From the NCBI RefSeq assembly GCF_001761485.1, contig NC_090774.1:682001-746000 (forward strand): a stretch of DNA of 64,000 bases, given 5' to 3'. Each line of letters opens with the position of its first letter. The stretch's first letter is position 1. The translations under genes and the position numbers were made by a program. Below the pieces are notes generated by a model. It was not told the DNA's origin. It did not search any database and was given only the letters and a program-made list of their open reading frames with translations. This DNA is from Yarrowia lipolytica (lineage: Eukaryota; Ascomycota; Dipodascomycetes; Dipodascales). Shown in pieces: positions 1 to 64,000 of the stretch.

Positions 1-2363
1 CTCAATGTCCACAGACTGTCTGTACGAATCTCCCATTTTTGTGACCGGTAAGTCATGTGTCTGGAAATGATTCGGATAGCCATCACCATAGCCAGGATTT
101 CAGCTCGCCCAGGAGTCTGTTCGCCAGGAACACGTCCACATGCATCAGGCATAAGCCCCTTTTCGAAGTGGACACCCCAGCCTGCGGCTCCTGCATTGTA
201 TAGAAGAGGTGAAGGGAGGGCATTATGCGATCCGTCAGTGTACACCACATTTGCTTCCACATCATCGTATCTTCCGGCATGGTTGGCTGCAATAGGACCC
301 AATTGTTTGGAGAGGGAGTTGAACATAATTCTCCAGTTCGTTTCAAACGCTCTCAGCAGTTTGTGGTCATGATGGTCTCTGAAGGACGTTGTGTTGATAT
401 CGAAATCGGCCTGCTTGTGCTTGAAGGTGTGGTTGGTCCATCCTGAATCTCCATGAAGATTCTTGTATCTGTTAGTAGACAGATAAAGCTGTCGACGAGG
501 TATCAGAGGAGCTGCCGCGCTAGAGTCTCGGTTACGCACAAAGACTGGCTCTCCACAGTTGCATGTGAGCCCTGCTAGCATGTCCAGAGTCACAGTAGTT
601 GAGGGATCTGCTGTTCGAGCAACGAGCTCCATCTTTGTCTCGTGTCGAGCCTTTAGCATCTCCCTTCGCATCTGTGGAGTCGCGTTTTTGAAATGGCCAG
701 TGAGCGTAATCTTAGATGCTGGTTTATGTTTCTCTGCTTCAGAGAACCCGTCAAGCCAGTTTTCAAAGGTCGTCTTTTTGGCTTGGTTTCTAACAGTTCC
801 ATTCTCCTTAATCCCAATGGCGACGTCGTCAGGAGCAGCGATATTCTCAGAAATCGACTTGTCCAGAGCCTTCAAAGTCGCTCTCTTTGAATCCCGTTTC
901 TGTCGCTGAGTGAGCTTCTTGTCAACTGTATCTTCAGTCCGTTCGGACAGCTCTTGCGTGGACGAAAAGAAGCCCTCGGATGAAGTATCAAGTTTAACAG
1001 TATCGTTCTCTACCGACGTTTCATTCTTCTGGCGCCACTGGGAAACCTCCGTGGCCGCCAATTCCTCCGTCGTCGATTTTGTCGTTCCACATTCCCTGAA
1101 TTCACTCTTGAACAATGTGTCGCCTCTGCCCTTACTACAAGTAGTAGATTCATATCCCAAATAGTTCTCTTTGGTCAACAGATACTCGCGGTAAAAGTCC
1201 CAATACTCCGGATTATTAAACACGTTGTAGGCGTCCACCAGATGCGAGTTATCAAGACTTTCGAGACATTCCTGCTTCTCCTCCTCCGTCATCTGATCCA
1301 ATTCGTCAAAAATATCCTGCATGTGGAACTTTCGCATCTTGTCCAGGGACACCATTTTGTTGATCTCAGCCTGTATCTGCAGACACTTGGTCAACAGCTG
1401 CTTGACGCGATTGGGGCTGCCTCCATCAGGCGGAGCAATGTACATCTTGGCCTCGGCATACTGGCTAAACTTGATGCGGTCACGCTCTCGCTTATAGGCC
1501 TGAAGCTGCTCGTCGGCTAGCCGTTTCTGTCGTATCATTTCTTTGTCAGTCTCTGTAGGATCCTGCTTTAGTTGTTCAAAGTATTCCTTCTTGGACATTC
1601 CCAGAAACTTGCAAGCCTGCTTGTCGGTAGAAAAAGAAGCGTACACAGCTCCAGAGTATCCGATAACCTGGTCAGCAGCCTCCTCCCAGTTGCTGTACAC
1701 ACCTGGTTGCCTGCCCTTCTTCACAGCAAACCAACGCTTCTTTTCAGGCTCCAGTTTCGCCTCATCAGATAGCAAGTGCTCAAGGAATGAGATCCGAGAT
1801 GCAAACGGATCGTAGCACACATCCTCGGGAGACACGTGGTACATGCCCATCCACTCCTGGGCCTCTTGCACCGTCTCCAGCTTCTTCCATTCACTTTGGC
1901 TCATCTTGCCAGTCTCTCTGACCACCTTATCCCAATGCAAATAAATTCCAGGAACCAGCCCCTTTCGCACAGCAAAAACGCCGCCGGCGCGCGCAATCTG
2001 GGTCTCCATCTCAGCCTTGAGTTCTCTCTGTTCCTGACTCAAACTGGCAAGCCGCTTCTCGATAGTCTGTCTCAACACTGCCGAGGGAGCCAGCTCAAAC
2101 TCCAAGGCATCCTTCTGCGACACAAACGTGTACATTTCGGTTGTCTGCTTGCGTCCAGCCTTGTTGCGTCCCTGCCGCTTCACTGAAAACGTCTCTGGGG
2201 GAGTCTGTGGCACTGCCCGCACCTCGGGAGGCGGGTCTCTCAAAAGAGTTGGAGCTTTCGGGTAATCTAGACGTTTGTACTTCTGATGGCGAAAGCCGGA
2301 CGAGAGTGACACATTGCGAATAAATATGCGTATTGGGATCGTCAGCGGTCGCAACCTGATCAT
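1..2363 (-). CDS. RNH1: Ribonuclease H1, C-terminal end missing (window edge)
   Basis: RNase H1 cuts the RNA strand of RNA-DNA hybrids in nucleus and mitochondria. The minus frame from the ATG at 2363 is open for 787 residues and runs off the left edge. Two hybrid-binding domains are visible, at about residues 118-165 (FAVRKGLVPGIY) and 209-255 (RWFAVKKGRQPGVY, then GYSGAVYASF). The catalytic domain begins near residue 705: YTDGS (Asp about 710), PGRAEILA (Glu about 755) and IRTDS (Asp about 782). The fourth catalytic residue lies beyond the window. The first 20 residues (MIRLRPLTIPIRIFIRNVSL) are basic and hydrophobic, like a mitochondrial presequence. Odd: about 450 low-complexity residues separate the second hybrid-binding domain from the catalytic domain, whereas yeast Rnh1 is about 350 residues in all. 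An ATG at 2418 opens a 107-codon overlapping frame; I rejected it as the start because it lacks the domains. Confidence 0.88.
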   Translation of the reverse strand, partial: MIRLRPLTIPIRIFIRNVSLSSGFRHQKYKRLDYPKAPTLLRDPPPEVRAVPQTPPETFSVKRQGRNKAGRKQTTEMYTFVSQKDALEFELAPSAVLRQTIEKRLASLSQEQRELKAEMETQIARAGGVFAVRKGLVPGIYLHWDKVVRETGKMSQSEWKKLETVQEAQEWMGMYHVSPEDVCYDPFASRISFLEHLLSDEAKLEPEKKRWFAVKKGRQPGVYSNWEEAADQVIGYSGAVYASFSTDKQACKFLGMSKKEYFEQLKQDPTETDKEMIRQKRLADEQLQAYKRERDRIKFSQYAEAKMYIAPPDGGSPNRVKQLLTKCLQIQAEINKMVSLDKMRKFHMQDIFDELDQMTEEEKQECLESLDNSHLVDAYNVFNNPEYWDFYREYLLTKENYLGYESTTCSKGRGDTLFKSEFRECGTTKSTTEELAATEVSQWRQKNETSVENDTVKLDTSSEGFFSSTQELSERTEDTVDKKLTQRQKRDSKRATLKALDKSISENIAAPDDVAIGIKENGTVRNQAKKTTFENWLDGFSEAEKHKPASKITLTGHFKNATPQMRREMLKARHETKMELVARTADPSTTVTLDMLAGLTCNCGEPVFVRNRDSSAAAPLIPRRQLYLSTNRYKNLHGDSGWTNHTFKHKQADFDINTTSFRDHHDHKLLRAFETNWRIMFNSLSKQLGPIAANHAGRYDDVEANVVYTDGSHNALPSPLLYNAGAAGWGVHFEKGLMPDACGRVPGEQTPGRAEILAMVMAIRIISRHMTYRSQKWEIRTDSLWTL

Positions 2364-5300
2364 GGCGTGAAAAGTTGTAAAACCACTCATGCAATATTGG
2401 AACTTTGATCTGCTGCATGCTGATCAGCTACAGAGCAGGATGCGGGGGTGACAAAGGCGAAGGGAGTAGGAGATAGTAAAAGATGAACACTTTGATAGGA
2501 TGTAGAAGTCTCTGTGGTTCAGGAATTCTATTTTTGCCTGTTTACTGGTCATATTCCACACATTACTTCACAGTATACCGTCTCGTTGTATGGAGAGTGA
2601 CTCAGGAAGAGTCTCGGTAACGTCATAAGGCGGGAAATATCCTGAGGATCATTCTGATACCATGATACATAGGGTAGGGTATATTTCATTGTACTCGTGT
2701 TCAATAACTCCAACAGATCACCCAATACGTACGCTTGTATTTTTTTTTATTTTTTTTCTCACACTCAATTTTCCATTCCGAAAATGAACTGAAGTTTGAC
2801 ACCTACTTGTAGATGCAGAAACAAAAACCAGACACCAACCAACTTGTAGGCTGTCATTCTCGTAGTTGCAATAATGCTGCTGATGCTGATATGACAGGTG
2901 ACAGAATCCAGTCTTTTTTATGCATTCTACAAGTACTGTAGGTGCTGTAACCATTATTGTAGTCCAATATCTCCGCTCGACAACTAGTCTAATTTCACCA
3001 AAAAATTTAGTTGGGGATTTACTCATTAACAAGTATTAACTGTTCGTTTAGTAAGTATGTGCATCTCTCTACTTGGTTTATTTTGGCCTTTGTTAGTTAG
3101 GAATGTCAAGTACAAGTAGCTTCGGTACGAGTATCAACTACAATGCTGTATCGAGCCGTACACACTGTATGGCGGCAAAATCACCCTCTCCACCTTACCA
3201 GTACATTCTGACCCACCCCTTTTGCCCCCTCCATGTTCTACCTCCCCCTTCACGACAACAATACGTCAAGTGTTTCAAATGCGGTTGAATTTCGCCTGAT
3301 TTTGGAATTTCAGCAGCCCACCACCCCAACCTCGGCCAAACGAAAGCGGTTAATATGCGGTCGAATAATATCTGGAATATCTGGAATATTACGTCAGATT
3401 TTACGTCAAATGTTATCTACAAGTAGCAGCCATTTCCTTTTCTGTGTCAAAGGCTTCCGTTTCTAGCGTGACAGCTGTCGCCCACTCTACAGGGCCATGC
3501 AGGGAGACACGCGAATTAATACTGCGACAGTGCAGAGCGAAACTTCTGGAATCAAGCTGAAACATAAAAATGTACGACTCAAAGTCCTGCCTGCAGCACA
3601 TTACAGTAGTACAGTATGTACAAGTGGGAGGACCGGTGGTTGTATGTACCGCATTTTTATGAGTAAAATATTGTACATACAAACAAGTACAGTACAGTAT
3701 GCACTTTCACTTGTACACTGGCAGTGGGTCCCATGCGCGCTAGTGCCTTGTTTGTACACGCAAACCACTGTGGCAGACCTACCTCAACTCGTACAAGTGC
3801 TCTTGTTCTATACTTGACATCGCAAAGTATATACTTGGGTGTAGCAGTTGAGCACATACCCGCAATTGTATTGGTTAGAACGAACTGTCAAATCGGCTTT
3901 TACTCGGAGAAAAACACTCGTTAGAGTCCATCGTGTCACGTGCTTCACTCAACTCCAGACGCCCCTCAACACCCCTGTAGATGCATACAGGACCCACCTC
4001 ATGCGCTGAAATGTACGATTTCAAGTGGAGTGCATGGTGGTGGAATCCTAGCGTACGTTATTGGGAATGTAAAGCGGGTGTCTCAGCTCCCCCTCGTCTG
4101 GTTCCGCGCTCTCTTCGACCACAGCAACTGGGGACCGCAACCATGGACACACACAGCAACCAGAAGGCGCAAACAAGTCGCAAACAAGTCGCAAACAAGG
4201 CACAAACAATGGCTTTTTTTTTTTTTTTTTTTTCTGCATAAACATTCATTTAATTATAACTTTGCTGTGAAAGAATAACCTTTGAAATGAATGTACGCTT
4301 ACACGAATATTACTAATTAAACACGTTTAGTGTCATGGTCCAAAATGGCTTCTCTCACTATGGACTCTGTTTCCCCCAAACTCCAACAAATGCTAAACAC
4401 ACACTGTTTCACACGTGAAAGAAAATACACTCGGGTCCAACTCCACACACCCCTGTAACTTTAGTCAGACAAACGAACAGATATACAAGCATATTCCATG
4501 TGGCCATGTACACCTTGCGTGCAACCGAGAGCCTATCTGCGTTTGAAAAACAGAGTGTAGCGGAGACGATTTGGATTTTTCACAAAAAGCACCGGTCCAT
4601 CTTAGTGTGTGGTCTGGTTGTTCAGAGTTGCACAGGGGTATCAGGGGTGTCTATGCTTGCTTTTTAGGCTGCTGAATCCTGCTAAATATAACGGCACTGC
4701 ACGATAATAGCTTCAGATCCATATGATAGGAATATATCGTACGATACTGGATGGCGCTACCAGTTCTATACGAGCAGTGAGTGCTACAAGTGGTATTAGT
4801 ATCACTGTGGCCATTAATTGGTGTCGGTTCTGTACATACAATGCCTCTATTGTTGGTTTTGTCAGCAGAGGTACTTTTTTGCAGCAAAACACTCTCTGAT
4901 TGCACTCTGTCTGCACTCTGTTTGCACTGGGTAAGTGCTTTTCTCGTAAAGCTGATAAGGTGCTTTTGCCACGCTTTTTCAGCACCCCCATATTCTTGTC
5001 TATTTCCTTTTTGCAAACCCAGACTCAATATCTGCCAATATGGTGACAGGCATGGTGCATACGTACAGTATGTACCAGTTTTGCAGTTCAGTACGATCGT
5101 TAGATAGAGCACAATTGTATCACGGTGTCTTGCCGTGGAAAAGGTACGGAAACAAGGTGAATCTATTATTTATGATTGAACGGGGCTGCCGAATCGATAT
5201 CTGGACTCCACATTGAGACCCCACTAGTTTACGTTCCCTGCTACATACTGTAAGCCAGTCTTCCTGAAATCATCGTTGCCAGCCTTTGCCCCAACTATAT

Positions 5301-6282
5301 GCACTCCCTCAGTTCATCATATTCAAGAAAAATCACTCACAAATTCCCTCTTTGATGGTATTTCTTTTTTCGGGCCGCCATAAGGCGCAAACGGCCATCG
5401 ACATTACAAGACACAGGGCTTGGTACTCGATGATAATTCTAACCTAATAAGACGAGATAGACGGCAAATTGAGTCTTTACGGCTGCTGAAGAGTTTGTTA
5501 CTTGTGTGAGTGGGTAGATGCTTGCGGCACTGCAGCTACAGAGAAGTTATTTGCTGAGTGGTGCATTCCATCTTGCCATCTTCTGGAAACTACGATCTTA
5601 TCTACAAGTAGTGATCTCTTTGTATTCAAGTTGATCTTTTTTGCGGGACCTATCAAGGTCAACTCTACCTGAATCAACTGTTGACCTCCATCCTACATCA
5701 GTGCCCATGTATGTAATAATTCATCACCAGCTTCTCCGATCAGAATCATTTGTATCGTCGGTGTTCAACAGATGCGTCTAGCTGGTTAAAGCTCGTATTA
5801 CAGTATTGATTTACCTGGTGTGACTTCTTGGCAGGGCTCTTTGATCTATTTTCAACTTCACCACTTATTAATTTATCGCTATGTATTTTTTTCAAATATT
5901 TTCCAATTTCTCCCGTTAATTTGAGAAATAAAACCCCCCGCTTAATCATCTCTAAATCATGGCTCAAGTTTTTATCAAGGTGCATTAAGTTCAACGGGCA
6001 GGCGCTACTTGGAGGCGAAGAATAATTGAAAACAAATGTACTTGCTATTCTAATAAAAATACAGTAAAAATAATATTAAACATTTCATATCAATAATTGC
6101 AACCAGTAATTCGTTACATTTCAAATGTTTTCTCCCTTAAGAATCTCTTAAGAACAAGAACCAGTTAATCCTGTGCCTTCTCAGCTCCAAACTCTATCTG
6201 AAAAGTTTCTGGTTTTCCAAAAAAATTCCTCCCGTGCATAGTCTTATTTCCCACCCACCACACACACACACACGAACACACA
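2364..6282. other. Gene-free spacer, 3.9 kb
   Basis: No frame here has convincing coding character. The spacer holds a 20-nt poly-T run, a dense cluster of TACAGTA and ACAAGTA words around 3595-3850, and an AT-rich stretch near 5860-6130. A TCACGTGC site lies near 3936. No tRNA or 5S rRNA was recognised by eye. Confidence 0.6.
4214..4233. repeat. Poly-T homopolymer, 20 nt
   Basis: An uninterrupted run of T in intergenic DNA. No poly-A-tailed element could be identified beside it on the minus strand. Confidence 0.9.
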
Positions 6283-7449
6283 ATGGGAGCCCCCAAGTTG
6301 AAGGATTCTCTCAAGGCCGCTAAGGCCAACGACAAGGCCGCCAAGCTGACTGCCAAAAAGGGCGTTCTTCCCAAGCCCAAGGACCTGGCAGTAGTTGCCA
6401 AGCAGCAGATTGCGCACGAGGACGATGGAGATGATGAGGAGGACGAAGATGATGAAGAGGAAGACGAGGAGGACGAGGAGGACGAGGAGGACGAGGACAA
6501 GACTCCTGTTCTGTCTCGAAAGGAGGCTCGAAAGATGAAGAAGCTTGCTGCTGCTGCTGCTGCTGCCGAGGAGGACGATGATGAGGAAGACGATGATGAG
6601 GTTCCCCAGCTTTACGACACCACCCGTCTCGATCTGTCCGAGTCCGAATCCGAGATTGAGAATGTCGAGAACGAGGTGGAGGACATTCCCCTGTCTGATG
6701 TGGAGCTCGATTCCGACAACGACGCCATCCCCTACCAGAAGGTGACCAAGAACAACAAGCCTGCCCTGATGCAGGCCAAGGCTCGAATCTCGTTGCCCTA
6801 CGCCAAAATGACCTTTGTCGACACCCTTGTGCATACGTCTGGAGCCATCGAGCTCAAGGACATCTACGACGACATGGAGAAGGAGCTGGCGTTCTACAAG
6901 CAGGGTCTGGATGCTGCCAAGGTGGCTCGAAAGGAGCTGCTCAAGGCCAAGGTTCCGTTTACCCGACCTCTGGACTACTTTGCCGAGATGGTCAAGTCCG
7001 ACGAACACATGGAGAAGCTCAAGCAGAAGCTGATCGAGGAAGCCACCTCCAAGAAGGCTTCCGAGGAGGCACGACGACAGCGAGACCTCAAGAAGTTTGG
7101 TAAGAAGGTGCAGCACAACAAGCTGCAGGAGCGAGCCAAGGACAAGAAGGAGACTCTGGAAAAGATCAAGTCCTTGAAGCGAAAACGAGCTGGCCAGGAG
7201 ATGACCTCCGAGGAGTTTGACATTGCCGTCGAGGAGGCGGCTGCCGACAACCATAATATTGAGGGCAAGAACCACAAGAGACAGGCCAAGGATGCCAAAT
7301 TTGGATTCGGTGGCAAGAAGCGATTCCGAAAGGCCAACACCTCCGAGAGCTCGGGCGACCTGTCGGGCTTCAACCAGAAGAGAAATAACGCTCCTGTTAA
7401 GAAGCGTCAGCAGTCGAGACCCGGCAAGAGTCGACGAAACCGGGGTTAG
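6283..7449 (+). CDS. EBP2: rRNA-processing protein Ebp2
   Basis: Ebp2 is a nucleolar factor for pre-rRNA processing and 60S ribosomal subunit assembly. The 388-residue product is near family length (yeast about 427). It has a lysine-rich N-terminus, an almost pure Asp/Glu tract at about residues 46-73, an alanine run near residue 90 and a second acidic stretch. The conserved Ebp2 core follows, with RPLDYFAEM and KFGKKVQHNK. The C-terminus is very basic and carries the family hallmark DAKFGFGGKKRFRK. The ATG follows a CACACA-rich leader typical of highly expressed genes here, and no intron signals are seen. The acidic tract encodes long shadow frames on the other strand. No neighbour is in the same pathway. 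Confidence 0.93.
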   Translation: MGAPKLKDSLKAAKANDKAAKLTAKKGVLPKPKDLAVVAKQQIAHEDDGDDEEDEDDEEEDEEDEEDEEDEDKTPVLSRKEARKMKKLAAAAAAAEEDDDEEDDDEVPQLYDTTRLDLSESESEIENVENEVEDIPLSDVELDSDNDAIPYQKVTKNNKPALMQAKARISLPYAKMTFVDTLVHTSGAIELKDIYDDMEKELAFYKQGLDAAKVARKELLKAKVPFTRPLDYFAEMVKSDEHMEKLKQKLIEEATSKKASEEARRQRDLKKFGKKVQHNKLQERAKDKKETLEKIKSLKRKRAGQEMTSEEFDIAVEEAAADNHNIEGKNHKRQAKDAKFGFGGKKRFRKANTSESSGDLSGFNQKRNNAPVKKRQQSRPGKSRRNRG

Positions 7450-10400
7450 AACAGGAAGGTAAAAGGAACTGATTATTCAGAGGTAATAGATTGAATGTTG
7501 AACTTATTACACGTGTACGAGTAGCATACCCACTGTAGATCTGCAAAGCTAGATGAGGTTGAAAACGTAAATACTGTAGCGACGAGATAGCGAAGATGAT
7601 TTGATAGGGTACAATAGCGAGTACGAGCACAAGTACCCAGTGTGTGATCTACATTGAAGGGGTATAACTTAAGCTACAAGTACAAGTACAAGTACCGGTA
7701 TAATGAGGTGGGGTCCATTTGTGTATGTGTACGTATTACTAAGTCAACATGTCAACATACAAGTACATCTTGTACTAGAACATACTGCAATGTTTCACAG
7801 TGTAATCTGACTCCAATGTGATACAGTGATGGAGATGTGACTCAGCTGTGGCTCAAGCCCTGACACCGACAATAGACATAGAGTCATGCTTTTGACTGAC
7901 ACTTTGCACCATGACCAACCTTTTGCCCACCTAACGACTTGTGCTGGATAACACAGGCCACGCACCAGAGCACCAGGTAGACTCGGACCAATTCAAACGG
8001 GTAACGGCATTGTTCTCTTTGCAGGCCTGAACTCAACACAGCAACCCTTCGGACCGTTGTTCTCAAGGTCAATGTCATCCAGCAGAGCCGTTCATACCCA
8101 AATTCAATTGATCTAGTGAACCCTGGTCACTATGGTGATGTGTCACGAAAGGCTGTCCCGATTGAGAGCTTTCGCCCACCAAATCGAGTTGTATCGTCTC
8201 ACACCTTACAACACCGATCTCACACTTACCTCATTGGTCTTACTTATCTCACACCCATCTCATTTATCTCACACTTGAATAAGAACTTGAGACCGACGAA
8301 ACGATCCAGGTCTCTCCCTTTATCTCTTTTTTTTTTTTTTCCTTTTATTACTAGCTTTTACACTTTTTCATGGGTTATTGCGGGGAGCCTATTAAAATGG
8401 TCTATAACTTCAGGAGGGGAAATAGTGCACAAAGGTACAGTTGTTACCATATCAGGGTGGGTTAGAGTCTCATTAAGGTAAAACACTCGTGGAGTTCTAT
8501 GTGCGGATTTGTTGCTGTAGCTGTTCGAGATGAAAGTAGAATGAGGTTCCAGTCGGATCTTCCGGAAGGTATTTTTCGCCGATCTCTTCTGATCTCGCGT
8601 GGCGTGTACTTAAAGCCGAGTGATGTTACTTCGGTTAGAGTTGACACCCTTGCAGTCCTGCAGACACGACAAAGGTGTCAGTTCGATTCTTGGTTGCGCA
8701 GACAGAAAATTATCACCCTCATTAGTCGAAATGGCCTGACAGAAGCTGCAGAGAAGAGCAGCCAGGTCTAAAAATTTACCCGAATTTTTAGTATGCCGGA
8801 ATTTCGGCCCTTTTCTGGTTCAGATCCATCCCAGCATCATCTCGTTATATTTATACTTGTACCTTTTATACAACCGTACCTACGTATATGTCAGTCACTT
8901 AGCTCCCGCAACTCATTTTTCATAGGCGCAGGGTGTGGCGTTCAAAAGTGTCCAGTGAGTGAACCCCAAGTTTGACAAGTAACATACTGACCATAAGCGC
9001 TCATTGAACAACCAACAGTGTGTCACTCCCCTGTGCAGCAAGCCAGTTCGTAAAGGTCAACCATTGTATACGATGCTGCATCCAAACGATGGTTGGTATG
9101 CAATATTGGCAAAAAGCAGACCACCTGTCAAGTTGGTTGCTCTTCTCAGCGGTCTCTTTTGTTGAACTGGAACATGTGAGATAGCCAAGAGAATGTGTCA
9201 CATCTCTGGAGCAGCGAATACAACTCACAAGGGTCGACTATGAGGTTGCGCGGGTAAAGTGTGCGCTACAGGATACGTACAATAGACAGGCCCCGGTTCC
9301 TTCAAACACTCGAGAAGCTAACTCCGATTGTTGAATTGAATCGTTTTTTTCTGCGAAAAGCTGAATACTGTAAAGTCGTTTGCTCTCCACCGATCCTCTT
9401 GCTCACAGACTGAACCCTGGACCTTCAACAAGAGAAAAAGAAACGAAAGAGACATTGAATGATTGGATTTGAGCATAGGCAAGTTTAGTGCACTCAAGAG
9501 TAGATGGAGTTGTTCAACTTGTTTTCCCCAACTCAGCCGCCTTAGCGGGTTGACAGTCGTATAACCAAAGCGTAAAGGTCAGGTACAAACGTAGGTCATG
9601 TTCTATTATTGGACGCAATTGCTGCTGCCAGGGGCGAAAGAACAGGTTTAGAAGACGGGAAGGCAGCGGAGAAGGCACTCTGCAGAAGTCGCTTGTTTAT
9701 TCTCCTTGGGGATTGATGGCTGCTTTGGCGGGGATGTATCGTCAACAGATCGTAATAGCTGGGAACAAACCACCGGCCCCGATGAATAGCAGAGCTGCCA
9801 TAGCTCACAAGTTGTATGATTGTTTATGAAAGGCACACAATGAAACTGACTTCTCACAACCTCCGAGGTCTTACAAACTACTCAAATTTAACGTCCCAAA
9901 CACATTTTTATGTGTTGGAGTCGCATGGAAGTTGGCCAACTTCCAAGGCACTTCGAATGGACCCTGTAACCTCAATTCAGCTGCTTAGCGAGACTCGGAG
10001 ACACCCGAACAAGGACTAGAACGCCGGGAAGCCCATGAGCTGTTTCGCTTATTCCTTCTTTGCTTCAGATATGGAAGTTTGAGGTGGTGTGATGATTCTC
10101 TAAAGGATGACCCTTGACTAGACTTAGGTGGTGGCTGCTTGAAAAAGCAACAGCACTTGCAAGTATCCACGAAACAAAGACCGCTTGAGTTTTCCTCCCT
10201 TGTAACCAAGACCTATAGCTGGACGACAAGGAGAGAGTCTATATGTCGATAATGAATAGAAGACTTTGAGTGTCCCGTTGCCTGGGCATCAAATTGCTTG
10301 ACTACTTGTATTCTCCAGGTTCTATAGACTCTAGACTCTATAGTCGTTGCTTTTTGTTTCTATTCAGGCCCACGATTTCGGCCCATGACTTTGGTTTCGA

Positions 10401-12033
10401 CAAGAACTCCACGGTTGGTCATCTTCAACCCGCGGATTTAGCAGAGCTTCCCGTCATCAGACATTTGGTAAGACTCTAGTTTCACCAGATGGCCTGGAAT
10501 GTGCCCAAACCGTCAGATGCAGAAGTATACGATTCATGTAACAAGGAACTCTATCCTTTTCTTCAACCATGGTCACGTTCTCATAGCTACAGGGGTGGTC
10601 GTTTACTTGACTTTTTGTTTTCCAACCAGGTCGCTTGTCTGCGGGGTCGATGCAGGGTGCTGCTTTGACATATACGGCCCTCATGCTGGGTGCTCTGGCA
10701 GGCAGCGAGGGTGCGGGATGGATGGAGAGTGAGACAGGAGCATTCTCAACAGCATTCCCAAACGGGCAAAAGAGCAGCTTAAAGAAAAAAGAATATCTTT
10801 CGTCTCAGAAGTCCCCAGAAAGAAAAAATAAATTAGATTCCAGCTAGATGTGCTTTTTTAACGTTGGCCCAAACAGAGCCCACTGCCAGGGGGCCTTCAA
10901 GTTGGCGGTGTTCATTAGTCCAGCAGCCTACTGTTTACCAGCCAGCTGTGCTTCGTTGGGTCCCGGATATGGTACAGACGCAGCAAGACAGGACAAGGAG
11001 TTACTCCGCTGCACATTGCATTCGACCGGAAACACGGAGAGCATGGCGTACATACGGATCGTCCAACAGCAGCTCAATACGAGAGCAAACATTTAGTGCC
11101 AGTCAGGTTTTCTCCTGAGACACTCGGGGTTGTCGCGGCCACCGCAGCACCAGTATTCACCGTCCCAGTTGGGGTTTGGTGTCTTACAGACGTGTCAGAA
11201 GCCAAGCGGCTTTATGCCACCTCCCACCCCCTTGTCTTTCTCCGATCCCCAGCACGATGAAAACCTTAGCCGAGATGTCCCTTCTATTTCAAGCATCATA
11301 CGCGATACCTTGAAAATTGTAAAAGGTATTGAGTTTCCAAGGTTTTGTGTTTTTGTATGCCGGGCAGTAAGCTTTTGCGATTTCCTCCACTTTGTGTTTT
11401 CAACCTCTTCACACACATAACTCCAAACCACAAAACCACAAAACCACAAAACCACAAAACCACAAAACCACAAAATGACATGTGCAGGATGCGATCTTGA
11501 TGTTGAGACAAGGTCAACAAGAGCCAAGACGTGAATGATGCCCACTGGCTGCCAGCTTTTGTGTTTTTCACCCCGACTTTCTTTGTCTTAGGGGGTTGTA
11601 AACAGCCAGATTACTGGTTTTGGCTCGTTTCATCCAAAAATGGAGCTCACAGCAATTCTTGAGACCTAGAGTGGCCGTGGACTCGGACGGGACGTCGACA
11701 AGGGTCTTAATATCTTCTCAGGTCCTTCCCTGGCGCTCAAAGGGACTCAATAGTGCCCTACAAGCCCAAAGATACAGGAGTTATAGACAATCCACCCTAG
11801 TTATACCAACCCGATAGGCAATCGATCTACCGATCATCCAGCGGGCGAACCATAGCTCCAGACGTTTAAACACAAGCTCAGCAGTGCCGCTGTGCAGGTT
11901 GGCAGCCCTCTGCGAGCAAAACCGTACAGGGACCTAACCTGACTTTGCAAACAAAGAAGACAAATCAGTCAGTTCCTGGTGAATGCACAATCAAACCACC
12001 CATGCCAATAGGAAACTGTCAATTCGCCAAAGA
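7450..12033. other. 4.6-kb spacer upstream of the surface-protein gene
   Basis: Only short, non-overlapping frames without coding character are present. The spacer contains ACAAGTA direct repeats at about 7675-7695, a set of imperfect TCTCACAC repeats at about 8195-8275, a T-run near 8328-8341 and a perfect 8-bp tandem array at 11428-11475. A tRNA-like TTCGATTC word near 8683 does not fold into a T-arm. The region may act as a long promoter for the adhesin-type gene, as in yeast FLO11; that is inference. Confidence 0.5.
11428..11475. repeat. Six perfect copies of CCACAAAA
   Basis: An 8-bp unit is repeated six times without change, about 560 bp upstream of the TATA box of the surface-protein gene. 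The unit length is not a multiple of three and no gene covers it. Confidence 0.92.
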
Positions 12034-12040
12034 TATAAAG
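12034..12040 (+). promoter_or_regulatory. TATA box (TATAAAG) of the surface-protein gene
   Basis: TATAAAG lies about 120 bp before the 5' UTR donor site at 12156. It is followed by the pyrimidine-rich stretch expected around yeast transcription starts. Confidence 0.6.
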
Positions 12041-12155
12041 TCTGGACGGAATCCTCCACTTGGTTCTCCAGCTTCTTCACGACACTCGCTCAATCACCTA
12101 ATACCCCCTTTCTGTTCGACCTTTCTTTTCGACGAACGACTTAACAACCGTCAAT

Positions 12156-12601
12156 GTGAGTATCTACCCCTCCACACAACGTCTCTGACTGATCGCTGCT
12201 CATCATCGCCAATCTCCCGAGTGCAAATCCGACTATCACGCTGATCAGTGCTAACATAGTACAAGTGTCTGGTGCATAAGATTCAAACTTACCCAGTACT
12301 TGGCTCTGTGAGTACGAGGATCCCCTGCAACTGTGGGGACCCCCTGTTGGGAGAGCACCTGTCACTGATACGCGACTGGCACTGAACGGGAATATCCAGG
12401 GTTAATCAGTGGCGGCCATTCCCTCTCATTCGGGGTGGTGTGTTGGATACTTTTCGCTGTAAGGTGCAGGCCCACCACAGGCAGGGTCTTAGCGTGGCAC
12501 TAAAATGCTGCTTTACTGGGCAGACAGCAGGCTGCCACGCTACCAATTGCAAGCCAATGTCAATGCCCACAAAATTTTCTGCAACAATGTACTAACAACA
12601 G
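12156..12601 (+). other. Predicted 5' UTR intron, 446 nt
   Basis: The donor GTGAGTATC at 12156 matches the consensus of this genome. The acceptor is TACTAAC-AACAG, ending at 12601, three bases before the ATG at 12605. The branch point sits almost on the AG, as in Yarrowia introns. Splicing joins untranslated leader to the start codon without changing the protein. Confidence 0.72.
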
Positions 12602-12604
12602 ATA

Positions 12605-15584
12605 ATGAAGTTCTCAATTGTGTTGCCCCTTGCGGGTGCACTCCTGGCTGCTGCTGGTCCTATTCAGCAGCACCCCATGGAGGGCTGTGTCCCCCGAAGT
12701 GTCTTCGACCTTGATGGTTGTCTCGACACTTGCAACGATTTCCTCGTCAGCGACTCTGACCCCGAGCAGGTGAGTATCCACCCCCCGTTTTGAAAAACTG
12801 TCTCACTATGATGTTTCACGAGGGCAGCCATATGGTGATCTTTCTACTCGTTTAGGCGGGGTGTCAAAAGCTTAAAGGCTTAGACGTGAACGCACCAGAA
12901 GTGCTTTTGTGCACCCCTCCCAACTCTATTTTGACACCACCGTGTTGTTGTGATGCTTGAGCGGTAAACTCAACCTCACAACCTCACAAACACCACACAA
13001 TCACAGAAACTAACAATAGTGCCTGCAGTGCCTGACTGTCTATGAGCTCGACAACAAAAACACCGTGCTCAGCACCCTGGAGGAGCAGGGCCTCCCCATG
13101 CAGCCTGAGGTGCCCGTTTGTGGTGTCTCCGCCCCCATGATTACCCCCGGCCCCGCTATTCCCGTTCTCGCTAAACGAGCTCCCATCTCCACCGTCACAT
13201 CTTGCTCTGCTCCTCCCAGTGATCAGCAGACCTGTTTCAACCAGTGTGCCGCTGTCATTCGAGACATTGCTCTTTGTCTGGGCATCCAGTCCTGCATTTG
13301 TGACCGAATCTCTAAGACCCTGGACAATATCAACAACTGTCTGGATTGTGTGACCCATTTCACTGCCCTGAACAACATCCTGGATATCCCCAACCAGATT
13401 GTCAAGTTCCTGGCCGGCTGCAGCCAGCCCACTACTGCTGAGCCCGTTTGTGTCACCAGTGTCATTGATCCTGATGTGACTTGTGAACCTCCTCAGGTGT
13501 CCACCACCTGTACTGCTCCTCCCAAGCCTAACCTGTCTTTCTTGCAGTGTACCCAGACTTGTACCAGCATCATCACCAACGTCGGTCTATGTCTGGGTGT
13601 TAAGGATTGCGTGTGTTCGCGGCTGATTGGTCTCACCTCTTCCATCGCTACCTGCCTGTCCTGTATCACCATCTTCGACCTGTCGGCCATCCCTAACCTG
13701 GCTACTGGTCTGCTCAACTGGCTTGGAAACTGTGGACTGGACGCTGGTCAGACTCTGCAGTGTGATACCAGCACCACTCCCGGTGCTTGTCAAACCATCG
13801 CTCCTCCTTCGTCGTCGACCGTCGAGGCCACCACAACTTCGGCTGAGTCTTCTTCGTCTGAGGCTCCTTCTTCGTCTGCTGCTCCTTCCAGCTCTGCATC
13901 TTCCGAGGGACCTTCCTCCACCGAAGCTTCTTCGTCTACTGAGGCTCCCTCTTCTTCTTCCGAGGCTCCCTCTTCTTCTTCCGAGGTTCCCTCTTCTTCT
14001 GAGGCCCCTAGCTCTTCCGCTGCCGAGTCCTCGACCGAGGCTGCCTCTTCCACTGATGCTGCTTCATCGACTGAGGCTCCCGCTTCTTCTTCCGAGGCCC
14101 CCAGCTCCTCTGCTGCCGAGTCTTCCACTGAGGCTTCCTCCGCTCCCAGCTCTTCTGATGCTGTCTCCAGCACTGAGGCTCCCAGCTCCTCTGACAACTC
14201 GGCTGCTTCTTCTACCACAGATGGATCTGGCGCTTCTTCCACTGATACTGGTGCTTCTTCAACTGATACTGGTGCGTCTTCTACTGATGCTGGTGCTTCT
14301 TCCACTGATGCTGGTGCTTCTTCCACTGATGCTGGTGCTTCTTCTACTGATGCTGGTGCTTCTTCCACTGATGCTGGTGCTTCTTCCACTGATGCTGGTG
14401 CTTCTTCCACTGATGCTGGTGCTTCGTCCACTGATGCTGGTGCTTCGTCCACTGAGACTGGTGCTTCCACTACCGACAACTCAGGTGCTTCTTCCACTAC
14501 CGACAACTCCGGTGCTTCTTCCACTACCGACAACTCCGGTGCTTCTTCCACCGCCTCTAACACTGACGGCTCTGGATCTTCCACTGATGGTTCTGGATCT
14601 TCCACCACTGACAACTCTGGCCAGTCTTCTGTCCCCAGCTCTGTCACTGCTCCTCCTTCTTCTGCAACAGGCCCTGTTGCTACTACGATCACTTCTTGCA
14701 GCTCCATCACCTACCCCAAGGAGACCTGTATTCAGAAGTGCAGTGATGTCATCAGCCAAATCGCTCTCTGTGTTGGCGTGAAGCAGTGCATCTGTGACCG
14801 ACTCCTTACTCTCAACGACAACGTCAACGCCTGTCTATCTTGTGTCACCTACATTGACTTCACTGGTATCTTTGATATTCCCGGTCAGCTTCTCCAGTTC
14901 CTTGGCCAGTGTGATGTTGCTACTACCCCTACTGAGGTTTGCACCACTCAGACTATTGACCCCAACGTGTCGTGTGAGCCCGATGTCACTTCATCCACTT
15001 GCTCTGTCGTTAACCCCTTTGATCTCACTCTGTCCCAGTGCATGACCACTTGTACTGGTGTTATCTCCTCCGTCGGTCTGTGTGTCGGTCTCCAGTCTTG
15101 TATCTGTGATCGACTTGCAAACTCTGCCAAGGATGTTGGTGACTGTATCCAGTGCCTCTCTCTCTTCGATCTTGGCAACATCCCCTACCTCGCTGCCAAC
15201 TTCCTCAACTGGCTTGGAAAGTGTAACGTTCAGTCTACTGCCTCTTCCAACTGTGTCTACCAGACCATCACCGGCGAGTGTGTCACCAAGACCCCAGCCA
15301 CTTCTGAGGCCATTACGACATCTGCTGAGCCTTCTTCCTCTGCAGGACCATCTCCTTCAAGCTCTGTGACTGATACCACTCCTTCTTCCACTGGCTCTGG
15401 ATCTGGCGAGTCCTCCTCCGCTCCTTCCTCTACTGGCGGTGCTGGCGAGTCCTCAACTACAGGTGGTGCTGGCGAGTCCTCTACTACTGGCGGTGCTGGC
15501 GAGTCCTCTACTACTGGCGGTGCTGGTGAGTCCTCTACTACTGGTGGTGCTGGCGATTCCTCTACTACTTTCTTTTCTGTTTAG
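12605..15584 (+). CDS. Repetitive CFEM-like cell-surface protein, ends at TAG
   Basis: Predicted CDS is join(12605..12769, 13020..15584), 909 residues. Exon 1 encodes a signal peptide (MKFSIVLPLAGALLAAAG). The intron 12770-13019 has donor GTGAGT and acceptor CTAACAATAG; an alternative acceptor at 13028 is also in frame. Four cysteine modules follow: two before the Ser/Thr repeats (near 13200-13790) and two after them (near 14690-15260). Each runs C-x3-C-x9-C-x5-C-x-C-x12-C-x2-C-x23-C with small variations. This resembles fungal CFEM domains, but the CFEM aspartate is mostly absent, so the label is tentative. Between the module pairs lie Ser/Thr-rich linkers and eleven heptads of the ASSTDAG type. 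The likely role is cell-wall adhesion or surface binding, by inference. The product ends in STTFFSV and lacks a GPI signal, which is encoded 2.2 kb downstream in the same frame. Confidence 0.75.
12770..13019 (+). other. Coding intron of the surface-protein gene, 250 nt
   Basis: Donor GTGAGT follows the codons for PEQ, and the branch point and acceptor are CTAACAATAG. Splicing is in phase 0 and brings CLQC directly after the exon-1 cysteine region. The CAG at 13026-13028 could serve as a second acceptor nine bases on, removing three residues. Confidence 0.8.
14230..14470 (+). repeat. 21-bp tandem array encoding ASSTDAG heptads
   Basis: Eleven consecutive heptads: two ASSTDTG, eight ASSTDAG and one ASSTETG. 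They are followed by three STTDNSGA-type units. The Ser/Thr density suggests an O-mannosylated stalk. Confidence 0.9.
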
Positions 15585-16132
15585 TCTGGCGGTGCTGGTG
15601 AGTCCTCTACTACTGGCGGTGCTGGCGAGTCCTCTACTACTGGCGGTGCTGGTGAGTCCTCTACTACTGGCGGTGCTGGCGAGTCCTCTACTACTGGCGG
15701 TGCTGGTGAGTCCTCTACTACTGGCGGTGCTGGCGAGTCCTCTACTACTGGCGGTGCTGGTGAGTCCTCTACTACTGGCGGTGCTGGCGAGTCCTCTACT
15801 ACTGGGGGTGCTGGTGAGTCCTCTACTACTGGTGGTGCTGGCGAGTCATCTTCTGCTCCTTCCACTACTGGTGGTGCTGGCGAGTCCTCCACTACTGGCG
15901 GTGCTGGTGAATCCTCCACTACTGGTGGTGCTGGCGAGTCCTCTACTACTGGCGGTGCTGGTGAGTCCTCTACTACTGGCGGTGCTGGTGAGTCGTCTTC
16001 TGCTCCTTCCACTACTGGTGGTGCTGGTGAGTCGTCTTCTGCTCCTTCCACTACTGGTGGTGCTGGTGAGTCCTCTACTACTGGTGGTGCTGGCGAGTCC
16101 TCTACTACTGGCGGTGCTGGCGAGTCCTCTGC
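15434..16132 (+). repeat. 27-bp tandem array encoding GGAGESSTT
   Basis: More than twenty copies of a nine-residue unit, several extended by SSAPSTT. Many units contain GTGAGT, the donor consensus of this genome. The array flanks the TAG at 15582-15584 on both sides, in one frame. Confidence 0.9.
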
Positions 16133-16209
16133 TACCGGACAGTCTACTGATGGCAACAACTCCAACACCAACACAGGCGCTTCGGAGACTGGTTCTAACA
16201 CTGCCTCTA

Positions 16210-16745
16210 CTACTAGCGGTGACGGTAACAACTCTGGTTCCAACACTGCTACTCAGACCGGTTCTAACACTGCTACCCAGACTGGCGGCAACGGCAACAA
16301 CTCTGGTTCCAACACTGCTACTCAGACCGGTTCTAACACTGCTACCCAGACTGGCGGCAACGGCAACAACTCTGGTTCCAACACTGCTACTCAGACTGGC
16401 GGCAACGGTAACAACTCTGGTTCCAACACTGCTACTCAGACTGGCGGCAACGGTAACAACTCTGGCTCCAACACTGCTACTCAGACTGGCGGCAACGGCA
16501 ACAACTCTGGTTCCAACACTGCTACTCAGACTGGTGGCAACGGCAACAACTCTGGTTCCAACACTGCTACTCAGACTGGCGGCAACGGCAACAACTCTGG
16601 TTCCAACACTGCTACTCAGACTGGTGGCAACGGCAACAGCTCTGGTTCCAACACTGCTACTCAGACTGGTGGCAACGGCAACAACTCTGGTTCCAACACT
16701 GCTACTCAGACTGGCGGCAACGGCAACAACTCCGGTTCTAACACT
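16210..16745 (+). repeat. 45-bp tandem array encoding [15 protein letters not shown]
   Basis: About eleven copies of a 15-residue unit, two of them with an inserted [11 protein letters not shown] and SNT make potential N-glycosylation sites in every unit. Confidence 0.88.
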
Positions 16746-16809
16746 GCTACCAACTCCGACGATAACACTGCTTCTCCTACATCTTCCGCTGCTACCACCT
16801 CTACCACTG

Positions 16810-17098
16810 GTGGAAACGGTGGAAACGGAGGCGACAACGGCGGAAACAACGGCGGAAACGGAGGCGACAACGGCGGAAACAACGGTGGAAACAACGGTGG
16901 AAACGGCGGCTCTGATGGTGGCAACAACGGAGGTAACAATGGCGGTTCCAACGGTGGAAACAACGGTGGAAACGGCGGCTCTGATGGTGGCAACAACGGA
17001 GGTAACAACGGCGGTTCCAACGGCGGAAACGGCGGCTCTGACGGTGGCAACAACGGAGGTAACAACGGCGGTTCCAACGGCGGAAACGGCGGCTCTGC
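16810..17098 (+). repeat. Gly/Asn-rich repeat ([13 protein letters not shown] type)
   Basis: Nested six- to eighteen-base Gly/Asn repeats with a longer unit containing [18 protein letters not shown]. Low complexity is maintained in the same frame as the cysteine modules. Confidence 0.85.
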
Positions 17099-17110
17099 TG
17101 GCGACAACGG

Positions 17111-17727
17111 CTCTGGCTCTGGGTTCTGGCTCCGGCTTCCGGCTCTGGCTTCTGGCTCCGGCTCCGGCCTTCTGGTTCCGGCTCCGGCTCTGGTTTCAGG
17201 CTCTGAGGGGCTCTGGCTCTGGCCTCTGGCTCTGGCTTCCGGCTCTGTGGCTCTGAAGGCTCCCGGATCTGGTTCTGGCTCTGGCTCTGGCTCTGGGCTC
17301 CGGCTCTGGCTTCTGGCTCTGAGGGCTTCCGGATCTTGTGTTCTGGCTCTTGGCTCTGAGGGCTCCGGTTCTGGCTCTGGTTCCGGCTCTGAGGGCTCCG
17401 GCTCTGGCTCTGGTTCCGGCTCTGAGGGCTCCGGCTCTGGCTCTGGTTCCGGCTCTGAGGGCTCTGGCTCTGGCTCTGGTTCCGGCTCTGAGGGCTCTGG
17501 CTCCGGCTCTGGTTCCGGCTCTGGCTCTGGCTCTGGGCTCCGGCTCTGGCTCTTCGGCTCTGGGCTCTGGCTCTGGTTCCGGCTCCTGGCTCTGGTTCCG
17601 GGCTCTGGCTCTGGCTCTGGCTCTGGATCCGAGGGCTCCGGCTCTGGCTCTGGTTCCGGCTCTGGCTCTGGCTCTGGCTCTGGATCCGAGGGCTCCGGCT
17701 CCGGCTCTGGCTCGGAAGGACCTTCTC
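17111..17727 (+). repeat. Gly/Ser repeat (GSGSGSEGS), with frame excursions
   Basis: GGCTCT-type hexamers encode GSGSGSEG units. In three stretches (about 17121-17265, 17293-17357 and 17536-17612) the same hexamers lie in another frame and encode L, W, R and A instead, before the frame returns. The net frame is kept through to the GPI signal. Confidence 0.85.
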
Positions 17728-17801
17728 AGGCCAACTCTGCCTCCACTTTTGGCGTTTCTGCTGCCATGATGACTATTATGGTCATGGCAGTCCTCTTCTA
17801 A

Positions 17802-19927
17802 GGACTCCCCAGTTAATTATGGACTTATTTAATGAAAAACACATGATTTTGTGACTCGCTGAAAGTTTGGATTTGTCTTCTCCTGTTCTTCCTCGTACTG
17901 AATTAAATAGTGCTTTTGTTTTGTAAATATATTGTCCGTTGAGAAATGGTTATAGGCTGTGTACAGTGAAATACTCTACCCTTAAGCGTAAAGTGCTTGT
18001 ACAATAGCTACTGTTCGTACTCCTATCGAGAAGTTAACATATCCCCATTCCCTGCCTCGGGGCTCCTCTATGAATGTCTGTCCGATTGAATTTCTCTAAG
18101 CAACACTGAGTACAATTACAAGTATAGTATGTAAGAGCAATAATATCCAAAGTGCTGGTATGTTCACTTATTCATCCCTGTCCAAATGAAACAAACCATG
18201 AAAGAGGTGTTAAATTATCGGTCTGCTACAGTAGGTGCAACCGCCAAGTGTGTACCGTATATTACAAGTAGCAAGGAATTTCATTAGGGGCAATTTGGTT
18301 ACCTGATACTGTATGTACTGTAGATATTGAGAAGGGAAAAATGGTTTATTTGGCGTTGCGATCTGGACATCCGGCTGTTTAGCCTGTGATGGAACTAGAG
18401 ACGAGAATACGGGGACACGGGTTGAGAGCAAAAATAGGACAGTGAACAATACAAGACTTGTAAATGGTATCGGTATGTACACCGCTACTTGTAGCTACCT
18501 TCTTTAATTGGAATGTAGTTGATATAACTCAGTGGGCTAAGAGAATTCTCTCTTTGAGTGGTCTCTGATAGGGCTCTGAGAACGGTCGTGCGGTTGCGCA
18601 ACGAAGGAGCAGTGCACACTTTTGATATAAGCCTCTGGTAGTCTGTACTAACTATGGGGAATCTTCTATACGACTTACTTATACAGTAGCTACAGTACAT
18701 ACATGTATTATTTTAATAACACCTACAGTATGTACATTGTTTTCTGGGTACTCTACGAGAGTATACTGTAGGTACAGTAGAGTGGACTTGTAGCAGGATG
18801 AATGGAAATTGGTGGTCATACTTCCTGTGTTGCGCTTCTATTTCACGACATCTGCTTATGGTAAGGGTGATTCTACTAGTCGTAGAAGTACTGTAGCTAC
18901 TGTATGTCTTGTTTTCCAAGATTGCTGCTGACCCTCTCCGCATCTCTCTTATCAGAACAGACTCTACGGCAGTTTTCTCTTGCTCTTCAGTCAAACAAAG
19001 CTCGTATCAACTGTCGCGCCCCTCGATAGTGCATCTTTCTCCCTTCAGCCTGTCTATAACTCGACTATAGAATAATCCCGTTATGGCGGTGCACTAAATG
19101 TTTTGTTTAAGCCCCGCCAGTTTCAGCGACCGTCAAACTCAAGCAAGCATTGGCTACTAAGAGCGGGCTAACGTAGCGTAGCAACTCAAACGATGTTGCA
19201 TTGTGGGGGAGGTCTGGAGGCGATCTAGAGACAACAGGGTCTTGCAATTTGCTTAATTGATGCCTCGCATCGAAACTAGTTGTCTTTCTGCCCTGGATTT
19301 TCGACCCAAGCCGTATACAACGTCCCGTTGGAATGCCCCTCTTTAACCACATGACTGTTTTCTCCCGGCAGTCATGTGCCACGCCAAAAATGGCATGTGT
19401 GGGCACAGTAAGATTGGGTTAAGTTTGCTTATCGTTACTTGATAATGCAGATAGCTGTGGGAGGGGTGTGGGTGTGTGGGGCACGTGGACACGCGTGTAG
19501 CTCGATTGTTTGAGTACAAAACCGGTCCGAAAAGGCGGCATTTGCTTACTCAGCACACCTGACTCGCTCCTAGCGTCCAATTCCGACGCTCCTCAACCTG
19601 AAGGGCCGCGTGGGAACCCAAATCAACCTAAAGGTCACTTGCACACCAACTGCAGACGAAGAAGCCAAAAACCAAAATGCGCATGCGCATGCAAATGCAA
19701 CCTGACCTCTTTCTCCATAGTCGACATCACCAGGCATACTAAAGTCATTACATCCTCTCAAACGCCGCTTTTTCTTGTCTGCTAGCCAGCGCCACCCGAC
19801 CTCGAAGCCACGTGACTCTATTCAACGTTGCTCCAACCCTACAACCTCACAAACTCAGTGGCAAATTGCACACGACTTGTGGTTTTTTCTCTCACACCAC
19901 AAACAGTCCACGTAACCAAACACAAAC
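17802..19927. other. 2.1-kb spacer
   Basis: AT-rich DNA with many TACAGTA and TACTGTA words around 18300-18900. A coding-like stretch on the minus strand near 18905-18994 (TEEQEKTAVESVLIREMRR) has no start codon and no clear splice sites. CACGTG sites lie near 19481 and 19809; the latter may belong to the promoter of the TB2/DP1 gene. No RNA gene was recognised. Confidence 0.45.
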
Positions 19928-21026
19928 ATGTTCCACGCATTGGGGTGAGTATAGAAAGGAAACGCTGCAGAAAGATACCGACACGTTGACTCGCTATCGG
20001 GACAACTAACATAGCTCCATCGCCTCGGTGGTATTCCCCATCTTTGCCTCTTATCGAGCCATTAAATCTCACGACATGACCTACGCAACCCCCTGGCTCA
20101 AATACTGGGTGGTCATGGGCATCGAACAGGCGCTCGAAAACACATTTGGAGTTGTCCTGTCAGTTCTGCCCCTCTACTCGCTAGCCAGACTCGTTTTTTT
20201 CGCCTGGCTGGTGCTGCCCCAGTCCCAGGGCGCTGTGCGACTCTACGACGAGAAAGTCGAGCCCTTCCTCGACCGTTACAATACACAGATTGAGGACTTC
20301 TTTGCCAACGGCCACACATATGTGCGAGACTACGGCCTGCAGTACCTCTCTGTGCTAGTTAAATGGCTCACCGGAAAAGGTTTCGACACAGAAGCAGCCA
20401 AGAGCACCAGCGCCAACCCCGCTCCTGCCACTCCCGTGGTCCCACAGTCCTACATGGACTCTGTGATGGGCTACATCAAGTCCAACAGCCCTGCCACAGG
20501 TGGCAAAATCACGCGGCTGTTCGACATGTACCGAGCGGCCGGAGCGGTTGGCGGTGCAGTAGGCTCTCGAGAGGTAACAGAGACCGTGGAGATCCCCTCG
20601 TCTCTGCCGCACTCCGAGCAGCTGGGTCTCATAGACAAGGAGCGCTCTAGACTACTGGCTGCTCTGTCGTCTCTTGATGCTCGTGGATCTTTGCTCAAGA
20701 GCGACACAAAGTCGAAATCGAATGCCTCGCTGGCTTCGGGTGTCAACATCACCGCCTCAGACTACTCTCCCTTGTTGGCCTCTTCTTCTGACACTGAATT
20801 TGACGTTGTCAAGTCGGAAGATGTGCTTGGACTTGATGGGAACGTGAAGGACGAACGTCCCAACTCAAGGGGCTGGTTCTGGCAGCGTCACTACTCCAAG
20901 GTTGGCGAGGCCAACAAGGCTGGCTACGAGAAACTCGTAGATCCCCCATCTGAGCCTCCTGTATCTGGGGCGAGTATGGCTCGAGAATCAGAGGAGGAGG
21001 AGCCTCTCATTCCCTCCAACCTGTAA
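19928..21026 (+). CDS. TB2/DP1/HVA22 (REEP-like) membrane protein, micro-exon
   Basis: CDS is join(19928..19944, 20015..21026), 342 residues. The first exon is only 17 nt (MFHALG split). The 70-nt intron runs from GTGAGTATA to CTAACATAG, and splicing restores GSIASVVFPIFASYRAIK. This family shapes and tubulates the endoplasmic reticulum. The TB2/DP1/HVA22 domain covers about residues 7-95, with hydrophobic hairpins and the family signatures YRAIKS, LKYWVV and FFAWLVLPQSQGA. The remainder is a hydrophilic cytosolic tail with Ser-rich and acidic stretches, ending ESEEEEPLIPSNL. The short N-terminus and long tail resemble metazoan REEP1-4 rather than yeast Yop1. The gene is convergent with MGM101, with 182 bp between stop codons. 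Confidence 0.88.
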
Positions 21027-21208
21027 GGGCATGGTACCTGCAGCTCCTTCCTAGCTGACTACCTTTGGTACAAGTAGCTCTCTTCCCAACTATCCCAACT
21101 CCGGCTAGTTCCAGCTATAGTTATATTTATCACGGACATTGTTGTAGTTATTGTCGCTGTCGTATCATTTGTATTCACCTCGTTCTAGTATCCGTCTATG
21201 TACATACA

Positions 21209-22078
21209 CTACTCCTGGTAAGGGTAGGCTAGGGTCTCTCCCTTGAGCTTCCACAGCTTCTTCTTTCGCTTGTTGACAACATGTGTTCCCCACACCTCCT
21301 CGCAATGCTGGGCCTTGAACTTTCGGATGAACTTGGGCTCCCACAGCTCAGAAGCCACGCCCAGGTCCTTGCAGCATCGCATCATGGCGTTGGATTTGCA
21401 TCCTTCAGAGGCAGTAGGAACGCCGTCTTCGTTAAAGTAGGTCTGTTCTCCTCGAGCCACAGACACAAGTCTCCCCTCGCAGATGAGACCGTATTCACGC
21501 GTCACAATCTTGTCAGTGACAACGGTGTCACTTCGGGGGGCCAGACCCCATCCTCCAGGTCCGAACGCCGCATTCAAAACACGTCGGTATTTGATTTCCG
21601 GCAGGTACAGCAGTCCGTCAGGGGTGATTTCGATGTCTTCGACTGTGAGAGGAGCCTGGAGAACCTGGGCGGCCTCCTTAGAGAAGGCTTGGGAGCCCAG
21701 ACCCTGGAAAGACTGTTCCCAGTCGATTTCTCGCTGGTTCATATGCTGGAAGACGTTTGATTGGGCTCCCTCAGGATACTGGAAGGTGGGTGCTTGGTCA
21801 ACTGTAGACGTGTCGACCTGGGGCATATCGTCGGCTTCGATAGGCTCAGCGGCAGGAGATGAAGCAGCAACAGGAGTCTTCTTGGTGGCGTTGCTCACAG
21901 AGGCGGTGGAAGCAGCAGAGGCAGCTTTTCGCCAGTACGAGGAGGCAGCAGGCTTTTTAGCAGGAGTAGCAGGAGCCGAAGTGGCGGAAGCCGCAGCGGG
22001 TTTGGTAGCAGCCGCAGCAGTTCGGTAACCCATGGCTCGAACGCCGCGCGCAACCACTAGCGCTACTGTAGGTCTCAT
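21209..22078 (-). CDS. MGM101: Mitochondrial genome maintenance protein Mgm101
   Basis: Mgm101 is a Rad52-like single-strand annealing protein of mitochondrial nucleoids, needed for mtDNA repair and recombination. The product is 289 residues (yeast 269). Residues 1-75 are Ala/Lys/Arg-rich and suit a mitochondrial presequence plus flexible linker. The conserved core starts near residue 110: [19 protein letters not shown], then [20 protein letters not shown], then [14 protein letters not shown] and [12 protein letters not shown]. The C-terminal basic tail ([11 protein letters not shown]) is the family DNA-binding end. The start at 22078 is the first ATG; a second in-frame ATG at residue 16 would still leave a basic leader. 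Confidence 0.95.
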
Positions 22079-23221
22079 TGTATCGTGATGTTGGTGTCAG
22101 TATGGAGCAGGTCCAGTTTACATTTCATTTTTCATGTCTGATACGGGTTAGGGTTTGTGTGTGTGAAACGTATGACTCAGATAACGTCTATTGGGCGCTA
22201 ACGATGTGGGAACAGGTGCGAATATTTGGTTGCGTTTAGGATCTCAGAGTGGTTCTTCCTTATTCAGTTGTCGTCACCAAGCTCTGGTACAGTATCTATT
22301 ACGATGATTGAGTCTATGGTTGCATACTACGCGCAACCAAGCAGCGGTTGGCAGGTAATATGAGTCTGAAGTAAGCAATGAAGATCTGAAATGATCCAAA
22401 TAAGTAAGAATTTATTTCATGAATATCTCAGATAGACCTTATCAAAGAATAATGAGATCCTTGGGGTTATCACCACACATGCCTCATTTTGGTCCATGCG
22501 TTTGTCATGCACAGCCCATTCTGGAAGAAGAAATTGAGGTGCTTCTTTGGGTGGCAAAAAACTTTGTCCTCGGACGGTGATGCTGAGGAGATGATTGAAA
22601 GCAGAAGTGATCGAAGTCGGAGATCGAAACCGGAGAAGAAGATATACGAATCAAAATGGATGGCGCGTATAACTGGTAATTTCAATTTGCCCTGATATAA
22701 AAGCAGTCCGTGCAGACGACTCATATCAGCTATTCCAATAGCTGAATTGAATATCAGGGGGGTCTTCGATGGCTTCTCTCAGGAAGGCTACATATGTTTC
22801 CAAGCAGCCATTAGTCGGGATTTTGCTGCAGGCGAAGCAGATCCGGACTCCTTCCAATCTACCAATGCCTCCAGAGCAGATTTGGACAAGGTGAGCAAGA
22901 AGAGCAAGAAGACCAGAACTGAAGGTATGACCGCGAGCGCACTATGCACTATGTATGTACAGTATGGGATGACATAAACCACGAGTAAAGTATGTACAAT
23001 AGGGAATGAAATGCGAGAATGTTCCATTATTCGCTCAAAGGTCCACAACTATTAGTTGCACATGATTTACTGTGAATCATGTTTCTACTGTTGAATTTTT
23101 TTTTCCATACAGCCTCATATGTCTTTTCGTCTCATCTCATATTTGGGGCTGATTTTAATTCTTACCTTAGCCGTAGCTATCGTCCTGAATAGTACATCGC
23201 CGTTCACGACAGTGCTTCACA
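22079..23221. other. 1.1-kb spacer upstream of MGM101 and the basic ORF
   Basis: Holds the MGM101 promoter side, a TATAAAAG at 22696-22703 and a small possible ORF. A coding-like plus frame from about 22507 to 22695 (DGDAEEMIESRSDRSRRS) has no supporting context. Confidence 0.4.
22769..22894 (+). CDS. Possible 41-residue small ORF behind a TATA box
   Basis: An ATG 66 bp after TATAAAAG (22696-22703) opens MASLRKATYVSKQPLVGI..., ending at a TGA that overlaps a GTGAGC donor-like word. Composition is basic and plausible, with a proline-rich end (PMPPEQIWTR). It may be exon 1 of a spliced gene or chance. No family recognised. Confidence 0.2.
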   Translation: MASLRKATYVSKQPLVGILLQAKQIRTPSNLPMPPEQIWTR

Positions 23222-23608
23222 ATGAGAAAAACCAACAAAGACAACCCAGCCGCCACACAAAAACAAATGGCACAAAAACCTGCAACGCAAAAGTCTCCTC
23301 TCAAACCCACGCTTGAGCAAACAGAGCTGTACAGGTTATGCGAAGATCTACAGAAACAGTCGCCCTCAATGCTCCTTTCACTACCCTCTCTACCAGCGTT
23401 CATCCGCACTCTTCACGCAGAATTGGTAGCAAAGCGCTCTGAGAAGACTTCCAGCTCGTCAAAGTCGTACACAGATTCCCCAGTTCCATTCACGCCACCA
23501 CCCAAGAGACGTCTCAGTGAGCACATGGTGAGCCCCAACATGAAGCTACACCGCTCAGACAGCTTCGATTACGACACCACGCCAACCAAAAAGAGAAAAT
23601 CCATGTGA
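23222..23608 (+). CDS. Small basic protein of unknown function, 128 residues
   Basis: No family recognised. The product is Lys/Gln/Pro-rich at the N-terminus and has a central predicted helical segment (ELYRLCEDLQKQ, then LLSLPSLPAFIRTLHAELV). The tail is Ser/Pro-rich with two basic clusters, PPPKRRLS and TKKRKSM at the very end, that look like nuclear localisation signals. TPPPKRRLS and SPNMKL look like phosphorylation sites. Codon choice resembles the other genes. A nuclear regulator is a guess from composition only. Confidence 0.5.
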   Translation: MRKTNKDNPAATQKQMAQKPATQKSPLKPTLEQTELYRLCEDLQKQSPSMLLSLPSLPAFIRTLHAELVAKRSEKTSSSSKSYTDSPVPFTPPPKRRLSEHMVSPNMKLHRSDSFDYDTTPTKKRKSM

Positions 23609-24369
23609 GACCTACCTCCTAAAAAGGGCTCTTCTGGCCAATCCTCGAATCCTAGTCGCCCGAGCCGTTATTTAGTGTGATCAAGCTTATGATGATCTTG
23701 CACTCCTGTAGTGGCCCGGCTTCGGCTCTGTTACCGGATTCAAACGCAAACGATACGAAATCACGGCAAACATACCAACACAGCTATCTGAAATCGCCTA
23801 ACTTCTTGCAATATGAACGCCAGGTCCGGCAAAAATGCCCATTGCGCCCTCCGCAGTATGTACAGTAACATGCGGTTGTACACGCCGCAGGCATTATTTG
23901 GAATGGGGAAAATATCATGAAAAGTGTTGTATCTATCTCTTGTAGCAAGGCCCTCTTTCAACCACCCAGCAATTCTCGAATTACGTGAACTTGCTACAAG
24001 AACGGAACAATAAACGAAGTCCCTCTCAAATCTAACAAATAAGGTTTGATATGGAGATGTGGTCATACTGCAACCATGTATGTACAAGTACACCTTAAAC
24101 CTTGTGCTAGTATATGTTTTTAAATTGGTCCCAAATGTTGGAAGCAAGGAGTTGTGATAGGGGTGGGAGTGAAAGGCATAAACAGACAGTGATAACTAAT
24201 TTAAAGTAGCTATCCATGATACACAGTTTGCAGAATTATATCGCTTTTTTAGTTACCCCAGCGAGCGCCTCTCTTTCACAAACTACTCTCGGTAATCTGC
24301 TGTGGAGCTACTTCTAAGCGATTACTGTAGTTCGGTGTACCAGTCGGTACACTCTATATCTGTCGCAAC

Positions 24370-24499
24370 ATGACCATCACCTCATTTCCATCTTTCAATC
24401 TGTGTTCATTCGGCACTCTCACTACGAGTTCATTCTTCGTCGGTTTCACCAGCATCAACAAGTGTCTGTTGTGTCTACTGGACTTCTTCGGTACTCCTT

Positions 24500-24531
<32 letters not shown>

Positions 24532-24860
24532 AACCAAACTCAAGAAGAAAGTTGCTACGAAAAACACCAAAAAGACAGTTAAAACTGCTGTCGCCATGGT
24601 GTACACAGCTATTAGATCCCCACCCTCGGCCGTCAAGAAAGTCGGCGCAATGGAAGGTAACACCAAGTTCAAGATCCAAGCAGCAGAGAAAGGAGTTGGG
24701 CTGAAGTTCTTTGTAAACCACAAAGCGGACTTTATAGCTCAAGTTTTCCCAACACCTTCCGTTCATATGAAGGAGTTGGAATTCTGAAAGAGTCAGAGTA
24801 AGTGTTTCGTCTACAGCAAAGAGGAGATTGAACCACGTAACTTGAAGAGTCGTCTGTAGC
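24370..24860 (+). pseudogene. Decayed coding-like region around a poly-A tract
   Basis: After a 30-nt A run, one plus frame reads as a Lys-rich protein (KKKVATKNTKKTVKTA, then VYTAIRSPPSAVKKVGAM, then FFVNHKADFIAQVFPTP). A stop at 24785-24787 interrupts it; the same frame continues with KCFVYSKEEIEPRNLKSRL to 24859. Before the A run, coding character sits in other frames and no single ATG-led frame spans the region. It looks like a gene relic of unknown family. Homopolymer length error could also disturb the frame. Confidence 0.35.
24501..24530. repeat. Poly-A homopolymer, 30 nt
   Basis: Thirty uninterrupted A, preceded by TCCTTC and followed by a Lys-rich coding-like frame. It could be an expanded lysine-codon run or a retroposition tail. 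No target-site duplication was found by eye. Confidence 0.9.
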
Positions 24861-25074
24861 TGCAACTATCGAAGATCTCCCTCATCTGTATTGACGAGGG
24901 ATTAAATTCTCCATGCTCCCTTGGAACCATTCTTTAATCTTCAAATCAGCTCTCTGTCTGTGGGTGAGTCTCCCACACAGATGTTATTCGCGTCCACTTA
25001 CTGTAATCTAAGCTCCCCTACGTCAGAACCATTTACGGAAGCTCGCCCAACTTCAACTGAAAAACATCATTTCA

Positions 25075-25500
25075 ATGGGGAGGTATCCTGAACCATCAAA
25101 CGTCAATTGGAATAACTATGAGTCTTCAAACTTATCGCATGCCTCTGGTGGTGTGGAAGCAATCCCTTCATTCTCTTTAGAACGGTACGATAACGCTTTT
25201 GACGCTTACGAATTCGAAGAGGAATATCTACAGTCACATCGCCGAACCCATGGTGAAGTCGCTCTTCTCCAACACATGACCACCTTCATTCGTCTCCAGC
25301 TTCATCTGGTGGCTCGCCCAGGAAAAACCGAAGAAAGCTCACACACTCTTCAGAAGACGAGATGTTGAAATGTGAGCGGCAGTCTGTGAGACGCAGCAGC
25401 AACAGAAATGAGTCTCTTGACCGTAAAGAAGATATTGACGTTTCTACAGGTACACTACGAGTAGTTGCGTTCTGGGTGTCGCCGAGGAATCGAACTGAGT
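25075..25500 (+). pseudogene. Second decayed coding-like region
   Basis: The frame from an ATG at 25075 reads MGRYPEPSNVNWNNYES... and is acidic near FDAYEFEEEYLQS. It then loses character while a neighbouring frame becomes protein-like (SPASSGGSPRKNRRKLTHS, then EDEMLKCERQSVRRSSN) up to a stop near 25500. This suggests a frame-disturbed relic, possibly of a Ser/Arg-rich regulatory protein. No family recognised. It could be the downstream part of the relic at 24370-24860. Confidence 0.3.
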
Positions 25501-26092
25501 AGCGAAAGGCAACCGCACAGTTCTGGTAACCTATATAACAAGCAAACCTTATTCCCAGTCATATTATGTTAAGGTTATCTGATTATGCACGGGTGCAGAC
25601 TATTGTAACAATGCCCGATTCTGGTGGGGTTCTAGATCTTTGTTAGTTTCTGTGAAATGTTTAAAAAAACAACAAATCGTTTGTTTTATTTGTCTCGAAG
25701 TTGGAGTTTATAGAATTTTGGGCGACTGGACTAGGTAGTGTAGACAATACCACGAAAAATCGCCGGTGTTTGTCCGATGTGTTGTGAAGACACAGAAGAG
25801 CTCAATGGATATCTTAGGCGGGAGAGGTTTGAAAAGTTGGCAGTTATATACTTGAGTTGCTTGCTGAATCTGTTAGTGTAATAATAACGACCTTGGGTGG
25901 GCTGTGCCTTGGAAAGACATTTAGACAAGCAAACATTAGTTCAGTGAAGGCATAAGGTGAGAGTGGGATTGCCAGAGTCTCGCATAGTGTCCTTAAGTCA
26001 ATTTGAGAGTAGTTTCAATGGACAAATGGTTTTGTTTTCGAAGTATCGGATATGATCCACAGCCCATCGTCGTTTTTATTTGTAATCGAGTG

Positions 26093-26400
26093 TCATTCTG
26101 TTGTGAAGAGATGTTGCAAAACCAAGTTGAACAGCATGCCATGTGTCTGTGCCTCGGAGTATGTCACATCATGTAACATCAACTTCTGTTGTCCCTTATA
26201 ACGGAAACACCATACCTGGAAAGCACATTCACCCTCATTCGGTTCCGACAGGGAATGGGGATTGATGGTGTTTCTTGCTGAAAATTCACCCACATCTAGA
26301 AACACCGCATTCCTTTGTTGTCTTTGTATACTTTTCCTCCAGTGCCGTCTATCATTGAAGGCTCAAGATTCACATGTGTATCCTGGGCATGGTTTTAGAA
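26093..26400 (-). pseudogene. Frame-disturbed coding-like fragment, minus strand
   Basis: Two overlapping minus frames each look protein-like. One reads HAQDTHVNLEPSMIDGTGG, then KVYKDNKGMRCF. The other continues from the same point with LDVGEFSARNTINPHSLSE and ends LVLQHLFTTE before TGA at 26093. There is no good start codon for the second part. A CTAACCAG acceptor-like word lies upstream near 26407-26414 without a matching donor. Origin unknown. Confidence 0.3.
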
Positions 26401-27254
26401 GTTGCACGCTGGTTAGCCGAATTTCAGCCGATCGATTTGAAGAGCGATGCTGATTGAATTGCGATATAAACGCAGTTGATCATGTGTGAAAATCAAAGCC
26501 GAGGTTACAGATCAATCCTTGACTCGTCACCTACGATTCTGTGTTCTCCGTGCCTGAGCTTTGTGCGTACTCCGGTTTGGTGTGTCCCAGGTACATACAC
26601 GTATCTTCCACCTCATTGACTACACGGGATTGTGTAGTTGATATCTAAGAGTCCATTCGATTGACTTGTAGAAGTTTGAAAGGCACGGCATACTCAAGAA
26701 CATGTAAATACAGCTACCGTATGGCAAAATTGAAGACATTAGTTCGTGAAGCAGGCTTATTGACACTGTAATGCCTCTAAATGGCACTGCGACCCCCACA
26801 TCGGCAAGTTAGGTATGAGAAAATGAACTGCACAGTATGCACAAGTACCTATTTCGACTTCACGTTCTCGGCAACGGGTCGGTATCGTTTCTGTTTGTCT
26901 CATGAGACTTCTTGCAACATGATCAGCCACAATGTTGCGATATAGCTTACAAGATCAATTCCCTCGGTCCACTCATACCCCACACTTTCCATGTGAATCG
27001 AGTCTTATCACGTTCCCTCCGCCAAGTCGCCCCGTCGCCGCAACAACCGAAGACGATCTCTCCAACGGTGTTAGTGGAAAAGCCTTTTTTGACGGAAAAA
27101 TGGACACGGGCTGCTGTGCCCTATGCATGCTTCTTAATATGGGTGAGTGTAAACAGTATGCTAGGAAGATGAATTGGCTGTATCTGGGACATTGTAATAC
27201 TTTCAGACATTGTCAGATCACAAATGGCGCTACTCTCAATGGCCCTTGCAGTGA

Positions 27255-27490
27255 CTAAGCACTCTTAACGAGATGGCCTCCATAGTCGCTTATCTTTGAG
27301 CAAATTTCCTTGGATTTTTCCCCTTTCTCCATGCGGCTACCTCGGTACGTGAGGCTAACTGCTGTTTCAGTCAATACCCGGACTATTTTGCCATGTTCCG
27401 GCTCTGATGGACTCGGATCTTTTTCATGTGTGCTTGGATTCTGCAACAGCGGGTTTAAGAGTTTTTTGAAGCGGGGAACATTGTGGTGTC
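27255..27490 (-). pseudogene. Possible coding remnant, minus strand
   Basis: An open minus frame with protein-like hydrophilic sequence (NPSTHEKDPSPSEPEHGK, then MEKGEKSKEICSKISDYGG) ends at TAG near 27255. It has no N-terminal ATG and no convincing upstream exon. It lies in the promoter region of the downstream hydrolase gene. Chance cannot be excluded. Confidence 0.2.
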
Positions 27491-27748
27491 AACGGGCATA
27501 CAAGGAGTATATGGATGTTTTTCTGGGGTCACGTGAGTCGTTTGGAGCCACTTTCCTACGGTGGATATTTAATTCGCTATTTATTTCACCCGCGCCGCTA
27601 ATGGTGTATACCGGTTCACACTCCCCTCTCCACGCTTTCAGCTGAACCTCGGCTCCCAAATAAGCTTTACGCCGTTTTATGCTCGAGCAGTCAAGCGGGG
27701 TGCATCGCAACTTTTATCCGAGTCTGGGGTAGACCAAGAAACGGGCTT

Positions 27749-27756
27749 TATAAATA
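27749..27756 (+). promoter_or_regulatory. TATA box (TATAAATA) of the Lpx1-like gene
   Basis: TATAAATA lies about 230 bp before the ATG at 27989. A GTCACGTGAG palindrome lies about 220 bp further upstream (about 27529). The intervening leader is rich in ACAC. Confidence 0.6.
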
Positions 27757-27988
27757 TCGCTGCCAGGACACCAGAAATATAGTCGGACAGCACAACTGGT
27801 TGGATCTCAGAAACAACACTAGAAACAACACAGAGCCGACACAAACGACGTTTAACACAAAAAGCTTAGCTCACACGTTACCGCCTTCTGTATTACACGA
27901 AGTACCACAAACCCTACACACATCGCCACTGACATACTTCTCATTTGTCATAACCACCACCACACACACCACACACACCATACACACC

Positions 27989-29128
27989 ATGGCCGAAGAA
28001 GTTATTTTCAAGAAGACCTACGTCAATTGTCCCGCGGCTTACCCCCGGAACCATCCCACCTCCACCATGCACCCTGACGACCGTCTCATCGTTCAGGCTG
28101 CTATTTACGAGCCCAAGGAGTTGACCAAACCCCTCAAGGGCTCTCCCACCCTCATTTTCCACGCCGCCAACGGAATGCCCCGAGAGGCCTTGATCCCCTT
28201 CTTTGAGGATCTGTACAGCCTGCTCAAGGACAACAGCATCCAGCTCAACGGTATCATTGCCTTCGAGGCCGTCAATCAGTGCAACTCCAACATTATCAAC
28301 GAAAAGTTTCTAGGAGACACGTACGAGTGGAACGATGGTCCCCGAGATCTGCTTTCGGGTCTCTCTTATCTCCGATTCGGCAAGCACCCTCTTATGATGA
28401 GCGGTCCTCTTATCGGAATGGGCCACTCTGTGGGAGGCAACATTGTGTTCTCTCTCGCCGAGCAGAACCCCCACTACTTCTGCATGGTGCTGGGTCTGGA
28501 GGCTATGCTTCTGCCCGATGAGGCTCGAATCGACATGCGAGACTCGTACGCCGCCCAGTCCTACAAGCGACGAGACATCTGGCCCGATCTGGAGACAGTC
28601 AAGAACAAGTTCGCCAAGAACCCTGCCTTCAAGAACTGGGACCCTCGAGCTTTTGGTCTGTACCTCAAGTACGGTTTCCGAGAGCTGCCTACACACCTCT
28701 ATCCTAACGAGCGAGGAGTCACTCTGTCTACCGATAAGCATGCCGAGACCCACCTGTTTGTGCAGCGAAGCAAGAACCCCAACGCCGAGGTGCCTTTTGA
28801 GCGAGAAGAGCCCCACGAAGTGTTCAACGATCTTCTCAAAATCGCCGTGCCCAAGATGTTCCTATGTGCTCAAGATTCCTTCATTGGCATCTTTGAGGAG
28901 TATTACCCTCGAATCATGAAGCCCGGAGACGAGTTCCTGATGGTCCCCGGCAGCCATCTGGTCCCCTATGAGCAGCCCAAGGCTATTGCTGAGGCCTTTG
29001 TCCCCTTCATCAAGAAGAACTACTTCCAGTGGGTCGAGGATCGAGAGAAGAACATCAAGACCGTTCGAAAGCGAATGATCGACCAGGAGTTTGCAGATCT
29101 CATTACCAACAGAGACTCCAAGTTGTAG
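27989..29128 (+). CDS. LPX1: Peroxisomal alpha/beta-hydrolase, Lpx1-like lipase
   Basis: A serine hydrolase, 379 residues, expected in the peroxisome matrix because it ends in SKL (NRDSKL-stop), a canonical PTS1. The nucleophile elbow GMGHSVGG gives Ser at about residue 147. FHAANGMPREALIPF near residue 60 fits the oxyanion-loop region, and the late GSHLVPYEQP supplies a candidate catalytic histidine. Arrangement and PTS1 resemble yeast Lpx1. I start at 27989 (CACCATGGCC): the 63 codons before it in frame are ACAC-rich leader, although an upstream in-frame start at 27800 exists. A role in releasing acyl chains inside peroxisomes is inference. A peroxisomal ligase gene lies 4.3 kb downstream. 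Confidence 0.82.
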   Translation: MAEEVIFKKTYVNCPAAYPRNHPTSTMHPDDRLIVQAAIYEPKELTKPLKGSPTLIFHAANGMPREALIPFFEDLYSLLKDNSIQLNGIIAFEAVNQCNSNIINEKFLGDTYEWNDGPRDLLSGLSYLRFGKHPLMMSGPLIGMGHSVGGNIVFSLAEQNPHYFCMVLGLEAMLLPDEARIDMRDSYAAQSYKRRDIWPDLETVKNKFAKNPAFKNWDPRAFGLYLKYGFRELPTHLYPNERGVTLSTDKHAETHLFVQRSKNPNAEVPFEREEPHEVFNDLLKIAVPKMFLCAQDSFIGIFEEYYPRIMKPGDEFLMVPGSHLVPYEQPKAIAEAFVPFIKKNYFQWVEDREKNIKTVRKRMIDQEFADLITNRDSKL

Positions 29129-30140
29129 ATGAAGTCCAGAGCAAATACATTTAGATAACAGTGTGCTAGTGAGTGTGTAGTTGCTGTAGGAACAAGAATG
29201 TTGTTGCAGGCCCCTTGTAGTGAATCCCCAACACGAGTAGTAATAATAATGTACAGTAAGTGCCGTTTAACAAGGTCACGAATTGCACTATAGTTATCTT
29301 AATCGTTGTCTCGTTGTCTGAGCTGCATACATTAATTGTATTATCCTATAGATTCCACATTGTTGAAGTGGGTGAATGGATTTACAGTAGCTTCATTATA
29401 GAATTGTTGAATGGTACAAGTACTGTAATCGTATTGTTAACCCATATTCGTTCATTTTGTTGGCCATGTGGACATTCAGTTGTTGCAATTGCGCACCCGG
29501 TCAAGCAAGTTAGTACATACTGCACAAACCTATATGATCCATTTCCGGTCATTAATCTCCTCGTAATTTGGAAATCCTGGGCAAACTATATTGATTATTC
29601 CAGCTACCTGTCAAACCGCTGTAACTGTCCCGCACTTCAGCGTTCAGGACGTTCAGGGAACCTGCTACAGTATGTACAGTAGTAGCCGTGTGAGGCGTTT
29701 AATGGCGAGCTCGGACAGGAAATGAGAGGTCAAGCGAGGCAACCATGTGACAGCAACGAAGTCAACACCAATAATGTATGCCACCACCTTCACTTACACA
29801 ACCACTCCACTGTACATACAGTACAGTAATGTTAGTCAGAGCTTAGTGGCTGGGCAAGTACAACAACTGGCTTTGAAGAGAGCTGAAGCTCCTCAAGGCT
29901 CTATTGGGCGCTAGCAAGCAAATTTTTGGCATTTGGAAAGCCTGATAAGACGCCAATTATTCAATAATACAGCTTTTTCACACCCACCACCTCCCCACCA
30001 TGTAGCCATCCTCCCTGCATCATCCCCTTACGTGTCATATTCTTAAAGTTTGGTACGCGTCTCGGTTAGACTTCTGGCCATCTTTCACTTTCACACGTAT
30101 CGGGATTCGTTTTTTTTTCCACACAGCTACACACAACAAG
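29129..30140. other. 1.0-kb spacer before PMT4
   Basis: AT-rich DNA with TACAGTA words at about 29386, 29670 and 29817. A 140-codon plus frame from 29260 starts at a non-ATG codon and shows no coding character. No TATA box or RNA gene recognised. Confidence 0.5.
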
Positions 30141-32366
30141 ATGGCGGAATTGAGAAATCGCAAGGGCGGGGTGGCTGCCGAGCCTGCGGCAGCCGACTCC
30201 ACCCCCAAAGTGATGGTCAAGCCCAAAAAGAAGTCCAATGCCAAGTACTTCCAGGCCAACCTGGTGCTGACTCTGCTGGCGTTTCTGACCCGATTCATCA
30301 TGCTCTCGCACCCCGACGAAGTGGTGTTTGACGAGGTCCACTTTGGCAAGTTTGCCTCCTACTACCTCCAGCGAACCTATTTCTTTGATCTCCATCCTCC
30401 CTTCGCCAAGCTGCTTATTGCTGCTGTTGGCTGGCTGATCGGCTACGACGGATCCTTCAAGTTTGAGAACATTGGCGAGAACTACATCACCAACAACGTT
30501 CCCTATGTCGCCTACCGAGCGCTTTCGGCCTCCCTGGGCTCCCTGACCGTCCCCATTATCTTCAAGACCCTCCAGTACTCTGGCTACTCCGTGGCTGCTT
30601 GCACCATTGGAGCCGCCATTGTGTGTCTGGATAACGCCCATATCAACGACTCGCGACTGATTCTGCTAGATGCCACCCTCAACATCTCCGTGGCCCTGTC
30701 GCTCTTCTGCTACGTGCGGTTCTCCAACCAGCGAAAGTCCCCCTTCTCTCTAGCCTGGTGGACGTGGCTCTTCTCCACCGGTATCGCCCTCTCCTGCACC
30801 ATCTCCACCAAGTATGTCGGAGTCTTTACCTTCATGGCCGTTGGCGGCGCCGTCGTTTACGATCTGTGGCTGCTGCTGGATTACGAGAAGTCTGGTCTCT
30901 CGATGAAGGACTTCCTTTGGCACTTTGGAGCTCGAGCCTACGCTCTCATCCTTGTTCCCTTTGTTATCTATCTCGCCTGGTTCCAGGTCCACTTTGTGGT
31001 TCTGAACCGATCTGGCCCCGGAGACGCTTTCATGTCCCCTGACTTCCAGGAGACTCTGGGAGATAACTTCCTGGCCCAGCAGGCCCGAGACGTCGAGTTC
31101 TACGACATTGTGCGGTTTAAACACAAGTCAACCGGCGCTCTGCTGCACTCCCACGATGCCCGATACCCTCTGCGATACGAGGATGGTCGAATTTCGTCCC
31201 AGGGCCAGCAGGTGACTGGATACTCCACTGCTGATCCTAACAATGCCTGGCAGATCCTCCCCGAGAAAGACTTCCCCGAGGACCAGCGAGTTGGCCACCC
31301 TGTCTACGGATCGAACAAGGTCCGATTCCGACACCTTGCCACCAACACCTACCTTCTGACCCACGACGTGGCCTCTCCTTACTTCCCCACCAACCAGGAG
31401 TTCACGACTGTGTCTCCCGAGGTTGCTGCCGAGCGATACAACGAGACCATCTTCGAGGTGCGACTCAACACTGGCAAGTCCAACAACGTGCGAACCAAGG
31501 CCGCCGAGTTCAAGCTGATCCACGACAAGACCAAGGTCGCCATGTGGTCTCACAGTAAACTGCTCCCCGAGTGGGGCTTTGGCCAGTTTGAGATCAACGG
31601 AAATAAGAATACCCAGGACCCCACTAACACCTGGACCTTCGACGAGATTGTCGGTCTGTCTCCTGAGCGAGCGGCCTTCACCCCCAAGAAGACCCGTCAG
31701 ATCCCCTTCCTGCAAAAGTACCTTGAGCTTCAGGGAACCATGTTCCGAGAGAACAACGCTCTGACCGCCTCTCACCCCTACGCCTCCGAGCCCATCACTT
31801 GGCCCTTCCTCATTCGAGGTGTGTCTTTCTGGACTAACGCTCCCAACCGAGCCCAGATCTACTTCCACGGTAACTTTGTCGGCTGGTACATTGAGGACAT
31901 TGTCATTGCTCTGTTTGTTGGCGCGATTGCTGCCGACCAGTTTATGCGAAAACGACAGATCACCACCTTTGGCCGACGAGCTTCCTCAAAGCTCTACCAC
32001 TCCATGGGCTTCTTCTTCCTTGCCTGGAGCACACATTTCTTCCCCTTCTTCCTCATGGGTCGACAGAAGTTCCTGCATCATTACCTTCCCGCTCATCTGT
32101 GCGCTGCTCTGCTTGCCGGTGCCGGCTTCGATTTCATCTTTGGTGAGTTCGACCGACTCGACGAGGAGGCCAACGCTTCCAAGAAGGATCTGGAGTACAC
32201 CCAGCGAAAGAACAAGCCTCTCCATTTGGCCACCATCACTGTTCTCATTCTGCTGACCGCCTGCTTCCTCTTCTTCTGCCCTCTGACCTACGGACTGGCT
32301 AACCAGAGCGTCCAGGCCATTCAATGGCGACAGTGGATGAAGTTTGAGCTTCATTTCAGCAAGTAG
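30141..32366 (+). CDS. PMT4: Dolichyl-phosphate-mannose protein O-mannosyltransferase Pmt4
   Basis: Pmt4 moves mannose from dolichol phosphate to Ser/Thr of secretory and membrane proteins in the ER. The product is 741 residues with the full PMT layout. The first luminal loop has the catalytic Asp-Glu in HPDEVVFDEVHFGKF (about residues 55-70) and HPPFAKLLIA. Multiple membrane segments follow, then a luminal MIR region (about 315-505, with HSHDARYPLRYEDGRIS and TYLLTHDVASP), then C-terminal membrane segments. The SGPGDAFMS and DGRISSQGQQVTGY signatures match the Pmt4 subfamily more closely than Pmt1/Pmt2. Pmt4 favours membrane-anchored substrates. The Ser/Thr-rich surface protein at 12.6 kb would be a natural substrate, by inference. 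No intron signals. Confidence 0.95.
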   Translation: MAELRNRKGGVAAEPAAADSTPKVMVKPKKKSNAKYFQANLVLTLLAFLTRFIMLSHPDEVVFDEVHFGKFASYYLQRTYFFDLHPPFAKLLIAAVGWLIGYDGSFKFENIGENYITNNVPYVAYRALSASLGSLTVPIIFKTLQYSGYSVAACTIGAAIVCLDNAHINDSRLILLDATLNISVALSLFCYVRFSNQRKSPFSLAWWTWLFSTGIALSCTISTKYVGVFTFMAVGGAVVYDLWLLLDYEKSGLSMKDFLWHFGARAYALILVPFVIYLAWFQVHFVVLNRSGPGDAFMSPDFQETLGDNFLAQQARDVEFYDIVRFKHKSTGALLHSHDARYPLRYEDGRISSQGQQVTGYSTADPNNAWQILPEKDFPEDQRVGHPVYGSNKVRFRHLATNTYLLTHDVASPYFPTNQEFTTVSPEVAAERYNETIFEVRLNTGKSNNVRTKAAEFKLIHDKTKVAMWSHSKLLPEWGFGQFEINGNKNTQDPTNTWTFDEIVGLSPERAAFTPKKTRQIPFLQKYLELQGTMFRENNALTASHPYASEPITWPFLIRGVSFWTNAPNRAQIYFHGNFVGWYIEDIVIALFVGAIAADQFMRKRQITTFGRRASSKLYHSMGFFFLAWSTHFFPFFLMGRQKFLHHYLPAHLCAALLAGAGFDFIFGEFDRLDEEANASKKDLEYTQRKNKPLHLATITVLILLTACFLFFCPLTYGLANQSVQAIQWRQWMKFELHFSK

Positions 32367-33393
32367 ATGCGCTGATGCGAAGAATTATATAAGATACGAG
32401 CTCATTACGTGAGAGATAATAAAATACTGATTGATTGAGTTGTGTGTGATAGAGTGTGCATGGTGAGTGATTAGGGGGGGACAAGCATTTGAAATGAATT
32501 TCACTTCTTATTGTAGCTACTGTAGATACTTCACTCCAAAGAAAAGTGTCAAATAATGAGATATTACACGTAAAATAAGTAGTGGAATACTTGGTGTAGA
32601 TCACACCTTGTTGAGATGGGATCTCAAACGTTCTGGATCTACAAATGTAACCCTGTAAACCACTACTGAAGATCATCTTCGGTAAACACCTCAAAGAACA
32701 CTCCAAGTATTTCCATTGCCTCGGCTCTCTCATCCGCACCATGTACATACTCACTCAACAACTGACCTACAATACGTTCTGTGCAGCTCCTCTCTCATAC
32801 ATCGGCTTTAAGATAAAGTTTCGGAGAAGCTCGAACCAGATGCTTGTCTGAGTGCGTAAATCTACCGTTGGGGACACGATAGGCCCAGCGAAAACGGCGT
32901 TCACATGCGTGTCGCACAAAAAAGGAACAAGATTTGCTCAATGGACACGGTACTGTCTTCTCTGGGGTCACGTGACGTAAGGTGGAGCTCTGGAACACGC
33001 ATATCCGCTGCATCACCGGACGCAGCTTCGCACCTTGATTTATAACCAAGGTTCGTCTTCCCCGCAAGTGGGGAAAGACATTTGGGGGATGCTGTGGGAT
33101 GTCTTGGTGACGTTTAGGGGTGGCAAAACGGAGAATTTTGCACATTAAGGGGGCTGTATCTGCACAGTGCATGCAGATCTATTTACGTGACTCTACATGA
33201 CTCAATAAATGCGTCGGATGCACATGTAACATGTGTGGTATCCTTCCAAAGAGTCGTGTTTGATAGTCATTTAGACTCTCTCGACTCCCCCCACAGACGC
33301 AGACTCTAAAAGGTTATTCCGCCCACCTTCTGAAGTGGTACTTAAAGGCAACTTATTGACTCTCTCTCTATAACTGCAAGCACACCAGCAACA
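32367..33393. other. 1.0-kb spacer with CACGTG site
   Basis: Contains GTCACGTGACG near 32968, about 425 bp before the ligase start. A minus frame at 32795-33172 has no coding character. No TATA box is obvious. Confidence 0.5.
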
Positions 33394-35211
33394 ATGTCAG
33401 TCGCGCCAAGCTCCAACCCCAATCCGATCCACCACCTGTCGCGTGTTGAAGACGTTCCTCTGTCACAGACGTTTCGGGGCAACATCACCGACTTTGTGCG
33501 ATCTGGAGGATTTGCTGACGACGACTCTAAGCCCTGTTGTATCGATGCGAAAACTGGCCAACAACTGACACAGAAACAAGTGTGGGACTACGCCGACAAG
33601 TTTAGAGCACTCCTCCACCATGACAACAATCTGTGTCCTTTCAATGCCAACACCACCGATCCAGCTCTTGGAGACGTCATGATCACCCTCGTGCCCAACC
33701 ACCTGTTTATTACGTCTCTGCATTTTGCCGCACTTGATCTGGGTGCGACAGTGTCACCTGGCTCGGCTGGATACACTGTGGCGGAGCTCGTCAACCAGAT
33801 CAATCTCACCGGAGCTTCTCTGATCGTGTACACTCGACCCGTCTTCAAGGTTGTGCGAGAGGCGCTAGCTCAGATTGTGGTACCAGTCAAGATTGTGGAG
33901 TTTGAGGGTCTGATTGAACGGGCAGAGTTTGTTCAGAGCCACAAAATCCAGTCCACAAAGAAGGTGACACTTTCTCCTGAGGAGTCTTACTCGAGAATCG
34001 CATACCTGGGCATGTCTTCAGGCACCTCCGGAGGTCTTCCTAAGGCCGTCCGATTGTCGCATTTCAACATGGCGAGTTCTGCCGAGCTCTCCAAGCGAGC
34101 TGCACCTTCAATTGCAGGATCTGAGCAGATTGCAGGAGCCATTATCCCTGTTAACCATGTCTATGGTCTCGCCAAGTTCCTGATTGCCATGCCAAAATCA
34201 GGAGCCACCACAGTCTTCCACTCCAAATTTGACCTCATTGAGATCCTCGAGGCCCAACAAAAGTACAAGGTTAACATGTACGCCCTTGTTCCTCCCATCA
34301 TTGTCGTTCTGGCTAAACACCCTGCTGTTGAGAAGTACATTCCTTCGCTGAGGGAACACCTTCGATACGTGTCTTCTGGAGCTGCTCCTCTGGGTGCCAA
34401 CGTCATTGAGGCTTGCAACAAGCGCCTTGCGGGAACTGCTTCTGGAGAAAACGAGTTTGGAGGTCTCAAAATTGTTCAGGGCTACGGTCTCACTGAAACC
34501 TCCCCTGTGGTTTCTACTTTCGATCCCAACGATCCTGAGCGACATGCTCGGTCATGTGGAAAGCTGGTTCCCAACACCCAGGCACGAATCGTGTCGGAGG
34601 ACGGAGTTGATCAGCCTGCATATGAGCTTAAGGACCTGTCTCAGTTGGAGGCCGAGCTAAAGAAGGGGAACCTTCCCACCGGTGAGTTGTGGCTTCGAGG
34701 TCCCCAGATTATGGATGGTTACCATAAGAACGACGAGGCCAACGCTGAGTCGTTTGTCGACGCCACTGACTACACTTCCAACATGCCCTTCTACATGAAG
34801 CGGTGGTTCCGAACTGGTGATGTTGCTCTAGTTGATACTCTGGGCCGGTACATGATTGTAGATCGAACCAAAGAGATGATCAAGAGCATGAGTAAGCAGG
34901 TTGCTCCTGCTGAGCTGGAGGATATTCTGCTGGGCCATCCCCAGGTAGCAGATGCTGCTGTAATTGGTGTTCAGCAGGTGGAGAAGGGCACTGAGGCTCC
35001 CCGGGCGTTCGTGGTGCTTCGAGATCCCAAGTTTGATGCAGTGGAGATCAAAAAGTGGATGGACGCCCAGGTGCCCAAGTATAAACAACTTCATGGAGGT
35101 GTGGTTGTTCTGGATGCTGTTCCCAAGAATGCCAGTGGCAAGATTCTCAGACGACTGCTCCGTCAGCGAGAGAATGACGTTGTTCTTGGACTCGACAAGG
35201 CCAAGTTGTAG
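33394..35211 (+). CDS. Peroxisomal acyl/aryl-CoA ligase (4CL-like, AMP-binding)
   Basis: An ATP-dependent acid:CoA ligase of the ANL superfamily, 605 residues. It ends in KAKL; AKL is a peroxisomal PTS1. The motifs in order are the P-loop variant SSGTSGGLPKAVRLSH (about residue 207), GYGLTETSP (about 365), GELWLRGPQIMDGY, the hinge region RTGDVALVDTLGRYMIVDR, and the catalytic lysine motif PKNASGKILRR near the end. Yarrowia carries an expanded family of such peroxisomal ligases (AAL), thought to activate fatty or aryl acids for beta-oxidation; the substrate here cannot be read from sequence. The P-loop has Ser-Gly where the usual motif has Thr-Gly, a modest deviation. Leader is short and no intron is seen. 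Confidence 0.88.
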   Translation: MSVAPSSNPNPIHHLSRVEDVPLSQTFRGNITDFVRSGGFADDDSKPCCIDAKTGQQLTQKQVWDYADKFRALLHHDNNLCPFNANTTDPALGDVMITLVPNHLFITSLHFAALDLGATVSPGSAGYTVAELVNQINLTGASLIVYTRPVFKVVREALAQIVVPVKIVEFEGLIERAEFVQSHKIQSTKKVTLSPEESYSRIAYLGMSSGTSGGLPKAVRLSHFNMASSAELSKRAAPSIAGSEQIAGAIIPVNHVYGLAKFLIAMPKSGATTVFHSKFDLIEILEAQQKYKVNMYALVPPIIVVLAKHPAVEKYIPSLREHLRYVSSGAAPLGANVIEACNKRLAGTASGENEFGGLKIVQGYGLTETSPVVSTFDPNDPERHARSCGKLVPNTQARIVSEDGVDQPAYELKDLSQLEAELKKGNLPTGELWLRGPQIMDGYHKNDEANAESFVDATDYTSNMPFYMKRWFRTGDVALVDTLGRYMIVDRTKEMIKSMSKQVAPAELEDILLGHPQVADAAVIGVQQVEKGTEAPRAFVVLRDPKFDAVEIKKWMDAQVPKYKQLHGGVVVLDAVPKNASGKILRRLLRQRENDVVLGLDKAKL

Positions 35212-35884
35212 ACAGATGTTAGATTGAATGAGATTTTGAATGATGAGCGGTACTTGTTTAGGTCTCAATTATTACAGATGGTGATAGTCCTATACATACT
35301 CTTTAAACCACTATCGTACGACCGCTCGCTACTACATTAGGGACCTTTCAAGTCCAGGAGCTACTTTATTTACTGTAGCACCTGCCACCAACCTTGGGCT
35401 GGTTATCATAAGCATGACCTTCAGGGAAACTTCGTAATACTGCCCAGAAGAAGGTCATTGCTCATTCGCACATACAGCACTCGTATATTTGTCGTATATT
35501 TGTGTATCATATCTCGTCTGTATTCGGATCTGCCGTGTCTGTTTCACGCAATACGATGCATCTTGTCTGTTCTGCCACACGGTGAGATCTATTCATTGAC
35601 AGAAACAGGATTCTTGTATGTCCAAAAGCAGTCTAATGAACTTTTATAATTTTGGGGGGAGGAAGGTCATGTATCAAGTTGATGGCACACCATCATCATT
35701 TTATTTGTCACTTTTCGCGCATTACTGAATTTTGCCCTCTTCATCACCTCATGTCACACGCATGCTCTCTGCAAACCACTTTTGGACGAGTCAATAGAAA
35801 CTCAATCATCTACTCTAAACAAGCCAATGAGCTCATATAGAAAAATGCCCGGGGATTTGAGAGCTCCTCCAAACACACACAACC
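35212..35884. other. 0.67-kb spacer before the ABC transporter gene
   Basis: No coding frame of note. CATATAGAAA at about 35834-35843 could be a weak TATA element. The leader before the ATG reads CACACACAACC. Confidence 0.5.
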
Positions 35885-38800
35885 ATGAAAAACGACTACA
35901 AAAACTCGATTGAGATGGAGTCCATCGCGGGGTCCGTCTCGGAGGAGTCTATACCCGAATCTTCTCTACCACCCTACACAGAGTTCGACAAGCCAGCTGA
36001 GCCATGTTCAGTCTTCAAGTTCACAATAAAGAGCGATCTTCCATACATCTTTGTTGGAATTGTGTGCTGTGCGCTAGAGGCTGGTGTGGGACCGCTACAG
36101 ACAGTGCTTATGGGCAAGATTTTCGACACCTTAGCTAAGCATATGAAGGGAACTCTGGAGAACAAGTTCATGGCAGAGATTGGAAAATACTGTGGCATGT
36201 CGTTGGGTCTGGTATTTCTGGGTTTTTGCACCGACTTCTTTTCCAACATTGCCTTCATATATTACGGAGACAGGCAGCTGCTGCGACTCTCCCGCAAGAT
36301 CAAAGATACATTTGTCAAGTACAAGTCCATGGCCTGGTACGACCACAACCAGGGAGTACAGGGCAGCCTCAATGTTGCCTTTCGAAATATTGAAGATATT
36401 CAGGGGGCCTGTTGCTCTGCTATCGCCTTCGCTATCAAGGACGTACTCACTATCGCCATCTCTATGGGAGTTGCTATGTACCATTCGTGGAGTTTGACAT
36501 TGGTGATCATGGCAGGTTTACCTATAATTGTTCTGGTAGCTATGGGAGTGGCACCTCGTCTTCAGAGACACTTCAGAGACTACAAGGGGGTTATCACTGA
36601 CGCTTCCGTCATGATTGACTGGTCTATGTCCGGCCTACAACATGTCAAGCTCTCCAACGGCGAGAAGAAACAAATGTCGATTCTTCAGTATCAGATGCAT
36701 CTTGCTACCATATGCTACATGAAGTTCACAACATGGTCTGCTGCTCAGCAGGCGTTCATGCAGGTACTTGCACTGATCATGTTCGTCCAGGGTTTCTGGT
36801 TTGGGGCCAAGCAGGTTCAAATCGGAAACTTGACTGCTGGAGCGGTCATGACCTGTTTCTTTTCGGCAATGGCTGTCACGTCCCATATTGCTTCCATCAC
36901 CGGACAGATGATGTCGATCATGAAAGCCATGGTATCTGCAGGACTCGTCAACCAGCTCATCAACAGCGCCAAGCCCAGCAAGGTAGATGTTAGACAATAT
37001 CCTGAGAAGTGCGATGGAAACATCATTTTCAACGGTGTCACTTTTGCCTACCCTACTCGTCCTGGTGTTCCTGTTCTCAAAAACGTCAAGCTGGAGTTCA
37101 AACAGGGCCAGACTACGTTTGTGGTTGGTCAGAGCGGTTCCGGCAAATCGACTATCTCCAACCTTCTCCTTCAAGTTTATGACAGCTACGACGGAGAGAT
37201 ACGAGTGGACGGATTTGAAACTAGAGGTGTTTCTACCCGTTGGCTGTATGAGAGCATCAATGTTGTTAGACAATCCACAGCTCTGTTTGAAACTTCCATC
37301 CGAGAAAACATCCAGCTGGGAAGAGGCGCAGAATGGAAGTCTGCTACTGAACACGACATCGACAAGGCTTGTCAGTTTGCTCTATTGTCATCTACGATAT
37401 GTGATCTCCCCCTTGGACTGGACACCAAAACCACTAATCTGTCCGGAGGTCAACGCCAGCGAGTTGCTTTGGCTCGTGCCTACGTCAGAAACTCGCCCGT
37501 TCTCATCATGGACGAGTCTTTGTCTGCTCTCGATATCGTATTTAGAGAACTCATGGTTGAGGCTATTCGCAAATGGCGAAAGAACAAGACCACCATTGTT
37601 GTCACCCACGAGTTGTCTCAGATTCAGTCTGGGGACTATGTCTATCTTATGAGAGACGGTGAGGTTGTTCAAAGCGGTCTGCGAAAAGATATCGAGAATG
37701 TGGGCTATTTCAAGGAGCTCAGAGAACAAGGACAGACCAAGGAGGCAGATAAGGAGGCTCCACCAGTCAACGAGATTGGTGACTTTGACCAAAACATGAT
37801 CAGAAATACCTACATTCCCATGAAAACCACAAGAGGAGTGCGGAAGTGGGTTGATGTGAAACCCCCACCTCAGAGAGATGTTCTAGATCGGAAACGAAAA
37901 CCTGTGGGCTACTTTGAGTTCTCTAAGCTAGTGCTCAAAACAATCCCCAACAAGCCCTTGTTCTACTCCGGTCTGCTTCTCTCGTTTCTTCTAGGTGCTG
38001 CCAATCCTGCGTTCGGATGGACCATTTCGCAGGTGATTTCTCAAATCATGCCCAACGGAGAGAGCGACTCTTCTCTTAACAAAACACTGGTAAAATGGAG
38101 TCTGATAGTTATTGGTATTGCTTTGTTGCAGGGTGCGCTGGCTTTCTTACACACGTATACTCTAGAACGAGCTGCCAATGGATGGGCTGTGTTTTTGCGA
38201 AAGTCGAGTTTCAAGACCGTTGTGACTCGAGAAATGAGCTGGTTCTCCAGAGCTGTGGACTCAGATCACGATACGCCCGATATAGGGCCCTTCCACTTTG
38301 ACAGAAACTCCTCAGGTATCACCGAGCTGATTATCAACGAGACCGAAGAATTACGGTCGGCTGTGACCACCTTCTTTTCAGCGGTCATTAGTATTTTCAC
38401 CATATGCGTCGTTGGTTTCATCTGGTCGCTGGTTCAGGGCTGGAAATTGACGCTTGTGTCCTTCTCCATCTTCCCAGGCTTCCTTCTTACCTCTCAGCTC
38501 TATGCCTACGTTTCCTCCGTCTGGGAAATGGGTCTTAGAGAGCGTATTGTGCGTGTCCAGAGTCTCATCCATGAGTGTGTTACTGGAGTGTCTGAGGTGA
38601 GAATCCTTAACCTGGAGAATTATTTCGAGCACAAATACATCAAGCTGGAAGATGCCGTTTTGAAGTACGCCAAAATGAGAGCGTTTTTGGTGTCTATCAC
38701 CTATGCATCCCATCAGATGTTCACTCCTCTGCTTCAGGTTATCATTCTCTGGGTTGGTATGAAGCTGATCAACGACGGAGAGTACACCATGGAGAAGCTA

Positions 38801-39724
38801 ATGGGAGTGATGGTGATTCTCATTCAAGCCATGACTACCGCCGCGGGTGCTCTAGAGACCATTCCTCAAATGTCTAAGGGCATGAACGTCACCAAGACAC
38901 TGTTTGCTCTGATGGACGAGGGTCGTGCAGAGACTTCTGAGGATGGAGGAACCGAATGTCCTGACCTACATGGAGAGATCGTCTTCAGAGGCGTGGACTT
39001 TTCCTACCAATCTCGAAAGGAAGCTCCTGTTCTCAACAACTTCTCAATGAAGGTCGCCAGTCAAGAGGCAGTCGTTATTGTTGGCCCTTCGGGTTCTGGA
39101 AAGAGTACCATCACCAATCTGTTGACGAAACTGTACCCTTACAGACGAGGTATTGTCTCAATTGGAAGACATGACATTCGTGACATTGACACTGCTTACC
39201 TTCGACAGCGATTAGCTGTTGTCACCCAGTCTGCTGCGTTCTATAACGGATCCATCACCTCAAACCTGACATATGGTTGTGCTGCTGACCCTGAGGAGAT
39301 AGAGCGGGTCTGCAAGCTTGTTGGTATCCACGACTTTATCATGTCCTTGTCTGATGGTTACAACACAGTCATTGGCAACGAGACTGGTTCGGGAACAGCT
39401 CTTCTCTCTGGAGGTCAGTCTCAGCGACTGTCTATTGCTAGAGCTCTTCTTCGTAAACCTCAGATTTTAATTCTGGACGAGTGTACTTCTGCCCTGGATA
39501 ATGCCTCGGCTAAGGTGGTTCATGAGCTCATTCTCAAGCTGAAGAAAATGCGAAAGGTGACCATGATTGTCATCACACATTCTCATGAGCTCATGAAGCT
39601 TGGAGATCGTGTACTGGTGTTGGGAGCTCATGGAGAGGGGGTGGTTGAGCAGGGTCCTTACAAGGAACTGATAAGCCATAGGGGACCCCTTTACACTCTG
39701 GTGAATGGTGGTATTTGTCATTGA
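35885..39724 (+). CDS. STE6: Full-length ABCB exporter, Ste6 (a-factor transporter)-like
   Basis: A full-size ABC transporter, 1279 residues, in the order TMD1-NBD1-TMD2-NBD2. NBD1 has Walker A GQSGSGKST (about residue 413), Q-loop VVRQS, signature LSGGQRQR (about 518) and Walker B VLIMDES. NBD2 has GPSGSGKST (about 1065), VVTQS, LSGGQSQR (about 1175) and ILILDECTSALD. Both NBDs keep the catalytic glutamate. The N-terminal tail is hydrophilic, and a charged linker of about 80 residues joins the halves. Layout and motif details resemble fungal Ste6, which exports the farnesylated mating pheromone, more than PDR-type pumps, whose domain order is reversed. A general ABCB drug-efflux role is the alternative. 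No pheromone gene was recognised nearby. Confidence 0.78.
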   Translation: MKNDYKNSIEMESIAGSVSEESIPESSLPPYTEFDKPAEPCSVFKFTIKSDLPYIFVGIVCCALEAGVGPLQTVLMGKIFDTLAKHMKGTLENKFMAEIGKYCGMSLGLVFLGFCTDFFSNIAFIYYGDRQLLRLSRKIKDTFVKYKSMAWYDHNQGVQGSLNVAFRNIEDIQGACCSAIAFAIKDVLTIAISMGVAMYHSWSLTLVIMAGLPIIVLVAMGVAPRLQRHFRDYKGVITDASVMIDWSMSGLQHVKLSNGEKKQMSILQYQMHLATICYMKFTTWSAAQQAFMQVLALIMFVQGFWFGAKQVQIGNLTAGAVMTCFFSAMAVTSHIASITGQMMSIMKAMVSAGLVNQLINSAKPSKVDVRQYPEKCDGNIIFNGVTFAYPTRPGVPVLKNVKLEFKQGQTTFVVGQSGSGKSTISNLLLQVYDSYDGEIRVDGFETRGVSTRWLYESINVVRQSTALFETSIRENIQLGRGAEWKSATEHDIDKACQFALLSSTICDLPLGLDTKTTNLSGGQRQRVALARAYVRNSPVLIMDESLSALDIVFRELMVEAIRKWRKNKTTIVVTHELSQIQSGDYVYLMRDGEVVQSGLRKDIENVGYFKELREQGQTKEADKEAPPVNEIGDFDQNMIRNTYIPMKTTRGVRKWVDVKPPPQRDVLDRKRKPVGYFEFSKLVLKTIPNKPLFYSGLLLSFLLGAANPAFGWTISQVISQIMPNGESDSSLNKTLVKWSLIVIGIALLQGALAFLHTYTLERAANGWAVFLRKSSFKTVVTREMSWFSRAVDSDHDTPDIGPFHFDRNSSGITELIINETEELRSAVTTFFSAVISIFTICVVGFIWSLVQGWKLTLVSFSIFPGFLLTSQLYAYVSSVWEMGLRERIVRVQSLIHECVTGVSEVRILNLENYFEHKYIKLEDAVLKYAKMRAFLVSITYASHQMFTPLLQVIILWVGMKLINDGEYTMEKLMGVMVILIQAMTTAAGALETIPQMSKGMNVTKTLFALMDEGRAETSEDGGTECPDLHGEIVFRGVDFSYQSRKEAPVLNNFSMKVASQEAVVIVGPSGSGKSTITNLLTKLYPYRRGIVSIGRHDIRDIDTAYLRQRLAVVTQSAAFYNGSITSNLTYGCAADPEEIERVCKLVGIHDFIMSLSDGYNTVIGNETGSGTALLSGGQSQRLSIARALLRKPQILILDECTSALDNASAKVVHELILKLKKMRKVTMIVITHSHELMKLGDRVLVLGAHGEGVVEQGPYKELISHRGPLYTLVNGGICH

Positions 39725-40031
39725 TCCATTCTCTATTACCTTGACTCTGTAGCAAACCTCTTCCTAGCAAACCTCTCTTGGTACCAAAACATATGTTTGT
39801 TGTTGTTTCTCTCTTCTGACATCATTACATTACAAATCTCCCATATGTATAAACAGTCTCCCCCTTCCATCTTCATTGTCTATCAAGTGCTTCACTGATG
39901 TTGAATGTCATTCTGAATGAGTCATTGTAACAACCATGATATGGAGAACAATGACTGACTCATTCAGAGTTCTTCGGGCTGGGTGATCCTTTTTCTTTAA
40001 TCGTCAGTAATGTCTTAATTAAATAATAAGT

Positions 40032-41462
40032 CTACATAGCCCACTCTCCAGCAGGAGTGAGATTCTCTCCAAGCTTTCGAATCTCCTTGAGGTCGAGGTC
40101 AAGCAGCTTCTCTGCCAGCTTTCGAGGGTTGTAATGACCGTACTTGATGGTCTTGTTTCCAACAAGGGCAACCTCATCGGAGGGCCAGGGAGACTCATCG
40201 TAGACGAACTTGATCAGGTTGGTCTGGTACTTGTTGGCCAGTTCGATGGCCCACTCAGGGAGGTTGGGAAGACATTTCCACATGAAGACAAGATCGACAG
40301 CATGACGGGCCCTAAGAGAAGGGTCAAAGGGATCAACCTGGTCGAAGAACTGTCGGTAGACGTCAACACCTCCCTTTTCCAGTTGGCCGAGTAGCTCTGC
40401 GTTAGACACGACAAAGAAACTATCTCCTCGGAACTTGCACACCTCGGCACCGGTCAAGATGCTGTAGATATCCTTGACCTTCTTTCCGGTCTCGGAGGAG
40501 TTGAGAAGAGGTTCGATCTCGGCAGGTGGCACCACTCGCTTCACAAATAGAGAACCCTCATAGTCGTTGTCGGAGACAAGAGCGGTTCTGAGCTTGGGAA
40601 TGGCTTGCAGCAGGTTGTCAGGCAAAAAGTCATCGTAAGCATAGAAGCCAAAGGGGTATTCGATCTTGAATCCGGCCGTGACGAGAGCGTAGGGAGGGAC
40701 CTTGGTAGGGTCATCGAGATCCGCCTCTTCAACACCAAGCTCCTTAGCAGCCTTGGCTCGGTAAGTATCAAGATAAGCAACCGGAAGAGGAAGGAAACAG
40801 CCCAGAGATCCGGAAGACATGAAGGCTCGGCTGATAACGCCATGGTGCTCGAGGCCGTCCTTCAGAACAAGAGCGTGGACACCAATTGAGCCAGAAGACT
40901 CTCCTCCAACAGTCACTCGCTGAGAGTCTCCTCCAAATTCACCAATGAACTTGTTAACCCACTGAACTGAAGTCCACTGGTCTCGCAGACCCCAGTTACC
41001 CTTTCCATCCTTGGAGGTGGAGTAACCAAGCATACCGAGTCGATACTCAATGACAACCATGATGACAGGCTTGCCGATTGCAGCAGAGTGCTCCACAAAC
41101 GGAGTAGGATCGGTTCGCTTGCTGTAAATGTTTCCAACCAAGTTGGCACCTCCGTGGATGTACAAGTAGACGGGAAGGGGGTGCTTGAAGTCGCCCTTGG
41201 GCTTCACGATCCGCAGGTTGGTGCACAGAAGCTCGTCGCTCTTGTACTCGCCATCGTGCATATCGTGTTTGTTGGGCAGCTGGGGACAATCGTATCCGTC
41301 TTCGGTACAGTCGATGGTCTTTCCCTCAAAGTCAGTCTTGAGAATAGGAGGAGCAAACCGGTGCTTGACATCGGCGTACAGAACGTTCTTCCACTGGATG
41401 GTCTCCCCAATGGGGACTCCCTCAAAAGAGCCATTGAGTGCTTTCGAGTTAATTGTAGTCAT
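40032..41462 (-). CDS. Type-B carboxylesterase/lipase
   Basis: A serine esterase of the cholinesterase/type-B carboxylesterase family, 476 residues. It shows YLYIHGGANLVGN (oxyanion hole), the alignment hallmark EYRLGMLGY, WGLRDQWTSVQWV, and the nucleophile elbow GGESSGS (Ser about 190). DNDYEGSLF likely holds the catalytic Glu and ARHAVDLVF the His. There is no signal peptide or PTS1, so it may be cytosolic, unlike the secreted lipases of this family. I choose the ATG at 41462: the in-frame ATG at 41513 lies only 14 bp from the TATA box and would sit at or before the transcription start. It is convergent with the ABC exporter gene, with 307 bp between stop codons. Substrate unknown. Confidence 0.88.
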   Translation of the reverse strand: MTTINSKALNGSFEGVPIGETIQWKNVLYADVKHRFAPPILKTDFEGKTIDCTEDGYDCPQLPNKHDMHDGEYKSDELLCTNLRIVKPKGDFKHPLPVYLYIHGGANLVGNIYSKRTDPTPFVEHSAAIGKPVIMVVIEYRLGMLGYSTSKDGKGNWGLRDQWTSVQWVNKFIGEFGGDSQRVTVGGESSGSIGVHALVLKDGLEHHGVISRAFMSSGSLGCFLPLPVAYLDTYRAKAAKELGVEEADLDDPTKVPPYALVTAGFKIEYPFGFYAYDDFLPDNLLQAIPKLRTALVSDNDYEGSLFVKRVVPPAEIEPLLNSSETGKKVKDIYSILTGAEVCKFRGDSFFVVSNAELLGQLEKGGVDVYRQFFDQVDPFDPSLRARHAVDLVFMWKCLPNLPEWAIELANKYQTNLIKFVYDESPWPSDEVALVGNKTIKYGHYNPRKLAEKLLDLDLKEIRKLGENLTPAGEWAM

Positions 41463-41526
41463 GGTGTGTGTGTGATTGTGTAGTTGGAGTTTCTGATGGG
41501 TTGACACTTCCAAGTCACTGGGTGAT

Positions 41527-41534
41527 TATATATA
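41527..41534 (-). promoter_or_regulatory. TATA box of the carboxylesterase gene
   Basis: TATATATA read on the minus strand lies 65 bp before the chosen ATG at 41462. It supports that start over the in-frame ATG at 41513. Confidence 0.65.
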
Positions 41535-42633
41535 TCCGTCATCAGTTGTAGTTTCCCTTGGTTCATGCAGCCCAGATGCGCTAATAAATCCAAACGACCT
41601 TAGCTTCGGCGTTAGTGAGCTAGCCGAGAGTTTAACGTCGGCACGTTGACGGATCAAAGAAGATATGTCGACTTTAGGGGGAAATGAGACCACGAATAGT
41701 TACTCAATTGCAACTGCACAGCCTCATTGTATTATGTAATCATTTCACAATGTCACGAATACTTCGACGCCCCTGTAAAATCCTGTCTACTAACGCCACC
41801 CGAGCGTATGTACTGTACTACACTTCTCGCACCGATACCTTCTGTACTCCGTGCAGTTCGGACATGGTTAACTACAGTAGTTCCGAATCTCCGACCAACG
41901 GCTGCCTGCGCGAGCGGCTAACCTTCAATCACGAAAGAGACCTTTTTGCAGCTCGTGGAACCGCCACAGGTATTTGTTGTGTGGCGACCTTCTTCGAAAT
42001 TAGCCGGGGTACAGTACGATGATGGTCCCAAAATAGTCCCATATGCATTGTTTAGCCACCTGTCAAAGTGGGGTAAGCTGGAAGATGGTCTACTGTGCTA
42101 CTTGTAGTCTAGACCGCCCACACGATCGCCAGCGTTAGACTGGTTTTCGTCATGCACTGAGTTTCGGACGACAGAGTGGGTCTCTGTAGTTGTCACTGTT
42201 GAATCAAGATGCGGGGCCGAGGTTCAAGTCGTGCTTGCTTTCAAATTTCTCTATTTTTCTAGCCGGACGTCTTTTCGTGATAGATTCAGCGTGAATGATG
42301 CATTGCTCGTGGACATGCCACAATGGTTCGATCTTCTGTCTAAGAGACGCGCAAGAACACACCACTTATAGTAAAACTGAGATGGTATGGTTAGTTGGTT
42401 GAGCCGGATGACAGTACATACAGCATGACAGTACATTCGGATCCATAGGTTGATACGATGGGGTAACTGGGATAACGGGGTATTGGCGAATCGAATGGAA
42501 CCATCAGTATCTTACAGGTCTCATCGCACTTGGTCAATTATCGTGAGCGAATATCAGTACAGCACTCCTACAGCAACCAACTGACACGCCCAAAGGCGAT
42601 GCTGGAGCATTTGGGATGACAACACCATTAATC

Positions 42634-42649
42634 ATATATATATATATAT

Positions 42650-42682
<33 letters not shown>

Positions 42683-42686
42683 CGCG
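42634..42686. repeat. Compound microsatellite (TA)n-(GA)n-(CG)3
   Basis: About 32 nt of alternating T and A with one phase slip, then about 16 nt of GA, then CGCGCG. The TA part is self-complementary and could extrude a hairpin. Confidence 0.9.
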
Positions 42687-43827
42687 CGTAAATACATTCG
42701 CTCTTATCAGGCGCCACACCGAGTCTTATTCACTCCTTTATTTCACTCTACCACTTCTTTTATAGTCGCCCAACCTCCTTAATAGAGCCCAAACTATAGC
42801 ATGTACTGTACTGTACTGTAGCTGGAGTGAAAGTGTGTTGGGGTCATGTTTTTGGGAGCGTCACGAGTGGAAGGGGCAGACTACAAATACCATGACCAAA
42901 CAAAACATGGGGAAATAAAATGTCCACGCTAACACATAGACACGCCTCGTGGACGGTGCAGGTGTGTACGACTGCTCACATGACGCTCCATTGATGCAGC
43001 GGTTCTGTCTTGTAATCTGTCTTCTGCCTCTGGTCTACTTGTAGCACATCACCAGCTCCATCACGTCAGACGACCTCATTAGCTAATCAAACTCCGGATG
43101 CGTGATTGGGATGGAAAAGGAGCCACCATAGCAGACGGATTTGTTGATTTGTGTTGAATCGAGCCGGGACCGTCACTCCACTCACCCCACCTGGTGAACA
43201 CCTGTGGAGAACATGGTCCACACGACCTGTCTGATGTGTCGAGACCCGCTGAGGCGGCTGAATGCCACTCCTCCACCGGGCGTGCGGATGACTGGATCGC
43301 ACACATTGCCACACCTCAGACGTTACATCTCCTTTCCGACGGGTTCCACGCCTTGTTCTGGAGCTGATTGTCACGCTGGCTGGAAGGTGTTATTCTCTCG
43401 TCAGGCTAAAAAGCCCAGGGCGCTAACGTATAATATTGGCCGATGCAACAGTTGACTTGGAGGAGCAAGATAAAGGAAGGAAACGAAAAGTCAGCTACAG
43501 CATAGACGACACACACGCGCTGCACACATCACCCTACGTATAGGGTAAACCCCTCCTATAACCCCCCTCATTTTTTGAGATTGTTATGAGACAAATGACT
43601 TGGAAGTTACAATTCCACCACAGCCATTGGTGGATAATTACAACTGCAACAGCATGAACCAGTCCCCGCCGGTGTGTTTTCTAACCCTCATTGCGCTTGT
43701 CTACCTGTACTGGTTTGCCACTAATCTCCACACTACTCTGACAATGTTACCACACGCTAGACCAGGCGAGTACGTAATCCAAGCACGTCCCCAAAGCCTA
43801 CCACGTCCCTTTCACTCCCCCAAGGGT

Positions 43828-43836
43828 TATATATAA
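43828..43836 (+). promoter_or_regulatory. TATA box (TATATATAA) of the small spliced gene
   Basis: A strong TATA element lies 83 bp before the ATG at 43911. A second, weaker TATATAA lies near 43872. Confidence 0.55.
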
Positions 43837-43910
43837 ACACGACCGGTAAGATGCGCATCCCACGGCGAATGTATATAACCCATGTCTTCAGCTTCGGTCC
43901 CAGTATCACC

Positions 43911-44316
43911 ATGACCACCGAATACGCATATTACTATCTTGATCCAAGTGAGTGTGAGCTGCCTAGCGCAAGTAGCGGTTGGCTACGTTGGAACGCGATC
44001 CCAGGGTCTTTTGATTCCAAATTCCCATGTTATCTTGATCCATTTTTCTGATCCATTGCTTCCTGTTGATCCATGGCTTGTATCCATGATGTGTTTCTCT
44101 TGATTTCCACTCCATGGTATCTTCTTACCCACCTTCTACTGACCAGATTGGAACGCCTACACGGCCACCACGGAGGAGCTTGTCATCATCTGCGGCAACC
44201 ACGACCTGACGTATAGCCTGCCGGTCCGCCGCTTGGAGCTCATCTACGTGGTGCTCACGGCAATTCCGGAAATCCGCGCCGAAATTGCCGCCTACAGTGA
44301 TTGCGGAACCCCATGA
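43911..44316 (+). CDS. Small spliced protein, 68 residues, unknown function
   Basis: CDS is join(43911..43947, 44147..44316), seen only by joining exons. Exon 1 encodes MTTEYAYYYLDP and splits the next codon. The 199-nt intron has donor GTGAGT and branch-acceptor CTGACCAG, the form typical of this genome. Exon 2 continues NWNAYTATTEELVIICGNH, then DLTYSLPVRRLELIYVVL, and ends YSDCGTP before TGA. The ATG lies in a CACC context, 83 bp after a TATA box. An in-frame ATG at 43851 would add 20 residues but sits very close to the TATA box. The product is acidic with two cysteines and no membrane segment or signal peptide. No family recognised. Confidence 0.68.
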
Positions 44317-45213
44317 GACTACCTTTTGTCTTTTCTCCATGCCTTTCCTTCGTGTCTTGTCTTCTTGACCCTTCTGGCACCCCGTTGCAACCCCAATCAT
44401 TGTATTATCAAATGTAGATATTTATGTAACCCAATAATGTAATAGAGAGCTGAGCTGAAGTGGGTGGGTTAGAAGAATGTGAATAGTGTGGAGTGAGGGT
44501 TAGCTGTGCCAACAAACCGTTGTGTCAGTTGTCTGTGTACGAATGCGATAGGAATACTGTACCAATACATACTGTACCGGTACGAGTAGTTGTATCGTTT
44601 TACTGTGTCTCACCAAGAAATAATCCCTACTTATATACGATACTCCACAGAACCACTGCAACCCCAAAAATCACACCTCAACTCATCTCAAACAGACGCA
44701 TTCGGTGTCGTCTCAGGAGTCGTCTCTATACCCCCTTGTGTCATTGTCATGCTGTCGCTAACATCCAGACTAATGCATTCGTAGCACTAAATTACACGCA
44801 CTATACGCTGGTGAATACGTGCCTATGTAGAGGGAGTAGAACGTGTCGCACGTTTATACAGGCCTCCATCAGAAGGAGTTTCTTCTCCATTGGTGCAGCC
44901 TGAAAACACGCTCTATCTCATTTTTACTTCATGCTATAGTAAACATTTCATCTATTCACAGTAGAAACGAAACTGCCTTTATAATCAGAGACAGTAACGG
45001 CCTGACCAACTTTCAATTCAAACTTGGCATTGTCCTTGTTTGACCTCTCTGTCACGTTCTACGAAAGACTACAGTATTGCACCGCTTGTTTTTGCACAAC
45101 CGTACTTATCATACTCTGCTGATCCACCGAGTCATTGGTAGTACTGCTTCCATACAGCTCATCTACTCATTAATTATATAGTCTAACACCTCTAACGATC
45201 GCCAAAGAGCTCT
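44317..45213. other. 0.9-kb spacer downstream of UBA1
   Basis: 3' flanks of the small spliced gene and of UBA1. A 136-codon plus frame at 44493-44903 has random composition. Contains CTGTACC/GGTACGAGTA words near 44560-44585. Confidence 0.5.
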
Positions 45214-48200
45214 CTAAAGATGGAGACAAACATAGGGGATATCGTCGACATCCTCACCGTCCTGGTCCTCGGCACAAACCTCAAAGATCAGAGTCTTAAC
45301 GTGAGGCTCGAGCTTCTTCTTAGTGACGGCCTCCACCAGCTCGGTCAGAGTCAAATCGTACTTCTCGTTGAGCTTGGCAGGAGGGAAGAAGGAGGCGTAC
45401 AGGAGAGACACGTTCTGGGACAGCATGGTCACCGTCAGGTTGTAGTTCTTCTCAAAGAACTCCAAAAACTGCTTGAGAGTCAAGTTCTCGTGAATGTCGT
45501 ATCGACCCCAGATCTTGTCCAGCTCGACACCAGCAATCTCCATCTTCTGCGAAGCAATGGGCTCAGAGAAGCCCAGAAAAGGCAGAGCGAGATTGACAAA
45601 GCCGTTCTTGTAGTCCTCGATCACCTCTCGCTTGTCCACCACCTTGTAGAGCTCCAGACAGACAAGACCAGTCACCAGAGCAGTGGTGGTAGCAATAGCG
45701 GGAATGATTCGTCCAGCAATGAACTTGGTCTTGTGTCGATCAGCGCCGTCAATAGCGTAGTTCTGAGCTCGACAGTTGGAGGCAGCCGTGATGAACTGGA
45801 TGTGGAAGTTGGTGTCATCGTCCTTCTCAAACTCAACGGGAGTGAGTCGGAAACCAGCCAGAGAAGAAGGAGGAGGCAGCGAGTTGGCCAGCTGGGTCAG
45901 CTCCTCGGAGTCGGCATCCACAGGGTCGACGCTCTCGTTCTCGTTGGCCTGGATCTTAATACCGGACTTGGGTTCAAACTTGGGCACAGTCATGTTGTCC
46001 ACAACTTCCTTGTACTCAGAAACATCAAGGTCATCACCTCGGATACCGTAGTTGAAGGCTCGCAGATTAGCGCCAGCAATGAGAAAATCCAGATGGTCCT
46101 GGTTGTTGAAATCAAATTCGAGAGCGTCAGGAGCTCGCTTAGGTCCAGACCAGAAAGGAGCACCAGTAGAAGTGGTGGCGTCCTTGGGGAAGTTGTACAG
46201 AAGCTGACTAATGTCGCCGTTGAACTTCTTCTCAAACTCCAGACGGGCCCACTGGACACACTCCTTGAAAGTCGTAGGTCGTTCGTCCACCAGGTACGAC
46301 TTGATGTTCTCCAGAATAGACTTCTGGTCACCAGTCTGCTTGAGGGTGGACTCCACAAAATTGGGCTGGCTCAGAAACAGATTCACAGACTCAACATTGT
46401 CGGTAAAGTAGCCCTGGAAGATGGATTTGGCCCAGGCAATCGTGTGGTCAACCTTATTAGGGAAAGATCGCAGAGTACAGAGGGGAATGCCCTTCTCAGG
46501 GGGATCCTGGGAGGAAGAGTACGATTCAGTCAGGTTGGGGTAGACAACCTGCACGTTACCCTTGGTTCCCAGGGTTCCTGACTCGAGCAGAGGCTTCTGG
46601 AAAAAGACACATCGTCGATCGACGTAGGTTCGGGCGTCAACGTTGTCCAGAGCGTTAGTCACAAAGTCCAGAGACTTCCAGAACGAGTCGTCGAAGATGT
46701 TCTCGGTATCGGGACCGACCTTGTCGAGCTTGGCATCAAAGTGGCCCTTGAGATCAGGGTTCATCTCTGCCACAGCCTCGGTAGCGGTCACGGACTTGTG
46801 TTTGCCCACATCCTTGGGTCGGAACAGAAACTGTCGGTTAAGGTTGGACTTCTCAATCACGTCGTTATCGGTCACGTGGATCTCTCCGTCCTTTCCAAGA
46901 CCCATGAGAGCCCAGTTCTTAAGCATCTCGCAACCGATGGCTCCAGAGCCAACCAGGAAAGTCTTAACAGCAAAAATCTTCTCGGTGAACTCCTTACCAA
47001 AGACGGCAACCTGTCGGTCATATCGCGAGCCGGTGGGAGCCACAGACTGCTCAGTTAGAGCCACGTCCTTGGGCAGAGACTCCAAAGAGTCGAAGTAGAC
47101 CCACTGTCGGATGGGGCCAAACTTGCCCGAGCAGCCCTTCAGTACCTCCTGGGCAGCCATTCCACCAAAGAGAGCAGTCATGGCGGGCAGTTCACCAGCG
47201 GCCTGGAAAGACAGCTGGGTGAGCAGCTTTTCGTCGATTTCGCCTCCAGAAAGCACGTCGGGGTACTCTGCAGTGACGCTCTTGGCCAGGTGCAGCACCT
47301 CGTTGGCGTCCTCGGTATTCTGAGGTCGGGGGGCTCGACCGTGCTTCTGCTGGAACGCCTGGACGGCCATGAAGCCGACATGTAGCTGTGCGGGTCGCTC
47401 CATCTTGGCGAAGTCGGAAATCAGTAACTCGGGCTTGGCCAGCTGCTCCTTGAGCGAACCAAACGAAATCTCCTGGGGCATCTTGACCTGGGTGAAAAGA
47501 CCTCCCTTCTTGTAGGTGCCCAGACCGTCAACAGAACCAATATTGAACGAATAAGGACCTGTGACCTTGATCTTTCGGGGAGTGTCACCGTTGATATCGA
47601 GACCCTCGACCTCAGTGAACTTAACATAATCTCCATCCTCAAGGTTGTGTCGAGTCTCATCGAGAGCAGCAACGTTACCCTCCTCGTCAATACCGGCAAT
47701 GATTCCGGAATGGGGCTCCTCTCCGTTGGCGTCAATCAGAGCAAAAGATGAGCCAAAATCGACAAAGATGTTACCGAAAAGACCTCGGGTGTCTGTGCTG
47801 ACAAACCCAATATTCTGCTTGTGTGTGATTTCGTTGACTCGAATCTGTTCTTCTAGAGAAGCATTGGTCAGCACAACCACCTGGAATCGAGCCACCTCCT
47901 CCTCGGAGAGATCCTTGGCCTCCAAAACGTGCACAGGAACGTACGAATTGAGCTCTGCCAGTCGAGGCTGAGACACCTGGTCTCGTCGCTTGCCCACGTC
48001 GTCCTCTCGCAGGAAAAACTGGGCACTGAGATCTGCAACCTCGGTCTTGCCGGGGTCATACAGAGTCAGCGACTTGACTCCAGCCAGAACAATGTTCTTG
48101 GCAATCTCAATTCCCAGACCCTGGAGACCCACGATAAGAACGTTGGAGTTGGCCATCTTCTTCATGGCCTCGTGTCCAAGCACATAGAGCTGTCGCGAGT

Positions 48201-48261
48201 ACAGGGACTCATCAATTTCGCCTGCGTTGTCGATTTGCATCTTGTCTGACTTGTCTGACAT
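45214..48261 (-). CDS. UBA1: Ubiquitin-activating enzyme E1
   Basis: Uba1 adenylates ubiquitin with ATP and forms the thioester passed on to E2 enzymes. The product is 1015 residues, close to yeast (1024). It starts [16 protein letters not shown], followed by the inactive adenylation half with [16 protein letters not shown]. The active half begins [14 protein letters not shown] and has the nucleotide loop [19 protein letters not shown] and the [17 protein letters not shown] motif. The catalytic cysteine lies in [15 protein letters not shown] (Cys about 595; yeast 600). The ubiquitin-fold domain forms the C-terminus, ending [19 protein letters not shown] lies 130 bp upstream. It is divergent from MTR3 with 398 bp between start codons. 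Confidence 0.97.
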
Positions 48262-48391
48262 TGCAAAAGTGGTAGTTGTGTAAGTGTAGATTGAACTGTG
48301 GCAAGGAATCGTGTGGAACTAAGTGTCGTCAACCTTGATGTTGGGTTAGGGTAAACGGAGATAATGTGGAGCAATGAATAATTGAGGACAT

Positions 48392-48399
48392 TATATATA
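48392..48399 (-). promoter_or_regulatory. TATA box, UBA1 side of the UBA1-MTR3 spacer
   Basis: TATATATA lies 131 bp before the UBA1 ATG. It is symmetric, but its distance (about 260 bp) from the MTR3 start makes UBA1 the likelier target. Confidence 0.5.
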
Positions 48400-48659
48400 G
48401 AGAAAGGGAGGTTTGGGTTTAAGGTTGAGTCATAAGGGCCTTTTAGTTGCTTACCAATTGATTTGCTATCTTCGTTTGCTACATGTTTGTCGTATTAGAA
48501 GTCTTTAGTCAGCACCACCACGCTGTATCAAAATCAGGTCACCCGCAGCTTACGTAATTAGCTATCTACCAAATAAACTTCGCTCCCAACGCTAACCACG
48601 CCTGCACCAACATCGTGCAGAAATTTATTTGTGAGTTTCACTATCAACCACACAACACT

Positions 48660-49448
48660 ATGACTGACCGAAGACGAGTTTTGGGGCCTGCTGACGCGGT
48701 GCCATTCACCCTGGACAACATCAAGCCGACCGAGGTTGAGCAGAAAAGCCTGGATATCGGCAGCATCTTCGTCAAGACCGGAGTGGTCGAAAACGCAAAC
48801 GGATCGGCCTACTTGGAGCTGGATGATATCAAAATTGTGGCCATTGTCCATGGTCCTCGACCTATGAGAGGTCTGTTCACAACATCGGCCATCCTGAACG
48901 TGGACACAAAATTTCTCCCTGTCTCTCTCTGCGATATTGAGAGTAAGAGTGCTGTGGTTAGCTCCACCCAGCTGACCCAATACATTCGATCTGCCAGCAC
49001 CACACAGAGCTCTTCTCTGCAGAAGAACGTTTCATCGTACGTCCACACCTCTCTCCTGCCCAGCATATTGGTCGAGAAGTACCCCAAGTCCACCATCGAT
49101 GTCAGCATATCAGTTCTGTCTTCTTCCAATAATACCAAGACCACCGTGGCTGCCGCAGTTTCGTGCGCTGGCGCCGCTCTGGCCGATTCCGGTCTCGAGT
49201 GCACCGATATTGTGACAGCAGGAAGTGTGCTGCTCGATGAGAACAAGGCAACTGTGTCGCCCTCAAGAGCACCTACCAGCGAGATTGACGGAGTAGTATC
49301 CTACATGGCAGCAAGCAAGAAGATTGTGGGCATGTGGATTGAAGGCGGTAACGTGAGCGAGAAGCAGATGGAGGAGATTTTCGACAAGACCGAGGAGATG
49401 GCCCGGGAGATCAGAGGAGTCATGCATGGAGTTTTGTTGGAGCAATAA
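48660..49448 (+). CDS. MTR3: Exosome core subunit Mtr3 (RNase PH-like)
   Basis: Mtr3 is one of six RNase PH-like ring subunits of the RNA exosome; it is catalytically inert in eukaryotes. The product is 262 residues (yeast 250). It begins MTDRRRVLGPADAVPF, the Mtr3 hallmark. GSAYLELDDIKIVAIVHGPR is the RNase PH strand-turn motif, and YPKSTIDVSISVL, AAAVSCAGAALADSGLECTD and VSYMAASKKIVGMW follow the family pattern. I use the ATG at 48660 because the 15 in-frame codons before it have no counterpart in the family. Confidence 0.93.
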   Translation: MTDRRRVLGPADAVPFTLDNIKPTEVEQKSLDIGSIFVKTGVVENANGSAYLELDDIKIVAIVHGPRPMRGLFTTSAILNVDTKFLPVSLCDIESKSAVVSSTQLTQYIRSASTTQSSSLQKNVSSYVHTSLLPSILVEKYPKSTIDVSISVLSSSNNTKTTVAAAVSCAGAALADSGLECTDIVTAGSVLLDENKATVSPSRAPTSEIDGVVSYMAASKKIVGMWIEGGNVSEKQMEEIFDKTEEMAREIRGVMHGVLLEQ

Positions 49449-49916
49449 GGAATGACTGGAATGAGTCTGTGAGCATGCGTGGAAAACTTAGTGGCACAAC
49501 ATACTGAGGGTGTCATAAGTATCCTCACCGATAGAATGGTTCACCGACCACGTGAATGGAGGAGTGCACAGAGTCATACAGCAGCTAGGGTGCTTGATGT
49601 CGCGTTTAAAACACAACCAACCAAACTACGGGTACATAATATTACATAGATAACGCATTGAACATTACATGTTACGTAGTTGTAAGTGTCAATTGCGGTC
49701 AATCAATGTACTGTCATCACCATTCTATCTACTATAGACCCCTACGTCAAGGTCTGTAGCCCGTGGCCCAGAATTACACGTCACTCGCAACTCTGGTTTG
49801 TGCTCTTCACTTGATCCGATATTTGTTGACACACACACACACACACACACACGTTCTTCCAGATATGCTCTCTGCAAACAATTTTCAATCTATTCATACA
49901 TATTCATTCTCCTCCT
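49449..49916. other. Short spacer with a (CA)12 microsatellite
   Basis: Convergent 3' ends of MTR3 and CHO2. A CA dinucleotide run occupies about 49829-49852. A CCACGTGAA word lies near 49547. No gene seen. Confidence 0.7.
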
Positions 49917-52745
49917 TTATACAGTAAGACCTTTAAGGGCGTCTCTAATTCTGAGCAGTCGCTCAGCCAAATTCTCCACAGACTCATCCGATTGAAGCAC
50001 CTCCTGCGCCAGCTCAACGTTGAAATACGCCTGAACGGCAGCCTGCACTCTGTTGATCACCTTGGGTTCCTCAAGAGCCCAGTAGTCGTCCACTTCCTCA
50101 GGAGGGAACTCCATAGATAGAGAGAAGCATCGCTGGACGATGGGGAGGATCTCAAGAGCCAGAGTCTTTGCATCCACCTCTCCAGATAGATCAATCTTAG
50201 GAGCCACAATCTCGAAAGGTTCCGAGGTGCTGAGCACAGTGTGCTTGCCAGCATGGTGGTATCTGAACTCGTAGACTCCACACTCCCAGAAGAGTGTGTC
50301 CCCTCGGAAAACAACTTCTCCATTGGTCTTAGAAGACGACACAATACCGTCGAGATGCGACTCATGGCCAGTCTCGTCGATTCCAGACCATCGGCCCTTG
50401 GAGGGAAGAGAAGTCACCTCAGGGGAAGTGTTGTCGTGCACTCGGTACAGACCGATCCAGTCCTTTGCCGATCTGTTGGGAGAAGCCTGCCACTTGACAT
50501 GAATGGGGGTTCCAAAGGCGTACGAAATTCGGTTGGAATCGGCACACTTCTCGCCGCCCACGAGCTTCACAGAGTAATCGGCAGTGTCAATGTTTTCGGG
50601 AACATCCAGCATTCGAGTAAGGGTAAGTTTGGCAGGGTACTGTCGCAACAGGATCTTGGAGTCGTTGACAACTTCGTTGAGAGTAGGCTTGGCAAGTCCA
50701 ATGAACTCCTCGACCACAGTCAGAGTATCGTTGATAACCTTGTCAACGGATCCCTGGAACTGTCGAACCCGTTTCTCAAAGGGAGAAGGCAACTTGAGAG
50801 AGTTCTTAATGGTCTTGGTCACACCAGCATCGTGTCGGATACTGGTACCGTAGATTCGCTGCATGTGGGGCTGCTCGACGAACTTGATGAATGCCATACC
50901 CTCCAGAGTCCACAAGAAGGCCAAAATACCAACACCTGGAGAGTTGGTCATCAGAGCAAGACCCCAGATGCCAGCAATACCGAAAAATCGCTCTGGGTTG
51001 TTGAGGTATCTGTAAATGCCGGAGTAAGTGAGGTTCTGCTTTCGGTCAAGGAAGAAGTCACCGTAGAACCATCCAAAATGCCCAAGAGAGTCATGGATGG
51101 ACTTCGATGTCCAGCCATGCAGAGCAATAAGTAGAGCGCCAAGAATGTACTTAAGGGGCCACAGAGGATCGGTGGAAGGAGCTCTCCACTGTCGCAGGCA
51201 AAAGAGACCAAATGTGGTGTAGGACAACACGGTGGAGACGTTGTACCACACTTGCCACTGCTCGTATGCCTCAAAGGGGTAGATTCCAAACTTGAGGAAG
51301 GTCTTGGTGAAGGATCGTCGCTCGGACTGTCGTCGCAGTATGACTCCAAGACCCAGAGTGTGGAAAAGACGAGCAGACAGAGCCATGAAAAAAGTCACAG
51401 TGTACCACAGACGGTTGGCAGGGAGGAAGTAGAGCAGCATTGTATAGACTGCAGCTCCCACAGTCATGATATCTGTGACTCGAGTGATCTGGAAGTTGCT
51501 AAACACAACCAACGGAGGAAGGGAGTGTTTCTGGACAGTCTCCGGCTCGTCAAAAGTAGTAGAAATGGGAGTAGAGGCAATAGAAACGGACTCGTCGCCC
51601 TCAACAATAGCAGACAGCTCATCCTTCTGTTTCTGATCGAGCCCCAGCTGGATGGAAGATCGGTCTCGGACGTGAGAAGCCTTTCGTCGCTGCTTGGGCT
51701 GATGGGGGTTGTAAGTCTTTTCAATGTGAGGATTCTCAACGATGGATAGGAACACAAACTGGGCAGCGTGGCCGGCCAGAGAGGCCAGGAACAGGGTGTA
51801 GGAACAGGCCATGAGAGAGGCGGCGTAGAAACCAGCGTATCCAATGGAGTACATGGGATGAGGGGCCATCTCAAAGACACCATCAAAAGTCAACTCCATG
51901 TCCTTGAGGAAGAAGAAGTCTCCCCAGTACCAGGCATAATCCTTGACGACTCGGTGGGCGTCAGTCTTAGCCCACAGGTTGAAGGCTAGCATTAGAGCTC
52001 CGGCGAGCCATCGTCCAATAACAAGCCACCAGGGCTGGTTGGTTCTCACGGACAGAGCGCAGGACCAGGCCAGCATGAAGTAGCAGGTAAAGTCTGACAT
52101 GAGAATCAGATCGACCACATGTCGGAAAAGAATCCAGGTGTTGAACTCGACGGGTACCTCGTAGAACGAGTAGTTGGGCTGGTTCTGGAACCGGGTCTCA
52201 AACTCCCGCTTAATCAGCTGGTGCCACCACGTCTTGTTGTCCTTGTCAAACACCTTGTATTTGAGAGCCCACTTGGTGAGTTTGTGGTAGTTGGACTGGT
52301 TGTGAAGTAGCCAGCCGATTCCTCCGTTGTAGGCCAGACGCCATGCGGCAAACAGAAACAGATAGAGAGGTACTCTCCAGGACTTGGGGACGACAAAAAA
52401 GAGTCCCATGAATGTGACCAGAATCGATACGATGATCACGTCCGTCAGCGACTTTGTGATTCGAGGATCAAACAGGTTGGTCAACATATCCTCCGTCTCT
52501 GGCACAATAAAAGTCGTTCCATCAGGACACTTGCCAACGTAAGCAATGGGCTCGGTGGAGGTCTTTTCAGTCAGCTTTTCGGTCAGCTTTTCGGTCAGCT
52601 TTTCGGTCAGCTTTTCGTCGCTTTCATTCTCATTGATCTTCTCGTCAATCACACTCTCCTCCACGTCAAGCTTGGTGTCATGTCTCTTCTTGAGGTCCCC
52701 CATATCCACTCCGGAAGCCTTGATGGCAGCAGAAGGAACGGCCAT
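49917..52745 (-). CDS. CHO2: Phosphatidylethanolamine N-methyltransferase
   Basis: Cho2 (Pem1) carries out the first SAM-dependent methylation of phosphatidylethanolamine on the way to phosphatidylcholine, in the ER membrane. The product is 942 residues and polytopic. Two related catalytic halves are seen: WYWGDFFFLKDMELTFDGV with FEMAPHPMYSIGY, and GWFYGDFFLDRKQNLTYSG with IYRYLNNPERFFG. A soluble C-terminal domain has IHVKWQASPNRSAKDWIGLY. The N-terminus is hydrophilic with a perfect tetrapeptide array LTEK x4 (residues about 44-60). The gene is divergent from the Vps62-family gene across 1.4 kb containing CACGTGAC sites. Inositol/choline-type bHLH control through such E-boxes is plausible but inferred. 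Confidence 0.95.
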   Translation of the reverse strand: MAVPSAAIKASGVDMGDLKKRHDTKLDVEESVIDEKINENESDEKLTEKLTEKLTEKLTEKTSTEPIAYVGKCPDGTTFIVPETEDMLTNLFDPRITKSLTDVIIVSILVTFMGLFFVVPKSWRVPLYLFLFAAWRLAYNGGIGWLLHNQSNYHKLTKWALKYKVFDKDNKTWWHQLIKREFETRFQNQPNYSFYEVPVEFNTWILFRHVVDLILMSDFTCYFMLAWSCALSVRTNQPWWLVIGRWLAGALMLAFNLWAKTDAHRVVKDYAWYWGDFFFLKDMELTFDGVFEMAPHPMYSIGYAGFYAASLMACSYTLFLASLAGHAAQFVFLSIVENPHIEKTYNPHQPKQRRKASHVRDRSSIQLGLDQKQKDELSAIVEGDESVSIASTPISTTFDEPETVQKHSLPPLVVFSNFQITRVTDIMTVGAAVYTMLLYFLPANRLWYTVTFFMALSARLFHTLGLGVILRRQSERRSFTKTFLKFGIYPFEAYEQWQVWYNVSTVLSYTTFGLFCLRQWRAPSTDPLWPLKYILGALLIALHGWTSKSIHDSLGHFGWFYGDFFLDRKQNLTYSGIYRYLNNPERFFGIAGIWGLALMTNSPGVGILAFLWTLEGMAFIKFVEQPHMQRIYGTSIRHDAGVTKTIKNSLKLPSPFEKRVRQFQGSVDKVINDTLTVVEEFIGLAKPTLNEVVNDSKILLRQYPAKLTLTRMLDVPENIDTADYSVKLVGGEKCADSNRISYAFGTPIHVKWQASPNRSAKDWIGLYRVHDNTSPEVTSLPSKGRWSGIDETGHESHLDGIVSSSKTNGEVVFRGDTLFWECGVYEFRYHHAGKHTVLSTSEPFEIVAPKIDLSGEVDAKTLALEILPIVQRCFSLSMEFPPEEVDDYWALEEPKVINRVQAAVQAYFNVELAQEVLQSDESVENLAERLLRIRDALKGLTV
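52570..52617 (-). repeat. Four perfect 12-bp copies encoding LTEK
   Basis: A coding minisatellite in the cytosolic N-terminus of CHO2. The unit is a multiple of three, so copy-number change would keep the frame. Confidence 0.9.
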
Positions 52746-54120
52746 GGTGTTTGTGGAAGCTGGTGTCGTATAGAAAGTCTATGGACGTACAAGTGTCGCG
52801 CGACCAAATGTGTGTAGACTGAGGCTAGTGGGAGATAGCTCGGAATTTAAACCGTGACTTTCATATGCTACATATGCGGAGTTACTTGTAGTGTCTGGGG
52901 TAAGTGCTATTAGGATGGTGGATTGAAGATATTTGCCTGATGTAAAAGATTGATGTGTCGGACGGCCCGGACGACATATCACGTGACTCGTTTTTTTCTG
53001 AAATACTGCCTTCTCATTTTTGTTTCACGTCGCCCGGGCAGTCATCCCTGTACGACTATCTTGACTCCCGAATTTTACTTTGTGGGGAGCGGAATCTTGC
53101 ATACGTGTTATACGCTGGACGGGACAAACGGAGAAGAGAGCAAAAAAAAAGACACAATTAATGATATTCGTGCCTTACTAAGCCCCCGTTTTCCAAGTCA
53201 CGTGACATCCACCGTCCCTTGGCCGGCGCGCCCACGTGACCAGAATCTGCTCTCCTGCCCCGCAACCGCCCCCTAAAGTCACCCACCACCGACATCCATC
53301 TGCCTTATCAGCCATGATTCCACCGCATTCTGCGTACATTTTGAATTTTTCTTTTGCACTTTTTTTTGTTGGGAAACTCCCCTGCTGCTGACAAGCACAT
53401 TTGGTCCGAGTAAGACGGATTTCAGCAGCTATAGCATCCGTCAGACGTCCAATCCTGCGACTATTTAATCACATGTCAGCCGTTGAGTAGACAGAGATCC
53501 ACTGCCAATGTATATGCTGACAGTTCTTCAGTCATCTCGACACTTTTAGCGCTCATGTGCCCACCCCTTTGAGAGCAGAACGAGGCAATACGGCTACCAT
53601 TCATTGGGTTGCACTGCACTGTAAAATGGCATTTAGTTCAACGATCACTCACTCAAAAGTTCGGCTCCGAACAGCTGTCGGCAGACACTCGGCACAAATT
53701 TCATGCCTGCAGGTGCGCATTAGACGATGTACAGAGGTGCGTGTTGTGTTTGCGGATGACGCTCAAAGCCGCTTTGAACCAGCGCACATTCAAGCAGGTC
53801 AAAAATGAGCGAAGGTCGGATGGCAGAGCCACTACAGTCATTTGAGGAGATCCACCCAGGCCATTAAAGTTGTGACTAGCGAGACTTTAGGTTGGTGGAG
53901 TTGGCGGGCGGCTATTTTATGGGGATGCTTATGTAAGCTGGGACACGATGGGAGGGGGAGCTGGATGGCGGCCGGGTAACTCTGGCTTTGGGGGAGCAAG
54001 TTGGGATCGCCACTAACGGTCAGCGTCGACTGCCTCGAAATTAAGATTCTGTCACATGACCAGTCTTTATTACCTCACACATAATCGTGCATACAATCTA
54101 CTTTACAACCAACAACCAGA
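52746..54120. promoter_or_regulatory. Shared CHO2/VPS62-like promoter region with CACGTGAC sites
   Basis: 1.4 kb between divergent genes. TCACGTGAC occurs near 52979 and 53201, and CCACGTGAC near 53232. CHO2 lies 230-490 bp from these sites, so they may belong to it. A GGCCGGCGCGCCC stretch lies at about 53220. No coding frame. Confidence 0.5.
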
Positions 54121-55338
54121 ATGAAAATAGCTTGGCTATTGTTTACGGCAGCGACATTTGTGGAGGGTGTTTCTCGACATAAAAGAGACCCTGTTTGGAC
54201 CGTGAATCCCGGCCAGGTCCCGGACTACGTCCTGCGTCACTGTCCAGGAGTGCATCTTTATTCGGAGGAAAAGTATCTCCCTGGTGATCCAGCAGACTAT
54301 GTGACCAATTTCAAAATTGACACGGCTTCTGGCAAGACGGTATTGAATGGCAGCGAGTCTGATCCGGTCACTTTGGCTCGCCTCGGTCAATATTCGTTTG
54401 AGAAGCACTCTTCAAGGACATTTATGACTTCATTAACGGATTTCAACGCAGATCCGGACTGGATCACAGGAGAAGGAAACATCCCCCATCTTGTTTCGGG
54501 CAAGATTGATCATGCCAAGTCTGTATTGATCGTGGTTGACAAAGGTGATGGACTTGTGGATGCCTTCTGGTTCTACTTTTACCCCTTCAACCTAGGACCT
54601 TTTGTCATGGGTGGCGGGCCTTATGGCAACCATGTGGGCGATTGGGAGCACTCTCTGGTGCGTTTCCAGGATGGCGTTCCGCAGATTTTGTGGATGAGTG
54701 CCCATGGTGGCGGAAACGCCTATTACTATAATGCTGCCGAAAAAATGGACAACGATCCTGAAAGAAGGGTCTTATTTTCTGCTCGAGGCACTCATGCTAA
54801 CTACGGATCTGTAGGCCAGCATTCTCACGATCTACCCTTTTACATGCTTTCGGACTTTACTGATCGGGGAGCTCTGTGGGACCCTGTTCAGAACTACTAC
54901 GGATACACTCTGACGCACCGAGAACGGGGCAGAACCGGAGCCGATCGCATCTGGTTTGACGGCCGAGTGCTCACATCGGACGGCCAGTCTCCACACCCGT
55001 CGTGGCTGAACTACCTTGGCCGATGGGGCGATCGGCAGCTTCCAAACTCGGATCCTCGACAAAAGTGGCACCCGTTCAACTGGCGATACATTGATGGCCC
55101 ACGTGGCCCCATGGCCAAAAACCTGCTGCGCCACACAGTCTGCGAGCGCAACAAGTGGTGGAATTTGTTTCGAACGTGCCGTATCCGACGCCGGGTCGAG
55201 ACAGCAGAAGGCATAGAAGCCGAGGGATACGGGTGCGTGGGCCTCATGGACTGGCTTCCGTGGTGGATCGGCTGGATTCCGTGGACTGTCACTTGGCGAG
55301 GATACGGCTGCTGGGCCATTGACCGTCTTTGGGGTTGA
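54121..55338 (+). CDS. Vps62/Tda6-family secreted or vacuolar protein
   Basis: 405 residues with a short signal peptide (MKIAWLLFTAATFVEGVS). It matches the fungal Vps62 family, named for a vacuolar sorting phenotype in yeast and of unknown biochemical activity. Family motifs are CPGVHLYSEEKYLPGDPADY near the start, DAFWFYFYPFNLGP, GNHVGDWEHSLVRF (about residue 170), SAHGGGNAYYY and FSARGTHANYGSVG. The C-terminus is Trp-rich (DWLPWWIGWIPWTVTW) and ends CWAIDRLWG. No GPI signal. The ATG follows an ACAACCAGA leader; no intron. Confidence 0.85.
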   Translation: MKIAWLLFTAATFVEGVSRHKRDPVWTVNPGQVPDYVLRHCPGVHLYSEEKYLPGDPADYVTNFKIDTASGKTVLNGSESDPVTLARLGQYSFEKHSSRTFMTSLTDFNADPDWITGEGNIPHLVSGKIDHAKSVLIVVDKGDGLVDAFWFYFYPFNLGPFVMGGGPYGNHVGDWEHSLVRFQDGVPQILWMSAHGGGNAYYYNAAEKMDNDPERRVLFSARGTHANYGSVGQHSHDLPFYMLSDFTDRGALWDPVQNYYGYTLTHRERGRTGADRIWFDGRVLTSDGQSPHPSWLNYLGRWGDRQLPNSDPRQKWHPFNWRYIDGPRGPMAKNLLRHTVCERNKWWNLFRTCRIRRRVETAEGIEAEGYGCVGLMDWLPWWIGWIPWTVTWRGYGCWAIDRLWG

Positions 55339-58300
55339 TTGTTGAGTTTGGTTGTTACGGTATCTGCGAGCCGATACATCATTCATATCACTCACAACCT
55401 ACCGGTACATACTGTACTTACTGTACTGCACACTTTTCGTACGCCCTCCCCTAACCACTAGAAGTCGCGACGTTGGTGTTACGTTCCCCTCCCCCTTTTC
55501 CATCTCTTGTATGGCCCAGTTCCTGTTGCATCTTCTTCTTGTTCTGGAGGAACAAACACCTAGTCTTAGAAACCTCGGCTAGATAATTAGTATATTTATT
55601 TGTTTTATAGAGTGGTGGAACATCCCGTAGATACTCGGCAGTTTGTGATAAACCAAACAGCACGACCCCCTTCTTCTCCATATTATCAACCCTGCCTGGC
55701 TCATGCTCCGCCAATTAGTTCCAGAAATTGACAAACAATACCAATCAGCTGAAAAGGGGCTTCTGACACTGACATTTGACGTTGATATTATCAGCGTCAA
55801 GGGGGGATATGAGGTCCGAACAAGAGTGTCACTGTAGGTGTCACATGTCAGGCTGCGATGTTGAAACAAGCGCAGATATGTGGACTGGAATGCTACTTCT
55901 CGACTTGTTCGGTCTCTCGTATTCGGCTCAGCTTCCTCAGAGTGTCTCATTTGATCGACGATGCAGCTGGGACCCAGTTGCTGTTTCTACTTGGAGCTTG
56001 CTGTGAGTCCGATTGAGAAATAATAAGTGGGCCTCCAAGCTTCCATTTTATTATTTGCCGGTCTTTTCTGAGACACTGGGTCACGACTGTCGATGACACA
56101 GACAGACGTCCTCGTACAGTGCGGACTTCTACAAATGGGCATGAGAGCGAGAGCGAGGTATGTAGACAGACAGACAGACAGACAGGTGAGAATGTGGGTC
56201 AATTGACAAGAAGGGGCGTCATGGACTGGAGGGGGTCTAGACTGAGAGCCGCTCTCCTGCAAAAATGCAAAAGACGCTTTGTTGACACCGAGAAAATAAT
56301 TCCCACGTGAACTTGTCGTCTACTAGAACGTACTGTACAAGTACTGTACTGGTAGATTGTCCCCAGCGCAAATCTCTCGTATAATATTACCACGATCCAA
56401 CCGGCAATGTACTTTTACCTACGGGTAATTTAATTTCAAAATGGGATATCAACGGGCTCGAGTTAAAATTCCCCTGGTGAATAATGGGCGATAATTTCTG
56501 TTGACTTTGTTAAGACTGGGGAAAACATAGACACCACGGGCCCACACTAGGCCGAAATTACGCCAAGGGCCTCCGTACCTGTCACTCGCCGTCACTAAAC
56601 ACACCTGGAAATTACGGGGAAGAAACCGCCTTGTACAGATGCAGATAAACATCCAGATCCACATTTGCAGGTGGTTCAGTTTGGAACCATGCAGAGCCTC
56701 CAAGCCCTCGGTGACATACCACGTCCAAAGCCTGTCATGGCCACCCTGCCGAGCCCCTGATCTATCCCCCTTGAGCCCCCAGCCCCACAGTTTCTTTTTA
56801 CACGTCAAGGCAAGGCACACATTAGTTTGCGAATGGTGTCCTCAGCGGTGTACGATACATGATCTGTCTGTCTGTCTGGCCCTGACACTGACAGCCTATA
56901 AACAAGAGTCGTATATAAGCATTGAGGACAAAAGCAAATTACTTGTACTATACAGCACAAGCAAATTTCGTATCCACATTTTGAAACCTCCCACAAAAAA
57001 CTTGCACGCTCACGCTCCCTCTTAATTACAATAACACAAAGCTTGGACACATCCGCATTCAGTCAAACTCCGAGAACGGATCGGAGGTGTATAGAGCAGA
57101 GACTTTCGGGCTGGAAGATGGCGGTTTGTCATGCTGACTGACGGTCGGACGACGGCGCGGTAGCACAAGGCGCTGGAAATTGTGTTTCAGGGTTTTATCA
57201 CGGCAACTGTCGCCTCGCTATTTTTCCTTGGATTCCGCTAATTTTTCTTGCGTCTTAATTTTGGCCCTCCAGACTTCGCCTCGTGCTGGAACTTTCATGG
57301 GCACACTCTCCAGCTGTGCTTGAGCTTAAAGCGAATCTCGAACTTTATAACCTTGTTCAGAAACTCTATTCTATTACCCTCTCTGGTATACACACAGAGA
57401 CACTGTACCTGCGTGGTGGTAAGGTTGGGAGTCCGTGAACCGAGGAGAGCGGCGGTTGTGCAATTGGGGAACTGATAGAATGCAAAACACAGCAACGCAA
57501 CATCAAGACGGCCGTGCGGCTGGCTGGGGGGAGGATTTTTTTTCCGGATCACGTGACGCGCACTGGCGGCGAACAGCACTGCCCTCGTCGTCACGTGACC
57601 CCGTGCCAGCCGCAAGGTTGTGGGTGAATTTTGTTAAGCAGCCTTTTGAGTTATCAGGGGTCAATCGACGTTACACCGCGGCTGGTTGGAGCGCAACAAG
57701 GATGTGAACAAGCGAAATTTCAGAGGGACAAGAAGACAGACAGGGAAAAAAAAAGGAATCAGGAAAAAAAAGCACAAAAAAGGCAAAAGGACAAAAGGGC
57801 AAAAGGAAAACGGCCAAAAGACAAGGCCTCCAGCTCCCCACAGATAAGGGTGTGTGTCTGTGGTGTGCCTCAAAAGTCTCCGACCCAGGTGGGCATTGGT
57901 TGCATCGTCTGTAGATGGTGTGAGAGCAGCTATCATAGGCGATACAATATGTACGAAAGATACCGTATCGTACTTGGATTATCAGCACTAGCTACGATAC
58001 TGTACTTGCGGAGTGCTTGTCAAGTGATTGTGTCCACTTGTTTGACCGCCCAATACTTTGGGAAGATAACACCGGCCCTCCTGTGTGCTCGTAATCGCGG
58101 TGTAGTGTGCAGACTGTCTGTTTGTCATCTACTTGTAGTAGGGTCATGCAATAACAGACCTACCCGTCCAGTGTTATACGCCACAGGGGCAAGTCATCAC
58201 CGTCAGGGGTAACATTGAGGGCAAGCTAATAATAGCTGCTGTGGGTGGTGTGGACTGTATCACACCTACTGCTCAGAGTGGACCAGTATCTTGGGGCCAA

Positions 58301-58882
58301 TTCCACGCGCTCTTTTTTATCCCTCCAGCCCCAAATGAAAAATAACCCCGAGTACAGCCCACAGTAGCCTCGAGCAGACAAAGACCAGGCCAATAGCTAG
58401 GCTCTCTTCCAACTAAATCACGCGTGAGATGATGTGGATGAGTCTGGAGACACAGAAGGCCGTGAGGGGCGGGGCTTGCTGGCGGCCCAGAGTGGCCAAG
58501 TGTGGCTGCAATGTTGAGTGTTGGCCACCAACGTCAGTCATGTCGAATGAAGTGAAGACACCATTAGGGGTTGACTCTGTCGTGTGTCTTGTGTGTGTGT
58601 GTGTGTGTAATTTGGCACTGTCTCACATGTATAAGAATAAGGTTATAGAGTTACACTTTTCAGGTTGATATTTCCTGGAACGCTCTTTGTCCCATCACTT
58701 TATGGATTTTCGGCTGCATAGCCAATTTTAAGAATGGTACATGGGATATGCTAGTGCTCCATCTTTTGTCTGCTAGCCTACTGCCAATCGAAGATCCATG
58801 CTTTAAAAGATCAAACGTCTGCATCACCGCACCTGTATTTTAGAGGGAGAAGAAAAAAAGATACTCGCACACAGACAGCCCC
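55339..58882. other. 3.5-kb spacer upstream of the SANT/Myb gene
   Basis: No convincing gene. It contains an AGAC tetranucleotide array at about 56164-56185, an A-rich purine stretch at about 57725-57830 that makes a fortuitous 193-codon frame, GT repeats near 58588, and two TCACGTGAC palindromes at about 57548 and 57591. The length suggests a complex promoter for the downstream regulator, by inference. Confidence 0.5.
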
Positions 58883-59758
58883 ATGAACAACAACAGCCGG
58901 ATAATGGTCCCCATGCACTCTCTACCGTCTCCGGGCCAGCCCCAGGGCCCCACCTCCCACCACATGGGCTACCAGTATGTCGAGACGCCACCATCGCCCA
59001 AAAGTAGAAAGTCCTCCTCTTTCAATCCCAAATACATGCCGCCCCTGGACTCGTCCTACCGCCTAGGCTACAAGCCGCTCTTCAAGCGAGAAAACGAAGA
59101 TCCTTTCAAGTACGACATTTCCTCCCCTACCCCGGCCCAGTCTCCCTATGACGAACGCAAGACGTCGGCCCCGTCGGTAGTGACTTCATCGACAACAGGC
59201 TACCCCAATTACACCACCGAGCCGCTGCCTCGAAAGAGGGGCTACTCTGCGCCACAAAACAAGGCTATGGTCTCCATGGTACACCACATGCAACCGCAGC
59301 AGACTTATCACTCGAGCTCCTCGTCCAGCAACTCCTCTCGAGCCACCATCAAAAAGGCCCGAAGAGCCTACCGGTCCAAGTTCACCCAGGAGCAGGACCG
59401 GCTCATCATCAGCATGAAGAACGAAAACAAAACATGGCAGGAAATCAAGGAAATGGTCAAGGGCGAGACCCCCCATAACATCCAGCGGCGGTACGAGGTG
59501 CTCATGGCCCAGATGAATGGCAACCTCATCTGGGAGCAGGACGATCTGGATGCTCTGGTCGATCTGCTGGAGGCCGCCGAGCGACACAAATGGAAACACA
59601 TTTCGTCCGAGCTCAGCCGAAAGCTCGACAAGAAGGTCACTCCTTTGGCCTGCCAGAAAAAATTCAAGGAGATGTTTGGAGTGGCCGAAAACTCGTCGCT
59701 CCTAGGCTCCTCCTTGTGCTACGCATACTATGATAATGGCTGGAATTGTGTTGAATAA
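58883..59758 (+). CDS. Double SANT/Myb-like DNA-binding protein
   Basis: 291 residues. The N-terminal 150 residues are Ser/Pro/Tyr-rich and disordered (PPSPKSRKSSSFNP, PLPRKRGYSAP), and a basic segment KKARRAYRSKF precedes the domains. Two SANT/Myb-like modules follow. Residues 165-207 have FTQEQDRLIISMK, TWQEIKEM and IQRRYEVL; residues 217-266 have WEQDDLDALVDLLEAAE, WKHISSEL and ACQKKFKEMF. The layout suggests a sequence-specific transcription factor or chromatin adaptor in the nucleus. The exact orthologue is not recognised. The upstream spacer of 3.5 kb fits a regulated gene. Confidence 0.8.
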   Translation: MNNNSRIMVPMHSLPSPGQPQGPTSHHMGYQYVETPPSPKSRKSSSFNPKYMPPLDSSYRLGYKPLFKRENEDPFKYDISSPTPAQSPYDERKTSAPSVVTSSTTGYPNYTTEPLPRKRGYSAPQNKAMVSMVHHMQPQQTYHSSSSSSNSSRATIKKARRAYRSKFTQEQDRLIISMKNENKTWQEIKEMVKGETPHNIQRRYEVLMAQMNGNLIWEQDDLDALVDLLEAAERHKWKHISSELSRKLDKKVTPLACQKKFKEMFGVAENSSLLGSSLCYAYYDNGWNCVE

Positions 59759-60952
59759 AGAGATGGAACAGTCAAAAAGAAAAGAGCATGGTAGCAATGG
59801 TCCACACCTCTTTGCTTTTGAACAGTCCAATGTTCATTTCTTTTTGCGTCCACTCACACACACAATCAATCCTAAGAATACCCTTCTCCAAAGAATTTCA
59901 ACCCATTCGATCGGTTCCCCTACCCACCAAGGTCGTTCATCGTCTACGAGTTCTCTCATCACACGACCCTCGTTTATTTATTGGTCTAATAACCGCTTCT
60001 TTCCTCTCATCTATGAAGCCAAACCCCACCCTATTATTTCTAGACCGTATTTATTGCATCATATTCTACTAAATCGAATTCGTTAATTTCTTCAAGCGCT
60101 TCCGTGGTATCCCATTGTAGAGCCCGCACATCCGAAGATTGCCATGCCACAAATTTTTACCCCTATTTTTTCGAGCCCCCAAGCTACTCTTCCGTTTACG
60201 TTTAATTAACGGCTGCCACTAAAGTTCATAAAAGATCAATCTGCAAACTAAAGATGCGCGGTGACCGCACACTGTACGCACATGCAAAGACAAAAGTGCT
60301 TTTTTGTGCGTTTTCGTGCATTTCGTGCAGTGAGTGCATTTGAGACAAGTTCATGGGGCATGTATACGGTACAGCTTGTTTCAGGTTGGGTCCAAGACCC
60401 CCATAAATCGAGAAATTCGACCAAGACCTCAACGGGCATGCTTCCCAAGTGTGGGAATATTATTTCCAGAACCACGGTCATCGCATGAGAAGCTGTCTGT
60501 TTGTGAGGGTCCCCCCCGGCGGCACATGATTGGTGTATGTTAAGATGCATTATTTCCCTGTAATTTTGATGTAGCCAAAAGACGGCTGTCACCCAAGCTT
60601 CCACCAAGCTGCCACTTGACTCTTCTCATTTTTACCCCCTAATATACTCACACGCATCCTGAGTTAGCACATCCGACATGAGTGAAATGCTTCTTGCGCA
60701 CTCAAAACCTTGGGGGAAAGGCAATTCCAGTGTGAAAATCACGATCGAACAAGTGCAACAAGGAAAGAGAAACAAATCAGAACAAATCTGTCAGAATATA
60801 CCGGAATCACCCCCCCCCCAGGAGTTGCACTCACTCTAAAGGCGGATCTCACTCCTGGCGCCAACAGACCTGGCTCTCAATCGAATCCGCATAAATAGAA
60901 TCTTTGTGCAACGTCATGTGCTCCCTCGCTCCATATGCTGCCGTATCCACCA
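59759..60952. other. 1.2-kb spacer
   Basis: 3' flanks of two convergent genes. It contains a C run near 60811-60819. Short frames in it have no coding character. No RNA gene seen. Confidence 0.5.
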
Positions 60953-61192
60953 TTATGGATTTGACCCTGTACTTTCCCGGCTCGATCGTATCTCCGTCGG
61001 CTTTTGAATCTTCTCCGGGGTGGCATCACTCGGGGCTACCTGAACTGGGTCGTAACTCTGCCCGGCGTATCGGTCGTATCTGCTGTAGACTTTTGTAGGC
61101 TGCTCTTCCCTGACAGTTTCTAGAAGCAACCTGGCCACAGGTGTCTTGGATTCTGCATGGGCCAGAAATTTAGACAGGTCGGCCACCATTGA
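60953..61192 (-). other. In-frame extension behind the TAG of the next gene
   Basis: After the TAG at 61193-61195 the same minus frame continues: Ser, then MVADLSKFLAHAESKTPVAR, then LLLETVREEQPTKVY and RYDRYAGQSYDPVQV, to TAA at 60953. Its composition (CGA arginines, balanced charges) looks coding. It could be a separate 78-residue ORF from the ATG at 61189, a read-through extension, or a remnant of a longer original C-terminus. No splice signals that would remove the TAG were found. Confidence 0.4.
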
Positions 61193-61993
61193 CTAACTCG
61201 GCACGGGTGAACTGTCAGGGAGGCCCACTGGTTTTTCCACATTCTCATTCCACTCGGGTTGCTCTAGCTCATTCCACAGCGACTTCTGGGGCGCGCTGTA
61301 GACGTCACTTGAGTGGCCCAACCTTGGGCTGCCATGTCTTCGTGACGGTACATCTGCTCTAATAGGGGAGAGGGTATCTGAGACAGCTGCTTCTACTGAA
61401 GCCAGCTTCGGATTATGCGGGTGGGAGTGCGAGAAGCAGGCATCCGAATCAGAGTCGATCCACAGCTCCATGGGGTCGTCGCTGAGATCAGAGTCGCCAG
61501 AATCATGGAGGTAGCTCTTATGTCTCTTGCGTGGTAGGCTCTTACAGCCAGACGGCTGTTTGGCCGTGTTCAGGCCCCTCATTTGTTTCATAATATCGGC
61601 AGATACCTGCATGGCGTGACTGGCTGTGTTGTGTGATTTGTCTGCACGAGAGTCGCATTGCAGGTTCGGAGACTCGTGAGGAGCCGTGCAACTTGTTTGA
61701 TTTGCAGTCCGTCGAGCCCACAATTTTTGGCCCAACTTGTTGGACAGCGTTGCAAGCAGGGTCTGGAGGGACACACAGTCCTGCTGCAACATACGCAGAC
61801 GCTGTCGATCCTTTGTGTGCAGCCACTGGTTGTGTTTCAAGTTTCCACCCTCCTCCTTGTGATCCCTAAGCTGTTTGAGAGCCTGGTCTAACGCTAGGGC
61901 AGTAGTATGCGGAGAGTCATGCGGCGGAGGAGACCCAGAAGTGACGAGAGGCTCTTGTAGAGGATCTGGACAACTATCTGCGATGTGCATCAT
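61193..61993 (-). CDS. Unrecognised protein with helical N-half and acidic region
   Basis: 266 residues from the ATG at 61993, which lies 47 bp after a TATATATA. The frame is open further upstream to about 62146 but contains no better ATG before the TATA box. A predicted helical segment at about residues 34-94 has ALDQALKQLRDHKEEGG and RQRLRMLQQDCVSLQTLL. It is followed by a basic patch (SLPRKRHKSY, likely nuclear signal) and an acidic stretch (DSGDSDLSDDPMELW). The end is Ser/Pro-rich. No family recognised. The reading frame continues after its TAG for 79 more codons. Confidence 0.5.
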   Translation of the reverse strand: MMHIADSCPDPLQEPLVTSGSPPPHDSPHTTALALDQALKQLRDHKEEGGNLKHNQWLHTKDRQRLRMLQQDCVSLQTLLATLSNKLGQKLWARRTANQTSCTAPHESPNLQCDSRADKSHNTASHAMQVSADIMKQMRGLNTAKQPSGCKSLPRKRHKSYLHDSGDSDLSDDPMELWIDSDSDACFSHSHPHNPKLASVEAAVSDTLSPIRADVPSRRHGSPRLGHSSDVYSAPQKSLWNELEQPEWNENVEKPVGLPDSSPVPS

Positions 61994-62039
61994 GGTGCGC
62001 TTATGCGATAAGTACAGGACGTGGGGTCCATTGCACCCG

Positions 62040-62047
62040 TATATATA
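62040..62047 (-). promoter_or_regulatory. TATA box of the unrecognised minus-strand gene
   Basis: TATATATA lies 47 bp before the ATG at 61993 on the minus strand. It sets the start of that gene and excludes the longer open frame. Confidence 0.5.
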
Positions 62048-62805
62048 CTCGCAGCGCTGTACACACTGACGATGGCTCGTTACATAGCCCCTGTGGTATT
62101 GGTAGACATGACGTCCCCCGGCAAGCAACACAGCTATTGGTAGCAAGAATCAATCAATCCACGGACTAGACTGGCTAGCATCGGTGCTAACATGGACCTG
62201 GTGCCACGGATAGCCCTTGGCACAAGGTGAAACACGACTCCTAAACTAATCTCTTAGTTTGTGCAGCCTACAGTGTGTTCCAGAAGAGCGATACTGTATG
62301 GTTTATCGTGTAGAAGAGGTATGGGTGTGCTATAGAGAGCGGCAGATAGTACATACAAGTTTGGTTTTGCTTCCAGCCAAGTGTTGCGAGACTTGTTCTT
62401 TGCCAACTTCCTTCTCACTTATTATCTACAACCACATGAGCAAGGACTGCCGAAGGAAATATCCCAGATATTATAGGACCCCAATTTTCGCATATTACTT
62501 ATCCTACCTTGGAGTACATCTGTCAGCTTGTCGGATTGCAAAACACATGCAGCCTATCCGCTAGACTGGCACTAGTAACTAGTCTGCGCTAACCCTGCTT
62601 ATATACAGGGACTAAGTAGTTGAGAGACAAGACAAAGTCAAGCAGCATCATTTATTACATACCAGTCAGCTACGTAATTACGCGTACTTGTAGTGCCGTC
62701 ACTACTAATACTGTACCAGTACCTGTAATTAATATAATAAATCCATTTTCTAATAAGCAATAATCTACAATACATGTTATGTTGTTTCGTGCGATATGCA
62801 ATTGA
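62048..62805. other. 0.76-kb spacer
   Basis: 3' flank of the GH5 gene and promoter of the unrecognised gene. Contains GTACTTGTAGT and TGTACCAGTACCTGTA words near 62685-62725. No coding frame of note. Confidence 0.5.
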
Positions 62806-64000
62806 TCACTGAGATCGACATTGACTGCTGCTCAGGTTGTTGGCAGTGTCAATGTAGTCTGTGATGAACCGAATATTTCCCTTGACCTGTAGCTGCTGAG
62901 GACCCTCGTAATGCCACCAGGTGAGAATTTGCGTGTTTTCGTCGTACTCCCACTTGCCTGAAGACGTGGACACTCCTGTGGCCCATTGCAAAAAATGGTA
63001 GTGCGGCAGGTAGATGGTGGTGGGCAACAACTTGCCCTCGCACTTGTCATTCTCTCCACATGCAGCTCCCTTGATCTTCAAGGTGAACACAGACTTCTGC
63101 AGGTCGAAGCCATACGAGTCTAGCTTGCCGGAAATGACCTGGGGACAAGGACGAATAAAGGCCTCTCCTGCTCGGGCTCCAAGCACATACTCGGGAGGAG
63201 GCTTGAAGGCGTCGCCATGCGAGGACAAAGGAACAGCCGCAGTCTTGTTACGACGTCGGATAGCGCCCTTGATGGACGAGACTCGGCCTTTGATGCTCTT
63301 TCCGATAGACGTCTTGCCGAGGTACGACGAATCCAGGTAATACGACGCATAGGAGGTATACGTCGGAGGAGGGGTTTCTTCCGAGGACTGAGAACCATCG
63401 GCACTTCCGTTTGTCAGAGTCTGGGTAGCTCCTCCGTACTTCTGGAGCTGCTTCGCAGCATCGTCCTTGGAGTACAAAGATAGATCCTCTCCATTCCAGT
63501 TGTCGCCCCACTTGTGGTTGTTAGATGCGGTGTAGACCCACAGAGTATAGTGCAGTTTGGAGCCTTCCAGAGCGTACTGGTTGGCATCCAGAGCTCGGAT
63601 CTGCTGTGAGTAGTCGCCCGTTCGGTATGCGTATTTGTCATCCATATCGTAAGGGATTCCGATTTCGGAGATCAGACACGGGAAATTTCCAATCTTGGCA
63701 AGACCCTCCTTTCGCAAGAACCGCAGCTGGTCACGCAGACAATTACGAATGGCAGACTCGCCGACTCGAAGACCCAGAACAATGGAAGGATACTTGCCTC
63801 GCAGAATACCGACTACATCGACGTTGTACAGCCGGTTCCACTTTTTGTTCATCAGCGTCAGGCCGTCGTAGTAATGCGGCGAGTACACGATTCGCTTATC
63901 GTTGAACTCGGGGTGGTTGACGAGATCCGGTGGCACTTGCATGACTGGGGCCTGCATGAGAACCAGCCAGTCCTTGTTGACCTGACGGATTGTCGCCAGG
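62806..64000 (-). CDS. GH5 steryl-glucosidase-like protein, N-terminus missing
   Basis: A family-5 glycoside hydrolase cut by the right edge; the open frame continues past the ATG at 63957 as TIRQVNKDWLVLMQAPVM. YSPHYYDGLTLMNKKWN and the nucleophile motif CLISEIGIPYD resemble fungal EGCrP2/Egh1, which cleaves ergosteryl glucoside and related glucolipids. The acid/base glutamate would lie in the missing part. After LWVYTASNNHKWGDNWNGEDLS comes a Ser/Thr- and Lys/Arg-rich insertion, then a beta-rich C-terminal domain ending FITDYIDTANN. No PTS1 or membrane tail. The 398 residues visible are probably over half the protein. Confidence 0.8.
   Translation of the reverse strand, partial: LATIRQVNKDWLVLMQAPVMQVPPDLVNHPEFNDKRIVYSPHYYDGLTLMNKKWNRLYNVDVVGILRGKYPSIVLGLRVGESAIRNCLRDQLRFLRKEGLAKIGNFPCLISEIGIPYDMDDKYAYRTGDYSQQIRALDANQYALEGSKLHYTLWVYTASNNHKWGDNWNGEDLSLYSKDDAAKQLQKYGGATQTLTNGSADGSQSSEETPPPTYTSYASYYLDSSYLGKTSIGKSIKGRVSSIKGAIRRRNKTAAVPLSSHGDAFKPPPEYVLGARAGEAFIRPCPQVISGKLDSYGFDLQKSVFTLKIKGAACGENDKCEGKLLPTTIYLPHYHFLQWATGVSTSSGKWEYDENTQILTWWHYEGPQQLQVKGNIRFITDYIDTANNLSSSQCRSQ

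What the first reader, a model, noticed from the sequence alone, without database searches (positions are those of the whole stretch)
15570..15587. 18-bp insert with TAG splits a giant GPI-type surface protein
Regular 27-bp units (GGAGESSTT) are broken once by TTC TTT TCT GTT TAG TCT. The frame before it holds a signal peptide and four CFEM-like modules. The frame after it stays open for 738 codons and ends in a GPI signal. The truncated product would be secreted rather than wall-anchored. A switch between secreted and anchored forms, an allele broken in this strain, or an assembly error are all possible. Splicing from the repeat's GTGAGT donors to this TAG shifts the frame, so a simple intron does not explain it.
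Basis: partly seen in the sequence, partly recalled or inferred. Interest (0 to 1): 0.85.

Follow-up and report, generated by a model that had tools for sequence, protein, structure and literature searches.

The report
Stop-bearing insert in yeast surface gene
A repeat-rich surface-protein gene, apparently from the yeast Yarrowia lipolytica, carries a short stop-containing insert that looks like a recent local insertion or a sequencing error in a hard-to-read gene, and nothing found so far makes it a working secreted-or-anchored switch.

Summary
The 18 bp (15570-15587, TAG 15582-15584) are there, between 27-bp GGAGESSTT units. Gene order suggests Yarrowia lipolytica, probably gene YALI0E05819g (inference). 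The insert is secondary: a C/T alternation between units runs unbroken across it, and 15 counted units behind the TAG differ only synonymously (16 to 0).

(1) The '738 open codons' cross a Gly-Ser block needing 16 one-base insertions and 4 deletions, which looks like unpolished sequence. (2) CFEM is unsupported by Pfam, PDB or fold, though cysteine spacing partly resembles it. (3) The intron argument tested only splicing to the TAG. GTGAGT 15526 to ACCAAC-A-CAG 16176 is an in-frame 651-nt candidate that would remove the TAG, but with a rare branch motif, 58% GC, and such an acceptor in 10-18% of synonymous shuffles.

Best reading: recent nonsense insertion giving a 909-aa product without anchor (0.42). 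Main rival: artefact (0.35). No other strain, reads, RNA or whole genome could be searched.

The parts
12156..12259 (+). probable 5'-UTR intron (GTGAGT ... GCTAAC-A-TAG)
   Evidence: consensus motifs; consensus from passages of PMC2911113 and PMC13309789
12308..12601 (+). probable second 5'-UTR intron (GTGAGT ... ACTAAC-AA-CAG), ending 3 nt before the ATG
12605..12769 (+). coding exon 1, 55 codons, starts with a signal-peptide-like stretch MKFSIVLPLAGALLAAAG
   Evidence: signal peptide judged by eye, no predictor run
12770..13019 (+). probable intron, 250 nt, GTGAGT ... ACTAAC-AA-TAG, phase 0
13020..15584 (+). coding exon 2 up to the TAG; with exon 1 a 909-aa product
13203..13430 (+). cysteine module 1 (9 Cys)
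13509..13739 (+). cysteine module 2
14697..14921 (+). cysteine module 3 (closest to module 1, 43%)
15000..15230 (+). cysteine module 4 (closest to module 2, 42%)
15435..16136 (+). 27-bp GGAGESSTT array, 24 units (3 of them 39 bp, the last irregular) plus the 18-bp insert
15570..15587 (+). 18-bp insert TTC TTT TCT GTT TAG TCT, 28% GC; boundary ambiguous by 2 bp (shared CT)
15582..15584 (+). in-frame TAG
15526..16176 (+). candidate in-frame intron (exitron), 651 nt, GTGAGT ... ACCAAC-A-CAG, phase 1 to phase 1, would remove the TAG; not shown to be used
16260..16733 (+). 45-bp array [15 protein letters not shown], 10 units counted, coherent frame behind the TAG
17091..17712 (+). Gly-Ser block that needs 16 one-base insertions and 4 deletions to keep its codon pattern, probably unpolished sequence
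17713..17801 (+). C-terminal GPI-signal-like end ([25 protein letters not shown] stop)
   Evidence: judged by eye, no predictor run

Best explanation
The gene is an ordinary GPI-type wall or surface protein of a Yarrowia yeast, probably Y. lipolytica YALI0E05819g: signal peptide, four cysteine modules, long Ser/Thr/Gly/Asn repeat stalk, GPI signal. Its 27-bp array expanded as coding sequence. Afterwards an unrelated T-rich 18-bp filler, with a 2-bp CT overlap at its edge as expected of end-joining repair, was inserted in this strain, and it happens to contain TAG. The allele as written would give a 909-aa protein with signal peptide and all four modules but without most of the stalk and without the anchor, so it would be secreted, from an mRNA with a very long 3' remainder that nonsense-mediated decay should reduce. 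Shown: the insert, its frame, its secondary position in the array, and coding-like divergence behind it. Inferred: species, gene name, that it is real DNA, end joining, secretion and decay.
For: The insert interrupts a run of 12 units (units 3-14) whose fourth codon alternates GGC/GGT without a break across it, so it came after the array had expanded. It has no detectable source in the gene: the best ungapped match is 12 of 18, reached or exceeded by 115 of 200 shuffled inserts. Behind the TAG the 15 counted 27-bp units (of 19) show 16 synonymous and 0 non-synonymous codon differences, and 10 units of the 45-bp array 11 and 1. The frame tracker finds 0 indels in the three arrays between 15588 and 17090. 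So the stop is recent, absent in reality, or not effective. The array around it reads cleanly. In Y. [quoted passage not shown]
Against: The same gene has a stretch that looks like sequencing noise, and the unit just before the insert carries the only GAT at codon 5 in 24 units, which could mark a bad patch. No second strain, reads or RNA could be examined; the window's genome is not held. Repeat units share ancestry, so the synonymous counts are not independent events, and the 21-bp array in front of the TAG shows a weaker excess (7 synonymous, 4 non-synonymous in 11 units). The alternating run was picked after seeing it, so its shuffle value (0.0023) overstates the case. A 2-bp overlap is expected by chance once in 16.
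Confidence: 0.42

Rival explanations
1. Sequencing or assembly artefact: the 18 bp (and perhaps the GAT beside it) are not in the genome, and the array is uninterrupted.
For: The Gly-Ser block of the same gene needs 16 one-base insertions and 4 deletions to stay in its codon pattern; 16 of 16 inserted bases equal a neighbouring base (17 of 18 at the mildest penalty). Held-out tests on five other stretches of the gene gave 0 indels in 9 of 10 and 1 insertion in one. That is the pattern of unpolished consensus. [quoted passage not shown] The published W29/CLIB89 assembly bridged Illumina contigs with PacBio reads (PMC5014426, passages), but it is not known that the window is that assembly.
Against: The noise is more than 1.5 kb away and of another type (single bases). 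The 27-bp array itself has no frame error, and an 18-bp, in-frame, cleanly bounded foreign stretch is unusual for base-calling noise. In so simple a sequence an inserted base can often be placed beside an equal one, so the 16 of 16 is weaker than it looks.
Confidence: 0.35
2. The TAG lies in an in-frame retained or removed intron (exitron): donor GTGAGT 15526, branch ACCAAC, acceptor CAG ending at 16176. Spliced mRNA keeps the frame and encodes an anchored protein with a shorter stalk; unspliced mRNA ends at the TAG.
For: Phase 1 on both sides, 651 nt. GTGAGT is the donor in 73.0% and CAG the acceptor in 79.5% of canonical Y. lipolytica introns, a 1-nt branch-to-acceptor distance is typical (72.5%), and 651 nt lies outside the size classes with lower efficiency (PMC13309789 section 27). 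It is the only branch-plus-CAG/TAG composite (at most 1 mismatch, 0-2 nt apart) in 13020-17801. The donor at 15526 is the only GTGAGT of the array in front of the TAG.
Against: ACCAAC is not among the six motifs listed, which together make 95.7%. The candidate's GC is 58%, a range with lower splicing efficiency. Synonymous codon shuffles give at least one such in-phase acceptor in 10.0% (15588-16763) and 17.7% (15588-17090) of 1000 runs, and donors are about what codon usage gives (9 against a mean of 7.8 behind the insert; 1 against 2.9 in front). Introns of length 3n are underrepresented (PMC2911113 abstract).
Confidence: 0.12
3. The stop is read through by some ribosomes, giving secreted and anchored forms from one mRNA.
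For: The codon pattern behind the TAG is maintained.
Against: The context GTT TAG TCT is none of the leaky contexts I recall (TGA CTA; TAG CAA TTA; from memory, no call). The recency of the insert explains the maintained frame as well.
Confidence: 0.04
4. Direct alternative splicing from the intron donor 12770 to the TAG at 15584, skipping all four modules in frame.
For: Phase 0 on both sides.
Against: No branch-like motif in 15400-15584, while 94.4% of introns of this yeast show a branch-to-acceptor distance of at most 10 nt. Length 2815 nt, beyond the top of the longest size class named in that section (700-1826 nt).
Confidence: 0.01

Closest known systems
GPI-anchored, repeat-rich yeast wall proteins and adhesins (FLO/MUC1/STA1 type; class recalled)
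   Same: signal peptide, N-terminal folded part, long Ser/Thr-rich tandem-repeat stalk, C-terminal hydrophobic GPI-like end; YALI0E05819g is described as similar to STA1 in PMC3691278 (passage)
   Different: cysteine modules without a Pfam match; stop in the array; Gly-rich units
CFEM proteins (Rbt5/Csa1 type)
   Same: eight of the nine cysteines per module begin C-x3-C-x9-C-x5-C-x1-C-x12-C, within the CFEM formula quoted in PMC9684206 (passage); several modules plus a GPI-like end
   Different: last two spacings are x2 and x22-23 instead of x3-4 and x15-16; no P two before and no A/G after the first of these cysteines; no Asp between the third and fourth in 3 of 4 modules, and in module 2 it stands directly before the fourth, outside the formula; no Pfam or PDB match
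Truncated flo genes in deposited yeast genomes
   Same: repeat-rich surface gene that appears truncated (PMC6868369, passage)
   Different: here the break is a clean 18-bp foreign stretch between intact repeats

Membership tests
CFEM domain | match to the CFEM profile | tested here: not met
   Pfam-A: 0 families at E <= 0.1 for two module pairs and for exon 2 up to the TAG; 0 families for any of the 4 modules at E <= 10, within HMMER's filters
CFEM domain | eight cysteines with the CFEM spacing (formula quoted in PMC9684206, passage) | tested here: inconclusive
   five of seven spacings fit in 4 of 4 modules, the last two do not; the P and A/G around the first cysteine are missing
CFEM domain | conserved Asp, needed for haem binding in Rbt5 and Pga7 (PMC4183699, passages) | tested here: not met
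   between the third and fourth of the eight cysteines the modules read LGIQS, LGVKD, VGVKQ, VGLQS; the D of module 2 is outside the formula's spacing, the other three have none; haem binding itself not testable here
CFEM domain | helical-basket fold | tested here: inconclusive
   AlphaFold model of module 1 from a 4-row alignment, pLDDT 76, pTM 0.53, five helices; Foldseek against PDB: 13 matches with E <= 10, 0 with E <= 0.001, none named CFEM; the second aligner was not available
GPI-anchored wall protein | N-terminal signal peptide and C-terminal GPI signal in one reading frame | tested here: not met
   both ends are present by eye, but a TAG lies between them and the Gly-Ser block departs from its codon frame 20 times
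Y. lipolytica spliceosomal intron (15526-16176) | GTGAGT donor, CAG/TAG acceptor, branch motif 1 nt before the acceptor | tested here: met
   GTGAGT, CAG, distance 1; the branch motif has one mismatch and is not among the six listed motifs
Y. lipolytica spliceosomal intron (15526-16176) | more than chance expects | tested here: not met
   present in 10.0% and 17.7% of synonymous shuffles of two ranges
Y. lipolytica spliceosomal intron (15526-16176) | spliced transcripts | not testable with these tools
   no RNA data on hand
Programmed stop read-through | leaky stop context | not tested
   only compared with contexts recalled from memory

The most novel reading that the evidence does not exclude
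A stalk-length and anchoring switch by exitron splicing: GGT/GGC wobble at one codon decides which repeat units are GTGAGT donors, one acceptor just behind the array serves them all in phase, and the 18-bp stop makes the choice decisive. Only splicing from the single donor in front of it gives an anchored protein with a short stalk; every other transcript gives a free, secreted four-module protein or is decayed.
Probability: 0.06. Interest if true: 0.75.

Novelty: new member of a known kind. Interest (0 to 1): 0.25.

Why it matters
If the insert is real, one strain of an industrial yeast has lost the anchor of a large surface protein whose probable locus tag is reported as down-regulated in a mutant of Znc1, a regulator of the yeast-to-hypha transition (PMC3691278, passage and title). 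If it is an artefact, it is a warning that repeat-rich surface genes are mis-stated in the assembly, including the frame of the Gly-Ser block. The in-frame repeat donors plus one acceptor are a cheap, direct test of whether arrays can be trimmed by splicing.

Tried and rejected
Looked for the insert's source: no second match with up to 3 mismatches in the window, longest exact shared words 9 bases, best gene match no better than shuffled inserts. Looked for relatives of the modules: none confirmed in genome contigs or viral contigs (17 and 9 pattern matches, none confirmed by tblastn; these collections hold prokaryotes and viruses, so a fungal relative was hardly to be expected). PDB by sequence: one match at E 0.96, to a fibroin chain, for the first module pair, none for the module profile.

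Rejected: splicing from 12770 to the TAG (no branch motif). Rejected: a founding divergent unit as source of the insert (the alternation runs across it). Rejected: long-standing pseudogene (coherent frame and synonymous divergence behind the TAG).

Counts dropped: from the 27-bp codon count the three 39-bp units and the last unit (16110); 20 of 24 units were counted, 5 in front of the TAG (5 synonymous, 1 non-synonymous) and 15 behind. Frame tracker: three penalties gave 16/4, 16/4 and 18/3 insertions/deletions for the Gly-Ser block; six control regions trained on themselves gave 0; of ten held-out tests one (14226-14640) gave 1 insertion. In front of the insert (13020-15569) the acceptor composite was found 0 times where 59% of synonymous shuffles have at least one. 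One search translated exon 2 in a wrong frame and was not used.

Papers: for the locus tag I searched prefixes YALI0E0570, 0572, 0574, 0577, 058, 059 (4 papers) and YALI0E0579, YALI0E05819g, YALI1_E06, YALI1_E07 (3 papers; PMC12650647 not opened). PMC8546617 was listed for YALI0E058 but its held main text has no occurrence. The listings gave nothing that I used; only PMC6868369 was opened. I do not claim that the allele is unreported.

Full report
Where it is. Pfam names the neighbours: EBP2 (6283), a TB2/DP1/HVA22 (Yop1-like) protein (20028), MGM101 (21209, minus), a protein mannosyltransferase (30141), an AMP-binding enzyme (33394), an ABC transporter (35885), a carboxylesterase (40032, minus), a ubiquitin E1 (45214, minus) and a phospholipid methyltransferase (49917, minus). 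One paper lists YALI0E05819g, YALI0E05841g (membrane traffic), YALI0E05863g (mitochondrial genome maintenance) and YALI0E05907g (peroxisomal membrane) as a cluster (PMC10935855, one passage); the second and third fit the genes at 20028 and 21209, the fourth I did not match to a gene here. The lipase/esterase Lip20 is YALI0E05995g (PMC9526294, passage), which fits the carboxylesterase. The order fits Y. lipolytica, with the surface gene as YALI0E05819g. That is inference from order and tag numbers; the strain is unknown and no genome is held. PMC3691278 (passage) calls this tag similar to STA1 and reports it down-regulated in a znc1 mutant; PMC10935855 calls it a putative RNA helicase, a label that a Gly-rich sequence could attract (my guess).

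Gene model. Splice motifs fit the published consensus (GTGAGT; ACTAAC about one nucleotide before CAG/TAG; PMC2911113 passages; PMC13309789 passages and section 27). They give two probable 5'-UTR introns, coding exon 1 (12605-12769), a 250-nt intron and exon 2 from 13020. The frame runs to the TAG at 15582-15584: 909 aa with a signal-peptide-like start, four cysteine modules and Ser/Thr-rich linkers. Modules 1 and 3 and modules 2 and 4 are the closest pairs (43% and 42%; the other four comparisons 31-36%), which suggests duplication of a pair.

The modules are not shown to be CFEM. Pfam gave no family for any of them, the PDB profile search no match, and a moderate AlphaFold model of module 1 (pLDDT 76) no significant PDB fold. 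The first five of seven cysteine spacings do follow the CFEM formula quoted in PMC9684206 (passage), but the last two differ and no module has an Asp at the formula's place in front of CxC. An Asp conserved in most CFEM proteins is needed for haem binding by Rbt5 and Pga7 (PMC4183699, passage).

The insert. It lies between units 5 and 6 of 24. Codon 4 alternates GGC/GGT from unit 3 to unit 14 with no break across it (the run was chosen after seeing it). The unit before it holds the only GAT at codon 5. The insert is 28% GC, against 59% for the array with the insert. Its edge shares CT with the left flank. It therefore entered an array that already had its present local structure, in reality or in the assembly.

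Selection behind the stop. Against the consensus unit, the 15 counted 27-bp units behind the TAG have 16 synonymous and 0 non-synonymous codon differences; the five in front have 5 and 1; the 45-bp array has 11 and 1 in 10 units; the 21-bp array in front has 7 and 4 in 11 units. Units are copies of each other, so the binomial values overstate the case, but an old pseudogene would not be expected to look like this.

The end of the gene. The Gly-Ser block 17091-17712 is the weak point. A codon model trained on its clean part, or on its last 109 bases, needs 16 insertions and 4 deletions (18 and 3 at the mildest penalty). In one search, 16 of 16 insertions (17 of 18 at the mildest penalty) equal a neighbouring base. 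They fall in two clusters around a clean stretch (about 17352-17536). Controls: six other regions trained on themselves gave 0, and ten held-out tests gave 0 indels in 9 and 1 in one. The final frame is regained because the net is +12; the frame followed has no stop in the block, the other two have 2 and 6. So the open frame to the GPI-like end is in part luck. I read this as sequencing noise; real frameshifts in a released gene are possible but would have to spare the 1.5 kb before them.

Introns. The ten array GTGAGT donors are all in phase 1, and the 20 AGs of 15527-16140 all lead to phase 0, so no splice inside the array keeps the frame. But the first phase-1 AG behind 15526, CAG ending at 16176, has ACCAAC one nucleotide before it, the geometry of this yeast's introns. 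GTGAGT 15526 to 16176 is 651 nt, in frame, and contains the TAG as its only in-frame stop. Against it: an uncommon branch motif and high GC, and presence in 10.0% and 17.7% of 1000 synonymous shuffles of two downstream ranges. In the whole window, 20 plus-strand and 26 minus-strand sites match the same loose composite. It is a candidate to test, not a finding.

Conclusion. The most economical account is a recent nonsense insertion (0.42) or an artefact (0.35). Nothing here needs a new mechanism.

Noticed in passing
17091-17712: Gly-Ser block with 20 single-base indels against its own codon pattern (16 insertions equal to a neighbouring base, 4 deletions), in two clusters, 17 of 19 gaps between them 8-26 nt; probably unpolished sequence, so the C-terminal protein sequence as written is unreliable.
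   Followed up: yes
15526-16176: In-frame candidate intron from a repeat-unit GTGAGT donor to ACCAAC-A-CAG just behind the array; nine further array donors are in the same phase.
   Followed up: partly
13203-15230: Four cysteine modules (9 Cys each, 75-77 aa) arranged as a duplicated pair, without Pfam or PDB matches, with partly CFEM-like cysteine spacing.
   Followed up: partly
12156-12601: Two probable 5'-UTR introns, the second ending 3 nt before the ATG.
   Followed up: no
12605-17801 (gene level): The probable locus tag YALI0E05819g carries conflicting labels in print: similar to STA1 glucoamylase (PMC3691278) and putative RNA helicase (PMC10935855); neither is borne out by the Pfam scans here, which found no family.
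   Followed up: partly
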